Source: a virus
IMG/VR virus record: IMGVR_UViG_3300005613_002598
Coordinates: 1-56,105 of that record
Strand: one strand, 5' to 3'
DNA: 56,105 nucleotides
The position numbers and the translations under genes are program-made. Of the stretch, positions 1 to 56,105 are shown piece after piece. The notes below the pieces were generated by a model. It was not told the origin of the DNA and made no database searches. It saw only the letters and a program-made list of their open reading frames with translations. The number at the start of each line of letters is the position of its first letter. Position 1 is the stretch's first letter.

Positions 1-112
1 TGTTAATGATACTAGAATAGGTATTTATTCTGTTGGTGATACACTTTCTGTTAGGGCTGATATGAGTTTAGATGGGCAGATGGTTTCGAGATGGTGGATT
101 GAGATACCTTAA
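1..112 (+). CDS. 3' end of a truncated virion/fibre-type protein
   Basis: An open frame enters from the left edge (codons starting at base 2) and stops with TAA at 110-112. The visible 36 residues end in MVSRWWIEIP. Too little is present to assign a family. It lies directly upstream of two virion-type genes, so a structural role is plausible but only inferred from context. Confidence 0.6.
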   Translation, partial: VNDTRIGIYSVGDTLSVRADMSLDGQMVSRWWIEIP

Positions 113-124
113 TTGAAAATATAG

Positions 125-140
125 TTGATATTTATATAAA
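125..140 (+). promoter_or_regulatory. Candidate late promoter (TTGATATTTATATAAA)
   Basis: TTGATATTTATATAAA lies about 30 bases before the ATG at 171. Near-identical words precede the sheath, homing endonuclease, tube, 8709, RNR and 43402 genes. No consistent -35/-33 element is seen. The role as a late promoter is inferred. Confidence 0.5.
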
Positions 141-170
141 GTTACTCTAAAAATTTAAAAGAATTTATAA

Positions 171-1073
171 ATGTCCAGATTATATGTAAATAGTATATTA
201 CCACAAACTGGAAGTGTGGTTGATTTTAATCAAAATGTAAACTTCGCTTCTAATGTAACTGCTAGTAATATCAGTGCTAGTGGATTTATTAGTGCATCTT
301 ATTTTGTTGGTGATGGAAGTAAATTGATAAATGTGAATGGGGCTTCCGGCGGAACTGGAATTTTCAATCAAACTGGAAGTTTTTATAACACTACTAATAA
401 TGTTGGTATTACAGGTTCTTTTGTTGTAACTGGTGGTATTACTGGTTCAAATAGTATATCTGCAATATATGACTTATTTGGAGTAACACGTTCTTTGACC
501 GAACAAGGTGGTGATGTTATTAAATGGGATCCTAGTTTACAAAAATACACAAATGGACCTTTGGTATTATTTAGTGGATTTAACGTTTCATCATCAGACC
601 CGGTTGGTGTAGTTGGATTTGAATCATTGACATTGACAAATGATGATACTATAAACTTTATCGGTGCCAGTGGTAGTAAAAATGGAAGTGTTTTAGATAT
701 AAAATTTGATACTGGATTTGATAGAATAGACGGACAACGGGTTCAAGCAAATAGAGTTATAAGATATATGAGTGGGTCATTGAATCCGCCTAATATAAAA
801 GACTCGACAGGTCAAGTAATTTTGACTGTAACTTCTGAAGAATATCAAATTGCTAGTGCCAGTGTTAGGTATCAGTTACCAATTATAAGTACAAATTCTA
901 ACGGAAAACGTTTTACGTTTTATCAACTAATGGATGGAGAATCAATTCAAATTAGCCAATCAGATAATATAGGTTTAATTGAAACAGTTGGAAAATATAA
1001 AATAGATGTTTTTATTTGTAATACCACCCCATCTCATTACCTAATCACGAGTGAAAGTTTAAGTGTATTTTAA
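171..1073 (+). CDS. Tail-fibre-like virion protein
   Basis: This 300-residue protein is rich in Ser, Gly, Asn and Thr. Its N-terminal half carries short repeated beta-type phrases such as SASGFISASYFVGDGSKL, often seen in trimeric fibre shafts of metagenomic tailed phages. There are no transmembrane segments or enzyme motifs. It starts at the ATG 31 bases after a TTGATATTTATATAAA motif and is followed 10 bases later by another virion-type gene. A fibre or baseplate appendage role is inferred from composition and position upstream of the tail sheath. I do not recognise a specific T4 homologue. Confidence 0.55.
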   Translation: MSRLYVNSILPQTGSVVDFNQNVNFASNVTASNISASGFISASYFVGDGSKLINVNGASGGTGIFNQTGSFYNTTNNVGITGSFVVTGGITGSNSISAIYDLFGVTRSLTEQGGDVIKWDPSLQKYTNGPLVLFSGFNVSSSDPVGVVGFESLTLTNDDTINFIGASGSKNGSVLDIKFDTGFDRIDGQRVQANRVIRYMSGSLNPPNIKDSTGQVILTVTSEEYQIASASVRYQLPIISTNSNGKRFTFYQLMDGESIQISQSDNIGLIETVGKYKIDVFICNTTPSHYLITSESLSVF

Positions 1074-1083
1074 CAATCAATAA

Positions 1084-2856
1084 ATGGCAAGTTTAACTGA
1101 CAATTCTTTGACTCTCGCAAGTGGTATTTTTGAACCATATGGAGTAGGTATTGGGAAAAGTAGTGGTCAAATATCGTCTACAAATAATGTTGTAATAAGT
1201 GGTTCTTTGCAACGTGTATTTTATACAGCAACTGCAAGCGATGAAAATGCCATACCAGTTGAGTGGAGTGCATCTAATTACAACAATATTAATACTCAAT
1301 TTGAGGCCGAGGACGACAATACAAAGCAAGAATTATTACTTAGTTTTATAAACCCTATCACAGGTAGTCGTGGATATGGGGGGATTACTAGAATAAATGC
1401 AAATGGATACGCTCAACTACTTTTTTTAGATGTATATCCCGCTTTTGGATTTTCCCCAACAAATGGAAATGGATTTATTGGAAATCCAAATTATGCTGGT
1501 CCAATAGTTTTATATTTTCATGGAGGTGGTTTTAATAGTGGTGCTGCAAATTTTGATTTAACCCCCGATGAAAGTATTAATCAATTTAGACGTGCTGGAT
1601 TTCATTGTATATCCGTTGAATATAGACGTGGTTGGGGTGTTGTTACTGGGTCTTTGTTTGGACTTTCAGAAGAAAAATCGCCTGAGAGATTATTAGGTGC
1701 TATTAGTATTACTAGTGATTTGAAGGGTTATTATCTTACTGACCAAGGTCAAATACCGCCTACTATAAGTGAAGAGGCCTCCGGCAGATTTCTTCAAACG
1801 GCCTTGGGTACAAGTGGAATTGCCATTATTGATTGTATAGATGCATGGGATTGGGTTGACAGAAACATACAAACACTTTTACCTAATGCAATTAAAAAAT
1901 ACGTTTTACAAGGTAATTCAGCAGGCGGTTCATTAACCGCACAATTGTCATTTGCAAACGATTTAGGCAGTGCTAAACTGAATAGATTAGAAAAAAAATT
2001 AATAGGTTCTATTGAATCGTTTGGATCGTATACAGCGTCTGTATCCATCGATAATACAATACGTAATCGAGAAATACCATATCCAATTATAATACAATCG
2101 GCTGGTTTTGATAAGTTAGTACCATACAGAGATAATCATTTATTTTATCAAACAAACTTACCTTATTCAAAGGGAACGTATGACCAATACATTACGTTAA
2201 GTGAAAGTGGAAAATATGTTTATTGGTACAATACCCCCACGGGTGGGCATGGATATGATGCTTGGGATAAAACATTTAATTTATTGGGAACTGATGATCT
2301 TCGTGAAACTGAATACATTAATTGGGCAATCAAACTTATAAACAAAAAAATTGGAAACGAAACATTACCACCGCCACATTGGTTAACTAGAGTTGGTACG
2401 ATTTTAGATCCTTTAGAAGATATGGGATACCCAACTGTTGGGTATTACACCAACCTATCGGCGGAGTCTGCATCTACATTGTACACAACAAATTCAATGT
2501 GGTTTGATATCCCATTCAACACAGATATTCAGTCAGAGTGGTTTTATACTAGTTCGTTTGTTGAAGGCAATTATACAAATCAATCCGTTCATCTTTTGAT
2601 AAGTGCATCAACTAGTGAATCTTTGGAATATTTGGTTTCAGAATCTGCTAGACAACATGCGATTACTGACGCATCAGTAGGAACTAATTTAATTAGAACA
2701 AACACAGAAAACTATATAAGTAATTATGGCAACGTATCAATTTTACATTGGGGAAATGCACAAAGTACCGCCGGCCCGGCCCTGCGCACTTTAGCAGAGA
2801 TATCAACTTCTATTGCCAATTATGTGACCTCCCAAAACGAGGACCCATTTACATAA
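1084..2856 (+). CDS. Virion-associated alpha/beta-hydrolase (esterase-like)
   Basis: The 590-residue protein contains an esterase/lipase-type alpha/beta-hydrolase domain at about residues 135-420. The oxyanion motif HGGG is at 146-149, and the nucleophile elbow GNSAGG puts Ser at 279. A likely acid is Asp343 (SAGFDK) and the likely catalytic His is 389 (GGHG). The order and spacing fit a carboxylesterase triad. The first ~130 residues have the Ser/Gly/Asn-rich character of the preceding fibre protein, and the last ~170 are unassigned. It sits between fibre-like and tail-sheath genes, so it probably works on the particle as a receptor-polysaccharide deacetylase or esterase. The substrate is unknown. 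Confidence 0.7.
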   Translation: MASLTDNSLTLASGIFEPYGVGIGKSSGQISSTNNVVISGSLQRVFYTATASDENAIPVEWSASNYNNINTQFEAEDDNTKQELLLSFINPITGSRGYGGITRINANGYAQLLFLDVYPAFGFSPTNGNGFIGNPNYAGPIVLYFHGGGFNSGAANFDLTPDESINQFRRAGFHCISVEYRRGWGVVTGSLFGLSEEKSPERLLGAISITSDLKGYYLTDQGQIPPTISEEASGRFLQTALGTSGIAIIDCIDAWDWVDRNIQTLLPNAIKKYVLQGNSAGGSLTAQLSFANDLGSAKLNRLEKKLIGSIESFGSYTASVSIDNTIRNREIPYPIIIQSAGFDKLVPYRDNHLFYQTNLPYSKGTYDQYITLSESGKYVYWYNTPTGGHGYDAWDKTFNLLGTDDLRETEYINWAIKLINKKIGNETLPPPHWLTRVGTILDPLEDMGYPTVGYYTNLSAESASTLYTTNSMWFDIPFNTDIQSEWFYTSSFVEGNYTNQSVHLLISASTSESLEYLVSESARQHAITDASVGTNLIRTNTENYISNYGNVSILHWGNAQSTAGPALRTLAEISTSIANYVTSQNEDPFT

Positions 2857-2883
2857 TAAATCTTTACATAAAAACAAATAGTT

Positions 2884-3123
2884 ATGAAATTTACAGAACA
2901 AGAACTAAAACAACTAAAAAGTATACAATCCAAATATAATGATTATACTTTACAATTAGGTCAATTAGAATTAGAATTAATTGAATTAAAACAACGTAAA
3001 CAACAAATTGAAGAATTGGTATTGAAACTTAGAACTGAAGAAATCAATTTAGCAACCGAACTTACCAAAAAATACGGAAAAGGTACCATTGATATAAACA
3101 CCGGTGAATTTGTTCCTCAGTAA
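2884..3123 (+). CDS. Small coiled-coil protein
   Basis: A 79-residue, highly charged protein with Leu/Ile heptads almost throughout (QLELELIELKQRKQQIEEL at about 22-40), predicted to form one long coiled coil. No enzyme motif is visible. It starts at ATG after an A-rich leader ending GTT and lies just upstream of the tail sheath. It could be a small virion or assembly accessory protein. The function is unknown. Confidence 0.65.
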   Translation: MKFTEQELKQLKSIQSKYNDYTLQLGQLELELIELKQRKQQIEELVLKLRTEEINLATELTKKYGKGTIDINTGEFVPQ

Positions 3124-3140
3124 GGATTTTGATACAATTC

Positions 3141-3155
3141 CATATATTTATATAG
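3141..3155 (+). promoter_or_regulatory. Candidate late promoter for tail sheath
   Basis: CATATATTTATATAG lies about 33 bases before the sheath ATG and shares the ATATTTATAT core with the other candidate late promoters in this window. Confidence 0.45.
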
Positions 3156-3187
3156 TAGAAGTTATCTATAAAATTAGAGAATAATAT

Positions 3188-5287
3188 ATGGCAGAAAATA
3201 TAGTTAGTCCTGGTGTATTTACTAGAGAAAATGACCTTTCATTTATACCACAAGGTGTTGCAGAAATCGGTGCGGCTATTGTAGGCCCTACTGTCAAGGG
3301 GCCGGTAAACGTCCCTATTAAAGTAAATTCTTTTAGTGATTATGCGGCTACCTTTGGTACTACATTTAAAAGTGGTAGTCAGTACTATGAGTTTTTCACA
3401 AGCATTGCGGCTGAATACTACTTGAGAAATTCAGGCGCACTTACTGTTGTAAGGGTTGCATCGGGGTCGGCAGCACCAGCCAGTGCTAGTGTTTACTCTA
3501 ATACTACTGTTGGTCTTACTTTTGCATCTGCATCTGTTACTATAGATGCATTTGGGGACAATCAAGAATTTCATATTGTAGATGGAACTACAACATATAG
3601 ATTTATAGCAAGAGCCGTCCTCCCGCCCGATGCGCCTAGTGGTAATTTGTGGTTTTTCCAAAGCCAGTCACTGGGACAAAGTGCCCAAAATTTAAAAAAT
3701 GAAATCAATAACGCAATACCAAACGTTGTTTCGGCCTCGATCGCCGGCCCCGCCTTGATATTATCCGGTTCAGCCGCCGGTACAAGGTATAATGGTATAT
3801 TTTTCGCTACATCCTCACTAAATGGTGCCGGGCCTTATTTTACTCAATCTACATTAGAGGGTGGTACTGATAGTACTACACAAACCAAAGTGTTTGATGT
3901 ATATACACTCGCTGATGGTGTAATTATGAATAATAGTGGTGCGTTGGGAACAAATGATGCACTTGCATTGGGAACTGCAGATAATGTACGTTGGGAAATC
4001 TCTAATGTAAATAACGAAACTGGTACATTCACATTCTCAATCCGTAGAGGTGATGATACTCAAAATCGTAAGATTTATCTTGAGCAGTATAACAATGTAA
4101 ATCTTGACCCAAATACAACTAACTATATTGGTAGAGCAGTTGGTACACAATACTTGACAATTCAAGATGCGGCTACCGCAGACCCATTCTTACAATTAAC
4201 TGGTGACTATCCAAACATTTCCAAGTATATAAGAGTGGCTAATATAGTAGATACCGTTGATTATTTAGATACCAATGGTGATGTTAGAGTTGCAGCCGCA
4301 TCTGCATCACTCCCAAGTGCGGGGTCTGGTTCTGAAGGTGGTGCGTTTGGGGGTGGACTTGGTGGTGATGTTAGTGCAGTTGAATTCAAAATGTTTGATA
4401 ACATTACTGAAACAAATGTACAGGGTCTTGACCCAGATACAGATTACACTACTGCATTTAGATTGCTAAAAAACCAAGATGAGTATGATATTAATTTACT
4501 TATCGCACCTGGTATGACATTAACCAACCACGGAACGGCAGTTGCTGAAGCAAAAACAGTTGTTGAAGATCGTGGTGATGTATTCTTAGTGGTTGACCCC
4601 GTATTACATGGAACTACTACATTAGCTACTGTAACATCGGCTGCTAATTCATTAATAAGTTCTTACGCCGCTACTTACTGGCCATGGGTTAAAATCAGAG
4701 CAACTAGATTGAATAGAGATGTTTGGGTTCCACCAAGTGTGGTGATGCCTGGTGTATTGAGTTACAATGATAGTGTTAGTGCAGAATGGTTCGCACCAGC
4801 CGGTCTTACTCGTGGTGGTATTGATATAGCAGTTCAAGCAGAACGTAAATTGACTAAGGCTAACCGTGACACTCTTTATGATGGCCGTGTTAACCCAATC
4901 GCTACTTTCCCAGGACAGGGCGTGACTGTATTCGGTCAGAAAACTCTTCAGAAAAAGGCAACTTCATTGGACCGTGTTAATGTTCGAAGATTGTTGATTA
5001 ACTTGAAAAAGTTTATCGCATCTACTTCAAGATTCTTGATTTTCGAAAATAACACATCTGCAACAAGAAATAGATTCTTGAATACAGTAGTTCCTTATAT
5101 GGAATCAGTACAACAAAATCAAGGTCTTTACGCATTCCGTGTTATCATGGATGAAACTAACAATACACCTGATATTATAGATAGAAATATTCTTAAAGGT
5201 GATATTTACATTCAACCAGCTAGGGCAGCTGAATTCATTGTGATTGATTTTAATATTCTTCCAACTGGTGCGCAATTTGGAGAATAA
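3188..5287 (+). CDS. Contractile tail sheath protein (gp18-like)
   Basis: The 699-residue protein has the standard sheath N-terminus (SPGVFTREND, then IGAAIVGPTVKGP) and the conserved C-terminal domain with NVRRLLINLKKFI, FENNTSATR and a final DFNILPTGAQFGE. The central part (about 95-420) is a variable, Gly/Ser-rich insertion domain that would face outward. T4 gp18 is 659 residues, so the length fits. It forms the contractile outer tube that drives DNA delivery in myoviruses. It is preceded by a candidate late promoter and followed by a strong terminator. Confidence 0.95.
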   Translation: MAENIVSPGVFTRENDLSFIPQGVAEIGAAIVGPTVKGPVNVPIKVNSFSDYAATFGTTFKSGSQYYEFFTSIAAEYYLRNSGALTVVRVASGSAAPASASVYSNTTVGLTFASASVTIDAFGDNQEFHIVDGTTTYRFIARAVLPPDAPSGNLWFFQSQSLGQSAQNLKNEINNAIPNVVSASIAGPALILSGSAAGTRYNGIFFATSSLNGAGPYFTQSTLEGGTDSTTQTKVFDVYTLADGVIMNNSGALGTNDALALGTADNVRWEISNVNNETGTFTFSIRRGDDTQNRKIYLEQYNNVNLDPNTTNYIGRAVGTQYLTIQDAATADPFLQLTGDYPNISKYIRVANIVDTVDYLDTNGDVRVAAASASLPSAGSGSEGGAFGGGLGGDVSAVEFKMFDNITETNVQGLDPDTDYTTAFRLLKNQDEYDINLLIAPGMTLTNHGTAVAEAKTVVEDRGDVFLVVDPVLHGTTTLATVTSAANSLISSYAATYWPWVKIRATRLNRDVWVPPSVVMPGVLSYNDSVSAEWFAPAGLTRGGIDIAVQAERKLTKANRDTLYDGRVNPIATFPGQGVTVFGQKTLQKKATSLDRVNVRRLLINLKKFIASTSRFLIFENNTSATRNRFLNTVVPYMESVQQNQGLYAFRVIMDETNNTPDIIDRNILKGDIYIQPARAAEFIVIDFNILPTGAQFGE

Positions 5288-5313
5288 AATAAGAAATTAT
5301 ATTTAACGGGTTG

Positions 5314-5344
5314 AAAAAAGGAGATAATTAATTATCTCCTTTTT
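5314..5344 (+). terminator. Rho-independent terminator after tail sheath
   Basis: A perfect inverted repeat, GGAGATAATT / AATTATCTCC (5320-5339), is flanked by A6 on the left and followed by T5. It lies 27 bases after the sheath stop codon, as expected for an intrinsic terminator. The A/T flanks make it potentially bidirectional. Confidence 0.85.
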
Positions 5345-5354
5345 CAAATTATTG

Positions 5355-5368
5355 TTGATATTTATTAA
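5355..5368 (+). promoter_or_regulatory. Candidate late promoter before homing endonuclease
   Basis: TTGATATTTATTAA lies just after the sheath terminator and 27 bases before the GTG start at 5395. The same word recurs at 7080, at the far end of the endonuclease gene. Confidence 0.45.
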
Positions 5369-5394
5369 TGAACAATTAGATATAAAGTGTTGTT

Positions 5395-7083
5395 GTGAAC
5401 ATATCCGATATTAAAAAATTATATAATAATTCCGGCCGGGGATTTTATAATATAGTGAAATTTAAGCACCCAAAGCTATATATTAAACTCAAAAACGGAA
5501 AGGGAAGAACTATACCTGAATCATTGTATTTACTTATGAATGAATGTAATCAGCCAATGTGTACTGTATGTAAAACTGCGCCAGCTAGATTTATATCTAT
5601 TAAAAATGGCTATACTGATTTTTGTAATAAGAAGTGTTATGAAATGGTACATGGTGCTCGTATTAAGGAAATCGCTAATACGGGAGTATATAAAAATGTC
5701 GGGAAAAAGGCTAAATCTACATTTTTGAAAAACGGTGGGAATTATAATGATACTGTAGCTAGGGGTAGAATTACCAAAAAAGAAAAATATGGCGATGAAA
5801 ATTATAATAATCGCGATAAATGTATTGCTACAAATATTAAAAGATACGGAACTAAAGTCCATCCAAACGTAAATAAATCTACTATTAGCCGAATTAACTC
5901 TAATCAGATAGGATTTAAATCAGAAAAATATAAACAATATTTGAAAGATAATGGAGTGGAAAATGCAAGTCAGATTCAATCTGTCCGTGATAAAAAGGCT
6001 AAAAGTAATTTTAAACGCATGATGGTTAGTATGGTCAATGGTAATAGACTTCAACAAAAAGTAATACCATTATTTACTATTGATGATTATGTGGGGCAAC
6101 ATACCATGTACCCGTTTGAATGTAGTGAGTGCGGCAATAAATTTGCGGATAAAGTATTAAATGGAAAAATACCAAGATGCCTTAGCTGTAATCCACTATA
6201 TTCAGTAAAATCATTGAAACAACGAGAAGTATACGATTATATTAATACAATATATAATGGTGAAATTTTATATAATTGTAGATCGGTATTATCAAACAAT
6301 AATGAATTAGATATATACATTCCAGAAAAAAATATTGCAATTGAATATAATGGGAATTATTGGCATTCTGAATTATTGGGAAAAGATAAAAAATATCATA
6401 TAGCGAAAACCGAAGAATGTGAAAAACTCGGAATTCAATTAATTCATATATTTGAAGATGAGTGGCTTAATAAGGAATATATAGTAAAAAATAGAATTAA
6501 ATATATTCTAAATGTTGAATCGGGTAAATTGTATGCAAGAAATTGCACTATAAAGGAAATATCGGCTTCTGATAAAAATAAATTTCTCCTTGATAATCAT
6601 TTACAAGGTCCAGATAAATCAAAAATAAAACTTGGAGCGTTTTATGATAATGAACTGGTATCTGTTATGACCTTTGGTGGTCTGAGAAGAGCCCTTGGGT
6701 CTATACAAGTAAATAATCATTATGAATTATATAGGTTTTGTTCTAAGATTAGAATTATTGGAATAGCAAGTAAATTATTAACGTACTTTATTCGAAATTA
6801 CAGTCCAGAAAAAATAATAACTTATGCTGATAGAAGATGGTCAAATGGTAAATTATATGAAGCTATTGGATTTACTAAGGTATCAAATGGAACTCCTAAT
6901 TATTGGTATCTTGATGGAAATATGAATAGAATTCATAGATATACATTCCGTAAGGGAATATTATCAAATAAATTGGCCGATTTCAATCCTCAGTTAACGG
7001 AATGGCAAAACATGCAACGAAACGGATATAATAGAATATGGGATTGTGGTAGCTTAAAATTTCAATTAAACTTAAAAACTTGA
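5395..7083 (+). CDS. Free-standing homing endonuclease with Vsr-like nuclease and C-terminal GNAT/Mom-like domain
   Basis: The 562-residue protein starts at GTG. Two Cys4 zinc-knuckle-like clusters are visible (CTVC...CNKKC near 52-80 and CSEC...CLSC near 242-265), separated by repeated KYGxxN-type DNA-binding helices. Around 275-380 there is a Vsr/EDxHD-type PD-(D/E)XK nuclease core with NELDIYIPEKNIAIEYNG and YWHSE. The last ~170 residues (LGAFYDNELVSVMTFGG, ELYRFC, YADRRWSNGKLYEAIGF) resemble the acyltransferase-like fold of Mom-type proteins. It lies between complete sheath and tube genes, so it is an intergenic mobile gene rather than an intron or intein. TGA overlaps the next promoter motif. 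Confidence 0.8.
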   Translation: MNISDIKKLYNNSGRGFYNIVKFKHPKLYIKLKNGKGRTIPESLYLLMNECNQPMCTVCKTAPARFISIKNGYTDFCNKKCYEMVHGARIKEIANTGVYKNVGKKAKSTFLKNGGNYNDTVARGRITKKEKYGDENYNNRDKCIATNIKRYGTKVHPNVNKSTISRINSNQIGFKSEKYKQYLKDNGVENASQIQSVRDKKAKSNFKRMMVSMVNGNRLQQKVIPLFTIDDYVGQHTMYPFECSECGNKFADKVLNGKIPRCLSCNPLYSVKSLKQREVYDYINTIYNGEILYNCRSVLSNNNELDIYIPEKNIAIEYNGNYWHSELLGKDKKYHIAKTEECEKLGIQLIHIFEDEWLNKEYIVKNRIKYILNVESGKLYARNCTIKEISASDKNKFLLDNHLQGPDKSKIKLGAFYDNELVSVMTFGGLRRALGSIQVNNHYELYRFCSKIRIIGIASKLLTYFIRNYSPEKIITYADRRWSNGKLYEAIGFTKVSNGTPNYWYLDGNMNRIHRYTFRKGILSNKLADFNPQLTEWQNMQRNGYNRIWDCGSLKFQLNLKT

Positions 7084-7097
7084 TATTTATATATAAA
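7080..7097 (+). promoter_or_regulatory. Candidate late promoter for tail tube
   Basis: TTGATATTTATATATAAA begins at the last coding bases of the homing endonuclease, so the TGA stop (7081-7083) lies inside the motif. The tube ATG follows about 16 bases after the motif. Confidence 0.5.
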
Positions 7098-7112
7098 CGA
7101 GGAAATAAATAA

Positions 7113-7601
7113 ATGGCAGAACTAATCGATCCAAATGAGTTGATGTTTAAAACATTTCAACCAAAACAAAACCACAGATTTATCATGTATATTGATGGTA
7201 TCCCATCCTTCATGGTCAAAGCTGTTGCTCGTCCAAATGTAACTACCAATAAAGTTACATTAGACCACATCAATACCAAACGTCATATTACTGGTAAATC
7301 AGAATGGCAGGATATCACTTTAACTCTATATGACCCAATTGTACCATCAGGTACTCAAGCCGCTATCGAATGGTTCAGATTACATTATGAATCAGTAACA
7401 GGTCGTGCTGGATATGCTGACTTTTACAAAAAAGATGTTACTATCAACGTATTGGGTCCGGTTGGTGATAAAGTAGAAGAATGGACTTTAAAGGGTGCAT
7501 TCATTGTAGGTATGACTCCATCGGCATTGGATTGGGCAGAAGATGGATTTTCAACAGTTGAACTTACTTTGGCTTATGACTATGCCATACTACAGTTCTA
7601 A
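7113..7601 (+). CDS. Tail tube protein (gp19-like)
   Basis: This 162-residue protein matches the T4 gp19 tail tube family in size (T4: 163) and pattern: N-terminal QNHRFIMYIDGIPSFMVKA, then HITGKSEWQDITLTLYDP, and C-terminal TPSALDWAEDGFSTVELTLA. Hexameric rings of it form the inner tube through which DNA passes. It has GAGG 12-15 bases before the ATG, one of the few recognisable ribosome-binding sites here. It is separated from the sheath gene only by the inserted homing endonuclease. Confidence 0.92.
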   Translation: MAELIDPNELMFKTFQPKQNHRFIMYIDGIPSFMVKAVARPNVTTNKVTLDHINTKRHITGKSEWQDITLTLYDPIVPSGTQAAIEWFRLHYESVTGRAGYADFYKKDVTINVLGPVGDKVEEWTLKGAFIVGMTPSALDWAEDGFSTVELTLAYDYAILQF

Positions 7602-7633
7602 TATTATAATTTAAATTTAACTAAACACAAGTT

Positions 7634-8464
7634 ATGGAAAATAGTTTTAAGCTCGATAACGAGCAATTAAAAGCACAAGTTGCAAAACAATATCAAAAAC
7701 AAGAATTACAATTTCCAACTGAAATAATTGATTTACCTTCTAAGGGGTTGGTATATCCAGAAGGACACCCACTTCGAGATGGTCGTGTAGAAATGAAATA
7801 CATGACTGCTAAAGAAGAGGATATTCTTAGTTCCGAGTCTCTTATTAGAAAGGGTGTTGTATTGGACAAATTGTTTAGGTCTTTGATTATTGGTAATGGT
7901 GATGGGGTTCCGTTTAATTATGATGACCTTATTACAGGTGATAAAGATGCAATTATGATTGCCGCTCGTGTATTGGGATATGGCAAAGATTATACCATTA
8001 AAATTGATGTGGCTGAATTGGACGAACCGCATGAAGTTACTGTAGATTTAACCACACTTAATGATAATCAGTTTGATGAATCTTTGTTTGAAAAGTATGG
8101 AAACAATATTCCTTATACACTTCCAGCTGCTAAAAAACAAATAACATTCAAAATTTTGAATGGACATGATGAAAAATTGATAACAAGTAAACTCAAGAAA
8201 AAAGATACAAGTGGTATTAAACGGGATAATTCAACTCGGTTAAAACACATTATAACTTCAATTGATGGTGATGAAGATCAATCTACAATTGATGAGTTTG
8301 TAGATAATTACTTACTATCACGTGATTCTTTTGCACTAAAAGAATACATCAAAAAAATTCAACCCGGTGTTGATATGAGATTTTTGTTGGAAATTCCAGA
8401 ACAAGAAATTTCCAGGTGGGTTGATTTACCAATCGGTTTAGACTTTTTTTGGCCCGGGGTCTGA
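7634..8464 (+). CDS. Baseplate hub/tail assembly protein, gp26-like (upstream part of a frameshift pair)
   Basis: The 276-residue protein has the signature LPSKGLVYPEGHPL followed by VEMKYMTAKEEDILSS and ARVLGYGKDYTI, typical of gp26-like proteins of T4-type phages. It lies between tail tube and tape measure, the position used for paired tail assembly chaperones in long-tailed phages. Its last codons run over a T7 tract and GGCCCGGGG to a TGA at 8462. The following frame (+1) continues with a conserved gp51-like sequence that has no suitable start of its own. A frameshift would make a product of about 343 residues ending at 8666. Confidence 0.8.
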   Translation: MENSFKLDNEQLKAQVAKQYQKQELQFPTEIIDLPSKGLVYPEGHPLRDGRVEMKYMTAKEEDILSSESLIRKGVVLDKLFRSLIIGNGDGVPFNYDDLITGDKDAIMIAARVLGYGKDYTIKIDVAELDEPHEVTVDLTTLNDNQFDESLFEKYGNNIPYTLPAAKKQITFKILNGHDEKLITSKLKKKDTSGIKRDNSTRLKHIITSIDGDEDQSTIDEFVDNYLLSRDSFALKEYIKKIQPGVDMRFLLEIPEQEISRWVDLPIGLDFFWPGV

Positions 8465-8666
8465 TTACAGACCCATTCTGCACCAAGAAATCTTTGGATT
8501 AACATTCCATGGAAAGGGATTTTCATGGAGTGAAGTGTATAATATGCCTATATGGTTACGTAGATTCTACATAAACCAAGTCAAAGAGTATTACGAGGCA
8601 CAAAATAAGCAAATGGAAGAAGCTAAACGTGGTGCTACTCAACCAAAGTTTAATAGGTTCAAGTAA
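8442..8666 (+). CDS. gp51-like extension, probably translated by +1 frameshift from the 7634 gene
   Basis: In the +1 frame after the upstream gene, residues YRPILHQEIFGLTFHGKG, SWSEVYNMPIWLRRFY and so on match the gp51/tail-chaperone extension type. The frame opens right after a TAG at 8439-8441 and the upstream frame closes at TGA 8462-8464. Any shift must therefore fall in about 20 bases that contain T7 (8444-8450) and CCCGGGG. The first in-frame ATG (8544) lies inside the conserved region, arguing against independent initiation. A sequencing error in the T7 run is the main alternative. Confidence 0.65.
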   Translation, partial: TFFGPGSDYRPILHQEIFGLTFHGKGFSWSEVYNMPIWLRRFYINQVKEYYEAQNKQMEEAKRGATQPKFNRFK

Positions 8667-8679
8667 AATTGAACCTATT
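8652..8679 (+). terminator. Hairpin at the end of the gp51-like frame
   Basis: An 11-bp perfect stem, AATAGGTTCAA / TTGAACCTATT, with a GTAAAA loop that includes the TAA stop. No U-tract follows. Instead the sequence runs straight into a TTGATATTTATAT motif. It may attenuate transcription or protect the 3' end. A true terminator is uncertain. Confidence 0.4.
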
Positions 8680-8690
8680 GATATTTATAT
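8678..8690 (+). promoter_or_regulatory. Candidate late promoter before the tape-measure pair
   Basis: TTGATATTTATAT overlaps the end of the preceding hairpin and lies about 19 bases before the ATG at 8709. Confidence 0.45.
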
Positions 8691-8708
8691 CAAAACGAAA
8701 CTATTATT

Positions 8709-8900
8709 ATGGGATTATTCAATAGAATCATATTTGCATTAGTAGGGACTAGTGAAAAACAGTTGAAAAAAACGCTGGATAAATATGATACAAAACTTAC
8801 AGATCAAATGTTTAACGTTAAAGCTGAGGCTGATAAACTTCAAAAAATGATTGATGATTACGAAAGAAAATACGGAAAATCTCCATTTAAAGATAAATAA
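8709..8900 (+). CDS. Small helical protein upstream of tape measure
   Basis: A 63-residue protein with a short hydrophobic N-terminus (LFNRIIFALVG) followed by a charged helix with heptad-like spacing. It overlaps the tape-measure start by one base (TAATG at 8898-8902), so the two are probably translationally coupled. No family is recognised. Confidence 0.6.
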   Translation: MGLFNRIIFALVGTSEKQLKKTLDKYDTKLTDQMFNVKAEADKLQKMIDDYERKYGKSPFKDK

Positions 8901-10552
8901 TGCGCGATAGAGAAAAAGAAAAACGAGATTTAGAAGAAATTCTAAGTCAACACGAAAAACTCAACAAGTTACTTGAACTCGAAGACGATTTGGTTGAGAA
9001 ACTAACTAGTGCTCAAAGTAAACTAAATAGTGCTGTAGAGAAATTACCAGCCGGCAAAATGATTAGTAAATTCTTGGGACTTGATAAAAAGTTAGAAGCC
9101 TCACAAGCAGTAGTTCGTAAGTCATTACAAATGTCTGCTAAAGAAGGAGTTAGTGTATTCAAGGCATTGGGTCGAGCAGGCGTTACAGCATTCAGGTCAA
9201 TTGCCGCCGCTGTTGCATCTACTGGTATTGGATTATTATTAATAGCCGCGGTAGCCTTAGTAGCCGCATTTGTTGCATTGGTTAAATTAGCTCTTGTAAA
9301 TGAAAAACGCGTTTCTCAAATTAGAAAGGAAATGGGAGTTACTGAATCTAGGGCCCGAGCGATTAATGGAATTTTATCACAAGATGAAAAGCTAAGAGAA
9401 AAACAATTAGAAACCATCAAGGCTACCAGTGATGCAATTGGGTTTCAAGTTAAAGTAACTCCGAGGATGGTAAAAGATGTTAATAAACTAGTACGTGACT
9501 ATAAACTGAGTGCCGAAGAAGCCGGTAAATTACTTGCATTCAACATGAAAATGGGCGAAACTGTAAGTAGCTTCAATAAAAAAATGGAAAAAACTCTATC
9601 TATAGAGAATGCACAAAACAAAGTACAAGTTGGTAGAAATGATATTATAGCAGAGATAAACAGTTTATCAGCGGGTACATTGATGATGTATAAAGGTCAA
9701 ACGGAAGAATTGATAAAGCAAGTATCGGCTGCAAAACGTATTGGTATTAATTTTGAAAGAGCTCGTCAAGTCGCGTTGGGATTTTTAGATATTGGTAGTT
9801 CACTTGAAGCTCAATTTGAATTAGAAGCACTTACTGGACAGAGATTTGACTTAGACCAAGTTCGTGCATTAGCTTTAAAATCACCAGCTGAGGCTGTGGA
9901 AATGGCTATTGCTCAATTTGGCCCAATGTTAGCCAACGCTGATATCATACAACAAGAAGCATTTGCTACGGCCGCCGGTCTTTCATTTGATGAATTATCA
10001 AAGGCTATACAAATGCAGGAACTTGCGGCAGCTGGAAGTCAAGAGGAAGTGGCTAAAAAATTAGAAGATTTGCGTACTCCACAAGAAAAAATGAAAGATG
10101 CAATGGTTGATATCAAAGATGGTATAATGAAACGTATCATTCCGCTATTAAATACAATTGGACGTATATTACAGAAACTATCAAAGGTTTTTGTATGGCG
10201 AAACCGCGCCGCCAGCGGCATTAGTGACGATGCATATGAAGAGATGTCTAAAGAAGAATATATACCCGAGACGCAAAAGGAACGCGAGAAGGCCTATAAA
10301 CAACAAGCAGCGGAGATGGTTGATGAGGTTAATGATTTTATATTACGTCCTGGAATGCGCCCTGTTAAGTTTAATAAAGATGATTTGATAATAGGTGGTA
10401 CTGGTTTGATGGATAAAGGTCAAATGAATGAAACAAACCAATTATTAAAACAATTGATATTAGCCGTTGAAAGAAACGGTACTGTTAGATTGGATGGTGA
10501 TAAAGTAAATGAAACTTTGATAACTAGAAGAATGCCGGAGGGTCTTACATAA
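8900..10552 (+). CDS. Tape measure protein (gp29-like)
   Basis: The 550-residue protein is mostly helical, with an N-terminal coiled coil and one long hydrophobic segment (about residues 106-133, ASTGIGLLLIAAVALVAAF) as in tape measure proteins. The motif ALTGQRFDLDQVRALALKSP near residue 310 recurs in tape measures of related phages. T4 gp29 is 590 residues, so the tail should be roughly T4 length. It follows the gp26/gp51-like pair and precedes baseplate-cap genes, which is the standard order. The C-terminal ~100 residues include a GC-rich patch (10200-10330) and a charged tail. Confidence 0.8.
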   Translation: MRDREKEKRDLEEILSQHEKLNKLLELEDDLVEKLTSAQSKLNSAVEKLPAGKMISKFLGLDKKLEASQAVVRKSLQMSAKEGVSVFKALGRAGVTAFRSIAAAVASTGIGLLLIAAVALVAAFVALVKLALVNEKRVSQIRKEMGVTESRARAINGILSQDEKLREKQLETIKATSDAIGFQVKVTPRMVKDVNKLVRDYKLSAEEAGKLLAFNMKMGETVSSFNKKMEKTLSIENAQNKVQVGRNDIIAEINSLSAGTLMMYKGQTEELIKQVSAAKRIGINFERARQVALGFLDIGSSLEAQFELEALTGQRFDLDQVRALALKSPAEAVEMAIAQFGPMLANADIIQQEAFATAAGLSFDELSKAIQMQELAAAGSQEEVAKKLEDLRTPQEKMKDAMVDIKDGIMKRIIPLLNTIGRILQKLSKVFVWRNRAASGISDDAYEEMSKEEYIPETQKEREKAYKQQAAEMVDEVNDFILRPGMRPVKFNKDDLIIGGTGLMDKGQMNETNQLLKQLILAVERNGTVRLDGDKVNETLITRRMPEGLT

Positions 10553-12087
10553 TGGCAATACGATTGACAGATGTATATAATAGATATGTTGAAAGGTTTT
10601 CCGATAGAATAGCTAACACTAACTTTTCAACGATTAGATTGAGACCTATCTATAATAGATACTCTGAGAGATTTCCAAATCGTGTATCTGGGATTGTAGA
10701 TTTCATACCAAATACATATGCCATAGGATTTACTCCAAAGCTACAAGTTGGTTCACCAACTCAATTTCAAATTAACTCTAAGAGTTTTTTCGACATTAGA
10801 TCTAGAAACATTGCTGTAACAAGTGGGGTCACTCATACAAACTACAACGATGGTAGTTTTGTGAAATCATTTAATGCTAGATTGTATAGTCCTGAAAAAA
10901 GATATAGTGATAGTGTAAATCTAACAGATATAAATACCAGTCCTATTGGAAAGTATGCAATAACGGAACGCTCCAAGTCTCCCTTAATGCGACAATATGC
11001 TAAATTCAATTTGAGAAATGATAGTACTGGGAATTTAGAACCATTTATATTACGTGGTATACAACGTGGTGGGAAAAATCAAGAACCACAAAGATGGGGT
11101 GGGAGCTTGGGTGCTGTTGGTATAGCTGTAACTGCTGACCGAGCTGCTACTGATTTACTGAGATTAGGCAAATTTGCACTAAGCCCTAATGGAATTAAGT
11201 ATGGTATAAACCAAGGAATTCTTCAGGCGTATAGACTTACAAGGCCGTATGAAAGTAAATTAGATAAAACTTTAGGACAATTATCAAGAAACTTTTCTCC
11301 ATTCGGTACATACAACAACAAAAAACGAAAAGACTTTATACCACCAATTCCTGGTGTGGGAATCCTTAATACTGGAAAGTCAACTAGTTATAACACCGGT
11401 GCCAGAAAGAAGTTAACAGAAATTTTTGGTAGTGGGTTTGAAAACTCATTAAATCAAATTGTAGCAAGTGATGATTTATACAATGAAAATCTTAGAAAAG
11501 ACCTAATACCAATTGGGTTCGACAGAGTTGGTCGAGATAAAGTTATATTTAGAGGTACATTATCTGGTATAAATGATAGTATGACACCATCTTGGGAATC
11601 TTATAACTATATTGGTAGACCTGATAAGGTATACAATTACACTGGTTTGGATAGAAATCTTACATTTCAATTTGAAGTGTATGCATATAGTAAAGATAAT
11701 CTTAAAGATATGTTTAGAAAGCTAGATTTCTTGTCTAAGTTAACTATGCCAGAACTTGTCAATAACAGAATGAGCGGTCCTATCATTAGATTAACTTTAG
11801 GTGAATTATTCAGACAAGAGCTTGGATTTATATCATCTCTAACAATCACACCAAGTATGGAAGTCCCATGGGATTTACCAGAAACAACTGAAACTAGATT
11901 GGCATTACCAAAAGTAGCTTCGGTTAGTGTTGGGTTTACCTTTATTCACAACAAAATACCATCAAATAACCCCGATTTTTATTCGTATTCTAACAAAAAT
12001 TATTTGAAAGAACCCACTCAACCTATAACCACAATTCAACCTAGACAATTATCAGGTGGAACTCCACTTGGAATTCCCGGTATTTAA
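10552..12087 (+). CDS. Baseplate tail-tube junction protein (gp48/gp54-like)
   Basis: The 511-residue protein has a C-terminal domain (about 340-480) with YNYTGLDRNLTFQFEVYAYS, LDFLSKLTMPE and PKVASVSVGFTFIHN. This resembles the tube-like fold of proteins that cap the baseplate and start tube polymerisation. The N-terminal half is basic and unassigned. Its start overlaps the tape-measure stop by one base (TAATG). Assignment between gp48 and gp54 cannot be made by eye. Confidence 0.6.
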   Translation: MAIRLTDVYNRYVERFSDRIANTNFSTIRLRPIYNRYSERFPNRVSGIVDFIPNTYAIGFTPKLQVGSPTQFQINSKSFFDIRSRNIAVTSGVTHTNYNDGSFVKSFNARLYSPEKRYSDSVNLTDINTSPIGKYAITERSKSPLMRQYAKFNLRNDSTGNLEPFILRGIQRGGKNQEPQRWGGSLGAVGIAVTADRAATDLLRLGKFALSPNGIKYGINQGILQAYRLTRPYESKLDKTLGQLSRNFSPFGTYNNKKRKDFIPPIPGVGILNTGKSTSYNTGARKKLTEIFGSGFENSLNQIVASDDLYNENLRKDLIPIGFDRVGRDKVIFRGTLSGINDSMTPSWESYNYIGRPDKVYNYTGLDRNLTFQFEVYAYSKDNLKDMFRKLDFLSKLTMPELVNNRMSGPIIRLTLGELFRQELGFISSLTITPSMEVPWDLPETTETRLALPKVASVSVGFTFIHNKIPSNNPDFYSYSNKNYLKEPTQPITTIQPRQLSGGTPLGIPGI

Positions 12088-12099
12088 ACGCTATCTAAA

Positions 12100-12438
12100 A
12101 TGAGTAGATATCAATATACAAAAATAGTAAACTATCAAAATGATAAATTGAGTATACCATATCGATGGAATGGTATTACTAGAAATCCAAAAATTCGTGA
12201 AACTACAATCTATCCAAATATAGAACATAGTACCGAAGACCTATACGTTATATCCAAAATTACTGATAGGTTAGATTTGTTGGCAAATGAATACTACGGA
12301 GATTCAAGTTTATGGTGGGTTATTGCGTTAGCAAATAACATAGGTAAAGGAACTCTTGTAGTAGACCCAGGTTTACAATTACGTATACCACATAATCCAT
12401 CTGAATTTAGAAATAAGATACGGGGCAGTCAATTATGA
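12100..12438 (+). CDS. Baseplate wedge protein with LysM-like domain (gp53-like)
   Basis: The 112-residue protein contains DRLDLLANEYYGDSSLWW followed by VIALANNIG and DPGLQLRIP, the pattern of the short LysM-like wedge protein gp53 and its many phage relatives. It would join baseplate wedges to one another. It is shorter than T4 gp53 (196) because it is little more than the LysM-like part. The stop overlaps the next start (ATGA at 12435). Confidence 0.75.
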   Translation: MSRYQYTKIVNYQNDKLSIPYRWNGITRNPKIRETTIYPNIEHSTEDLYVISKITDRLDLLANEYYGDSSLWWVIALANNIGKGTLVVDPGLQLRIPHNPSEFRNKIRGSQL

Positions 12439-13439
12439 GTACTGGATATAGAGGGCTTTTTGCAGATAAGATAAATCCTAGAGTAAAAGCATTCCTCGAT
12501 AAAGAGCAAAAGTTATATAAAGATAAAGACCCGTCTGTTTTCCAAAAAACCCCATGGGTCAGGCTAACCAGTAATGCAACGGATGTATATGTAAATAAAG
12601 AAAAGATCGATAGTGATAATTGGAGACTACAACTTGAAGGTAGTGGGGTATTACTGAGTGGTTGGAGTGACACCACAAACGGTTTTCTATATTCAAGTAC
12701 TAGGAGAAATTTACCAAAACCTGGTATAACTGGGGTGAATGTTAAAACACGTGGTAAACTTGGTTCTATTTTAAATGCTACAATTAACATACAAATACCA
12801 TACGAAGGAGACTTGGAATATATTGAAAAATTGTATATGGTTCCTGGGGTTACTTGTTTACTCGAATGGGGGTGGAGTGATTATTCCGGCAATTATCTTG
12901 AAATTCAAGATGGTGATACTATTGATTCGGTAAAAAAAAGAGGAATTGCAAAAACACTTGGGTTCGATGAAGATGAATTATTCGGCGAATCTACAGATGT
13001 TGATGACTTTAATTCAGTTGGTAAGTGTGGTTCAATGGTGGGTGTTATTTATAAATTTTCGTATGAAGCTGCACAAAATGGAGGATACACAGCTACAGTT
13101 GAATTACTTAGTGAATCATATTTTACGGTAGGGAGGCCCATTTCTACTAATATCTTACCAGATGTAATAGTACCAAAGCCGATTATTTGGAAAGCCATTG
13201 ATGATCCTGTATCAATTGAGGATATCAGAGAAAGAAGTTTTGGTACAACTACAGAAGAACGGATTCGTGCGTTAGAGACACTTGACCCGAATAAAGCAAA
13301 ACCAGGTCTTGGTGGTGTCACGGAAGCTGAGTTACAGGCATATGATGAAAAAGTTGAGTTAGATAGGTCGGGATCACCCCGCGGGCAAGAAGCAGATATA
13401 CCTAACAGGCAAGTATCAATTGGTATGGAGGACTTTTAA
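12435..13439 (+). CDS. Baseplate structural protein
   Basis: A 334-residue protein with a beta-rich centre: LGSILNATINIQIPYEGDLE, then MVPGVTCLLEWGWSDYSG. This sequence type is found next to baseplate genes in other T4-like phages, possibly a hub (gp27-like) component, but I cannot confirm the fold. The C-terminal ~80 residues are charged and low in complexity, with a small GC-rich patch near 13376. The stop overlaps the next ATG (TAATG at 13437-13441). Confidence 0.6.
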   Translation: MSTGYRGLFADKINPRVKAFLDKEQKLYKDKDPSVFQKTPWVRLTSNATDVYVNKEKIDSDNWRLQLEGSGVLLSGWSDTTNGFLYSSTRRNLPKPGITGVNVKTRGKLGSILNATINIQIPYEGDLEYIEKLYMVPGVTCLLEWGWSDYSGNYLEIQDGDTIDSVKKRGIAKTLGFDEDELFGESTDVDDFNSVGKCGSMVGVIYKFSYEAAQNGGYTATVELLSESYFTVGRPISTNILPDVIVPKPIIWKAIDDPVSIEDIRERSFGTTTEERIRALETLDPNKAKPGLGGVTEAELQAYDEKVELDRSGSPRGQEADIPNRQVSIGMEDF

Positions 13440-14197
13440 TGGATGATATAAAAAAAATATTAGTAGCTGTTAATAATAATCCGATTGATGTATTAATTGA
13501 TGATAATATCAATCGCCCCGCTTTACATAAACAGTTGGTGAGCGATGTGAATGGTAAATTCAAAAAATTCAATTTGAATTTTCGAATTAGCAGAATTACG
13601 GATGAAATATTGGAAGTTTATTCCGATGATGGTTCGCTATTGGGTGCTACTTTCAGTTTACCAAATGCAGAGCAAAACGTGGGTGCAAATGATCCTGCAA
13701 CAGACGGAAATGTGAACACTGCAACACGTCGTGATACTAGAACACCCCCAGGCAATCCTAACACAACTGAAACTTTACAACAACTAATTGCTAGACTAGA
13801 GTCTAATAGCAATTATAACATAGTTGTTGGGGGGCTTATTGATCCTGATTTAACAACAAGAACAGTTGAAGAGAATAGAAAAAAATATGGGGATAAGGCT
13901 TTAGGAAAATACCAAATCCAATACCCAACATTTAAAGACGTAATGAGGAATACTAATTTAATATTTTCTCCTAAAACGCAAGATGATACATATTTTAAAT
14001 TATTGGAAAGAAGAGGTTTGAAACGTTATCAAAGCGGGGAAATTTCAATTGGAACTTTTGCTCGTAATTTATCTATGGAGTGGGCAGCTCTTCCTAGAGG
14101 CTCAGATAATATTTCCTACTATGCGGGCGTAAGTAATAACAAAGCATTAACTACCTGGGATACTGTTTTACAAGCTATTAGAAATACTTATGGTTAA
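13439..14197 (+). CDS. Baseplate-associated lysozyme, lambda-R/GH104-like
   Basis: The 252-residue protein has a non-enzymatic N-terminus (1-105) and a C-terminal muralytic domain (about 110-250). Landmarks in order are ARLESNS (Glu121 is a candidate catalytic residue), ALGKYQIQ (155-162), SPKTQDD (177-183), RRGLKRYQSG and EWAALP (214-219). They follow the order of the lambda endolysin R (GKYQ/GRYQ, SPKSQD, IWASLP). In T4 the local cell-wall lysozyme of the spike is gp5. This gene takes the same place in the baseplate block but from a different enzyme family. It should cut peptidoglycan during injection. A GAGG sequence precedes the ATG. Confidence 0.75.
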   Translation: MDDIKKILVAVNNNPIDVLIDDNINRPALHKQLVSDVNGKFKKFNLNFRISRITDEILEVYSDDGSLLGATFSLPNAEQNVGANDPATDGNVNTATRRDTRTPPGNPNTTETLQQLIARLESNSNYNIVVGGLIDPDLTTRTVEENRKKYGDKALGKYQIQYPTFKDVMRNTNLIFSPKTQDDTYFKLLERRGLKRYQSGEISIGTFARNLSMEWAALPRGSDNISYYAGVSNNKALTTWDTVLQAIRNTYG

Positions 14198-15824
14198 TAG
14201 AACATTTGTAACTTGGGGCTTTGTTGAAGACCATCTTTTGAAATTTACATCTAAAGATAAAGATGGTAACTATACAAGTTTAGTTAAAAGCATTATAAAG
14301 GGGGATTTATCAGAAAAATCCGTTGAGATATTAAATTTCAAAGAATTGAGGTCATGTGATCTTGATGTTTGTATATTACCAGGACAAGAATCTATATCAC
14401 CTGATGCAGAAGTTAAACTATCTAATGGAAATCTTTATAAGATAATAAAGAATAGTAGTAAGAATTATGTAAGTAACGTTCATAATCTTAATCCTTTTAG
14501 TGCTGAGTTTGAACCATTTGCCGTTACGGATAGTCCAAATAGAGGGTATCTTAGGAATATATTAATAAACACATCTTTTATTGAAGGGGTTTACGATGGA
14601 CTTGGTAACGAACCCACTCTAAATACATTTATACTTAAACTGTTGGATGGTATTAATGACGCATGTGGTAGGTTGTGGGACTTTTCAATTATATCGTTGC
14701 CATATAATGAGGATAAGTTAACGATTGTTGATAATAGGTGCTTGGATTCTGATGTGTTGAAATATATAGATAACGACGCTAACAATGATTATCCATATTT
14801 AATTCAAAACCATTTTTTGAAAGGATTTACCATAGCTACAAATTTAAGTGATAATATATCGACAAGAGCATATCTAACATCGGTTGGTAGTTCATATGGT
14901 TATAGTACATCTGAGGCAAATACTTATGATTTTTATGGTCAAAATAAAAATGAAAAAGATAAATCCGTTACGATAGTGGATAGATTGCGATTAAATAGGA
15001 AAGACAATGGGGAAGACAAAGAGGGTGACAAACCACGCTTTAAAGACGACGAAGACGACAAGGTGATTGTGAAAAGTGGAAAAGAAAATCCAATACTTGA
15101 ATATTTCAACCGCGCATATATTTATTTAAACACAGGTCATAATAAATCTAGTGCAAAATCTTCACTCACTAAGTTAGTTGCCGAATTACTTAATGGTAGT
15201 AGTAGTCTAGAGTACAAACCCCTAATCGGATTGACAGTTTCATTTACAATTCCTGGGATGACTGGTATTTATATGGGTAACGCTTTTACACTACTTCCTA
15301 TTAGTCAAGGGGGTTGGTTGCCGGATAGATATTATGAGCAAGTTCTATTTCAGATACATGAAATAAATCACACGATTGATAGTACCAAGTGGGAAACAAA
15401 CGTTAGTTCTTTAATGAGACATAAACAATCAATTGATACTGAATATTTTGATGATACTGACTCGGCATTACAAGCATATATAAATGATGAAAGTATTGTT
15501 GAAGATGATTTTAAAGATCCGCCGCCGCCAGAACCTGAAGAAGGTTCACCAGAAAAACCGAAATTGGGAGACGGTGAGTTTTATAATTTTAAATACAAAC
15601 AGGTAGCAGATGGTGTCACCGTCACCGGCGGCGTGGCCGCGACCAACTATAAATCAGTGAGGGTGGACCCGAAAGGAGAGTGGATTGATATTATGAAACA
15701 GGGACCTAATCGGGGACCGTTCGGCCTGCTGCCTGGTAAGACTGAAGTAGTAGGTAGAGCATATTTTGATGAAAATGGTAACGTTATAAAACATGTTTAT
15801 GGTACAGCCGAAGAAGTAGGTTGA
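14190..15824 (+). CDS. Baseplate hub/spike protein
   Basis: The 544-residue protein overlaps the lysozyme gene by 8 bases. Recognisable stretches are LLDGINDACGRLWDFSI, NKSSAKSSLTKLV and LPDRYYEQVLFQIHEINHTI, which suggest a hub protein with repeated beta domains like gp27/gp44-type hubs. Residues ~300-330 and ~470-495 are acidic or Pro/Glu-rich linkers. The last ~60 residues are encoded by a noticeably GC-richer stretch (15600-15740) and may be a separate domain. The hub role is inferred from position beside the lysozyme. Confidence 0.6.
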   Translation: MVNRTFVTWGFVEDHLLKFTSKDKDGNYTSLVKSIIKGDLSEKSVEILNFKELRSCDLDVCILPGQESISPDAEVKLSNGNLYKIIKNSSKNYVSNVHNLNPFSAEFEPFAVTDSPNRGYLRNILINTSFIEGVYDGLGNEPTLNTFILKLLDGINDACGRLWDFSIISLPYNEDKLTIVDNRCLDSDVLKYIDNDANNDYPYLIQNHFLKGFTIATNLSDNISTRAYLTSVGSSYGYSTSEANTYDFYGQNKNEKDKSVTIVDRLRLNRKDNGEDKEGDKPRFKDDEDDKVIVKSGKENPILEYFNRAYIYLNTGHNKSSAKSSLTKLVAELLNGSSSLEYKPLIGLTVSFTIPGMTGIYMGNAFTLLPISQGGWLPDRYYEQVLFQIHEINHTIDSTKWETNVSSLMRHKQSIDTEYFDDTDSALQAYINDESIVEDDFKDPPPPEPEEGSPEKPKLGDGEFYNFKYKQVADGVTVTGGVAATNYKSVRVDPKGEWIDIMKQGPNRGPFGLLPGKTEVVGRAYFDENGNVIKHVYGTAEEVG

Positions 15825-15854
15825 GGTGCTTCTGCTCAATTCTAATTTAGAAAT

Positions 15855-16361
15855 ATGAGAGATATAGAATTAATGACATATTATATCCTAACGGGTAAAA
15901 AAACTAAAGTTGGCGTAATAAACACACCAAATATACAACCCTATTACCCAATTTTGACCGATAAGGATTATAATAGGGGGTATTTCATTCGATATTTTGT
16001 CAGACGATATGATGGTGCTACAGTAGAAGTATCTAAAGATTTCTATGATAACAGATTTTCAAAACTACCAACTGGATTATACAAACGAGGTGCATTAGTT
16101 TGGTCTTTATCGGACTCCGTTGAGTTTAGACAATCTTATATAAGGTTAGAAACCAAGTCAGAAGATAGAAACAGAAGTGAGATAACGGAATTATTACCCC
16201 AATTCCCCGATTTAGACCAACTTTTTAACAATCTATCAGAATTCAAATTGATATCTCCAACTGACACCACCACTCCCATGGGTAGAAGTCGCATTAGCAG
16301 TGATGTTATACGAGACACCACACCCCCAACATCTACTTATGGTGGTAGAATGATGGGATAA
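15855..16361 (+). CDS. Conserved phage protein of unknown function
   Basis: A 168-residue protein beginning MRDIELMTYYILTGKK, with GYFIRYFVRRYDG and LPTGLYKRGALVWSL. This pattern recurs next to baseplate genes in related marine-type myoviruses, but no function is known to me. The C-terminus is Pro/Thr/Arg-rich. It closes the baseplate block, and its TAA overlaps the next ATG. Confidence 0.6.
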   Translation: MRDIELMTYYILTGKKTKVGVINTPNIQPYYPILTDKDYNRGYFIRYFVRRYDGATVEVSKDFYDNRFSKLPTGLYKRGALVWSLSDSVEFRQSYIRLETKSEDRNRSEITELLPQFPDLDQLFNNLSEFKLISPTDTTTPMGRSRISSDVIRDTTPPTSTYGGRMMG

Positions 16362-17425
16362 TGTTTGTATTTTTCAACATTTTTATTTACATTTGTACTA
16401 GTATGACTTTGCTAGAACAAATAAAACAATTTGAGATTGATATTCAACTGTTGCATTATCTAAGATTCAACAGTTCTATAGATATAAATCAAATAAGTAC
16501 ACCTGCCCATAAGTTCTATCAACGGAAGTTTTGGAATCGTGATGATATTGATAGTATAATACCTTTGGTAAAACAAAAGGAACGGTTAGATATTTTGAAG
16601 AACGCATATGATGAGTTATATGTAAAACAAGTGGTAGATTCCGAGGCTTGGGATTTTTATAAAACTAAGTTGATACCAACATTTCAACATATTCAATCAA
16701 ACGGGTTGTATACCTATGATGGTACTGAATATACAAAGTACAATGTATTTACCAGAACTGGAAGGCCATCCAACAGCAATAATGGAATCAATTATGCTGC
16801 ATTGAATAAAATGGATGGTTCACGTAGGAGGTATAGAACTAGATATGAGAATGGTCGTCTATTTGAATTTGATTATGATGCATATCACCTTAGATTGATT
16901 TGTAATTTAGTTGGATATGAAGCCCCAACTGAAAGTTTCCATACTCATATGGCTAAGATATATTTTAACAAAGAAAATATATCAGATGAAGAGTATGAAA
17001 TTTCAAAACAAATCAGTTTTAAAATACTTTATGGGGGGGTTGACGAAAAAAGTAAACAACTTGAATTCTACAAACTCACAGATGAATACATAAAGTCATT
17101 GTGGAAACTGTATAATAAACAGGGTTGGATTGAAACTCCAATAGCCAAACGGCGGTTTTATAAATCCAACTTTAAAGAAATGACTCCCCAAAAGCTTTTC
17201 AACTATCTTATTCAGGCATATGAAACTGAACAAAATGTAGTTACTATTCAAAATGTTTTTGATGTACTTGGTGATGGTGATTTAGTTATTCTATACACTT
17301 ATGATTCAATTCTCATTGATGCACAATTCGATGATATTTATATAGTAGATAATGTAAAATCTGCAATGGGTATGTTAACTAAATGTAGTAGTGGTAAAAA
17401 CTACAACGCTATGAATTCTATATAA
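16361..17425 (+). CDS. Compact family A DNA polymerase-like protein
   Basis: The 354-residue protein carries the Pol I finger-palm motif series. A TGRPSN...INYAALNK stretch (133-150) corresponds to the TGRLSS/NLQNIP region. Motif A is FEFDYDAYHLRLI with Asp171. Motif B is SKQISFKILYGG with Lys216, Phe220 and Tyr224. Motif C is LYTYDSILID with Asp315. Both metal-binding Asp residues remain, but the steric-gate Glu of motif A is His176 and motif C has YD instead of HDE. No 3'-5' or 5'-3' exonuclease domain is present. The phage also has a full family B polymerase (31513). The first 14 residues are hydrophobic and may be untranslated; an alternative ATG is at 16403. Confidence 0.7.
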   Translation: MFVFFNIFIYICTSMTLLEQIKQFEIDIQLLHYLRFNSSIDINQISTPAHKFYQRKFWNRDDIDSIIPLVKQKERLDILKNAYDELYVKQVVDSEAWDFYKTKLIPTFQHIQSNGLYTYDGTEYTKYNVFTRTGRPSNSNNGINYAALNKMDGSRRRYRTRYENGRLFEFDYDAYHLRLICNLVGYEAPTESFHTHMAKIYFNKENISDEEYEISKQISFKILYGGVDEKSKQLEFYKLTDEYIKSLWKLYNKQGWIETPIAKRRFYKSNFKEMTPQKLFNYLIQAYETEQNVVTIQNVFDVLGDGDLVILYTYDSILIDAQFDDIYIVDNVKSAMGMLTKCSSGKNYNAMNSI

Positions 17426-17427
17426 TT

Positions 17428-19365
17428 ATGTTTGTGAATTTAAGTAAAATTATTACGGATTGGGCATATAAGTTGAATGATGGTATTCCCGCTTTCAATG
17501 ATGCAACCAAGATATTATTGTTACAAGACACTTTACGTAGTGCTGGGTGGGGTGAACAAGCCATAATAGAGTTCACCAAACAAATTACAGAGCGTAAAGT
17601 CGGTGATGATGAGATGATTAAGTATAAGGATTTTGATGGGAATCCTGCAGAAATGAAAGCAAGTTCTGCTAAACAACAACCAAATGAACACCCAGCAAAA
17701 CAAGCATATGATAAATTGGTGGGTGAAGATGAGCCGGAAGATAAATCGGATTCAGAGGAACCCACGGAGCCAAAACCAGATGAATTGTCACCCGATGGTG
17801 ATTCAAATGCAGATGGTGATATCGAATCTGATGCCGAGTCTGAAACTGAAAAGAAAAAACAAATAGCTAAAGTGCTAAATACACCAGAGCCTGGTTCTGA
17901 TAATGCTATTGAAAAGGAAACGGATTCAGATAATAAAAAAGAACCACAATCAAATGGATATGTTGGTGATAAAGATAAATCACTAAAACAAGGTGACCCG
18001 AGAGAATCTGATGTTTATCAGCAAGAGTTACCACCTAATGATGAAGAGTTTGCAGAGAAAAATAAAAAGTTTGCAAATCCAATTCCACCCGAACCATATA
18101 AAATGCCGGATTTCTTAAATGATAATCCTAAATTCCCTAAGAAATATGTTAAGGCATTAGAACGTATGATGAATACACAACCAAAGGGGGATGCGACCAA
18201 ATGGGGGCATTTTTCTGATATACAAGGTGGTGCAGGTCAAATTTCAGCACAAGCTGGTGAGTTAATGACTATGATGGGTACTACTATGAGTGATGATGAG
18301 TGGAATGAATTTTCCAACTCAATCCTTAAACATCTTGATGAATTCAATAAAGCTAATCCGAAACTTAAAGATTCTAAACATAAGATAGTTGATAAGACGT
18401 GGGTAATTGCGGCAACAAAAAGTAGAAAAGCAATTAAAAATAGATTAACTGCTCAATATGGTGAAGGTGTTGAAATTGTAGCAGCTGCGTGGGATGTACA
18501 ATCTGATGTAGAAGCTATGGGTATGAATAATTACAATGAGAATAAAGGATTTTCAACTGATATGTATCTTAAAGTAAGAAAATCGAATGGTGAAGAAGTT
18601 TTAGATGAAATATCATTAAAAAAATCAACTAAAGTAAACTTTCTAAATTCAGGAGTTGGCGAATTTGCAAAATGGGATGAAAACTTACCAGATGAAATCA
18701 ATCAGATTGTTTATAGAGATAGGGCTAGAACTCGTAATATATCCGTTGTTAGTGAAAATAAAGCTGAAATTGAAAAGTTATTAAAATCACCTGAAGGTGC
18801 ATCGCTAAATGCTGTACTTAAATCTAAAAAGCTAACTTTGGATGCGGCATTAGAGGGTAACTCCAGAGCTAAACAAAAAGTTCTATGGTATGCGATTAAT
18901 GAATTAGCTAAACGTGGAAACAAAAGCGCACAATCTGCTGTAGATGATGATAAAAAAGCACATGAAAAGTTTGTAGCCGAGTCAGTTAAAGCAATTACTG
19001 AAAATGATAAAATGAGAGAGGGTATGTTAAAGGAAATACGTTCTGAGTTTCCTTTAAAAGCAGTTTCAGATGGTGAAGAAACTATGGCTATTGGGCCTAA
19101 TTCATTGGATAGAGAAACAATGAAAAATATATTTGGTACATACGATTATGATGATATAAAAGAAAAATTAGTTGCAGAGCCGGGTCCACCACCATTTATT
19201 GGATATAAAGTTGATATTCGAGATGAAGCTATACCAATAGCTAATATAGTAATTAGAGAAGATGGTAGAGGTTATGGTGGTCAATTTAAATTTGAAATGT
19301 CACTACACGATGGTTTTGCTAAAAAACTAGAACAAGCACAAAGTGATGTTTATGGTGAAGAATAA
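17428..19365 (+). CDS. Large acidic protein of unknown function
   Basis: The 645-residue protein has a folded N-terminus (1-55, TDWAYKLNDGIPAFNDATKI), a disordered acidic linker (about 95-215, rich in Glu, Asp, Ser and Pro), and a folded C-terminal half. Within the latter, STDMYLKVR...EISLKKSTK (376-402) looks somewhat like a PD-(D/E)XK nuclease core, though an exact acidic-x-Lys signature is not clear. It is followed three bases later by no promoter but by another unknown gene. The function is unknown; a nuclease or DNA-packaging accessory is speculative. Confidence 0.6.
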   Translation: MFVNLSKIITDWAYKLNDGIPAFNDATKILLLQDTLRSAGWGEQAIIEFTKQITERKVGDDEMIKYKDFDGNPAEMKASSAKQQPNEHPAKQAYDKLVGEDEPEDKSDSEEPTEPKPDELSPDGDSNADGDIESDAESETEKKKQIAKVLNTPEPGSDNAIEKETDSDNKKEPQSNGYVGDKDKSLKQGDPRESDVYQQELPPNDEEFAEKNKKFANPIPPEPYKMPDFLNDNPKFPKKYVKALERMMNTQPKGDATKWGHFSDIQGGAGQISAQAGELMTMMGTTMSDDEWNEFSNSILKHLDEFNKANPKLKDSKHKIVDKTWVIAATKSRKAIKNRLTAQYGEGVEIVAAAWDVQSDVEAMGMNNYNENKGFSTDMYLKVRKSNGEEVLDEISLKKSTKVNFLNSGVGEFAKWDENLPDEINQIVYRDRARTRNISVVSENKAEIEKLLKSPEGASLNAVLKSKKLTLDAALEGNSRAKQKVLWYAINELAKRGNKSAQSAVDDDKKAHEKFVAESVKAITENDKMREGMLKEIRSEFPLKAVSDGEETMAIGPNSLDRETMKNIFGTYDYDDIKEKLVAEPGPPPFIGYKVDIRDEAIPIANIVIREDGRGYGGQFKFEMSLHDGFAKKLEQAQSDVYGEE

Positions 19366-19380
19366 AGACGGAGAGAATAG

Positions 19381-19767
19381 GTGAGGACACAATTACTTTG
19401 CACATTCACATTTGAAGAGTCTTTAGAAGATACTTTAGATGATATTATAGATACACACGACATACTTTTCAATAGAATATTTGTATTGGAAAGTGATGAT
19501 GATGAATTGATGTGTACATACAACATATCGTATGTAACCAAATACAATATGTTACCTGATACAATATCAGTACATAGAAAAAAGGAAACAAATACCATAT
19601 ACACAATCAATGCTTTAAATCAACTCATTAGAATGCTCAATGGTGGTAATTTAGATAAATCATATACAGTTAACTGGGGTGATTATTCAAATTCAATAAT
19701 GTTGGTTAGAGGTGGGGAATTCAGTATATTACCAACTAAGGTATATAAGATCATTATGATAGAATAA
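19381..19767 (+). CDS. Protein of unknown function
   Basis: A 128-residue protein starting at GTG after GGAGAGAATAG. The N-terminal third is acidic (SLEDTLDDIIDTHD) and the remainder appears beta-rich. No motif is recognised. It ends 21 bases before a strong terminator and so closes the unit that began with the tail genes. Confidence 0.55.
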   Translation: MRTQLLCTFTFEESLEDTLDDIIDTHDILFNRIFVLESDDDELMCTYNISYVTKYNMLPDTISVHRKKETNTIYTINALNQLIRMLNGGNLDKSYTVNWGDYSNSIMLVRGGEFSILPTKVYKIIMIE

Positions 19768-19788
19768 AGGTAACGTAAAATTAACATT

Positions 19789-19816
19789 GGGGGGTTGATA
19801 TTATCAACTCTTTTTT
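19789..19816 (+). terminator. Rho-independent terminator before uvdE
   Basis: The inverted repeat GTTGAT-ATT-ATCAAC (19794-19808) is preceded by a G run and followed by TCTTTTTT. Leading G residues can also pair with the downstream T/C tract. It separates the structural unit from the repair and replication genes. Confidence 0.8.
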
Positions 19817-19830
19817 GTATCATTACATCA

Positions 19831-20841
19831 ATGTCTCTACAACTAGGTTATGCTTGTATTAACCTTGCTCTAGGTAAGCACGGAATACACACGAATCGCA
19901 GTATGATTCGTAAAACATTTGATAAACGTGGTCTTTCATACGTGTCCGAATTGGCTCTAAAAAACGTAAAAGACCTTAAACGTATCATTCAATGGAATGT
20001 TGACAACGGTGTGCCACTATATCGTATGAGTAGTGGTATATTTCCATGGATGAGTGAGTATCAATTTACCGATTTACCTGATTATGAGAGTATACATTCT
20101 ATACTAAATGAAACTGGAAAACTTGCTCAAAGCTACGGGCATAGATTAAGCTTTCACCCCGGTCAATTTTGTGTGTTAGCTTCACCTAACGAAGATGTTG
20201 TCAATCGTTCTATTGATGAGTTAGACAAACATTCACAGATTATGGATATGATGGGTCTACCAAAATCTAATATGGCTAAAATCAATATCCATGTGGGGGG
20301 TGCATATGGTGACAAACAATCCGCTCTTCAGAGATTCTGTGAAAACTTCAAACGACTACATCCACATACACAAGCACGTCTTACTGTAGAAAACGATGAC
20401 AAAGCTAGTATGTATTCTGTTGTTGATTTGTATGAGGGTATTCACAAAGTTATTGGTATTCCCATTGTGTTTGATTATTACCATCACAAATTTTGTACTG
20501 GTGGACTTACCGAACGAGAGGCCTTAGGACTTGCAATCAGTACATGGAATTGCAAACCATGCACTCATTACTCAGAATCTCGTAGAGTTGAGCAAAAATT
20601 TGTCATTGAAGAGTTGTGTAGAAAAAACAACATCAGTATGGATGAATTACCTAGTTGGCCAACCCTTTCAAAGGTCTATAATCAATACTGTAAAACTAAA
20701 GAACAAGCTCATAGCGATTACATAATGGGTCCAATCAATGATTATGGGTATGACATCGATGTAATGGTTGAAGCAAAAATGAAAGAACAATCTTTAATAC
20801 AATATCAAAAAATTCAAAATAAAATTTTGATTTCTGAATAA
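19831..20841 (+). CDS. uvdE: UV damage endonuclease (UvdE/UVDE)
   Basis: The 336-residue protein shows the UvdE series: LGYACIN at the start, WNVDNGVPLYRMSS, LSFHPGQF (106-113), INIHVGGAYGDK (151-162), LTVENDDK (184-191) and FDYYHHK. These supply the TIM-barrel metal ligands (His, Glu, Asp). The enzyme nicks DNA 5' to UV photoproducts, giving an alternative to the T4 denV glycosylase route. The ATG at 19831 is chosen because an in-frame TTG at 19795 lies inside the upstream terminator. It begins a repair/replication block. Confidence 0.92.
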   Translation: MSLQLGYACINLALGKHGIHTNRSMIRKTFDKRGLSYVSELALKNVKDLKRIIQWNVDNGVPLYRMSSGIFPWMSEYQFTDLPDYESIHSILNETGKLAQSYGHRLSFHPGQFCVLASPNEDVVNRSIDELDKHSQIMDMMGLPKSNMAKINIHVGGAYGDKQSALQRFCENFKRLHPHTQARLTVENDDKASMYSVVDLYEGIHKVIGIPIVFDYYHHKFCTGGLTEREALGLAISTWNCKPCTHYSESRRVEQKFVIEELCRKNNISMDELPSWPTLSKVYNQYCKTKEQAHSDYIMGPINDYGYDIDVMVEAKMKEQSLIQYQKIQNKILISE

Positions 20842-20856
20842 CAATTCTTATATTTA
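20826..20856 (+). promoter_or_regulatory. Candidate host-type promoter for ssb
   Basis: TTTG (20826-20829), 19 bases, then TATATTTA (20849-20856). This resembles the Bacteroidota consensus TTTG-N19/21-TAnnTTTG. The ssb ATG follows at 20889. Confidence 0.45.
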
Positions 20857-20888
20857 CAAACATCACTAAAAACTTAAAATTTAAAATT

Positions 20889-21641
20889 ATGTCGTTAAAT
20901 CTAGATTCAATTAGAAACAAACTAAATAGCCTACAAAAGGCTACTACCAAAAAGAGTGACTTTCTTTGGAGACCTGAAACTGGTAAAAACCAAATCCGAA
21001 TTGTACCTTATCAATTCAATAAGGAAAACCCGTTCATTGAAGGTTATTTCCATTACAATTTGGGTAGAAAGACTTACCTATCTCCACAAACCTATGGAGA
21101 ATCAGATCCTATTGTTGAATTTTCCGAACAGTTGAAATCAACTGGTGTTAAGGAAGATTGGCAACTTGGTCGTAAACTAGAACCAAAAATGAGAATTTAT
21201 GTTCCTGTATTGGTTCGTGGTAAGGAAAGTGAGGGTGTTAAACTTTGGGGATTCGGTAAAACTGTTTATCAAGAATTGCTCAACTATATCGTTGACCCCG
21301 ACTATGGTGATATCACAGACTTGAGAAATGGTAGAGATGTGGTTGTTACTTACGTACCAGCCGAAGGTGCTAACTATCCAAAAACATCTATTATGATTAA
21401 ACCAAATCCAACCCCAGCAACTGAAGATAAGGCTATTGCTGATATGGTGTTGAATCAACAAAGTAATTTCTTTGATGTGTTTGAAAAACGTTCTTATGAT
21501 GAACTAAAGAATGCTCTTGAAATGTACATCAATCAAGATGAAGTTGTCGATGAACAAGTTCAATCTGAAAACAAAGAAACCAGTTCGGTTACTAAAACCG
21601 ATGATTTAGATTCAGCATTTGATGACCTATTTAATTCTTAA
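20889..21641 (+). CDS. Single-stranded DNA-binding protein (gp32-like)
   Basis: The 250-residue protein has the gp32 arrangement: a basic N-terminal segment (SIRNKLNSLQKATTKK), an OB-like core (FLWRPETGKNQIRIVPYQ, then PIVEFSEQLKSTG and YVPVLVRGKE) and an acidic tail ending TDDLDSAFDDLFNS. The tail is the usual recruiting site for replication and recombination partners. It is shorter than T4 gp32 (301) and contains no obvious zinc-binding cysteines. It is followed closely by a small gene and uvsX. Confidence 0.9.
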   Translation: MSLNLDSIRNKLNSLQKATTKKSDFLWRPETGKNQIRIVPYQFNKENPFIEGYFHYNLGRKTYLSPQTYGESDPIVEFSEQLKSTGVKEDWQLGRKLEPKMRIYVPVLVRGKESEGVKLWGFGKTVYQELLNYIVDPDYGDITDLRNGRDVVVTYVPAEGANYPKTSIMIKPNPTPATEDKAIADMVLNQQSNFFDVFEKRSYDELKNALEMYINQDEVVDEQVQSENKETSSVTKTDDLDSAFDDLFNS

Positions 21642-21643
21642 TT

Positions 21644-21826
21644 ATGAAAATTACATCTGACGGTAAAAAATACATTTCTAAAAATGTAGAATCACCTATC
21701 AAAACTTTGGCAGGTGAATTGCAAAAACGTGGACAATTCAACGATACCATTAGTGATATCATTACTCACGTTTTAAAGAACATCAATCAAATTTCAAAAT
21801 GGGAAGATGCCGATGAGCAAACGTGA
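21644..21826 (+). CDS. Small protein between ssb and uvsX
   Basis: A 60-residue, mostly helical protein. It starts two bases after the ssb stop and overlaps the uvsX start by about 20 bases, so it appears to be a genuine member of the operon. No known family is recognised. Confidence 0.6.
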   Translation: MKITSDGKKYISKNVESPIKTLAGELQKRGQFNDTISDIITHVLKNINQISKWEDADEQT

Positions 21827-22928
21827 TGATTTAACACAAGTTATAGCCGACTCTATCAATAAGAAATTTAAGGATTACAAGACTGCTTTCTTTTTGGATG
21901 GGATGGAAGAAACTCCAACTGATTTAACTGAATGGATTTCTACTGGGTCATCTATGTTGGATTTGGCTATTTCTAATCGAAAGCACGGTGGTATACCAGT
22001 TGGTAGGATAACAGAAATCACTGGACTTGAAGCTTCTGGTAAATCATTGGTAGCTGCACATCTTTTGGCAAATACTCAAAAAAAAGATGGATTGGCTATA
22101 TTCATAGATACTGAAAATGCTATCAATGAACAGTTTTTAGGGGCTATTGGTGTTGACCTAAACAAGATGTTATATATCCAAACAGAAACAGTTGAGGATA
22201 TATTTGAAATTGTTGAAAGTATCATTACAAAAGTCAGAGAATCTGATAAAGATAAATTGGTTACTATTGTGGTGGACTCAGTTGCTGCGGCAACTACCAA
22301 AGTTGAACAATCTGCTGATTATGAAAAGGATGGTTGGTCTACTGCAAAAGCTATTGTTATTTCAAAGGCAATGCGAAAGATTACACAGTTGATTGGTAGG
22401 CAACGAGTGGCTTTGGTTTTTACAAACCAACTCCGAGAAAAACTTGGTGTGATGTTTGGAGACAAGTATACTACTTCAGGTGGTAAGGCACTTCAGTTTC
22501 ACGCATCTTGTCGGTTGAGATTGAAATCTGTTGGCCAACTTAAAGCAAAGATACATGGTAAAGAACAAGTGGTTGGTATCAAAACAAAAGCACAAGTTGT
22601 TAAAAATCGAATGGGTCCACCACTACGTACCGCTGAGTTTAATATACTTTTTGAATCTGGTATTGACGATTATGGTAGTTGGTTGGAAGTAATGAAAGAT
22701 TATAACATCGTAAAGCAAAGTGGCGCTTGGTATACTTACATCAATGAAGAAACTGGGGAGGAAATCAAATTCCAATCAAAAGACTTCGAAGAAAGAGTGT
22801 TGAGTGATTCATCTAATCGAGATGATATCTACAATAAAATTGCAGATGCGGTAATCATGGCTTACAAAACCGACAATATAGGTATTGATGATATTGAGGT
22901 TGGTATTGATGATGTTCCAAATGGTTAA
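21807..22928 (+). CDS. uvsX: RecA/UvsX-type recombinase
   Basis: The 373-residue protein carries Walker A GLEASGKS (73-80), a Walker B-like VTIVVDSVAA, and the RecA segments FTNQLREKLGVMFG and TSGGKALQFHASCRLRL. It coats ssDNA and performs strand exchange in recombination-dependent replication, with the neighbouring gp32-like SSB. Either ATG 21807 or ATG 21813 could be the start; both overlap the preceding small gene. The length is close to T4 UvsX (391). Confidence 0.95.
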   Translation: MPMSKRDDLTQVIADSINKKFKDYKTAFFLDGMEETPTDLTEWISTGSSMLDLAISNRKHGGIPVGRITEITGLEASGKSLVAAHLLANTQKKDGLAIFIDTENAINEQFLGAIGVDLNKMLYIQTETVEDIFEIVESIITKVRESDKDKLVTIVVDSVAAATTKVEQSADYEKDGWSTAKAIVISKAMRKITQLIGRQRVALVFTNQLREKLGVMFGDKYTTSGGKALQFHASCRLRLKSVGQLKAKIHGKEQVVGIKTKAQVVKNRMGPPLRTAEFNILFESGIDDYGSWLEVMKDYNIVKQSGAWYTYINEETGEEIKFQSKDFEERVLSDSSNRDDIYNKIADAVIMAYKTDNIGIDDIEVGIDDVPNG

Positions 22929-22933
22929 ATTTA

Positions 22934-23977
22934 GTGAACAAGTATATTGAAATTCTGCGGAACTTAAAGGAAGAGTCCACAACCAATGATAATCCAAATT
23001 CTAGGATATTGTTGGTTGACGGACTCAACCTTTTTATTAGGTCATTTGCTGCAACGCCTGTTGTAAATGATAATGGTGAACATATTGGGGGAATTACTGG
23101 TTCCCTTTTGAGTATGGGGTATACTATTAAGATGCTAAAACCTACTAGAGTGATTGTTTGCTTCGATGGTAAAGGTGGTTCTGTAAGACGTAGAAAGTTG
23201 TATGATGGGTATAAATCAAATCGTAAAGTTTCTCAGAAAGTTTTTAGACCAAATACATATTCATTGGAGGAAGAAAAGGTATCTATGACTAGACAAATGT
23301 CTAGGTTGATAGAGTATATGGACAATCTTCCAATAACCACGTTGGCTATTGATAATATAGAAGCAGATGATGCTATCGCGTATATCACACAACAAATATA
23401 CAATCAGGAAGAGTGTTTTATTATGTCTTCCGACAAAGATTTTTTACAGTTGGTTGATGATAGAGTTCGAGTTTGGTCTCCTACAAAAAAGAAACTATAT
23501 GACCGTGAATCTGTATTTGATGAATTTGGGGTACACTCTCATAATTTTTTAGAGTATCGTTCAATAATTGGTGATAAATCAGACAACATAGGTGGTATTA
23601 AGGGAGCTGGTCCAAAGTCTCTTAAAAAGCAAATTCCAATACTTTTTGATAGTGAATCGGTTGGTATTCATAAAATAATTGATTATGTTTGTAATTCTAA
23701 CAGTAAGTCAAAATTGATTGAAACTATTCGAGACAGTAAACCAATCTTAGAACGTAACTATCAGTTAATGCAGTTACGTGATGTTGATATTTCTGGATTT
23801 GCCAAATCATCAATAATGGATTCTGTTAGACAACCAATTAATAGATTAAATAAGTTAGCTATAACTAGAATGTTAATTCAAGATATGATGAATACTTCTA
23901 TAAAAAATCCAGATGTATGGATACGTGAAGTATTTACAACCCTAAATGTTATGGCCGATAAATCCCATAGTGTATGA
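22934..23977 (+). CDS. 5'-3' exonuclease / RNase H (FEN family)
   Basis: The 347-residue protein, starting at GTG, has the FEN/PIN active-site acidic motifs: RILLVDGLNLF (Asp near 28), VIVCFDGKGG, IEADDAIAY, MSSDKDFLQLV and a helix-hairpin-helix region IIGDKSDNIGGIKGAGPKSL. In T4 the equivalent Rnh removes Okazaki primers. A stand-alone copy makes sense because the PolA-like protein at 16361 lacks this domain. The gene ends in a 4-base overlap with the helicase start (ATGA). Confidence 0.88.
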   Translation: MNKYIEILRNLKEESTTNDNPNSRILLVDGLNLFIRSFAATPVVNDNGEHIGGITGSLLSMGYTIKMLKPTRVIVCFDGKGGSVRRRKLYDGYKSNRKVSQKVFRPNTYSLEEEKVSMTRQMSRLIEYMDNLPITTLAIDNIEADDAIAYITQQIYNQEECFIMSSDKDFLQLVDDRVRVWSPTKKKLYDRESVFDEFGVHSHNFLEYRSIIGDKSDNIGGIKGAGPKSLKKQIPILFDSESVGIHKIIDYVCNSNSKSKLIETIRDSKPILERNYQLMQLRDVDISGFAKSSIMDSVRQPINRLNKLAITRMLIQDMMNTSIKNPDVWIREVFTTLNVMADKSHSV

Positions 23978-25275
23978 CAGATAAACTTAGTGAATATGGT
24001 TATAATTTTCAGATAAAAGTTTTGGCTTCTCTTTTCAAAGATAAGTCATTTCTCAATCAAGTTATTGATATATTAGAAACCAATTATTTTGAGAGTGAAG
24101 CAAATCAGTTTATCATTGATGTAGTTCGTGAATATTTCCAACAATACAAAACATCACCATCGATGGAAGTATTGAAGGTTAAAATTACTGAAATAGAAAA
24201 TGATGTTCTAAAAGAAATGGTTGTTGACCAAGTTAAGCAAATTTGGAAACACTTGGAATCGGATGATTTAGATTTTGTAAAAGAAAAAACTCTTGAATTT
24301 TGTAAAAATCAAAAATTAAAGTCAGCTATCATGGATTCTGTCAATCTACTAAAGAACGGTAGGTATGATGAAATCAAAATGAAGATTGACACTGCAATGA
24401 AAGCAGGTGCCGACAGAGATGTTGGACACGAATACATACAACATATTGATGAACGATATGAAGAATCGGTTAGAAATACAATCACTACAGGTTGGGATAT
24501 TATAGATGATATTACATCTGGTGGGTTAGGTGCTGGTGAACTTGGAGTTGTAGTAGCTCCAGCTGGTATTGGAAAATCTTGGTTACTGGCCAATGTAGGA
24601 GCAAATGCTGTTCGTTCTGGATTAAAGGTAATTCACTATACACTTGAATTGAATCAGGCTTATGTTGGGTTGAGATACGATAGTATTTTCACTGGTATCG
24701 CCAATCAAAATTTGAAATACAATATTGATGAAGTAAAGAGAATTGTTGGCAATATCAGAGGTGATTTGTTAATCAAGTATTATCCAACAAAAACAGCAAC
24801 AACTAATACATTATCAAGTCATATTGAAAAATGTAAGATACAAGGGTTTAATCCAGATTTGATAATTGTAGATTATGCCGACCTTTTGAGGTCTTCGATA
24901 ACATCCAGAGAAATTAGACATGAATTGGGTAGTATCTATGAGATGTTACGTGGGTTGGCTGGTGAGCAAGAATTGCCAGTGTGGACCGCTAGCCAAGCTA
25001 ATAGATGTCATATTTTAACTGATGTAGTAGAAACTGAAAACGGTAAGATAGAAATTGGTAAAATAAAAGAAGGTGATAAAATTTTAACTCATAATGGTTA
25101 TAAAAAAGTAACTAAAGTTTTTCCAGTTGAAAAACAGCCGGTGTATAAAGTTACATTAAAATCTGGAAAGGAAATAACCATTTCAGCTAATCACGATTTG
25201 CCTGTTATGCATGGGAAATTGAAATCGGTAGCAACTGGATTAAAAGTCGGTGATAAATTATTTACAAGGAAATAA
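23974..25275 (+). CDS. Replicative DnaB/gp41-like helicase, N-half fused to split intein N-part
   Basis: Residues 1-344 are the N-terminal domain and most of the RecA-like motor of a DnaB-type helicase. Walker A is APAGIGKS (195-202), and Walker B is LIIVDYADLL near 296-305. Residues 345-433 are an N-intein beginning at Cys345 (after TASQANR), with GKIKEGDKILTHNGYKKV and a block-B-like ISANHD, then TAA. The C-half lies 11 bases downstream in another frame with its own ATG. After trans-splicing the helicase would be 450 residues (T4 gp41 is 475). It unwinds DNA at the fork. Confidence 0.92.
   Translation: MTDKLSEYGYNFQIKVLASLFKDKSFLNQVIDILETNYFESEANQFIIDVVREYFQQYKTSPSMEVLKVKITEIENDVLKEMVVDQVKQIWKHLESDDLDFVKEKTLEFCKNQKLKSAIMDSVNLLKNGRYDEIKMKIDTAMKAGADRDVGHEYIQHIDERYEESVRNTITTGWDIIDDITSGGLGAGELGVVVAPAGIGKSWLLANVGANAVRSGLKVIHYTLELNQAYVGLRYDSIFTGIANQNLKYNIDEVKRIVGNIRGDLLIKYYPTKTATTNTLSSHIEKCKIQGFNPDLIIVDYADLLRSSITSREIRHELGSIYEMLRGLAGEQELPVWTASQANRCHILTDVVETENGKIEIGKIKEGDKILTHNGYKKVTKVFPVEKQPVYKVTLKSGKEITISANHDLPVMHGKLKSVATGLKVGDKLFTRK
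25006..25272 (+). other. Split intein N-part (helicase)
   Basis: An 89-residue N-intein starting with Cys. It includes the block A region ending EIGKIKEGDKILTHNG and block B with SANHDLPV. It resembles the gp41-class split inteins known from metagenomic phage helicases (about 88-residue N-parts). It ends directly with a stop codon. Confidence 0.88.
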
Positions 25276-25286
25276 AGAATTTATAA

Positions 25287-25748
25287 ATGAAAATGCATAA
25301 TTTAAATCCAAAAGAGTTTGCGATGGATGAAATCGTTTCGATTGAATTAATTGGCGAAAAAGATACTGTAGATATTACAGTTGAAGATACACATATGTTT
25401 TTTGCTAATGATGTATATTCACATAACTCGGCATTGGAAGATGATGTAATTGGCGCTGAAAAGATTTCCGAGGATTATAGTAAAATCATGACAGCTGATT
25501 TTGTTGTTTCATTATCTCGTAAATTGGAAGATAAGGTGGCTGGGACTGGTAGAATTCATGTGATTAAAAACAGATTTGGACCAGATGGTATTACATTCCC
25601 AACTAAAATGAATGCATCAAATGGTAAGATAGACATTTATGATAGCCAATCTACTGATGGGAAAACAACGCAAAAATCAATGGATAATGGCGAGGATTAT
25701 ACTAGAAAATTATTGAAAAATAAATTCAAAGAACTAACTTCTGGATAG
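25287..25748 (+). CDS. Split intein C-part fused to helicase C-half
   Basis: Residues 1-47 are a C-intein with VDITVEDTHMFFANDVYSHN: blocks F and G with the penultimate His and terminal Asn at the splice junction. Residue 48 (Ser, codon at 25428) is the +1 nucleophile. Residues 48-153 (SALEDDVIGAEKISE, VVSLSRK, HVIKNRFGPDG) are the C-terminal part of the gp41-like helicase motor. The insertion point, just after QANR, is in a conserved DnaB motif. Protein trans-splicing with the product of 23974 is required to rebuild the helicase. Confidence 0.9.
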   Translation: MKMHNLNPKEFAMDEIVSIELIGEKDTVDITVEDTHMFFANDVYSHNSALEDDVIGAEKISEDYSKIMTADFVVSLSRKLEDKVAGTGRIHVIKNRFGPDGITFPTKMNASNGKIDIYDSQSTDGKTTQKSMDNGEDYTRKLLKNKFKELTSG

Positions 25749-25755
25749 TGTTATG

Positions 25756-25769
25756 TGATATTTATATAT
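25756..25769 (+). promoter_or_regulatory. Candidate promoter (TGATATTTATATAT) before RNR
   Basis: The same core word as the tail-gene motifs, about 27 bases before the RNR ATG at 25796. Confidence 0.4.
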
Positions 25770-25795
25770 CCAACTAAAAATTAGAGATTTATTAT

Positions 25796-27652
25796 ATGGA
25801 ATTATCAAATAAAATTTTATCAGATATTACGGTGTACATGAAGTACGCCAAGTATATCCCCGAATTGAATAGACGAGAAACGTGGGAGGAATTGGTAGAC
25901 CGAAACAAAGAAATGCACATCAAGAAATATCCAAATTTACGGGATGAAATTGAAAGTGTGTATCAATTGGTGTACGACAAAAAGGTATTGCCTTCAATGC
26001 GTAGTATGCAGTTTGCTGGTAAGGCTATTGAAATTAGTCCAAATAGAGTTTACAATTGCGCTTATTTACCAATCGATGATTGGCGTTCTTTTAGTGAAAT
26101 TATGTTTTTACTCTTAGGGGGTACTGGTGTGGGTTATAGTGTTCAAAAACACCATGTAGAAAAATTACCCGAAATTCGTAAACCAAACGTAAACAGAACG
26201 CGTAGATTTTTAATTGATGATTCCATTCAGGGTTGGGCCGATTCGGTTAAGGTTTTAATTAAGAGTTATTTATATGGTGGTAGTAAAATCAAATTCGATT
26301 TTAGTGATATTCGACCAAAGGGTGCTAGACTTGTTACAAGTGGTGGTAAGGCCCCGGGACCACAACCATTAAAGGAATGTTTAATTAAAGTAGAAGGAAT
26401 TCTTTCAGAAAAACAAGATGGAGAAAAACTAAAACCAATTGAAGTTCATGATATTGTTTGTTATATTGCTGATGCTGTATTGGCGGGTGGAATCCGCAGA
26501 GCCGCACTTATCTCATTATTCTCTGCCGATGATGACGATATGATTTCTTGTAAAAGTGGTCATTGGTGGGAGAAAAACCCACAACGTGGTAGAGCTAACA
26601 ATTCGGCAGTTTTGATGAGACATCGTATAACCAAAAAGTTCTTTATGGATATATGGAAACGTGTTGAACTTTCTGGAGCTGGGGAGCCGGGTATCTACTT
26701 ATCAAATGATAAGGATTGGGCAACTAACCCTTGTTGCGAAATCGCGCTTCGTCCATACCAGTTTTGTAATCTTACAGAGGTAAACGTAAGTAACATTGAA
26801 TCACAGGAAGACCTCAACACTCGTGTTAAGGCAGCCGCATTTATTGGAACTATGCAAGCCGGATACACGGATTTTCACTATCTTAGACCAATATGGCAAC
26901 GTACAACTGAAAAGGACGCTTTGATTGGTGTTAGTATGACAGGTATTGGAAGTGGTGTGGTACTTGGATATGATATGACTGAGGCTGCAAATGTTGTAAA
27001 GGATGAAAATGAAAGAGTGGCAAATCTCATTGGTATCAACCCAGCGGCTAGAACCACTTGTGTGAAACCAGCTGGTACAACTTCATTGACACTTGGTACA
27101 AGTTCTGGAATTCACGCTTGGCACAATGATTACTACATCCGTAGAATTCGTGTAGGTAAGAATGAAGCAATTTACACATATCTTGCAATAAATCACCCAG
27201 AACTTATAGAGGATGAATATTTCCGACCACATGATACGGCAATTATTTCAATTCCTCAGAAAGCTCCTTCTGGTGCCATTCTAAGAACCGAGAGTAGTTT
27301 TGATTTGTTAGAACGTGTTAAAAAAGTTTCTGAAGAATGGATTGTACCGGGTCATAGAAATGGAAATAACACCCATAACGTATCAGCTACCGTATCTATT
27401 AAAGATGGCGATTGGGATGCTGTTGGTGAGTGGATGTGGGATAATAGAAATTCTTATAATGGACTTTCTGTATTAAACTATGATGGTGGTACTTATACTC
27501 AAGCTCCCTTTGAGGATTGTACAAAGGAAGACTATGAAAGATTGATGAAAAGTTTACATGATGTTGACTTGAGTAAAGTAATTGAACTTACAGATGAAAC
27601 TGACCTTAAGGGAGAATTGGCATGCGCTGGTTCAAGTTGTGAAATTGTTTGA
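25796..27652 (+). CDS. nrdJ: Class II (B12-dependent) ribonucleotide reductase
   Basis: The 618-residue protein has the ten-stranded barrel landmarks of monomeric class II reductases. These include CAYLPIDDW (Cys88) and GGTGVGYSVQ, then the radical-site loop NPCCEIALRPYQFCNLTE (Cys313/314, Glu316, Cys324). The C-terminal pair CAGSSC (610-615) can re-reduce the active site. No NrdB partner is found nearby, consistent with adenosylcobalamin use. It makes dNTPs for phage replication and depends on host cobalamin. It is short for the class, though complete from both ends. Confidence 0.88.
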   Translation: MELSNKILSDITVYMKYAKYIPELNRRETWEELVDRNKEMHIKKYPNLRDEIESVYQLVYDKKVLPSMRSMQFAGKAIEISPNRVYNCAYLPIDDWRSFSEIMFLLLGGTGVGYSVQKHHVEKLPEIRKPNVNRTRRFLIDDSIQGWADSVKVLIKSYLYGGSKIKFDFSDIRPKGARLVTSGGKAPGPQPLKECLIKVEGILSEKQDGEKLKPIEVHDIVCYIADAVLAGGIRRAALISLFSADDDDMISCKSGHWWEKNPQRGRANNSAVLMRHRITKKFFMDIWKRVELSGAGEPGIYLSNDKDWATNPCCEIALRPYQFCNLTEVNVSNIESQEDLNTRVKAAAFIGTMQAGYTDFHYLRPIWQRTTEKDALIGVSMTGIGSGVVLGYDMTEAANVVKDENERVANLIGINPAARTTCVKPAGTTSLTLGTSSGIHAWHNDYYIRRIRVGKNEAIYTYLAINHPELIEDEYFRPHDTAIISIPQKAPSGAILRTESSFDLLERVKKVSEEWIVPGHRNGNNTHNVSATVSIKDGDWDAVGEWMWDNRNSYNGLSVLNYDGGTYTQAPFEDCTKEDYERLMKSLHDVDLSKVIELTDETDLKGELACAGSSCEIV

Positions 27653-27664
27653 TGTGAGGTTTTT

Positions 27665-27811
27665 TTGAAATCAAAGGATTACTATATGGACGGTGGTAAG
27701 GTAGTTTTTACCGAACAGTATCATATGAAACGAGGTTACTGTTGTGGTAATGGTTGCCGCCATTGTCCATATAATCCAAAACATAAGAAAGGTTCTACTA
27801 AGATTAAATGA
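27665..27811 (+). CDS. Small Cys-rich DUF5522-like protein
   Basis: Between the RNR and 27819 genes an open frame encodes KDYYMDGGKVVFTEQYHMKR followed by GYCCGNGCRHCPYNPK and a basic tail. This matches the DUF5522 pattern (CCGxGCRHCP) known mainly in Bacteroidota. A TTG at 27665 would include the conserved KDYY start and gives 48 residues; the first ATG (27686) would give 41. Four Cys plus His suggest metal binding. The function is unknown. This is an additional hint to a Bacteroidota host. Confidence 0.75.
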   Translation: MKSKDYYMDGGKVVFTEQYHMKRGYCCGNGCRHCPYNPKHKKGSTKIK

Positions 27812-27818
27812 TTGACCA

Positions 27819-28610
27819 ATGTTGATTAAAGAGATACCGAAGTCTTTAGCAGTACCATTTATACAACAATATCATTATAGTAAGATACTACCAAGATTAA
27901 CAAAGCATTATATTGGTTTTTTTGAAGATGATAAGCTAGTAGGAGTGGTAACGCTTGGTTGGGGTACACAACCCTTACAAACCATTAAAAAGATATTTCC
28001 AAATAAACAATTCACCACTACCGATTATTTTGAAATTGGGAAGATGTGTTTTATCCCTGATAAAAACAATTCTAATTGGGGGTCTTATGCATTATCACAA
28101 CTCATCAAGTGGATAAAGAAAAATTTAGATATAAAATTTCTATATACTCTTGCTGATGGAATCATGGGTAAGTGTGGTTATGTATATCAAGCATCAAATT
28201 TCATTTATATTGGTAAATTTAAAACTGATGTATATCTCGACGAATCTACTGGTGAAAAAATACACCCACGAAGTGCAAAGGAGTTGTGTAAAGAAAATGC
28301 TCAGATACTAGGTAAATCAAAGGTTTTTTGGTTAACTCATGAGTTTTGTGAATACAAAAAAATATCAAGAATTAGAGGATTGATGTTTAGATACATTTAC
28401 CCATTGGATAAATCAAATAGAAAACTTGTTTACAATTTATATGGTAATCTACCATATCCAAAACAAAGTGATTTACTTTTTGAAAAACGAGTTAATCTTG
28501 GTAAATTTGAAGTGGTACCTATGCCAAAATTCAACATGGATGTGTTCAACCACAATTATCAAAAGTATGGAATAAATGAGAAGTCCAAAACATTTTTTAA
28601 TTTTGGATAA
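27819..28610 (+). CDS. Mom-like DNA modification / GNAT-fold protein 1
   Basis: The 263-residue protein shows YHYSK, DKLVGVVTLGWG, FEIGKMCFIPD, GSYALSQLIKWIKKN and YVYQASNFIYIG in the order of phage Mom-like proteins, a GNAT-type fold linked to N6-carbamoylmethyl-type adenine modification in phage Mu. It is a diverged tandem paralogue of the next gene. The next ATG overlaps its TAA (TAATG). Actual activity on DNA is inferred; another acyl-transfer role is possible. Confidence 0.65.
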   Translation: MLIKEIPKSLAVPFIQQYHYSKILPRLTKHYIGFFEDDKLVGVVTLGWGTQPLQTIKKIFPNKQFTTTDYFEIGKMCFIPDKNNSNWGSYALSQLIKWIKKNLDIKFLYTLADGIMGKCGYVYQASNFIYIGKFKTDVYLDESTGEKIHPRSAKELCKENAQILGKSKVFWLTHEFCEYKKISRIRGLMFRYIYPLDKSNRKLVYNLYGNLPYPKQSDLLFEKRVNLGKFEVVPMPKFNMDVFNHNYQKYGINEKSKTFFNFG

Positions 28611-29398
28611 TGCGGGAATGTGGAAAACATTATTGCGATACATCGCGGGTTACAATTCGTGAAATAAAAAAGTCAGTAGCTGAGGATATGGTGGTTAAAT
28701 ACCATTACTCTCATACCTGGACATCGTGTCGTTACGCATTAGGTGTGTTTTATAAAAATGACACGCCCGATGTGTTGGGTAACTTTGAAGAGTTGATAGG
28801 ATGTTTGGTGTATGGGTTTCCAGTTGGTAGATTAACTGTAAAATCAATTACAGATGATTTACAGAATGATGAGTGCTTGGAATTAACCCGAATGTATATC
28901 CACGATGGGTATGGTTCGAACATTGAATCATATTGTATATCACAATCATTCAGATGGTTAAAGGAAAACGCACCAAACATAAAGGTGTTAATTAGCTATG
29001 CAGACCCCGAACAAAAACATGAAGGCAAAGTATACCAAGCAACGAATTGGTTATATCAGAGTGGTGATGATATAAAGTTAGTTCCCAGTTATTGGTTTTC
29101 TTTTACAAATCCTCATAAATGGATACATGAACGAAGTGTAGGTGATAAGTGGGGAACTGTAAGTGTTTCCTCACTTAAAACAATACTTGGTAAAAATGGT
29201 ATATCTGAGTTTTGGACAAGACCTATGGCTAACAAACATAGGTATTTACAGATACTCACAGATAAAAGAGAAAAACGTAAAATTATCGATAAGCTAAAAC
29301 ATCCAACGAAACCATACCCAACAACATCAACAAACTATACTGACTTAATTGAAAGACACGAAACTTACGAGCCAGAAAATCAAGTAAGTTTTTGGTAA
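28610..29398 (+). CDS. Mom-like DNA modification / GNAT-fold protein 2
   Basis: The 262-residue protein has the best Mom-family pattern: KYHYSHTWTSCRYALGVF, LIGCLVYGFPVGR, LELTRMYIHDGYG, SQSFRWLKEN, ISYADPE and GKVYQATNWLYQ. These are typical of proteins annotated as Mom-family adenine modification enzymes in many T4-like phages. An N-terminal Cys/His pair (CGKHYC) is present. It lies beside a paralogue, a ParB-like protein and a glycosyltransferase, suggesting a DNA-modification group that would protect phage DNA from host nucleases. Confidence 0.7.
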   Translation: MRECGKHYCDTSRVTIREIKKSVAEDMVVKYHYSHTWTSCRYALGVFYKNDTPDVLGNFEELIGCLVYGFPVGRLTVKSITDDLQNDECLELTRMYIHDGYGSNIESYCISQSFRWLKENAPNIKVLISYADPEQKHEGKVYQATNWLYQSGDDIKLVPSYWFSFTNPHKWIHERSVGDKWGTVSVSSLKTILGKNGISEFWTRPMANKHRYLQILTDKREKRKIIDKLKHPTKPYPTTSTNYTDLIERHETYEPENQVSFW

Positions 29399-29422
29399 TT
29401 ACAAAATAATTTCTTACATTGT
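29391..29422 (+). promoter_or_regulatory. Candidate host-type promoter before ParB-like gene
   Basis: TTTG (29391-29394), 20 bases, then TACATTGT (29415-29422), a partial match to TTTG-N19/21-TAnnTTTG. The following 60-base leader (to 29481) holds no other recognisable element. Confidence 0.35.
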
Positions 29423-29480
29423 AAAAAACATAGGGGAAGTTAGCATCCTTTTAACTCACAAATTTTAATTTTATTGTAGT

Positions 29481-30380
29481 ATGGAAAAGATTTCGTTTAA
29501 GATTTCGGATTACTCAAGACCACAAATGTATTTTAGAAGTGGTGTAAAAAAAGGGATTATTATGAATATCCCATTGCAACGAATTGTTAAAGCAGACAAA
29601 GAGAATCGTGACTTTAACAAGAATCACTCCAATAATCTTGGAGAGAAAATCAAAAATAGTGGATGGATGGATGCTATTAAGGTGGCTCCTTTCATTAACA
29701 AGGATGGCGTACAATTATTCAAAATCGCAGAATCAAACCATAGAGGTGAGTGGTTGAATAATTCAAATGATCCAGATGAAACTGTACCGTGTGTTGTATT
29801 GTGGTGGATTGATGGTGATGATGAGGAGTCAATGTACAATGCTATTACCGAGTTGAATACTGGTGGTAAAAATCACACGTTGTATGATATGATAGTTCGT
29901 GCTGCTCGTGTTATGAAATCACCAATTTATGTAGAAATGGCTAATAACATCCATCAATACACATCTCGTACAAGTAGTAAGACAAGTTTATCAGTTGGTA
30001 ATTTGGTTGGTATATATGATGGTTATGGTCAGCCAAGTAATCCAAAGGATAGAACTAAAAAAGACCGAACACCAACTAAAACAGGTCAGTTCAGATTGCC
30101 GGATTCGGATAGACCATATGTTGACCATATGTTAAGTGAGTTAGTAAATTTAAAAAGTGTTTTGGGGTCTGAACTACAAAACGATTGGGTTGAGAACTTT
30201 GTGTTTGAGATGCACACCCAAAAGAATAAACTTAAAAATTTTGACCAATGGAAGGTTATGTTTGATTACTTGTGTGAATCAATAAAAGCAACACCTCAAC
30301 AAACTGGCAAATCTCGAGCCCTATTTAACAAGTGGTTTACGGGTCAAATTAGTAGAATGCATAAATTTGCTACACTTTAA
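29481..30380 (+). CDS. ParB/Srx-fold protein
   Basis: The 299-residue protein has a ParB-like N-terminal domain: PLQRIVKADKENRDFNKNHS, NNLGEKIKNSGW (51-62) and KIAESNHRGEWL (81-92). The last motif corresponds to the Box II region of ParB/sulfiredoxin-fold enzymes. The C-terminal half is helical and unassigned. Such proteins in phages are often found with DNA-modification genes. Here the neighbours are two Mom-like genes and a glycosyltransferase. It has its own candidate promoter. A partition role is unlikely in a lytic-type T4-like phage. Confidence 0.7.
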   Translation: MEKISFKISDYSRPQMYFRSGVKKGIIMNIPLQRIVKADKENRDFNKNHSNNLGEKIKNSGWMDAIKVAPFINKDGVQLFKIAESNHRGEWLNNSNDPDETVPCVVLWWIDGDDEESMYNAITELNTGGKNHTLYDMIVRAARVMKSPIYVEMANNIHQYTSRTSSKTSLSVGNLVGIYDGYGQPSNPKDRTKKDRTPTKTGQFRLPDSDRPYVDHMLSELVNLKSVLGSELQNDWVENFVFEMHTQKNKLKNFDQWKVMFDYLCESIKATPQQTGKSRALFNKWFTGQISRMHKFATL

Positions 30381-31513
30381 TGAACTTTTGGGAGTCAATA
30401 GATTATAATAATTCACGGAAGATTTTAGTGATACCAAACATCACCAACTCTTCCAACATTGATAAGGATTCATTCGTTGATGTGATTCATAATCATATCA
30501 AAGCACTTGAACCTTATGGGGACTACTTTTGGAACATCCTAATGCCTACTGGTAAAATCAGTAAAAAATTAAATTTACCAAATGTCAAACAACATCAAAT
30601 TGACATTCCAGGTGATATGATGAACCAAAGGTCGTTCCCCTCTCCCAAACTCATTAATCTACTCAAAGACATTGACTATGATGCAATCTATTCACATTTA
30701 CCAGACTGGCCTCAAGTGGGTAGATATAAGAAATCGATGAATATTAAAATCGTTGGTTATTGCCATTGGTGGGAGATGAAATCGTGTAATGGGCTTGACA
30801 ATAGAGAAGGTAAGGCAAAGTGGATGTGGTTGCCGATTGAGATTCTTGGAGTATCACAAATGGATGTGTGTTATCTCAATACTCAAGACCAAAAGAATAG
30901 AGTGTTAGAAGAAGCACGAGAAACATTCAACGAAGAGTTTGTTAAGAAGTTGGATGATATCCTCAAAGTGTGGAATTTAGGTGTACCTCAAGATAAGATT
31001 GTCGATGGTATCAAAGAATCAAAAGATAATATCATCGTATTCAACCACCGAGCCGCTGCATACAAAGGATATCCAAAATTTATTGAGCTGATGAAAGAAT
31101 ATCGTGAGCAACGAAATGACTTCACGGTGTGGATTCCGCAATTAAAAGGAGACGCTCCATATTCTTGGATTGACAATACAAAAGTACCAAAACACGAATA
31201 TTATCAGCGACTTCAGAATTGCAAGGTAGGCGTGCAGATGAGACAAACTAATTATGGGTGGTCAGTAAGTGGTACCGATTGTATGATGAATGGTACTCCA
31301 ATGCTTTGGCAAGATTCCGACTGTTATCGTGAGATTGACCCAAATGGGATGTTCTTCAAGTACAAAAAAGAATTCTTTGAGTATTTGGATAAGATGTTAG
31401 ATGATACTATATTTAGAAAACGGCAAGAACATAATTCAATTGAACGTGCTAAACAGCTATCTATCAATGAAGGTAGAATGATTGGTGAGTTACATAAAAA
31501 GTTAGTGGGTTAA
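30380..31513 (+). CDS. GT-B glycosyltransferase, possibly acting on DNA
   Basis: The 377-residue protein has a GT-B layout: an N-terminal domain with YCHWWEMKSCNG and a C-terminal domain with FNHRAAAYKGYPKFIELM, WIPQLKGD, GVQMRQTNYGWSVSGTDCMM and NGTPMLW. The TD...NGTP segment is the place of the nucleotide-sugar binding helix. It is located between the ParB-like gene and the DNA polymerase rather than in the sugar block at 43402, so DNA glucosylation (as by T4 AGT/BGT) is a reasonable guess. The donor is unknown. Start and stop overlap neighbours by one base each. Confidence 0.65.
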   Translation: MNFWESIDYNNSRKILVIPNITNSSNIDKDSFVDVIHNHIKALEPYGDYFWNILMPTGKISKKLNLPNVKQHQIDIPGDMMNQRSFPSPKLINLLKDIDYDAIYSHLPDWPQVGRYKKSMNIKIVGYCHWWEMKSCNGLDNREGKAKWMWLPIEILGVSQMDVCYLNTQDQKNRVLEEARETFNEEFVKKLDDILKVWNLGVPQDKIVDGIKESKDNIIVFNHRAAAYKGYPKFIELMKEYREQRNDFTVWIPQLKGDAPYSWIDNTKVPKHEYYQRLQNCKVGVQMRQTNYGWSVSGTDCMMNGTPMLWQDSDCYREIDPNGMFFKYKKEFFEYLDKMLDDTIFRKRQEHNSIERAKQLSINEGRMIGELHKKLVG

Positions 31514-34002
31514 TGTACAAAAACATATTTTTTGATAGACGTGATAAAACAATCCATATATGGGATTGTAAAACTGGTTATAGTAAACATAAGCATAGGA
31601 AATATGCTTATATCAAAGACCCAAATGGTGAGTATGAATCCATTTATGGTGATAAGTTGAAACGTATTGGCTCTTGGGAATATGGTTCTGAAGATAAACT
31701 TTTCGAAAGTGATGTAAATCCAATTACTAGATTTCTGATTGATAACTATGGTGATAGTGATGAAGTGTCAGATGGCCACTGCATCATGACATATGATATT
31801 GAAGTTGAAATGCATAGTGGACTACCAGACCCACTAATAGCTACAAATGAAATAACATCAATTGCATTTCATGATTCAATAACTAACGAATATACAGTTT
31901 TTGTAGTAGGTGAGGATAATGTAGAATACAACCTTGACCGTGCAAATGTGTCCGTTTTTAAAGATGAGGTGAGCTTACTACAAGCATTTATATCCACTTG
32001 GGAAACTATAAACCCAACAATTATCACTGGTTGGAATATTGATAGATTTGATAACAATTATCTTTATAACAGATTAAAAAGAGTATTGGGGGAATCAGAT
32101 GCAAATCGAATGTCCCCAATTGGTATTGTTGAATGGAACCCAACACGTGAAAGATATTTCTTTGCCGGAGTATCTTCACTTGATTATATGTCTTTGTATA
32201 AAAATTACACCTATACAGAACTACCTAATTATCGATTAGATACTGTGGCTAAGCTAACATTGGGTAGAGGTAAAGTTGAATACAATGGAAATTTGGACCA
32301 GTTATTCAGAGATAATTTGGAAAAATTCATTGAGTATAACTTAGTGGATGTTGAATTGATTGTGGAATTTGAACGTAAACTACAATTCATTGAACTGGCT
32401 AGGGCCATTTGCCACACTGGGCATGTAGCTTATGAAGATTTTTTGTTTTCATCTAAATGGTTAGAGGGGGCTGTTCTTACCTTTCTACGTAGAAATAAAA
32501 AGGTATCCATCAATAAACCAAAGCGTACTGAAAGTGGTGGTACTTTTATGGGTGCATATGTTAAACCACCCAAACCAGGGTTACACAAGTGGATTTATGA
32601 CTTGGACTTAACAAGTCTATATCCAAGTATTATTATGAGTATCAACATCAGCCCGGAAACTAAAATTGGAATGATTGAAAACTTTTCAATGGATTCTCAT
32701 ATGAAAGGGCAGATGGAATCTTATAAACTTATTGACACCAATGGTAATGAATATCCAGAACTTGATAGAAATTCATTTAATGATTTTTTATTGGATACAA
32801 AATATTCAATATCATCCAATGGCGTATTATATCGAACCGATAAGATTGGTGTAATTCCTGAAATTTTGGATGTTTGGTTTAAAAAACGAGTTGAGTATAA
32901 GGATTTGATGAAACAGTTTGGAAACGCTGGTGATGATGACAAGTACAAGTTTTACCATCAACGCCAGTTGGTCACCAAAATTATGCTTAATTCAATGTAT
33001 GGTTGTTTGGGACTTGAATCATTTCGTTATTATGATGTCGATAATGCTCTTGGTGTAACAGCAACTGGGCAAACTATCATTAAAACAACGGAGATGATTG
33101 CTAATCAATATTATTCACGGCAAATTGGAACCCCCGATGACTATAATGTTTACAGCGATACTGACTCAATTTATATGAGTACAATACCACTCATTATACA
33201 TAGGAATCCGAATATTGATATAAATAACGATGAACAAATGGTACCTGCAATCTTAGATGTAGCAACCGAAGTTCAAAATCATATCAATAAAACTTATGAT
33301 ACTATGGCAAAACGTATGTTTAATATCAACTCACATAGATTTGATATCAAACAAGAAACCGTGGCCAAAAGTGGTTTCTGGGTGACAAAGAAAAGATATG
33401 CACAATGGATTATCAATGATAATACAGTTCCATGTGATAAGTTGGATGTAAAGGGGTTGGATGTAAAACGTAGTAGTTTTCCTGAGTACTTTAAAGAAGT
33501 TATGAAAACTGTATTGTGGGATATCATGAAAAATGTTGATAAGTCTGATGTTGATGAAAAAATATTGAACTACAAATCAAAAATGGCATCTGAGCCATTA
33601 ATTCGAATTGCTAAAAATTCAGCAGTTAAGGAGTTGAGTAAATATGATATAACAAATACTATTGGTAAATTTAAACCGGCTACTCCAGCACACGTAAAAT
33701 CAGCTATATCATATAATAAACTATTATCTCACTTTGGGTTGGGTTCTAAGTTTGAACCAATTAAGAACGGGGATAAAATAAAATGGCTTTATATAAAGCA
33801 AAATCCATTTGGTATTGAATCAATAGCCATCACCGGATATAACGACCCGCCTCAAATTCTACAATTTATAGAACAATACATTGACTATGATAAAATTTGG
33901 GATGCTGAAATGCAGGGTAAGCTAGAAGATTTTTATCAGGCACTGAATTGGGAGTTTCCTAATGAAAATTTGAAAATTGCATCCAAATTTTTTGGATTTT
34001 AA
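31513..34002 (+). CDS. Family B DNA polymerase (gp43-like)
   Basis: The 829-residue replicative polymerase is intact. Exo I is TYDIEVE (Asp95, Glu97), Exo II is GWNIDRFDNNYL (Asp177) and Exo III is YNLVDVELI (Asp279). Motif A is DLTSLYPS (365-372), motif B is KIMLNSMYG (489-497), motif C is YSDTDSIY (Asp549 and Asp551), and there is a KKRYAQW thumb motif. It has both proofreading and synthesis, and works with the clamp, loader and helicase encoded here. T4 gp43 is 898 residues. Confidence 0.97.
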   Translation: MYKNIFFDRRDKTIHIWDCKTGYSKHKHRKYAYIKDPNGEYESIYGDKLKRIGSWEYGSEDKLFESDVNPITRFLIDNYGDSDEVSDGHCIMTYDIEVEMHSGLPDPLIATNEITSIAFHDSITNEYTVFVVGEDNVEYNLDRANVSVFKDEVSLLQAFISTWETINPTIITGWNIDRFDNNYLYNRLKRVLGESDANRMSPIGIVEWNPTRERYFFAGVSSLDYMSLYKNYTYTELPNYRLDTVAKLTLGRGKVEYNGNLDQLFRDNLEKFIEYNLVDVELIVEFERKLQFIELARAICHTGHVAYEDFLFSSKWLEGAVLTFLRRNKKVSINKPKRTESGGTFMGAYVKPPKPGLHKWIYDLDLTSLYPSIIMSINISPETKIGMIENFSMDSHMKGQMESYKLIDTNGNEYPELDRNSFNDFLLDTKYSISSNGVLYRTDKIGVIPEILDVWFKKRVEYKDLMKQFGNAGDDDKYKFYHQRQLVTKIMLNSMYGCLGLESFRYYDVDNALGVTATGQTIIKTTEMIANQYYSRQIGTPDDYNVYSDTDSIYMSTIPLIIHRNPNIDINNDEQMVPAILDVATEVQNHINKTYDTMAKRMFNINSHRFDIKQETVAKSGFWVTKKRYAQWIINDNTVPCDKLDVKGLDVKRSSFPEYFKEVMKTVLWDIMKNVDKSDVDEKILNYKSKMASEPLIRIAKNSAVKELSKYDITNTIGKFKPATPAHVKSAISYNKLLSHFGLGSKFEPIKNGDKIKWLYIKQNPFGIESIAITGYNDPPQILQFIEQYIDYDKIWDAEMQGKLEDFYQALNWEFPNENLKIASKFFGF

Positions 34003-34022
34003 CTGTAAATACACTATATTTA
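33991..34022 (+). promoter_or_regulatory. Candidate host-type promoter for sliding clamp
   Basis: TTTG (33991-33994), 20 bases, TATATTTA (34015-34022), 18 bases before the clamp ATG. The -33-like element lies inside the polymerase gene's last codons. Confidence 0.45.
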
Positions 34023-34039
34023 ACCAAACTTTAAAATAC

Positions 34040-34735
34040 ATGAAGAAGATATCAATTACTGAATTAATCAAACGTTATAACTTGGCAGGTAATATTGAAT
34101 CTGTCAAAATCAATTCTACTGATGATGGTATGAGTGTTGAATTCATATCGGATGACAAAACTCTTTTGGGTAAAGTATCATCGAATGAATCTAAATTTCC
34201 GAATGGTGAATTTGGCGTGTACACCACTGCTCAGCTAAAATCTCTACTATCCATTCTAAATGATGAAATTGCAGTTACCCACAAAGATGGCTCTATTAGA
34301 TTCAAAGATAATATAACATCTGTTGACTATGTGTTATCTGATTTATCGATAATACCAGATGTTCCTGAGCTGAAGCAAATACCAGAGTTCGAAGCTAATA
34401 TCAAATTAACTGATGATTTCATCAATACATTTATAAAATCTAAATCAGCTCTATCTGATGCCGACACTTTTACATTTTTAAGTAAATCAGGTGTTCATCA
34501 AATCATACTTGGGTATTCAACTCTAAATACAAATCGTGTTACTATTGAAGTAGATGCCGAAGTTTCCAGTGATGTTAATCACATTTCATTTTCATCTTCT
34601 TATTTAAAAGAAATACTTTTAGCAAATCGTGATAGTGAAACGATGAATATGATGATTTCATCTCAGGGGCTTTGTTATTTGGAATTTGTAAATTCTAATT
34701 TTTCCACAAAATACTACATGGTAGAATTGAAATGA
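34040..34735 (+). CDS. Sliding clamp (gp45-like)
   Basis: The 231-residue protein matches the length of T4 gp45 (228) and its position just after the polymerase. Typical stretches are MKKISITELIKRYNLAGNIE, FGVYTTAQLKSLLSIL and a C-terminal beta-rich YYMVELK. The ATG at 34040 is chosen because it follows a promoter-like element; upstream in-frame codons to 33977 would lie inside the polymerase gene. In T4 the clamp also activates late transcription, so it may do so here at the TTGATATTTATA motifs. Confidence 0.85.
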   Translation: MKKISITELIKRYNLAGNIESVKINSTDDGMSVEFISDDKTLLGKVSSNESKFPNGEFGVYTTAQLKSLLSILNDEIAVTHKDGSIRFKDNITSVDYVLSDLSIIPDVPELKQIPEFEANIKLTDDFINTFIKSKSALSDADTFTFLSKSGVHQIILGYSTLNTNRVTIEVDAEVSSDVNHISFSSSYLKEILLANRDSETMNMMISSQGLCYLEFVNSNFSTKYYMVELK

Positions 34736-35940
34736 AATTCTGGGATGTTGATATAAAACCAAAGGGATTTGACTTCTATGCTGAGAAAAAGGCTCTGATT
34801 GAAAATCTAGACACTCTGGCAGCAATGAGTGTCGAAGAACAGACCTTGTATAAAAAGTGGGTCGAATTGCAAGACCCAGATATTATAAAAAACAAATCAA
34901 CAATAGCTAGATATTATGATATCCAATGGAGTCCTACTGATATCTTTGACTATGATAAAACTATAAATGAAATTAACAATCTTGACCCATATGTTGAAAT
35001 AGTTTCAGATAACGACTCCACAAAGTGGAGCTATATACGTAGAATGATTCATACTATGAGTTGGACGCCTAATCCTGGTAGAAATGTTAAAATTAATATT
35101 AAGGATAGAGCTAGTGGTAAACTACTTGGTCAAGCAAGCTTAGCGTCTGATGTTACATCATTGGCAGTCAGAGATAAGTATATTGGTTGGGATAAGGTAA
35201 ACAAATTTCAAGATGGTAAGTTGAACAACACTAGTATAGCATCTACAATTGTGTGTACCCAACCACTTGGTTATAATTTCTTAGGTGGTAAGTTGATAGC
35301 CATGATGATTACTACATCGACAATTCGTGATTATTGGAAATCAAATTATGGTCAAACGCTTATTGCAATTGGTACTACATCCCTATATGGTATTCATTCT
35401 CAGTATAATGGAATTCCCCATTATAAAACATTAGGCGAAAGTAGTGGTAAGATTAGTATCAAACCTGATGATGAATTCTATGAACCTTGGCACCAATGGT
35501 TAAAAGAAAATAAAGAAGATTGGTATAAAACCCACATTACTGAAGAACACGCGCGAAATGGTATGAACATGGGAGTGGGTAGAAATGGACCCGTAAGTGG
35601 TATAAAGCAAAAAATTCTACATAAAATATTTCAAGAATGTGGTATTAAATCATCTAAATACCAACATGGATTTGCTAGAGGTGTATATCTAGCCATGATA
35701 TACGAGAATGGTTCGGAATTCTTGAGAAATGAAATTCCAGAATCCAATCTCATAATGAAGACCAAGTTTGAACAAGATGTAGATTACATTACTAAATGGT
35801 GGAAATCTAAAGCAATCAAACGATATACGAAATTGTATAACGAAAAACGATTAAAACCTGGCCATCTTTATTACATAGATGCTATTGGAATTGATTGGGA
35901 AACTATGAAACAAAAATATTTAAACGAAGTAGGAAGATGA
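34732..35940 (+). CDS. DruA-like (DUF4338) protein
   Basis: The 402-residue protein has the DUF4338 core seen in DruA of the Druantia defence system: GKLLGQASLASDV, VRDKYIGWD, STIVCTQPLGYNFLGGKLIA, RDYWKSNYGQTLIAI, TTSLYG and HYKTLGESSGKI. Relatives are known in phages without the rest of the Druantia system. It overlaps the clamp stop (ATGA) and the dUTPase start, so it is a replication-operon member. The role is unknown; DNA binding or modification is possible. Confidence 0.75.
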   Translation: MKFWDVDIKPKGFDFYAEKKALIENLDTLAAMSVEEQTLYKKWVELQDPDIIKNKSTIARYYDIQWSPTDIFDYDKTINEINNLDPYVEIVSDNDSTKWSYIRRMIHTMSWTPNPGRNVKINIKDRASGKLLGQASLASDVTSLAVRDKYIGWDKVNKFQDGKLNNTSIASTIVCTQPLGYNFLGGKLIAMMITTSTIRDYWKSNYGQTLIAIGTTSLYGIHSQYNGIPHYKTLGESSGKISIKPDDEFYEPWHQWLKENKEDWYKTHITEEHARNGMNMGVGRNGPVSGIKQKILHKIFQECGIKSSKYQHGFARGVYLAMIYENGSEFLRNEIPESNLIMKTKFEQDVDYITKWWKSKAIKRYTKLYNEKRLKPGHLYYIDAIGIDWETMKQKYLNEVGR

Positions 35941-36356
35941 AACTAAAATTCAAAAAATTACACAAAGATGCTGTTGTTCCCAAGATTGCAAATCCTGGTG
36001 ATGCTGGTGCAGATTTGACAGCAATATCTGTTGATTATGATATCAATAGCATAATCACTTATGGGACTGGTATAGCTGTTGAAATACCTGAAGGGTATGT
36101 TGGATTGATTTTCCCCAGAAGTTCTATTTATAAGAAGCAGTTACTATTAACAAATTCAGTGGGAGTAATAGATTCAGGATATCGTGGAGAGATTAAATTC
36201 AAATTTTGGGGAGACCGAGAATCTGATGTTTATAAAATTGGAGATAGAATTGGTCAATTAGTAATTATACCTATTCCAAGTGTTGAATGGGAAGAAAGTG
36301 AAGAACTTACTGATTCGGCACGTGGTGAAGGTGGATTTGGAAGCACTGGGGTATGA
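35937..36356 (+). CDS. dut: dUTPase
   Basis: The 139-residue trimeric dUTPase has all five motifs: PGDAGADLTA (1), PRSSIYKK (2), GVIDSGYRGEIKF (3), RIGQLVIIPI (4) and ARGEGGFGSTG (5). It hydrolyses dUTP to dUMP, lowering uracil incorporation and feeding dTMP synthesis. The ATG at 35937 (ATGA overlap with the upstream TGA) fits the conserved N-terminus better than the in-frame ATG at 35895. Confidence 0.95.
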   Translation: MKLKFKKLHKDAVVPKIANPGDAGADLTAISVDYDINSIITYGTGIAVEIPEGYVGLIFPRSSIYKKQLLLTNSVGVIDSGYRGEIKFKFWGDRESDVYKIGDRIGQLVIIPIPSVEWEESEELTDSARGEGGFGSTGV

Positions 36357-36979
36357 TGACTAATAAACAAAATTCTCTTTGGGTGGAACGATACCGCCCT
36401 CAAGGTTTAGATGGGTATGTTGGTAATGAACATATCTTGGAAAAGGTAAGGGTATATATCGAAAGTGAAGATGTACCACACTTGCTTTTATACGGACAAG
36501 CTGGTACGGGTAAAACTACATTGGCTAAAATCATCACAAACCAAATTGATTGTGATACACTTTATGTCAACGCATCAGACGAAAATAGCGTTGATACTGT
36601 TAGAGACAAGATTAGGGGGTTTGCATCTTCTATGGGATTCAAAAAGTGGAAGATTGTAGTATTGGATGAATGTTTGGATGAAAATACATTAGTATCCGTA
36701 TTACGGGATGGTGACGAAGTTAAACTTCCGATTAAAGATTTAGATGAAAAAAATGATTTAGTTAAATCTTGGAATGTTGAAAAACAAGAAATACAATGGA
36801 GGCCATTTTATCATTGGGACAAGGGCATCCAGAATGTATATGAAATTGAACTAGAAAACGGTGAAATTGTTGTTTGTACTGAAGACCATAAATGGTACGT
36901 TGAAGGTAGTAAAGGAATCCCGATTGTTGTGAAAACAAAAGATTTACATAAATATGAACATATTTTATCACCACAATGA
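36353..36979 (+). CDS. Clamp-loader large subunit (gp44/RFC-like), N-half fused to split intein N-part
   Basis: Residues 1-106 are the start of a gp44/RFC ATPase: LWVERYRPQGLDGYVG, Walker A GQAGTGKTTLA (48-58) and the first part of Walker B, KIVVLDE. At Cys107, in the middle of the DExx box, an N-intein begins: CLDENTLVSVLRDGDEVKLP, later VYEIELENGE and CTEDHKW (block B). It stops after residue 208. The rest of the loader lies at 38008-38616, beyond a homing endonuclease. Trans-splicing is needed for an active ATPase, because Walker B is interrupted. Confidence 0.93.
   Translation: MMTNKQNSLWVERYRPQGLDGYVGNEHILEKVRVYIESEDVPHLLLYGQAGTGKTTLAKIITNQIDCDTLYVNASDENSVDTVRDKIRGFASSMGFKKWKIVVLDECLDENTLVSVLRDGDEVKLPIKDLDEKNDLVKSWNVEKQEIQWRPFYHWDKGIQNVYEIELENGEIVVCTEDHKWYVEGSKGIPIVVKTKDLHKYEHILSPQ
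36671..36976 (+). other. Split intein N-part (clamp loader)
   Basis: A 102-residue N-intein begins with Cys (codon TGT at 36671) right after VVLDE. It has the TEDH block B. A TGA follows immediately. The partner C-part is at 37882-38007. Confidence 0.88.
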
Positions 36980-37028
36980 GATTATTTAACTAATTAATCA
37001 CAACCCTTATACTTATGTAAAAGGACAT

Positions 37029-37901
37029 GTGATGATTAAACCAGATACTCGTAAAAAGCTAAGGGTTGCTGCTATAAAGAATGGATTAGGTGGTGTAGTC
37101 TTAGTAGATGTTTGTTGCACTAAATGCGATAATATATACAAGGGTATAGTAAACCAACTAATTTGTAATTCATGTAAAATAAATGGATATACCCAAGTTT
37201 GTAAACATTGTAGTAATGATTACACTGCATTCCATAATGATAGAACGTACTGTTGTGAGTCTTGTAAGAAATCTAAACCTTGGCTACATCGTCCCCGTGA
37301 TAAATCGTTTGGTGAAAAGGTAAGTAAGGCCAAGAAGGAATGGTATCAAACCGATGACGGTAAAGCATTTGCTCAACATATCGGTAAAGTAAATTCTATA
37401 AAAATGAAAGAATTTAATAAAACGCCAGAAGGGATTGCAAACATAAAACGAAATGCTAAGTTATCCTCTATTCGTATGCGGGAGAGAATAGCCAAAGGTG
37501 AATTCACACCTCCCATTACAAATTCATTTACACACTGGGACGCAGCTATTGATGGTAAGAAATTTAGAAGTTCATGGGAAGCGTGTTTTTGGAATTCTAA
37601 TAAACATTTGTTATATGAAAGTAAGGAATGTAGAACTACTAAGCAATCAAATGGCCGGGTTTATATTGGTGATTTTTTCGATAAAGAAGCTAAAATACTT
37701 TATGAAATAAAACCAAAATCATTTTACATTAAACAATCCGATAAAATAGATGCATTGATAAATCATTGTAAAGATAATGGATACAAGTTTAAATGGATAA
37801 ACGAATACAATATCATAGATTACATTAATGAGTGTGATTTTGACACCAATGATAAGCTAAAACAACTTAATAAATTAAAAGATGGAATTAAAACGAATTA
37901 A
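37029..37901 (+). CDS. Homing endonuclease between split-intein halves (PD-(D/E)XK-like)
   Basis: The 290-residue protein starts at GTG 37029 or ATG 37032, after AAAAGGA. The N-terminus holds several Cys pairs (CCTKCDN, LICNSCK, VCKHCS, CCESCKK) likely binding zinc. The C-terminal part has KKFRSSWEACFWNSNK, then YIGDFFDKEAKILYEIKPKS, a PD-(D/E)XK-type arrangement (Asp...Glu-Ile-Lys) common in phage homing nucleases. Its last 20 bases overlap the start of the loader C-half. It is presumably the mobility enzyme of the fractured clamp-loader locus, cutting intein-free alleles. Confidence 0.85.
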   Translation: MMIKPDTRKKLRVAAIKNGLGGVVLVDVCCTKCDNIYKGIVNQLICNSCKINGYTQVCKHCSNDYTAFHNDRTYCCESCKKSKPWLHRPRDKSFGEKVSKAKKEWYQTDDGKAFAQHIGKVNSIKMKEFNKTPEGIANIKRNAKLSSIRMRERIAKGEFTPPITNSFTHWDAAIDGKKFRSSWEACFWNSNKHLLYESKECRTTKQSNGRVYIGDFFDKEAKILYEIKPKSFYIKQSDKIDALINHCKDNGYKFKWINEYNIIDYINECDFDTNDKLKQLNKLKDGIKTN

Positions 37902-38007
37902 AATAAAATCAATAAGAAAATTAGAAGAACAGCGACGTGTTTATGATATTTCAGTCGAAGGTAATCATAATTTCTTTATAGGTGAAACTGAAACACTAAC
38001 TCATAAT
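37882..38007 (+). other. Split intein C-part (clamp loader)
   Basis: 42 residues from ATG to the terminal Asn, with blocks F (VYDISVEGNHNFF) and G (LTHN). It starts inside the final codons of the homing endonuclease gene. Confidence 0.88.
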
Positions 38008-38616
38008 TGTGATTATCTTACACCAAATGCACAAGCAGCACTTCGTAATCTGATGGAAACATTCTCTAAATCTACTCGTTTCATCTTAACGTGTAACTAT
38101 GTAGAAAAGATTATTGACCCAATCCAATCTAGATGTCAAGTGTTTGGCATCACACCACCATCTAAAGCAGAGGTGGCAAAACGACTACACACAATTCTTC
38201 AACAAGAGTCTGTTGAATTTGATGTGAAAGACTTGGGTGTGTTGGTTAATAGTGGGTATCCTGATATCAGAAGAGTTTTGAACTCGGCACAACGGCAAGT
38301 AGTAAATGGTAAATTGAAGATTGATAAAACTTCAATGATACAAGCAAACTATATGACTGAGTGTTTACAAGTTCTAAAGTCGGATAGTGATACGAAAATT
38401 AAGTTTACAAAAATCAGACAAATTATCGCAGACAGTAAAGTAAAAGATTTTACATCGTTTTTTAAGTTTTTGTATGATAATGTAGATGAGTTTGCCGGAG
38501 ACCACGTAGGTGAGGTTATTGTAAAATTGGCTGATGCACAATACAAAGATGCATTTGTTACAGACAAAGAAATCAATATAATGGCAACAATTTTGGGTAT
38601 TATTGAATTTACTTAA
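37882..38616 (+). CDS. Split intein C-part fused to clamp-loader C-half (gp44/RFC-like)
   Basis: Residues 1-42 form a C-intein: VYDISVEGNHNFFIGE...LTHN with the penultimate His and terminal Asn. The +1 residue is Cys43 (TGT at 38008). From there CDYLTPNAQAALRNLMETF, FILTCNYVEKI and the arginine-finger SRC motif (DPIQSRCQVFGI) complete the AAA+ domain and C-terminal collar. Spliced exteins give VVLDE|CDYLTPNAQ, a Walker B/LDEAD box with Cys in place of Ala, and a protein of 308 residues (T4 gp44 is 319). Confidence 0.93.
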   Translation: MELKRIKIKSIRKLEEQRRVYDISVEGNHNFFIGETETLTHNCDYLTPNAQAALRNLMETFSKSTRFILTCNYVEKIIDPIQSRCQVFGITPPSKAEVAKRLHTILQQESVEFDVKDLGVLVNSGYPDIRRVLNSAQRQVVNGKLKIDKTSMIQANYMTECLQVLKSDSDTKIKFTKIRQIIADSKVKDFTSFFKFLYDNVDEFAGDHVGEVIVKLADAQYKDAFVTDKEINIMATILGIIEFT

Positions 38617-38617
38617 T

Positions 38618-38746
38618 ATGCACTGGTTACATCACATATTGGGAACTTGTGGAGAACCACACCCATCACTTCTATCTTTATTTGGAATTATCCCAACTAT
38701 TTACTATATTGTGAAATCTAAGGTTAATGGCAAAGACAATTTTTGA
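38618..38746 (+). CDS. Possible small membrane protein
   Basis: A 42-residue open frame fills the gap between the clamp-loader genes: MHWLHHILGTCGEPHPSLLS followed by LFGIIPTIYYIVKSK. It has one hydrophobic stretch (about 19-32). It begins one base after the loader TAA and overlaps the next gene by 20 bases, the style of true genes in this genome. No family is assigned. Confidence 0.5.
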   Translation: MHWLHHILGTCGEPHPSLLSLFGIIPTIYYIVKSKVNGKDNF

Positions 38747-39167
38747 ACATCTTTCAGGGATAAAGGAAAAGAAGGTATCTTGGGATACACTTACTGATGC
38801 TGATAAGAAAACATTTAGTCCGTTTCTTATCAATAGATTTCTGAGCATGAATATGGACTACATTGAGTTTGTAAATGACTTACAGAAGTATACCGTTGGA
38901 TTACTGAAACCAAGTGAAGTTTATAAACTTTATTATCACTTTTTGCCAGCTCAAAAGACTTGGGACAAGTATATAAAATCAAAGGCTGAAAAAAAGTATG
39001 AATCTGAATTGTTGGATTATTTGAGCAAGTGGTATGGTGTATCCAAAAGAGAGGTTGTAGATTATTTAGATATCTTGAGTAAAGATGAGGTAAAAACAAT
39101 CTTGTCTAAATTTGGACTTGATGTAAACAAAATCAAATCTCTAACTAAGTTTAACAAACCAAAATGA
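38727..39167 (+). CDS. Clamp-loader small subunit (gp62-like)
   Basis: The 146-residue helical protein has FLINRFLSMNMDYIEFVNDL, LYYHFLPAQKTW and a C-terminal helical pair. It fits the gp62-like type found right after gp44 in T4-like phages (T4 gp62 is 187). It would complete the clamp loader that opens the gp45-like ring. Assignment relies on position and the FLINRFLSM motif. Confidence 0.7.
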   Translation: MAKTIFEHLSGIKEKKVSWDTLTDADKKTFSPFLINRFLSMNMDYIEFVNDLQKYTVGLLKPSEVYKLYYHFLPAQKTWDKYIKSKAEKKYESELLDYLSKWYGVSKREVVDYLDILSKDEVKTILSKFGLDVNKIKSLTKFNKPK

Positions 39168-39189
39168 TACTTATATAAAACAAAAAGTT

Positions 39190-39528
39190 ATGAATAGAAT
39201 ACACGTAAAATTTATCAAATGGATATCCAATAAATTTGGATATAAAATTGCAATGCTTAAAGCATCCAATGGAACAACTACAATTGAAGGTGATAAAGAA
39301 CTACTTCGTTATGTAGATGTATCAGGTTATTTCTTTAAGAAAGAACCACTTAAACGAACTTATCCAAAGGTTAAAGAACCTGAACCAATTAAACCATTAA
39401 CACCAGAACAATTAAAAGAATTAGGATTATCAGTTAATGTAAAAGCAATTAAAAGTTATGAGGAAATGATTAAAGAATATACTAAAATTCTTAATTACCC
39501 TAAATTATCAATCACACCCAACAATTAA
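39190..39528 (+). CDS. Protein of unknown function
   Basis: A 112-residue basic protein starting at an AAAAAGTTATG site. The centre is Pro/Lys/Glu-rich (KVKEPEPIKPLTPEQLKELG), suggesting a flexible link between a small N-terminal domain and a helical C-terminus. No family is recognised. Just upstream (39168-39179) is TACTTATATAAA, similar to the promoter-like motifs elsewhere. Confidence 0.55.
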   Translation: MNRIHVKFIKWISNKFGYKIAMLKASNGTTTIEGDKELLRYVDVSGYFFKKEPLKRTYPKVKEPEPIKPLTPEQLKELGLSVNVKAIKSYEEMIKEYTKILNYPKLSITPNN

Positions 39529-39562
39529 AGCACCATTATCAAATTAAAAACAAAAAAAAGTT

Positions 39563-39850
39563 ATGGGAAAAAAGTTTCAACCAATTCAAGATAGAGTTGT
39601 TATTCAACCTATTCATGAGGATGTAACACAAGGTGGTGTTATAATTCCCGACACATCTCAAGATGGTATTCTACAGGGTACTGTAATTGCAGTTGGCCCC
39701 GGTCTCCTATTAATTACTGGTGAGCATGGGGCAATGCAATGTAAACCCGGAGATGTTGTGTATTACAGTCGAATGACTGCCCAACGATTTGACGATGAAG
39801 ATAACCTTTATGTTGTAAAGGAATCTGAATTACTAACAATTGTAAAATAA
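39563..39850 (+). CDS. groES: GroES co-chaperonin
   Basis: The 95-residue protein matches Cpn10: FQPIQDRVVIQPIHED, a mobile loop TQGGVIIPDTSQD, GTVIAVGPG, KPGDVVYYSRM and a C-terminal VVKESELLTIVK. It would cap the phage GroEL encoded 11 bases downstream. T4 has only the GroES analogue gp31. Here the cognate pair is encoded. Confidence 0.93.
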   Translation: MGKKFQPIQDRVVIQPIHEDVTQGGVIIPDTSQDGILQGTVIAVGPGLLLITGEHGAMQCKPGDVVYYSRMTAQRFDDEDNLYVVKESELLTIVK

Positions 39851-39858
39851 GAAAATAA

Positions 39859-41487
<1,629 letters not shown>

Positions 41488-41490
41488 ATT

Positions 41491-41751
41491 ATGGGAAAGC
41501 GAGTAAATATGAATATGCCAAAAGACCAAAACGGGTTGAACGTAAACATCAATCCAGAAGATTTAGAAGATTACGTTTGTAGTAAATGTGGGAATCAAAC
41601 ATTTATACAAGCTTTCATCTTCAAAAAACTGTCGGCAGTAATGTCCCCGATGGGAAAGGATACAATGATACCACTTCAAGTTTTCAAATGCGATGAGTGT
41701 GGTACTATTGGAAAGGAATTTTTACCAAAAGATGCAGTTATAAATGAGTGA
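41491..41751 (+). CDS. Small zinc-ribbon protein
   Basis: The 86-residue protein has two CxxC pairs, CSKCGN (30-35) and CDECGT (74-79), 40 residues apart, forming a probable zinc ribbon. The N-terminus is rich in Asn and Met. Small ribbons of this kind occur in phage transcription or replication accessory proteins; no specific role can be given. It starts three bases after the groEL stop. Confidence 0.65.
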   Translation: MGKRVNMNMPKDQNGLNVNINPEDLEDYVCSKCGNQTFIQAFIFKKLSAVMSPMGKDTMIPLQVFKCDECGTIGKEFLPKDAVINE

Positions 41752-42085
41752 TAATCCAGTAGAAATCTGTGAACGTGAATATCCAGAATTAACAGAGGCG
41801 TTCAAATTGATTCAACGAGAACAATACGAATTATTTTGTCGAAAACACATGAACTATGGATTGGATAACATATCTTTAGGTACATCTTTAGAAGCCAACG
41901 ATGATAGAAGATTGTCATTAACCGGTATTTGGTTTAGAGTACATGATAAAATTCAAAGACTAAGGCAGTTGGTGATTAATCGAGTAGATGATATGGTTGG
42001 TGAAGATGTAAATGAAACCTTGAATGATATGTCAAATTATGGCGTTATTGCACGGTTGGTAAATATGGGAAAATGGAAACGTTAA
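41744..42085 (+). CDS. DUF1599-like protein (nucleotide-modification-associated)
   Basis: The 113-residue helical protein has RKHMNYGLDNISLG, LSLTGIWFRVHDKIQRLRQL and a final DMSNYGVIARLVN. These match the DUF1599 pattern (KYGxxNIS, LxGxxxRxxDKxxRL, DxANYxII), a family noted in phages near DNA or nucleotide modification genes. It overlaps both neighbours. A link to the 27819-31513 group is possible but not shown. Confidence 0.65.
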   Translation: MSDNPVEICEREYPELTEAFKLIQREQYELFCRKHMNYGLDNISLGTSLEANDDRRLSLTGIWFRVHDKIQRLRQLVINRVDDMVGEDVNETLNDMSNYGVIARLVNMGKWKR

Positions 42086-42996
42086 ACTTAAATGCTGGTG
42101 TACAATTATCTGATATAGGTGATAGAAAGGCTATAAGTTATAGTCAGTTCAATATGTATAAATCGTGTCCGCATCAATGGAAACTTACTTATGTGGATGG
42201 TAACAAAACATATGACCCAAGTATCTATACAATTTTTGGTACGGCATTTCATGAAACATTGCAGGAATATTTAACTGTAATGTACACCAAATCTGCCAAA
42301 GAAGCAAACCAACTTGGTGTACATACCATTTTAAAGGAAAGAATGGCCGCCGAATACAAACGGGAAGTGGAAGTGTTCGGTGGTCATTTCTCTACACCAG
42401 AAGAACTTAGTGAATTTTACAAAGATGGGTTGGCTATCTTAGAATTCTTTATCAAGAAACGAGGTGCTTATTTCAGTAAACGTAATTGTGAACTTTTAGG
42501 TATTGAAACGCCACTTTTGATTGAAACCAACTTCAACGAAAACGTTTTGATTCGTGGATTTTTGGATGTTGTTATGCGTGAGCATGATAAAATCAAGATA
42601 TGGGATATCAAAACTAGTACGTGGGGTTGGAAACCCAACAAGAAAAAGATGGAAGGTGACCAACTTAGACTTTACAAACGGTATTTTGCAAAACAGTATG
42701 GTTATGATGAAAACGATATTGATGTTGAATACTTTATTGTAAAACGTAAGTTGTATGAAAATGCAGAATTTCCTCAAAAACGAATTCAACTTTTCAAACC
42801 ACCAAATGCAAAAGTTTCTCTTAACAAAACTGAAAAATCGTTGGAATCGTTTGTGAATACTGCTTTTATGGAAGATGGTAGTTATAATATTAATGGAGAC
42901 TACCCGGCTTATAAAAACGCATGTATGTACTGTCCATTTAAAACAAATCATGAGTTATGTCCACCGAAAAACAGAATATTGAAAAAATCGGAATGA
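42073..42996 (+). CDS. RecB/Cas4-family PD-(D/E)XK nuclease
   Basis: The 307-residue protein follows the RecB-nuclease plan: SYSQFNMYKSCPHQWKLTY with Cys32, GTAFHETLQ (His60), then IRGFLDVVM...IKIWDIKTS (metal-binding Asp, Asp-x-Lys) and QLRLYKRYF. Cys at 32 with the C-terminal CMYCPFKTNHELC cluster gives the four ligands expected for a Cas4/AddB-type iron-sulfur site. It probably processes DNA ends during recombination or degrades host DNA. Confidence 0.85.
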   Translation: METLNLNAGVQLSDIGDRKAISYSQFNMYKSCPHQWKLTYVDGNKTYDPSIYTIFGTAFHETLQEYLTVMYTKSAKEANQLGVHTILKERMAAEYKREVEVFGGHFSTPEELSEFYKDGLAILEFFIKKRGAYFSKRNCELLGIETPLLIETNFNENVLIRGFLDVVMREHDKIKIWDIKTSTWGWKPNKKKMEGDQLRLYKRYFAKQYGYDENDIDVEYFIVKRKLYENAEFPQKRIQLFKPPNAKVSLNKTEKSLESFVNTAFMEDGSYNINGDYPAYKNACMYCPFKTNHELCPPKNRILKKSE

Positions 42997-43379
42997 TATG
43001 TTCGGGTGGTTGGCAGAGCAAACGTAAAGTTCGAGATTTGATTTTCAAAATAAAACAAAGGGTTGAGAACTTTGAACTGGTTTCAATTGGTAATGGTGGA
43101 GCGGATAGTATGGTTAAGAAATTTGCTTTAGAAATGGAATGTAATTATAAAGAGTTTAATCCAGCATACACAAATAGAAATCTATATTCGGCCTGCCATT
43201 CTAACTATTACGGTAAACCGTTTAGCAATAAATACTTGTTTCAAAGAAATGGTATGTACTCAAAGTATATTGATAAACTAGTAGTATTTTGGGATGGTGA
43301 AACTGTATTGGGTAACAACATAATGGATATTATCAAAAATGTTAAAAAGTTGAATAAATCGGTTGTTATCATTAATTGA
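42993..43379 (+). CDS. SLOG-like (DprA/LOG-fold) protein
   Basis: The 128-residue protein starts GMICSGGWQSKRKVRDLI and continues SIGNGGADSMVKKFALEM, the glycine-rich nucleotide-binding pattern of the SLOG/DUF2493 group, and LVVFWDGETVLG. The ATG at 42993 gives the usual ATGA overlap with the nuclease gene; an ATG at 42957 is possible. SLOG proteins bind nucleotides or nucleotide-derived signals; some act in defence signalling. The role here is unknown. Confidence 0.7.
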   Translation: MICSGGWQSKRKVRDLIFKIKQRVENFELVSIGNGGADSMVKKFALEMECNYKEFNPAYTNRNLYSACHSNYYGKPFSNKYLFQRNGMYSKYIDKLVVFWDGETVLGNNIMDIIKNVKKLNKSVVIIN

Positions 43380-43396
43380 TTGATATTTATAATAAA
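43380..43396 (+). promoter_or_regulatory. Candidate promoter (TTGATATTTATAATAAA) before the sugar block
   Basis: It sits just after the SLOG-like gene stop and about 6 bases from the ATG at 43402, so the leader would be very short. Same word as the tail-gene motifs. Confidence 0.4.
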
Positions 43397-43401
43397 GTTA
43401 T

Positions 43402-44928
43402 ATGGAAAAATTAAAGTTACCTAAACTTAGGAAGGTTGATCCAAACCTACCTAAGAAAACAAAGATTCTGTTACTATCCGATGATTTAAGATTGCATTCT
43501 GGGATTGGTACAGTTTCTCGTGAGTTGGTGTTTGGTACGGTTGGCAAATATGATTGGATTCAGATTGCCGGTGCAATGAAACACCCCGAAAATGGTCAAC
43601 AACTTGATATTAGTCAAGATGTAATCAAAGAAACTGGTGTCCAAGATGCCAGTGTTAAATTATTACCTGTTGATGGTTATGGAAATCCCGATATGGTTCG
43701 TTACATTTTGCATAATGAAAAACCTGATGTTATTATGCACTTCACGGACCCACGATTTTGGGGGTGGCTTTACGCTATGGAACATGAGATTCGTCAACAA
43801 ATTCCCCTAATCTATCTTAACATATGGGATGACCTTCCAGCCCCACATTGGAATCGTAATTTTTATGAGAGTTGTGATTTGTTGATGGCTATCAGTAAAC
43901 AAACTTATAACTTGAATCGTATGGTTATGGGACATGGTTATTATGAATCTGAAAACCCACAATCAGATAAAGAACGGATGGAAGGGGTTGGTAATACTGG
44001 ATTAGAACAGTCGTATCGACCAAAACCACTTATTACGTATGTACCACATGGTATTGATGAAAACAAATTCAAACCAGTCGATGATTTAGATAATGAGTTA
44101 ATCAAGGTAAAACAGGCTTTGTTCGGGAATATAGACCCAAAGTTTGTTGTGTTCTATAATAGCAGAAATATCAGACGTAAGTGTCCAAGTAATTTGGTGT
44201 TGGCTTATAAGCTTCTCATGGATAAACTACCTGAAGAGGACCGTAGAAAGTGTTATTTGGTAATGCATACGGACCCCGTAGACCAACATGGAACTGACCT
44301 ACCTGCTTTGGTTGGCGCTCTTGCTAGTGATTGCAATGTGGTTTTCAGTAATAAAAAAATCAGTACCAAAGAGTTAAACTTACTTTACAATATAGCAGAT
44401 GTAACTTGTAACCCAAGTTCAGCCGAGGGATTTGGATTGAGTCACATGGAATCCGTTATGGCAGGAACCCCAACTATTGCTACTGTTGTAGGTGGATTGC
44501 AAGACCAAATGGGATTCAAAATTGGTGATAGATTTATTGAATTGGATGATTTTACCGATGATATTGCAAGTAATTCTCAGGGAGCAATGAGTAAAGATTC
44601 GGGAGAATGGACCTATCCACTATGGCCAACACTAAACTTACAAGGTTCTCCTGCAACTCCATATATCTATGATTCGGTTGCTTCAATCGACCAAATTCGC
44701 GATGGGTTGGAACATTGGTACAATATGGGTCGTCAAGAGCGTAAAAAGTGTGGATTGACTGGCCGTGAATGGGCAATTGAAAATGGATTCAATCGTGATA
44801 ACATGACAAAAACATTTGTCGAATCGGTTGAAAAATGTATGAAAAATTTCCAAAAACGAAATAAATTCACTATAATTGATGTTAGTAATCTCGAAGATGT
44901 GAATTATACAAATTGTGTTCTAATATGA
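43402..44928 (+). CDS. GT4-type glycosyltransferase 1
   Basis: The 508-residue GT-B enzyme has a Rossmann-type N-terminal domain (ILLLSDDLRLHSGIGTVSRE) and a donor domain with VPHGIDENKF, FYNSRNIRRKCP and NPSSAEGFGLSHMES, the E-x7-E motif of retaining GT4 enzymes. The N-terminus MEKLKLPKLRKVDPNLPKK carries a short basic LKLPKLKK-type word that also appears twice at the C-terminus of the next protein. It opens the sugar block. Confidence 0.85.
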   Translation: MEKLKLPKLRKVDPNLPKKTKILLLSDDLRLHSGIGTVSRELVFGTVGKYDWIQIAGAMKHPENGQQLDISQDVIKETGVQDASVKLLPVDGYGNPDMVRYILHNEKPDVIMHFTDPRFWGWLYAMEHEIRQQIPLIYLNIWDDLPAPHWNRNFYESCDLLMAISKQTYNLNRMVMGHGYYESENPQSDKERMEGVGNTGLEQSYRPKPLITYVPHGIDENKFKPVDDLDNELIKVKQALFGNIDPKFVVFYNSRNIRRKCPSNLVLAYKLLMDKLPEEDRRKCYLVMHTDPVDQHGTDLPALVGALASDCNVVFSNKKISTKELNLLYNIADVTCNPSSAEGFGLSHMESVMAGTPTIATVVGGLQDQMGFKIGDRFIELDDFTDDIASNSQGAMSKDSGEWTYPLWPTLNLQGSPATPYIYDSVASIDQIRDGLEHWYNMGRQERKKCGLTGREWAIENGFNRDNMTKTFVESVEKCMKNFQKRNKFTIIDVSNLEDVNYTNCVLI

Positions 44929-46250
44929 AAGAATATTTAGTTATAAGTTGTCCTGCCAGTTCAAGGTCTGGTTATGGAGACCACAGTAGAGAATTAATCA
45001 GAAGCCTTATCAAAATGGATAGGTTTGATATTCAAATCATAGACCAAAGATGGGGTAATTGTGATAGAAATGCCCTTACCGAGGCTGATAGTGATATCAC
45101 TAGTAGACTTACTGGAACCACTTTGAAACGCCAACCTGATGTTTGGATTCAAGTAACTGTTCCAAATGAATTTCAGGCATTTGGTAAATTCAATATTGGT
45201 ATAACAGCAGGTATGGAAACTACTTTGGTTTCTCAACAATGGATTGAGGGATGTAACCGAATGAATTTGGTAATTACTACATCTGAACACTCTAAACAAT
45301 CATTTGAACGTTCTGTTTTTGATGCAATAGATAACAGAACTCAACAAAAGGTAGGTGAGTTGAAATTAGAAAGGCCAATTGAAGTTCTTTTTGAAGGATT
45401 GGACCCAACCACTTTCTATAAAACGGATGATATTCCAGTTACAATTAAAGAAACATTGGATGGTATTAAGGAAGATTTTTGTTTCTTGGTAGTTGGCCAT
45501 TGGATTAAGGGTGATTTTACTCACGATAGAAAAGACTTGGGTGGGACAATTTCAACGTTCATTCAAACCTTTAAATCACTTGCAAAACACAATAGACCCG
45601 CTTTAATACTGAAAACAAGTGGTGCTACTTTTAGTGTAGGCGACCGTGAAGAAATCTTGAATAAAATCAAATCAATTACTCGTGGGTATGATAAAAAGGA
45701 CTTACCAAACATTTATCTAATACATGGTGATTTGAGTAAAGAAGAAATGAATGGATTGTATAACCACAAAAAGGTTAAGGCAATGGTTAGTTTCACGCAT
45801 GGTGAGGGGTTTGGTAGACCAATGTTAGAATTCGGTATAACTCAAAAACCAATCTTGGCTAGTAATTGGTCTGGTCATTTGGATTTCTTAAAGTACTCAC
45901 TAAAATTACCGGGTGAACTAAAACAAGTCCACCAATCAGCTGTTGTTAAAGACATGATATTACCGGAATCATCTTGGTTCTATGTTAATTATGGATACGC
46001 ATCGAAGTTACTAAAAAATGTATATGAAAACTACAAAGATTACATTCCAGATGCTAGAAAACAAGCCCGTGTTGCTCGTGAAGAGTTTAACCACGATAAG
46101 ATGACTGAAAAGTTTGTGGAAATTTTAGATAAACACATTGTAAAACAAGTTCAACTGAAACTTCCAAAGCTCAAAAAAATCGGAGAAACTTCAACTCCAC
46201 CCACTTTGAAATTGCCAAAACTCAAAAAAGTAACAAATGAAAATGATTAA
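44925..46250 (+). CDS. GT4-type glycosyltransferase 2
   Basis: The 441-residue GT-B enzyme has CPASSRSGYGDHSRELI, VLFEGLDPTTF and HGEGFGRPMLEFG (E-x7-E). The ATG at 44925 overlaps the TGA of the previous gene (ATGA), preferred over an in-frame TTG at 44913. The tail has two copies of LKLPKLKK (about 411-436), repeating the N-terminal word of glycosyltransferase 1. The two enzymes may associate or share a docking site. Confidence 0.85.
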   Translation: MKEYLVISCPASSRSGYGDHSRELIRSLIKMDRFDIQIIDQRWGNCDRNALTEADSDITSRLTGTTLKRQPDVWIQVTVPNEFQAFGKFNIGITAGMETTLVSQQWIEGCNRMNLVITTSEHSKQSFERSVFDAIDNRTQQKVGELKLERPIEVLFEGLDPTTFYKTDDIPVTIKETLDGIKEDFCFLVVGHWIKGDFTHDRKDLGGTISTFIQTFKSLAKHNRPALILKTSGATFSVGDREEILNKIKSITRGYDKKDLPNIYLIHGDLSKEEMNGLYNHKKVKAMVSFTHGEGFGRPMLEFGITQKPILASNWSGHLDFLKYSLKLPGELKQVHQSAVVKDMILPESSWFYVNYGYASKLLKNVYENYKDYIPDARKQARVAREEFNHDKMTEKFVEILDKHIVKQVQLKLPKLKKIGETSTPPTLKLPKLKKVTNEND

Positions 46251-46728
46251 TGATGATGTTTGGACTGAAAGTCCAATTACAGGAAAAGAACAAGTACTAG
46301 TAGAACATGATGATAAACATGGTGAATCCAAGTTTGATATAAGTAGTGGGTATTTCACTAATGAATACCCAATGAACTACAAAAAGTATCCTGATTTTAA
46401 CTATGAAGAAATGGAAGAATCCATGCCAGAAATCGTTAAAAACTTAAAGTTTGACGATGGTGAATCGTATTGGTATCCGTGTACTATTCAATCTGAAAAC
46501 GGTGTGGTGTTCCCAGAAGGAACTGTCGATAATTGGAAGTGGTGTTTTGCTCCAATTGTACCAATCACATCTGAACAAGCAAAAGAAATGGGTGTAGATG
46601 AAGAAACTTTCAATCAAAAAATTGATATGGATTCTGCGATTAGATATGATAGATTCTTGGATGCAGTAAAAAACATAAATGGTTATTCACTTGGAGATAT
46701 TGAATTAGATGGCGAATCGGATAAATGA
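46237..46728 (+). CDS. Conserved phage protein of unknown function
   Basis: A 163-residue acidic protein beginning with DDVWTESPITGKEQVLV and rich in Tyr, Glu and Asp. The middle (YWYPCTIQSENGVVFPEGT, WCFAPIVPI) looks like a small beta domain. Similar proteins occur in other T4-like phages, but no function is known to me. It overlaps both neighbours. Confidence 0.6.
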   Translation: MKMINDDVWTESPITGKEQVLVEHDDKHGESKFDISSGYFTNEYPMNYKKYPDFNYEEMEESMPEIVKNLKFDDGESYWYPCTIQSENGVVFPEGTVDNWKWCFAPIVPITSEQAKEMGVDEETFNQKIDMDSAIRYDRFLDAVKNINGYSLGDIELDGESDK

Positions 46729-47230
46729 ACATGTGAGTAACACGCAAAGTCGCGTACGTATCAGTCCATCTAAATTTGAAAGTGGGATGATTATTGATAC
46801 GTTTTATAAAAACAAACTAGGAGATACACAACGTTGTTTCTTTTTAGTTTTACATCCAAAGTGGCCTAAAAACCAAAAACAAGTTCACGCTCTTAAATTA
46901 AACGAAATACCTAAATTTGAATTTTTAAAATTCATTGAAAAATTTGGGTTGGTGTGTGTTGATAATGTTCAAAGAGTGAAAATAATTCAGGCAGATATTG
47001 ATGAAAGTTCCAGTAAAAAAACTTATATTACAGAAATCAAACAAAGTCCAAAGGCGTTTATAAGAAACTCATATAGAACTTTACGTTGGGAAGGATTTCA
47101 AAATGCATATGTCGTTAATTATAAGTTTGGGAAAAAGTTGGAAACCATGTATCCTTGCTCAGAACCGCCTGAAATAGAAACCGAATCAAACGAAACTGAT
47201 GAAGATAAGTTACGCAATACCAGTATGTAA
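46709..47230 (+). CDS. Conserved phage protein of unknown function
   Basis: A 173-residue protein with RISPSKFESGMIIDTFYKNK and CFFLVLHPKWPKNQKQVHAL, which together look like a small SH3-type barrel. The C-terminus is acidic. It overlaps the next gene by 32 bases. No specific role can be assigned; it interrupts a run of sugar genes. Confidence 0.6.
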   Translation: MANRINEHVSNTQSRVRISPSKFESGMIIDTFYKNKLGDTQRCFFLVLHPKWPKNQKQVHALKLNEIPKFEFLKFIEKFGLVCVDNVQRVKIIQADIDESSSKKTYITEIKQSPKAFIRNSYRTLRWEGFQNAYVVNYKFGKKLETMYPCSEPPEIETESNETDEDKLRNTSM

Positions 47231-47822
47231 TGAGTTAAGTGAAATTCAACACCTTGTTACTCACCTACTACACCACAAACGTAATCAAGATGAGATTGTA
47301 ATATTGTATGATAGTAACAATGGGCATGAATACGTAGAAGAGTATTTACGCAGTCATTCTCAAATGGGCGAATACCTTTGGTTTGAAAGAAAGTTTGATA
47401 ATGATTTTGCAACTCATAAAAACGCATTAAACAAAATGTGTGGGGGTGATTGGATATTTCAAATAGATGCAGATGAATATCCTGATGAACATCTTATTGA
47501 AGTACTTCCCGATATACTGGAACACAATGACAATGTAGACTTGTTTTTTGTTCCCAGAGTGAATATTGTCAAAGGGTTAACTGATACACATCTAAAAATG
47601 TGGGGTTGGCAACAAAATGATAAGGGTTGGGTAAACTGGCCGGATTTTCAATCTAGGATTTACAGAAACCATCCCAACATTAAATGGACGAATCATGTGC
47701 ATGAAAGAATTGTTGGGCATAAGGAATTTACAACACTACCTACTCAAGCAGAATATGCACTTTGGCATATCAAAGATATTGATAGACAAGAAAGGCAAAA
47801 CGAGTATTATGATACGTTATAA
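47199..47822 (+). CDS. GT2-type glycosyltransferase
   Basis: The 207-residue GT-A enzyme has the start KISYAIPVCNE, FATHKNALNKMCGGDW and the metal/donor motif QIDADEYPDEHL (DxD). It ends near YALWHIKDIDRQER. It is at the lower size limit of GT2 catalytic domains, with no membrane helix. It likely adds a sugar in the cytoplasm from a nucleotide donor. Confidence 0.8.
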   Translation: MKISYAIPVCNELSEIQHLVTHLLHHKRNQDEIVILYDSNNGHEYVEEYLRSHSQMGEYLWFERKFDNDFATHKNALNKMCGGDWIFQIDADEYPDEHLIEVLPDILEHNDNVDLFFVPRVNIVKGLTDTHLKMWGWQQNDKGWVNWPDFQSRIYRNHPNIKWTNHVHERIVGHKEFTTLPTQAEYALWHIKDIDRQERQNEYYDTL

Positions 47823-48661
47823 TGCAATTTTGGAGAACATATAATAATAAAGTATATTCGGTAGGTGAAGTGACCCAATTAGGGTTTCCTTTGTCCGACC
47901 CATCTTATATACCCGATGAGTATTTAGACGCACAAAACTTTGTGATTCTGCGAACTTGCTTTGGTGTGGGTGATTGGGGAATCATCTCTGCATTTCCACG
48001 AAAACTTAAAGAAAAGTATCCTCAATGTAAAGTGTGGATTCCATCACCAAAATTACTTCGTGAGATGTTTGGACACCTTGAACAAAACTGGTCTTCGTGG
48101 GATGACCCATTTGAAGTAGTTCACACTATCTTTGATAACAATCCATATGTAGATGGGTTCGTTGATTCGTTTGAGGGTGAGGTCTTTAATGACCATTATC
48201 GTATCACGGATGGTGGGGAAGTACCATTAATGGAAGAGTTGTTGAGGTTCTGGCAATTTGAATCGTTTGAGGATATTGAACCCGAATTATACTTTAGTGA
48301 TGATGAAAAAAATCTTGGCGACCAAATCATCAAAGAACACACGGATGGTGAATTTGGAACTCTTTTGATTTCAAATAGGTTTGATGGTGATGGTATTGAA
48401 AAAATCCAACAAAAGATTGATGAGTACGACTTACCTATGTTCTATTGGACTAAATCGGTAGATGTTGGGTTGGAGTTTAAAAAGGGATTGGATTTAAGAC
48501 ACGTTGACACACGAATTCAGTTGTATATTAAGACAAAGGCAAAGTTCAATGTGGGTAATCAAACAGGTGTAAATGATACCATTGCAAATTACGCACCAAC
48601 ATTTACCATACCAAGACCAAACCTTGGGTCTAACATAATTCGTAGTCAGTATTACATATGA
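47822..48661 (+). CDS. GT9-like (heptosyltransferase-type) glycosyltransferase
   Basis: The 279-residue protein has VILRTCFGVGDWGIISAFPR in place of the family's G-x-G-D-x-x-L start and a C-terminal FNVGNQTGVNDTIANYAPT like the TGxxH donor loop of GT9 enzymes. Such enzymes transfer heptose or related sugars to lipopolysaccharide. Here the acceptor is unknown. The family match is moderate. Confidence 0.6.
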   Translation: MQFWRTYNNKVYSVGEVTQLGFPLSDPSYIPDEYLDAQNFVILRTCFGVGDWGIISAFPRKLKEKYPQCKVWIPSPKLLREMFGHLEQNWSSWDDPFEVVHTIFDNNPYVDGFVDSFEGEVFNDHYRITDGGEVPLMEELLRFWQFESFEDIEPELYFSDDEKNLGDQIIKEHTDGEFGTLLISNRFDGDGIEKIQQKIDEYDLPMFYWTKSVDVGLEFKKGLDLRHVDTRIQLYIKTKAKFNVGNQTGVNDTIANYAPTFTIPRPNLGSNIIRSQYYI

Positions 48662-49338
48662 AAATAGCCGTTTACACATCAATTTTCGGAGGGTATGATG
48701 ACCTTCACGAAAACCAATTTCAAATGGAGGGGGTTGATTTCATCTGCTTTACTGATAGAGACATTGAGTCTAAGACTTGGAAGGTTGTAAAATCAACACC
48801 GATTTATAATGACCCCAATCGAAACGCAAAAAAATATAAGGTATTACCGCATAGATACTTGAAAGATTATGACTATTCGGTTTGGATTGATGGGAACATT
48901 TTAATAATAGATGATATTAGAGATTTGGTAAAGAATTACAAATATCAAGTATTCGACCATAATCAAACTTTATTAGACTCAAGGGATTGTATTTATAAAG
49001 AGTACGATGCCATAATGAGACTTGGGAAGCAAAATGGAGGTAATTATAAAGATAATCCTGTACTGATGTATAATCAGGTAAAACGATACCTTGATGAGGG
49101 TTATCCGCATAATAACGGCCTTGCTACAAACCCAATCATATTTAGACATCACCACGATTCTGAAGTTATTAAGGTAATGGAAGATTGGTGGGCTGAAATC
49201 AAATATGGGTCTCGTAGAGACCAATTGAGTTTTGATTATGTGGCTTGGAAAAATAAATTTGAATATGAATTTTTAGAAGGTGATAGCAGAAAAAACAAAT
49301 ACTTTTTACAAACCGGAAAACACAAAGGTAAACGATGA
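48658..49338 (+). CDS. DUF616-type glycosyltransferase
   Basis: The 226-residue protein begins MKIAVYTSIFGGYDDLHEN, followed by DFICFTDRDIESKTWKVV, KYKVLPHRYL and SVWIDGNILI (DxN/DxD-like). This is the pattern of DUF616 (TOD1/MUCI70-like) glycosyltransferases. The ATG overlaps the upstream TGA. The acceptor is unknown. Confidence 0.75.
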   Translation: MKIAVYTSIFGGYDDLHENQFQMEGVDFICFTDRDIESKTWKVVKSTPIYNDPNRNAKKYKVLPHRYLKDYDYSVWIDGNILIIDDIRDLVKNYKYQVFDHNQTLLDSRDCIYKEYDAIMRLGKQNGGNYKDNPVLMYNQVKRYLDEGYPHNNGLATNPIIFRHHHDSEVIKVMEDWWAEIKYGSRRDQLSFDYVAWKNKFEYEFLEGDSRKNKYFLQTGKHKGKR

Positions 49339-49949
49339 AGTTATACAATTATAATAGTTATGAAGAATACGTTGCTGCTCAAGTTGAGGGTAATGTTAGA
49401 AAAATCAACAATTCATATGTAGACCCAATATCCTTGAGTGGGTTGGTGGGTCATTTGTATGAGGAGTATAATTTAAAACCGTCTACTATTATTTGCCACG
49501 GAACTCGTAGAGGTTTAGAGCAACAATACTTTTTGGATACTTACTCTAAATTGGGTGTATCTCCAAATGTAATTGGAACTGAAATCAGCCATACAGCAAC
49601 TCAATATCCAAACACTATTCAATGGGACTTTCACGAAGTAAAACCAGAGTGGGTAAACGGAATTGATTTAATTTATTCAAATTCATTTGACCATTCTTAT
49701 AAACCTACTGAATGTTTGAAAACTTGGATGTCGTGTTTATCGGAAAATGGAATATGTGTTTTAGAATACAGTGAGGTGTGTGATACCAAGTCAGGTGTAA
49801 CAGACCCATTTGGTGCTACATTAGAAGAGTACAAAGAGTTTATATCTAAAGATTATAATATTCTTGAGATTCTTGATAATAGTGGGCTAGAAGACCTCGG
49901 AGAGAGTTATAAAGGATTACGTTACTATATTTTGATATCAAGGAAATAA
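49335..49949 (+). CDS. SAM-dependent methyltransferase-like protein
   Basis: The 204-residue class I methyltransferase-like protein has TIICHGTRRGLEQQYFL at motif I (an unusual Gly-rich loop), VIGTEIS for the acidic motif II, DLIYSNSFDHSYKP (motif IV type) and LSENGICVLEYSE. It probably methylates a sugar or lipid-linked glycan, given its neighbours. Confidence 0.7.
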   Translation: MKLYNYNSYEEYVAAQVEGNVRKINNSYVDPISLSGLVGHLYEEYNLKPSTIICHGTRRGLEQQYFLDTYSKLGVSPNVIGTEISHTATQYPNTIQWDFHEVKPEWVNGIDLIYSNSFDHSYKPTECLKTWMSCLSENGICVLEYSEVCDTKSGVTDPFGATLEEYKEFISKDYNILEILDNSGLEDLGESYKGLRYYILISRK

Positions 49950-50504
49950 ATGAAAACTTGTGTATTCGTGGGTAATGGTAAATTTTCTAAATCATATGGG
50001 AAACTCATAGACTCATACGAACACGTTTATCGATTTAATAGATTTACTACCGAAGATAGGTTTGTAGATTTAGTGGGAACTAAATGTACCCATTGGATTG
50101 TCAATCAAGCACTAGCTACTGATGGTAGGGATTTGGTTAATAGACGTATTAAAAAATATCAGAACCAATATATTGATTTACAAGAAATTTGGGTTTTGGC
50201 AAATTCACCAAAGAATCTCACACGTCTTAAAGAACTAAAGGAGAAATACAATATTTTTGATTTTAGTATATGTGACCCCATTTACAGCGGTTACAAAAAT
50301 TCTACTGGTATTTTGGCCATAAACTTTTTTTTAGAAAAGTATGATGAAATACATCTCGTTGGGTTTGATTTTGGTAAATCAATTCACTATTGGGTAAGTA
50401 GTAACCCTAGTGCGGCAGATAAACCAGGAAAGCACGATTGGGAATCTGAAAAAAGATATGTTGATTATTTAATTAAAATTGGTAAAGTAAAGATAATAGT
50501 ATAA
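49950..50504 (+). CDS. GT29-like sialyltransferase
   Basis: The 184-residue protein follows the sialylmotif pattern: FVGNGKFSKSYGKLIDSY with VYRFNRF (motif L), NSTGILAINFFLEKYDEIHL and VGFDFG (motif S), and a His in SIHYWV. These are the hallmarks of GT29 enzymes, which use CMP-sialic or related acids. It is small for the family. The nonulosonate synthase and cytidylyltransferase 2-4 kb downstream support this reading. Confidence 0.75.
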   Translation: MKTCVFVGNGKFSKSYGKLIDSYEHVYRFNRFTTEDRFVDLVGTKCTHWIVNQALATDGRDLVNRRIKKYQNQYIDLQEIWVLANSPKNLTRLKELKEKYNIFDFSICDPIYSGYKNSTGILAINFFLEKYDEIHLVGFDFGKSIHYWVSSNPSAADKPGKHDWESEKRYVDYLIKIGKVKIIV

Positions 50505-50505
50505 T

Positions 50506-51204
50506 ATGGATTTGGAAAAACTTAAATTAGCATCAAAAGAAAAATACGGAAGTCAGTTTGGTGAAACTGGAGTTATTGATTCGATTTTTAATCAATTAGA
50601 GATTATTCCAAAGTATTGTGTAGAATTTGGGTCAGGTCAAGTACGAAAAGGTGGTGGAACTGCAAATATCAGACACTTTTATGATAAATATAATACAGAA
50701 TGTTTGTATTTTGAAGTAAATGCTGGAAAAATAACGCTAAGCGATGAAAAGTATAGACACCAAATTAAAATAGAAACTATTACTGCAAGTAATGTAAATG
50801 ATATTTTTAAAAAATACAATGTACCTTCTAATTTAGATGTAGTAGTAATTGATGTAGATGGTCAAGATTATTGGATTTGGAAAAATTTAGAATATAATCC
50901 AAATATTGTATTAATTGAATTTAATCCAACTCTTCCGTATACCGAAAGTAAGGTTATGCATTACGATGAGAATCATTGGTCTTGGAGAAACTCTAAATGT
51001 TTATATTATGGTGCTTCTATTACAGCTATGAAAAAGTTGGGTGAAGAAAAAGGATACTCTCTTGTTTATAAAACTGAAAGAAATTTGGTTTTTGTAAAAA
51101 AAGATTTAGTAGATGTTGACATTCCATTGGAAATTCTACACCCAACACCTTTAGCAGATTTTAGAAATAAATACATAAGTAAGCAACAATGGGTAAATGT
51201 ATAG
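50506..51204 (+). CDS. FkbM-like methyltransferase 1
   Basis: A 232-residue protein with CVEFGSGQVRKGGGTANIRH (SAM loop), LYFEVNAGK, VVIDVDGQDYWIWKNL and VLIEFNPT, in the order of FkbM-type methyltransferases. FkbM-like enzymes usually methylate hydroxyls on glycans or polyketides. It overlaps the next gene by 16 bases. Confidence 0.7.
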   Translation: MDLEKLKLASKEKYGSQFGETGVIDSIFNQLEIIPKYCVEFGSGQVRKGGGTANIRHFYDKYNTECLYFEVNAGKITLSDEKYRHQIKIETITASNVNDIFKKYNVPSNLDVVVIDVDGQDYWIWKNLEYNPNIVLIEFNPTLPYTESKVMHYDENHWSWRNSKCLYYGASITAMKKLGEEKGYSLVYKTERNLVFVKKDLVDVDIPLEILHPTPLADFRNKYISKQQWVNV

Positions 51205-52112
51205 CAGTAATAACACCAATAAAACACCTTAATGGTGTGTATGAACTACTTCAAACAAAAGGTGAAGTTTTTATGTTGGAAGAGGGTGATATAAATGAAG
51301 TCAAAGAACTTCTTGTAAAAGAGAATATTGATACTATATTTTGCAATCCAAATCAACAAACCTATAAGATTGATAAAGAATTGTTAGATGGTACTAATGT
51401 AACACTTATTAATACTTGCTCAACTGGTATGAATCATATAGATGTTGAATATTGCAAATCATCTGGTATAGAAATATATTCTCTTACTAATGATTATGAA
51501 CTTATTAACGAATTACCATCGACTTCTGAACTTGCGTTTGGGTTACTTATTAATTTGATGAGAAATATCACAATGTCAAACAATGTGACCAAACGAGATA
51601 AAAGTTGGGACTACCTGCCATTCGTAGGTCAGCAAATGAAAGACTTTAAAGTAGGTATTATTGGGTATGGTAGATTGGGTAAAATGATGGCTAAGTTCTG
51701 TAGAGCGTTTGATGCTGATGTTTACATATACGACCCATACTCAGATGAATCCAACATCGATTCATTGGAAGAGTTGTTTGATATATGTGATGCAGTATCA
51801 CTACACGTTCATGTTTCAGATGAAACAAAGTATATGATTGATTATCAACTGCTTTCTCGTAATGTAAAGTTTTTGGTGAATACATCTCGTGGTGAGATTG
51901 TTAATGAGAGTGATGTGATTCGTGCATTAAAGGAATGTAAACTGTGGGGGTATGGAACTGATGTGATTGAAGATGAATTTGGAAATATTGAAAATTCACC
52001 ATTCTTTAATTTGGAAAATTCAAAATTAAATTGTATATTTACACCACATATTGGTGGTATGACTATACAAGGGCAAACCAAAGCATATAAATGGGCAGTA
52101 AATAAATTATGA
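51189..52112 (+). CDS. D-isomer-specific 2-hydroxyacid dehydrogenase
   Basis: The 307-residue protein has the NAD-binding core VGIIGYGRLGKMMAKF, with VYIYDPYSDE after it. The catalytic Arg is in LVNTSRGEIVN, the Glu in GTDVIEDEFGN and the His in FTPHIGGMT. It reduces or oxidises a D-2-hydroxyacid. In a sugar block it may supply a hydroxyacid substituent for the glycan, but the substrate is unknown. Confidence 0.85.
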   Translation: MGKCIAVITPIKHLNGVYELLQTKGEVFMLEEGDINEVKELLVKENIDTIFCNPNQQTYKIDKELLDGTNVTLINTCSTGMNHIDVEYCKSSGIEIYSLTNDYELINELPSTSELAFGLLINLMRNITMSNNVTKRDKSWDYLPFVGQQMKDFKVGIIGYGRLGKMMAKFCRAFDADVYIYDPYSDESNIDSLEELFDICDAVSLHVHVSDETKYMIDYQLLSRNVKFLVNTSRGEIVNESDVIRALKECKLWGYGTDVIEDEFGNIENSPFFNLENSKLNCIFTPHIGGMTIQGQTKAYKWAVNKL

Positions 52113-52642
52113 GAGTATTAGTAATAATACCAGCAAAGCTGGATTCGAAACGGTTGAAGAACAAAAATATTAGAGAGATTGGTGGTATACCTATGTTTTT
52201 ACATTCGGTTGATTATGCAAATGCGAGTAAATATAATGTAGATGTCATCGTATCATCCGAAAGTGATATTGTTGAAGAGATTTGTAATCAGAATGATGTG
52301 GTATTCCACAAAAGACCTATAGATTTATGTGGTGATGTTGAAGTCGTAGATGTTTACGAATATGTAATCAGTCAAATTAGTGATGAGTATGAGCTTGTGG
52401 TTGGATTACAACCTGATAATCCAAATAGAACACATACATTAGATGAATGCATCAATTATATGATTGATAACAACTATGATGATTTGGTTACTGTAAACCC
52501 ATCATATAAGAGAAGTGGTTCAGTTCGTATATTTAAATATAAATATCTTAAATCAGGTCAAATAAGTAAAAGATTGGGTTGTATCAAAGATGGTGCTACC
52601 GATATACATTATGAATCAGATTTAAAAAGTTTAAAAGAATAA
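52109..52642 (+). CDS. CMP-sugar cytidylyltransferase (NeuA/KdsB-like)
   Basis: A 177-residue protein with the CTP-binding loop VIIPAKLDSKRLKNKNIREI, VIVSSESDIVEEI, VVFHKRPIDLCGD and VGLQPDNPNRTHTLDE, which equals the usual LQPTSPLRT. It activates a nonulosonic acid as its CMP derivative. It is shorter than typical NeuA (about 220 for the catalytic domain) and may lack the dimerisation arm. It overlaps the previous gene by 4 bases (ATGA). Confidence 0.82.
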   Translation: MRVLVIIPAKLDSKRLKNKNIREIGGIPMFLHSVDYANASKYNVDVIVSSESDIVEEICNQNDVVFHKRPIDLCGDVEVVDVYEYVISQISDEYELVVGLQPDNPNRTHTLDECINYMIDNNYDDLVTVNPSYKRSGSVRIFKYKYLKSGQISKRLGCIKDGATDIHYESDLKSLKE

Positions 52643-52644
52643 GT

Positions 52645-53232
52645 ATGGAAACTGTAAAAAAGTATAGTGCCTTAAAAGCTAAGGCGGTTATGGAGATAAA
52701 GCAGATAAAAGAAGTATGGGGTAAATCAACCCCACTAATCGCAGATATAGGTGCAAATATAGGATACTACACAGAGGCATTTTCAGAGATATTTTCGGAT
52801 AGTGAAATACATTCATACGAACCCCATCCATATAACTTACAATACCTTACAAAGTTAAGTAGTAATCTAATCAATATACATACCTATAGATTATTCGATA
52901 CCAATACTAAACTAAGAATTGGTGTACCTGAAAGTAGAAAGAATAATAATGGGTTGTTCAGTATCCACCATACTACAAATGGCGTTGAGGTAGATTTAAA
53001 AAATGCAAATGGTGAAAAGATTAGACCCGATATTGTAAAGATTGATGTAGAGGGGTCTGAACCACAAGTATTAAGCTGCACTGATTTCTTTAAGAATGCA
53101 AAGTTGATACTTATTGAAATTGTTGTTGATGATAATTTTAATAATAATGATGATGTAGTATCTAAATTAAAATCAATGGGTTTCAAATATAAAACAAACA
53201 CAAGTAAAAACAACGAATTATGGTTAAGGTAA
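52645..53232 (+). CDS. FkbM-like methyltransferase 2
   Basis: A 195-residue FkbM-type enzyme with LIADIGANIGYYTEAFS (SAM loop), IHSYEPHPYN (motif II) and DIVKIDVEGSEPQVL (motif IV). It is a clearer family member than the first copy. Its stop overlaps the start of the NeuB-like gene by 13 bases. Confidence 0.85.
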   Translation: METVKKYSALKAKAVMEIKQIKEVWGKSTPLIADIGANIGYYTEAFSEIFSDSEIHSYEPHPYNLQYLTKLSSNLINIHTYRLFDTNTKLRIGVPESRKNNNGLFSIHHTTNGVEVDLKNANGEKIRPDIVKIDVEGSEPQVLSCTDFFKNAKLILIEIVVDDNFNNNDDVVSKLKSMGFKYKTNTSKNNELWLR

Positions 53233-54020
53233 TTGCAGAAATAGGATGGAATCATTGTGGTGATATGGAACTTGCCAAAGAGATGATTTTAGCAGCAAAA
53301 GAAAGTGGGGCAACTTACGCAAAGTTTCAAAGTTGGTCGGTTAGTAGACTCAAACCAGGTGCTTGGGATACTGATGGTCGTAGAGAGATTTATGAGAAAG
53401 CAGAACTTACAAGAGAAAGACATATTGAATTAATCAACTATTGTAATGAAGTTGGTATCAAATTTATGTCAAGTGTATTCAGTATAAAAGATGCAGAACT
53501 TCTTGTTGAGTTGGGTATTGAAGATGTAAAGATTCCAAGCTTCGAATCTCGTAATCACAAATTAATTAAGTATTGTGATGAGAATTTTAAAACTGTATTT
53601 ATGTCAACGGGAACATCTACCTTATCTGAAATTGAAGATAGTGTAAAGTATATCAGATATTGTGATTTTTACTTGTTACATTGTGTATCAACATATCCAT
53701 GCAACCCATCTATGGCAAATCTTCCTCGAATGGGAATGTTGCAAAAATTGGGATTCCCCATTGGATATTCAGACCACATTCAAGGAGTTGAATCCGCTAA
53801 AGTAGCAATTGGTAAGGGTGCGGTTGTAATTGAAAAACATTTTACAACTGATAATGAGTTACCAGGCCGTGATAATAAGTTCGCAGTATTACCATATGAA
53901 ATGAAAAATTTAACTGATTATATAAAAATGATTGATGATATGATGATTTCACATGGTAGTAATTTTCAACAATCTGAGATGGATTCAAGAAATAATTATA
54001 CAGGGAGGTTTGATGGATAA
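53220..54020 (+). CDS. neuB: N-acetylneuraminate/nonulosonate synthase (NeuB-like), lacking SAF domain
   Basis: The 266-residue protein is the TIM-barrel of NeuB: AEIGWNHCGDMELAKEMI, AKFQSWS, KIPSFESRNHKLI, STGTSTLSEIE, HCVSTYPCNP, GYSDHIQG and VIEKHFTTD. It condenses phosphoenolpyruvate with a hexosamine to form a nine-carbon acid. NeuB enzymes normally carry a C-terminal antifreeze-like (SAF) domain and are about 340-350 residues; that domain is absent here. Confidence 0.9.
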   Translation: MVKVIAEIGWNHCGDMELAKEMILAAKESGATYAKFQSWSVSRLKPGAWDTDGRREIYEKAELTRERHIELINYCNEVGIKFMSSVFSIKDAELLVELGIEDVKIPSFESRNHKLIKYCDENFKTVFMSTGTSTLSEIEDSVKYIRYCDFYLLHCVSTYPCNPSMANLPRMGMLQKLGFPIGYSDHIQGVESAKVAIGKGAVVIEKHFTTDNELPGRDNKFAVLPYEMKNLTDYIKMIDDMMISHGSNFQQSEMDSRNNYTGRFDG

Positions 54021-54654
54021 TGTAAGTGTAATCATACGGAATCATAATGAAAAAGAATACATTGGATTTGCTATTCAATCTGTATTAGATTATATACCAA
54101 ATTCAGAAATATTAATAATTGATGATAATTCGACAGATGATTCATTGGAAGTTGTAAGGTTATTCAACAATATTGGTAATATTAAAATACATAAGATTGA
54201 TGATTATACACCTGGAAAAGCAATAAACTACGGAGTTAATCTATCGAAAAACAATATTATATTGGTACTTTCAGCACATTCACAAATAGTTAAAATGGAT
54301 ATGGATTATGTAGTATCTAAACTAAACGAATACTCCGCAGTTTTCGGTAATCAAACACCAATATATAGAGGTAAGAAAATTACAAAACGATATATTTGGT
54401 CTCATTTTAAAAATAAAAATATTGTGAATATGTATTCTGATAGTGAGCAACGACCATTTTTACATAATGCATTTTGTTTTTATAATAAAGTAGATTTAGT
54501 AGAATTACCATTCGATGAAACATTACCGGGAAAAGAAGATAGATATTGGGCAATTGATATTTTAAAAGAAGGTAAATCATATTTATATACACCCAAGATT
54601 GAGGTAAATCATTACTATACTGGTAATGGGGCAACTTGGAAAGGATTAGGATAA
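54013..54654 (+). CDS. GT2-type glycosyltransferase
   Basis: A 213-residue GT-A enzyme: VSVIIRNHNEKEYIGFAIQS, ILIIDDNSTDDSLEVV and LPGKEDRYWAIDILKEG (general-base ED motif). The ATG at 54013 follows a strong GGGAGG ribosome-binding site, rare in this genome, and gives the standard N-terminus. The start overlaps the NeuB stop by 8 bases. Confidence 0.85.
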   Translation: MDNVSVIIRNHNEKEYIGFAIQSVLDYIPNSEILIIDDNSTDDSLEVVRLFNNIGNIKIHKIDDYTPGKAINYGVNLSKNNIILVLSAHSQIVKMDMDYVVSKLNEYSAVFGNQTPIYRGKKITKRYIWSHFKNKNIVNMYSDSEQRPFLHNAFCFYNKVDLVELPFDETLPGKEDRYWAIDILKEGKSYLYTPKIEVNHYYTGNGATWKGLG

Positions 54655-55493
54655 TGAAAGTATTAGTTACAGGTGGTGCAGGGTTTGTAGGAACAAACCT
54701 CATCAAACGATTATTAGAAGAAGGTCATATTGTTTACTCTTTAGATAACTATTCAACCGGTAAACGAGAAAACCATATAGAAGGGTGTACTTATTATACG
54801 AATGATATACAAAACATATTAACGTATGATGATAGATTTATGACCGTGGATGTCGTATATCACATGGCAGCTATTGCAAGAATTGGACCTTCATTTGAAA
54901 GACCTGAAGATTACATTGATACCAACTTCAATGGAACATATGAGGTAATCAAATATTGTATTAAGAATGACATTCCATTAATTTACGCAGGTTCTTCATC
55001 CAAACACAATGGAAGATTTAAAAACCCATACACATTTTCAAAAGATTTAGGAGAGGATATTATTAAGTTATACCAAACTCATTTTGGATTGAAATCATCT
55101 ATCACCCGATTCTACAATGTGTATGGTCCTAATCAACTTCTTGATGGTGGATACACCACGCTGATTGGTCGTTGGATTAACAATATCCAAAATGGAATTC
55201 AATGCGAAATCTATGGTGATGGTGAACAACGAAGGGATTTTACCCATGTTGATGATATTGTAGATGCTTTGGTTTTGATTATGGAAACACAAGCGTATGG
55301 TTATGAGTTTGAATTGGGTAGGGGTAGAAATCATTCAGTAAATGAAGTTGCAAGAATGTTTGGAATTGAACCAATTTACAAAGATGGTAAGTTAGGGGAA
55401 GCAAGACACACCTTAAACACAGATGATACTGCTAATAAAATTTTGGGTTGGAATCCAACTCATGAACTTGAAAATTATATTAAGAAACTATGA
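54654..55493 (+). CDS. Extended SDR nucleotide-sugar epimerase/dehydratase
   Basis: The 279-residue protein has the NAD loop VLVTGGAGFVGTNLI, MAAIARIGPSFERPEDYIDTN, the YxxxK pair in NPYTFSKDLGE, FYNVYGPNQLLDGG and QRRDFTHVDDIVDA. These define extended SDRs that make or interconvert NDP-sugars (4-epimerases, 4,6-dehydratases). The ATG at 54654 overlaps the previous TAA. The precise sugar cannot be read from the sequence. Confidence 0.88.
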   Translation: MKVLVTGGAGFVGTNLIKRLLEEGHIVYSLDNYSTGKRENHIEGCTYYTNDIQNILTYDDRFMTVDVVYHMAAIARIGPSFERPEDYIDTNFNGTYEVIKYCIKNDIPLIYAGSSSKHNGRFKNPYTFSKDLGEDIIKLYQTHFGLKSSITRFYNVYGPNQLLDGGYTTLIGRWINNIQNGIQCEIYGDGEQRRDFTHVDDIVDALVLIMETQAYGYEFELGRGRNHSVNEVARMFGIEPIYKDGKLGEARHTLNTDDTANKILGWNPTHELENYIKKL

Positions 55494-56105
55494 AGTATTT
55501 TGTATGGCATGGTAGGGGTTCAAAGTGTGTAGAGCACTATAAATCCTTATCTAATAAAAGTTACAATAACACAAAATGTATTGTTGTTAGTGCAAAAAAT
55601 AAAGGAGAATTATCACCAAAAGATAAAACTTTTAATGATAAAACTTGGTTAGAAAATTATTGCGATTTATTAGGTATAAATCATATATCCTTGATAATGG
55701 ATACCGATTATCATAACACAGCGTATGTATCTAAAATAAAATATTTTTACGAATATCTTTTAAATTGCCAATATGAATATGCACTGGTTTCAGATTCAAC
55801 CGACTGTGTTATAGTTAAAAATCCAGATGATGCTATATCATTATTAGATAAATATGAATGTGATATATTATACGGAACTAGCAGATTTCACGATTGGGTT
55901 GATTTTACTATGCCCGAACGAGCTAACTTTTGTGTAAAATTATATAAAAATGTTTCAGTAAATACTGGCGTTTGTTTGGCTAGAGTAGATACACTTTTAA
56001 AATTATATGAACGGGTTTTAGAATATGCGGATGACACTATAAGTGCGTCTGACTATCATAAAATTTATAGAAGCAATAATGGTTACAGAAATTGGTCTAA
56101 AGAGC
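55490..56105 (+). CDS. Glycosyltransferase-like protein, cut by window edge
   Basis: An open frame begins at ATG 55490 (overlapping the SDR stop, ATGA) and runs off the right edge with at least 205 residues. ALVSDSTDCVIVKNPDDAIS has a DSTD (DxD-like) motif, followed by CDILYGTSRF and VNTGVCLARVDTLLKLYERV, the pattern of PLOD/galactosyltransferase-type GT-A domains. It continues the sugar block. Confidence 0.65.
   Translation, partial: MKYFVWHGRGSKCVEHYKSLSNKSYNNTKCIVVSAKNKGELSPKDKTFNDKTWLENYCDLLGINHISLIMDTDYHNTAYVSKIKYFYEYLLNCQYEYALVSDSTDCVIVKNPDDAISLLDKYECDILYGTSRFHDWVDFTMPERANFCVKLYKNVSVNTGVCLARVDTLLKLYERVLEYADDTISASDYHKIYRSNNGYRNWSKE

What the first reader, a model, noticed from the sequence alone, without database searches (positions are those of the whole stretch)
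36353..38616. Clamp-loader gene fractured by a split intein with a homing endonuclease between the halves
Seen: the gp44/RFC ATPase is cut inside Walker B (VVLDE|C). The N-half ends in an intein N-part (102 residues). A separate PD-(D/E)XK-like endonuclease ORF (37029-37901) follows, and then an intein C-part (42 residues, ending in HN) is fused to the loader C-half beginning CDYLTPNAQ. Known: the 'fractured gene' arrangement of split intein plus free-standing endonuclease has been described from metagenomic phage genes. Inferred: trans-splicing rebuilds a 308-residue loader, and the endonuclease mobilises the whole cassette. I am not aware of this exact combination in a clamp loader.
Basis: partly seen in the sequence, partly recalled or inferred. 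Interest (0 to 1): 0.85.

Follow-up and report, generated by a model that had tools for sequence, protein, structure and literature searches.

The report
Clamp-loader gene broken by mobile split-intein
In this uncultured phage an essential DNA-replication gene is broken in two, each half carries half of a self-splicing protein that should stitch the product back together, and a DNA-cutting enzyme gene sits in the gap; relatives show the whole cassette moves between phages, that the break can be undone, and that the same enzyme family breaks several other energy-using enzymes at the same motif.

Summary
The T4-type clamp loader gp44 is cut inside Walker B (VVLDE|C). Its N half ends in a 102-aa intein N part, a separate PD-(D/E)XK nuclease ORF follows, and a 42-aa intein C part (LTHN|C) begins the C half. 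Profile hits, conserved splicing residues and the modelled fold of a contiguous relative support a split intein. About 44 distinct relatives in IMG/VR carry this intein at exactly this site. Most are fractured with the nuclease; some have lost it; five are one contiguous cis-intein gene. The window's exteins belong with intein-free phages while its intein belongs with other phages' inteins, so it arrived horizontally. Contiguous L107 keeps a relic of the nuclease 3' end, so fractured genes can heal. No intact second gp44 was found, including in carrier records of 162-221 kb. The nuclease family sits at DE|C in 63 of 64 resolvable distinct cases: gp44, UvsW, a SNF2-type helicase, TerL and PhoH, including cultured phages. 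This is a new member of the known 'fractured gene' kind, with two possibly new features: one nuclease family tied to Walker B, and healing. Splicing and cleavage are untested. The founding 2009 paper could not be read, so priority for gp44 is unsettled.

The parts
36353..36670 (+). gp44 clamp loader N-extein (106 aa), ends in Walker B ...VVLDE
   Evidence: phrog_168 1.1e-33, profile positions 3-109
36671..36976 (+). intein N part (102 aa): Cys1, block B CTEDHKW; stop TGA 36977-36979
   Evidence: TIGR01445 35.9 bits over cut-off; PF14890 1.1e-5; A1 alignment of 23 sequences, C1/T70/H73 invariant
36976..37052 (+). predicted RNA hairpin covering the nuclease's ribosome-binding site and start codon
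   Evidence: MFE -17.5 kcal/mol, z -3.57, 0 of 200 shuffles as stable; leader hairpins with z below -2 in about a third of the relatives folded
37032..37901 (+). free-standing PD-(D/E)XK (TnsA-like) homing-endonuclease gene; invariant E183, D214, E225-x-K227; N-terminal CxxC motifs (alternative GTG start 37029)
   Evidence: phrog_15427 endonuclease 7.6e-20; invariant motifs in 31 homologues; AF2 pLDDT 88; dN/dS 0.13-0.14 against relatives
37882..38007 (+). intein C part (42 aa), block F VYDISVEGNHNFFIG, block G LTHN; start overlaps the nuclease 3' end by 20 nt
   Evidence: TIGR01443 33.1 bits over cut-off; A2 alignment
38008..38616 (+). gp44 clamp loader C-extein (202 aa), +1 residue Cys (CDYLTPNAQ)
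   Evidence: phrog_168 3.9e-41, positions 109-304; +1 is Ala or Ser in the intein-free alleles inspected
23974..25275 (+). second split intein of the same phage: gp41 (DnaB-like) helicase N half, intein N part from about 25006 (QANR|CHILTD)
   Evidence: phrog_19 1.2e-67; TIGR01445 20.3 bits, just under cut-off
25287..25748 (+). gp41 helicase C half with 47-aa intein C part (YSHN|SALED); no nuclease gene between
   Evidence: TIGR01443 24.6 bits over cut-off; phrog_19

Best explanation
A mobile split-intein/nuclease cassette sits in gp44. Steps shown by sequence: (1) gp44 is encoded as two genes ending and beginning with the two parts of one intein, split at the canonical point between blocks B and F; (2) a PD-(D/E)XK nuclease gene with its own leader lies between; (3) the intein, mostly with its nuclease, has moved horizontally among phage gp44 alleles at one exact site; (4) the nuclease is repeatedly lost, and some fractured genes have re-fused into a contiguous cis-intein gene. 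Steps inferred: the two intein parts associate after translation and splice, leaving a 308-residue loader with DECD in place of the DEAD/DESD of intein-free alleles. In mixed infections the nuclease cuts intein-free gp44 at its Walker B codons, and repair copies the cassette plus the +1 Cys codon into the recipient. The nuclease family as a whole appears specialised for Walker-B/DExx coding sequence, which would explain why its relatives fracture UvsW, a SNF2-type helicase, TerL and PhoH at the same DE|C point.
For: Intein profiles over cut-off at both ends and exact abutment on the gp44 profile. Splicing residues invariant in 22-23 sequences: C1, TxxH, N42, C+1. A contiguous relative (L107) is modelled at pLDDT 95 and matches solved inteins at E down to 1.5e-9. 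About 44 distinct alleles share one insertion site. Intein-free alleles have A/S at +1. The window intein groups with L099/L104/L105 and L082/L084 (99/95), but its extein sits among intein-free phages (97/91); forcing the extein to follow L099/L104/L105 is rejected, p = 1.9e-5. dS of intein (N part, C part) versus exteins: L104/L105 0.06, 0.04 versus 1.11 and saturated; L118/L120 0.18, 0.05 versus 1.24, 1.36; window/L082 0.79, 0.61 versus 3.16, 1.71. Nuclease dN/dS 0.13-0.31. Junction DNA: L104 is L105 minus the nuclease; L120 is L118 minus the nuclease; L107 retains the nuclease tail. No second gp44 found. Nuclease family at DE|C in 63 of 64 resolvable distinct cases.
Against: No splicing or cleavage has been measured. 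Deep distances of nuclease and intein do not correlate (Spearman 0.07), so the nuclease may have been exchanged between cassettes; shallow clades agree. The window's own nuclease leader lacks the TATTTATA element that 12 of 25 leaders carry. The AU groups were named after seeing the intein tree. The record is a fragment, so a second gp44 outside it cannot be excluded.
Confidence: 0.85

Rival explanations
1. The two gp44 halves work as a non-covalent two-piece enzyme without splicing, as reported for split NrdA of phage Aeh1; the intein parts are relics.
For: Gene-in-pieces enzymes that work unspliced are known in T4-like phages (PMC2988022).
Against: Splicing residues are invariant and intein parts are under purifying selection (dN/dS 0.03-0.19 in most pairs). 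The +1 Cys occurs in all carriers and not in the intein-free alleles inspected. Contiguous alleles would leave an unspliced insert in the middle of Walker B.
Confidence: 0.06
2. The nuclease is an independent free-standing homing endonuclease that merely uses the split intein as a safe site and moves on its own (intronless homing).
For: Deep nuclease and intein distances are uncorrelated; nuclease-free split alleles exist; free-standing HENs are common in T4-like phages (PMC2988022).
Against: At the tips nuclease and intein form the same clades. IN, HEN and IC all show lower dS than the exteins in L082/L084 and L141/L145. In 63 of 64 resolvable cases the family sits next to a split-intein junction at DE|C.
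Confidence: 0.12
3. Assembly or sequencing error (false stops) in a normal contiguous intein with an in-frame nuclease domain.
For: None found.
Against: The same separate-ORF layout recurs in about 30 distinct loci from different samples, and the nuclease has its own start, leader and ribosome-binding site.
Confidence: 0.01
4. gp44 is dead in this phage and replaced by another loader, so the fracture is decay.
For: The window is only a 56 kb fragment.
Against: No other gp44 in 162-221 kb carrier records; both halves keep dN/dS of about 0.05-0.17 against relatives.
Confidence: 0.02

Closest known systems
Fractured genes with split inteins and free-standing endonucleases (Dassa et al. 2009, NAR 37:2560; cited in PMC7090010, PMC10448857; the paper itself was not available)
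   Same: Phage gene broken by a split intein with an endonuclease ORF between the halves; canonical split between blocks B and F; apparent control element with the endonuclease (these features as I recall them from its abstract).
   Different: Host gene gp44 (not confirmed or excluded as one of that paper's eight types); nuclease is a PD-(D/E)XK, TnsA-like type, not the Vsr-like EDxHD family; nuclease-free and re-fused contiguous alleles of the same intein are shown.
gp41-1, gp41-8, NrdJ-1 and IMPDH-1 split inteins (Carvajal-Vallejos et al. 2012, cited in PMC11766414)
   Same: Same Hint fold and split geometry; NrdJ-1 is the best sequence-profile hit among solved structures. The window's second split intein, in gp41, resembles gp41-8 by insertion motif (from memory).
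   Different: Different host gene and site; low sequence identity.
Cyanobacterial DnaX mini-intein (7cfv)
   Same: Intein of a clamp-loader ATPase; best single-sequence PDB hit to the contiguous relative (7.2e-9). I recall, untested, that it also sits at VIDE|CH.
   Different: Contiguous, bacterial, no nuclease.
Archaeal RFC small-subunit inteins (NCBIfam NF003157-NF003159)
   Same: Inteins in clamp loaders; the profile alignment is consistent with a Walker A insertion, the site of the second intein in some relatives.
   Different: Contiguous; not the Walker B site of this window.
TerL and PhoH inteins in phages (PhoH and terminase interrupted by inteins in Campylobacter phage IBB_35, PMC3322345; AceL-TerL)
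   Same: TerL and PhoH of other phages carry a homologous nuclease within a split intein at DE|C.
   Different: Different host genes; in E. coli phage phiS the nuclease is fused to the N half, and the TerL intein N part is short.

Membership tests
Split intein | Block A nucleophile, block B TxxH, block F, block G H-N and +1 C/S/T | tested here: met
   C1, T70, H73, N42 and C+1 invariant in relatives, penultimate His in most; window has CTEDH and LTHN|C
Split intein | Curated intein models over cut-off at both ends | tested here: met
   TIGR01445 35.9/24.5 bits; TIGR01443 33.1/15.6 bits; Pfam PF14890 is below its own cut-off for each part alone
Split intein | Hint fold | tested here: met
   Contiguous relative L107 (76% identical in the N part) modelled at pLDDT 95; Foldseek to solved inteins down to 1.5e-9. 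The window's own two parts were not modelled together
Split intein | Trans-splicing activity | not testable with these tools
   Needs expression
Fractured gene (Dassa 2009) | Conserved enzyme gene broken in two by the split intein | tested here: met
   gp44 halves abut on phrog_168 at position 109
Fractured gene (Dassa 2009) | Free-standing endonuclease ORF between the halves | tested here: met
   ORF 37032-37901, phrog_15427 endonuclease 7.6e-20
Fractured gene (Dassa 2009) | gp44 listed among the eight published enzyme types | not testable with these tools
   Paper not held; no held paper pairs split intein with a phage clamp loader
PD-(D/E)XK nuclease | E ... D ... (D/E)xK active site | tested here: met
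   E183, D214, E225, K227 invariant in 31 homologues
PD-(D/E)XK nuclease | Fold match to a solved PD-(D/E)XK enzyme | tested here: inconclusive
   No PDB hit at E <= 0.001; TnsA 1f1z/1t0f appear at TM about 0.3; Pfam TnsA-like_N 0.014, below cut-off
Vsr-like EDxHD homing endonucleases (I-Bth0305I) | EDxHD catalytic motif with a conserved His | tested here: not met
   No invariant His in the alignment; active site is ExK type; I-Bth0305I only a weak fold hit
Homing endonuclease | Evidence of horizontal spread into one site | tested here: met
   Tree conflict, AU test and dS contrast
Homing endonuclease | Site-specific cleavage of the intein-free allele | not testable with these tools
   Needs a cleavage assay

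The most novel reading that the evidence does not exclude
One clade of PD-(D/E)XK nucleases is a Walker-B specialist: it drives split inteins into the DE|C codons of at least five different NTPase genes (gp44, UvsW, a SNF2-type helicase, TerL, PhoH). Gene fracture by this element is reversible: loss of the nuclease can re-fuse the two genes into a contiguous cis-intein, and some relatives stack a second, atypically split intein at Walker A, giving a clamp loader in three pieces that needs two trans-splicings.
Probability: 0.55. Interest if true: 0.8.

Novelty: new member of a known kind. Interest (0 to 1): 0.62.

Why it matters
It adds an essential replication ATPase to the fractured-gene class. 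It also supplies, at one identical site, the set of states (empty, fractured with nuclease, split without nuclease, contiguous) needed to test how split inteins arise and disappear. The L107/L108 and L118/L120 pairs show the reverse step, fractured to contiguous, which to my knowledge has not been documented. The nuclease family's near-restriction to DE|C across unrelated NTPases makes a concrete prediction (recognition of Walker-B coding DNA) that can be tested in cultured coliphages. The split inteins may also be useful as orthogonal ligation tools.

Tried and rejected
Assembly artefact: rejected (recurrence). Second intact gp44: searched, none found. Cellular origin: the genome-contig scan gave one hit, a 'Nitrosarchaeum' MAG contig (L174) that looks like phage (fractured gp44 and T4-like neighbours). 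Known gp44 intein in cultured phages: none seen in 50,697 records at this sensitivity; the hits, at or below 37% identity, are mostly RNR and TerL inteins, and two unannotated ones were not identified. Vsr-like nuclease: motif not met. Overall co-divergence of nuclease and intein by a Mantel test: not supported at depth; kept only as shallow-clade agreement. Sigma-70 promoters and terminators in the cassette: at chance level. The exception L246/L248, with the nuclease elsewhere in uvsW and VDEAH intact, was not resolved. The DnaX insertion-site parallel could not be tested. In the automatic tally the script left the C-side junction of 27 entries unresolved; most of these were read by eye.

Full report
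Observation. On the phage clamp-loader profile phrog_168 the N half covers positions 3-109 and the C half 109-304. The interruption is therefore exactly at VVLDE|CDYL inside Walker B, and nothing of gp44 is missing. The 102-aa tail of the N half and the 42-aa head of the C half score over the curated cut-offs of the NCBIfam intein N- and C-terminal models. Pfam's longer intein model also hits both, below its cut-off for each part alone. This record holds no other clamp loader.

Relatives and states. Searches of viral contigs with the C half, the nuclease and the intein N part gave about 44 distinct alleles with this intein, all inserted at the same point of gp44, normally (L)DE|C. Of these, 33 are fractured with a nuclease gene or much of one (broken in L137 and L144). 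Six are split with no nuclease or a remnant (L099, L104, L115, L116, L117, L134). Five are contiguous genes (L107, L120, L123, L125, L156). Intein-free alleles read DE|A or DE|S, whereas every carrier has Cys at +1, as splicing requires.

Mobility. In the intein tree the window groups with L099, L104, L105, L082 and L084 (99/95). In the C-extein tree it falls among intein-free phages (97/91). Forcing its extein to follow L099/L104/L105 is rejected (p 1.9e-5), with the caveat that the group was chosen after seeing the intein tree. Silent divergence tells the same story. L104/L105 inteins differ by dS 0.06 and 0.04 in exteins at 1.11 and saturation; L118/L120 by 0.18 and 0.05 against 1.24 and 1.36; L141/L145 by about 0.5 against saturation; window/L082 by 0.79 and 0.61 against 3.16 and 1.71. 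Similarity drops within a few to about twenty bases of the intein borders. The nuclease is under purifying selection (dN/dS 0.13-0.31).

Loss and healing. L104 is nearly identical to L105 in its intein but lacks the nuclease except its last bases. L120 is a contiguous version of L118: the nuclease is gone and the former start codon of the C part is now an internal Met. L107, contiguous, keeps GGTATCGGTTATAATG at the join, matching the 3' end of the L108 nuclease (GGAATAGGTTATAGTG, encoding GIGY) and its C-part leader. A never-fractured intein would not be expected to carry this, so the direction for L107 is fractured to contiguous. L120 is nested inside fractured relatives in the intein tree (L118, L136, L150), and the nucleases of these three form one clade (100/100). 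The origins of L123/L125 and L156 are less certain.

The nuclease. It has invariant E183, D214, E225 and K227 across 31 homologues and a confident model (pLDDT 88). It has no significant PDB fold match; TnsA appears at TM about 0.3. I call it PD-(D/E)XK, TnsA-like, with moderate confidence. It is not of the Vsr-like EDxHD type. Nuclease and intein clades agree at the tips but not at depth, so past exchange of nucleases is likely.

A wider pattern. Searching with the nuclease family alone led to other genes. UvsW helicase is fractured at DE|CH in many contigs and in Salmonella phage S16 and Proteus phage PM2. A SNF2-type helicase is cut at IDE|CHKF (L215/L217). TerL is cut at YIDE|CAF in E. coli phage phiS and Yersinia phage phiR1-RT. 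PhoH is cut at VDE|CQN in Campylobacter phage CP20. Of 66 distinct nuclease sequences held, 62 have the DE|C junction upstream by automatic tally. L154 is a sixty-third, because the script picked the wrong site and the true one is seen. Two contigs are cut off (L247, L249), and one, L246/L248, is a genuine exception with VDEAH intact. The simplest reading is a nuclease adapted to Walker-B coding DNA that has carried split inteins between unrelated NTPase genes. That the nuclease recognises this DNA is an inference.

Expression. The N-half stop and the nuclease start are separated by a 52-nt leader predicted to fold over the ribosome-binding site (z -3.57). In 12 of 25 leaders there is a TATTTATA against 0.7 expected from shuffles. 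The same motif lies upstream of several genes of this phage, such as those starting at 3188 and 7113, and may be a late-type promoter. The window's own leader lacks it. The C half starts inside the nuclease's last codons, suggesting translational coupling.

Three-piece genes. In eight relatives (L099, L115, L130, L141, L144, L145, L147, L156) gp44 has a second intein at Walker A (GK|T). It is split after an N part of about 27-33 aa in six of these; the N part was not found for L147; in L141 the intein is contiguous. Where both inteins are split (L099, L115, L144, L145 and probably L130), gp44 would need two trans-splicings.

Function not lost. Carrier records of 162, 200 and 221 kb contain only the gp44 pieces, while intein-free records contain one intact gene. 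Both halves are under purifying selection.

Novelty. The arrangement belongs to the fractured-gene class described in 2009 (cited in PMC7090010, PMC10448857, PMC11766414). I could not read that paper, so I cannot say whether gp44 was among its eight types (the number is from memory of the abstract). No held paper joins 'split intein' with a phage clamp loader, and no cultured phage record was seen to hold this gp44 intein. I therefore file the window as a new member of a known kind. The Walker-B-wide nuclease association and the healing evidence are the parts that may be new.

Noticed in passing
23974-25275 and 25287-25748: A second split intein in the same phage: the gp41 replicative helicase is split at QANR|S with an 11-nt gap and no nuclease. 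By insertion motif it resembles the known gp41-8 split intein (from memory).
   Followed up: partly
L098/L099 and L115, L130, L141, L144, L145, L147, L156: gp44 Walker A (GK|T) carries a second intein, atypically split with a roughly 27-33 aa N part in six loci and contiguous in L141; several of these clamp loaders are in three pieces. L144, L145 and L156 have a further 1.0-1.5 kb insert there that was not identified.
   Followed up: partly
L098:114-2238: Upstream of gp44 in the same contig, an IMPDH/GMP-reductase-like gene (identified by eye) is also fractured by a split intein with an endonuclease-like ORF between.
   Followed up: no
L246/L248: The same nuclease family interrupts uvsW at a different place, leaving VDEAH intact; the only resolvable exception to the DE|C rule.
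   Followed up: no
5395-7083: 562-aa free-standing homing-endonuclease-like ORF (phrog_3339, 6.8e-117) between the tail-sheath-like (3188) and tail-tube-like (7113) genes.
   Followed up: no
34732-35940: DruA-family protein (Pfam PF14236, 3.9e-18) encoded between a sliding-clamp-like gene and a dUTPase-like gene of a phage; DruA is otherwise named for the Druantia defence system.
   Followed up: no
27819-28610 and 28610-29398: Two adjacent Mom-like DNA-modification ORFs (phrog_1384), suggesting a modified phage genome.
   Followed up: no
39563-41487: GroES-like and GroEL-like genes side by side in the replication region (identified by eye from the translations).
   Followed up: no
upstream of 171, 3188, 7113, 25796, 43402: TATTTATA motif within 60 nt upstream of several genes; candidate late promoter of this phage group, also found in nuclease leaders of relatives.
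   Followed up: partly
L174 (JAHFUM010000010.1): Contig binned as a Nitrosarchaeum MAG looks like a T4-like phage contig with a fractured gp44: likely a binning error.
   Followed up: partly
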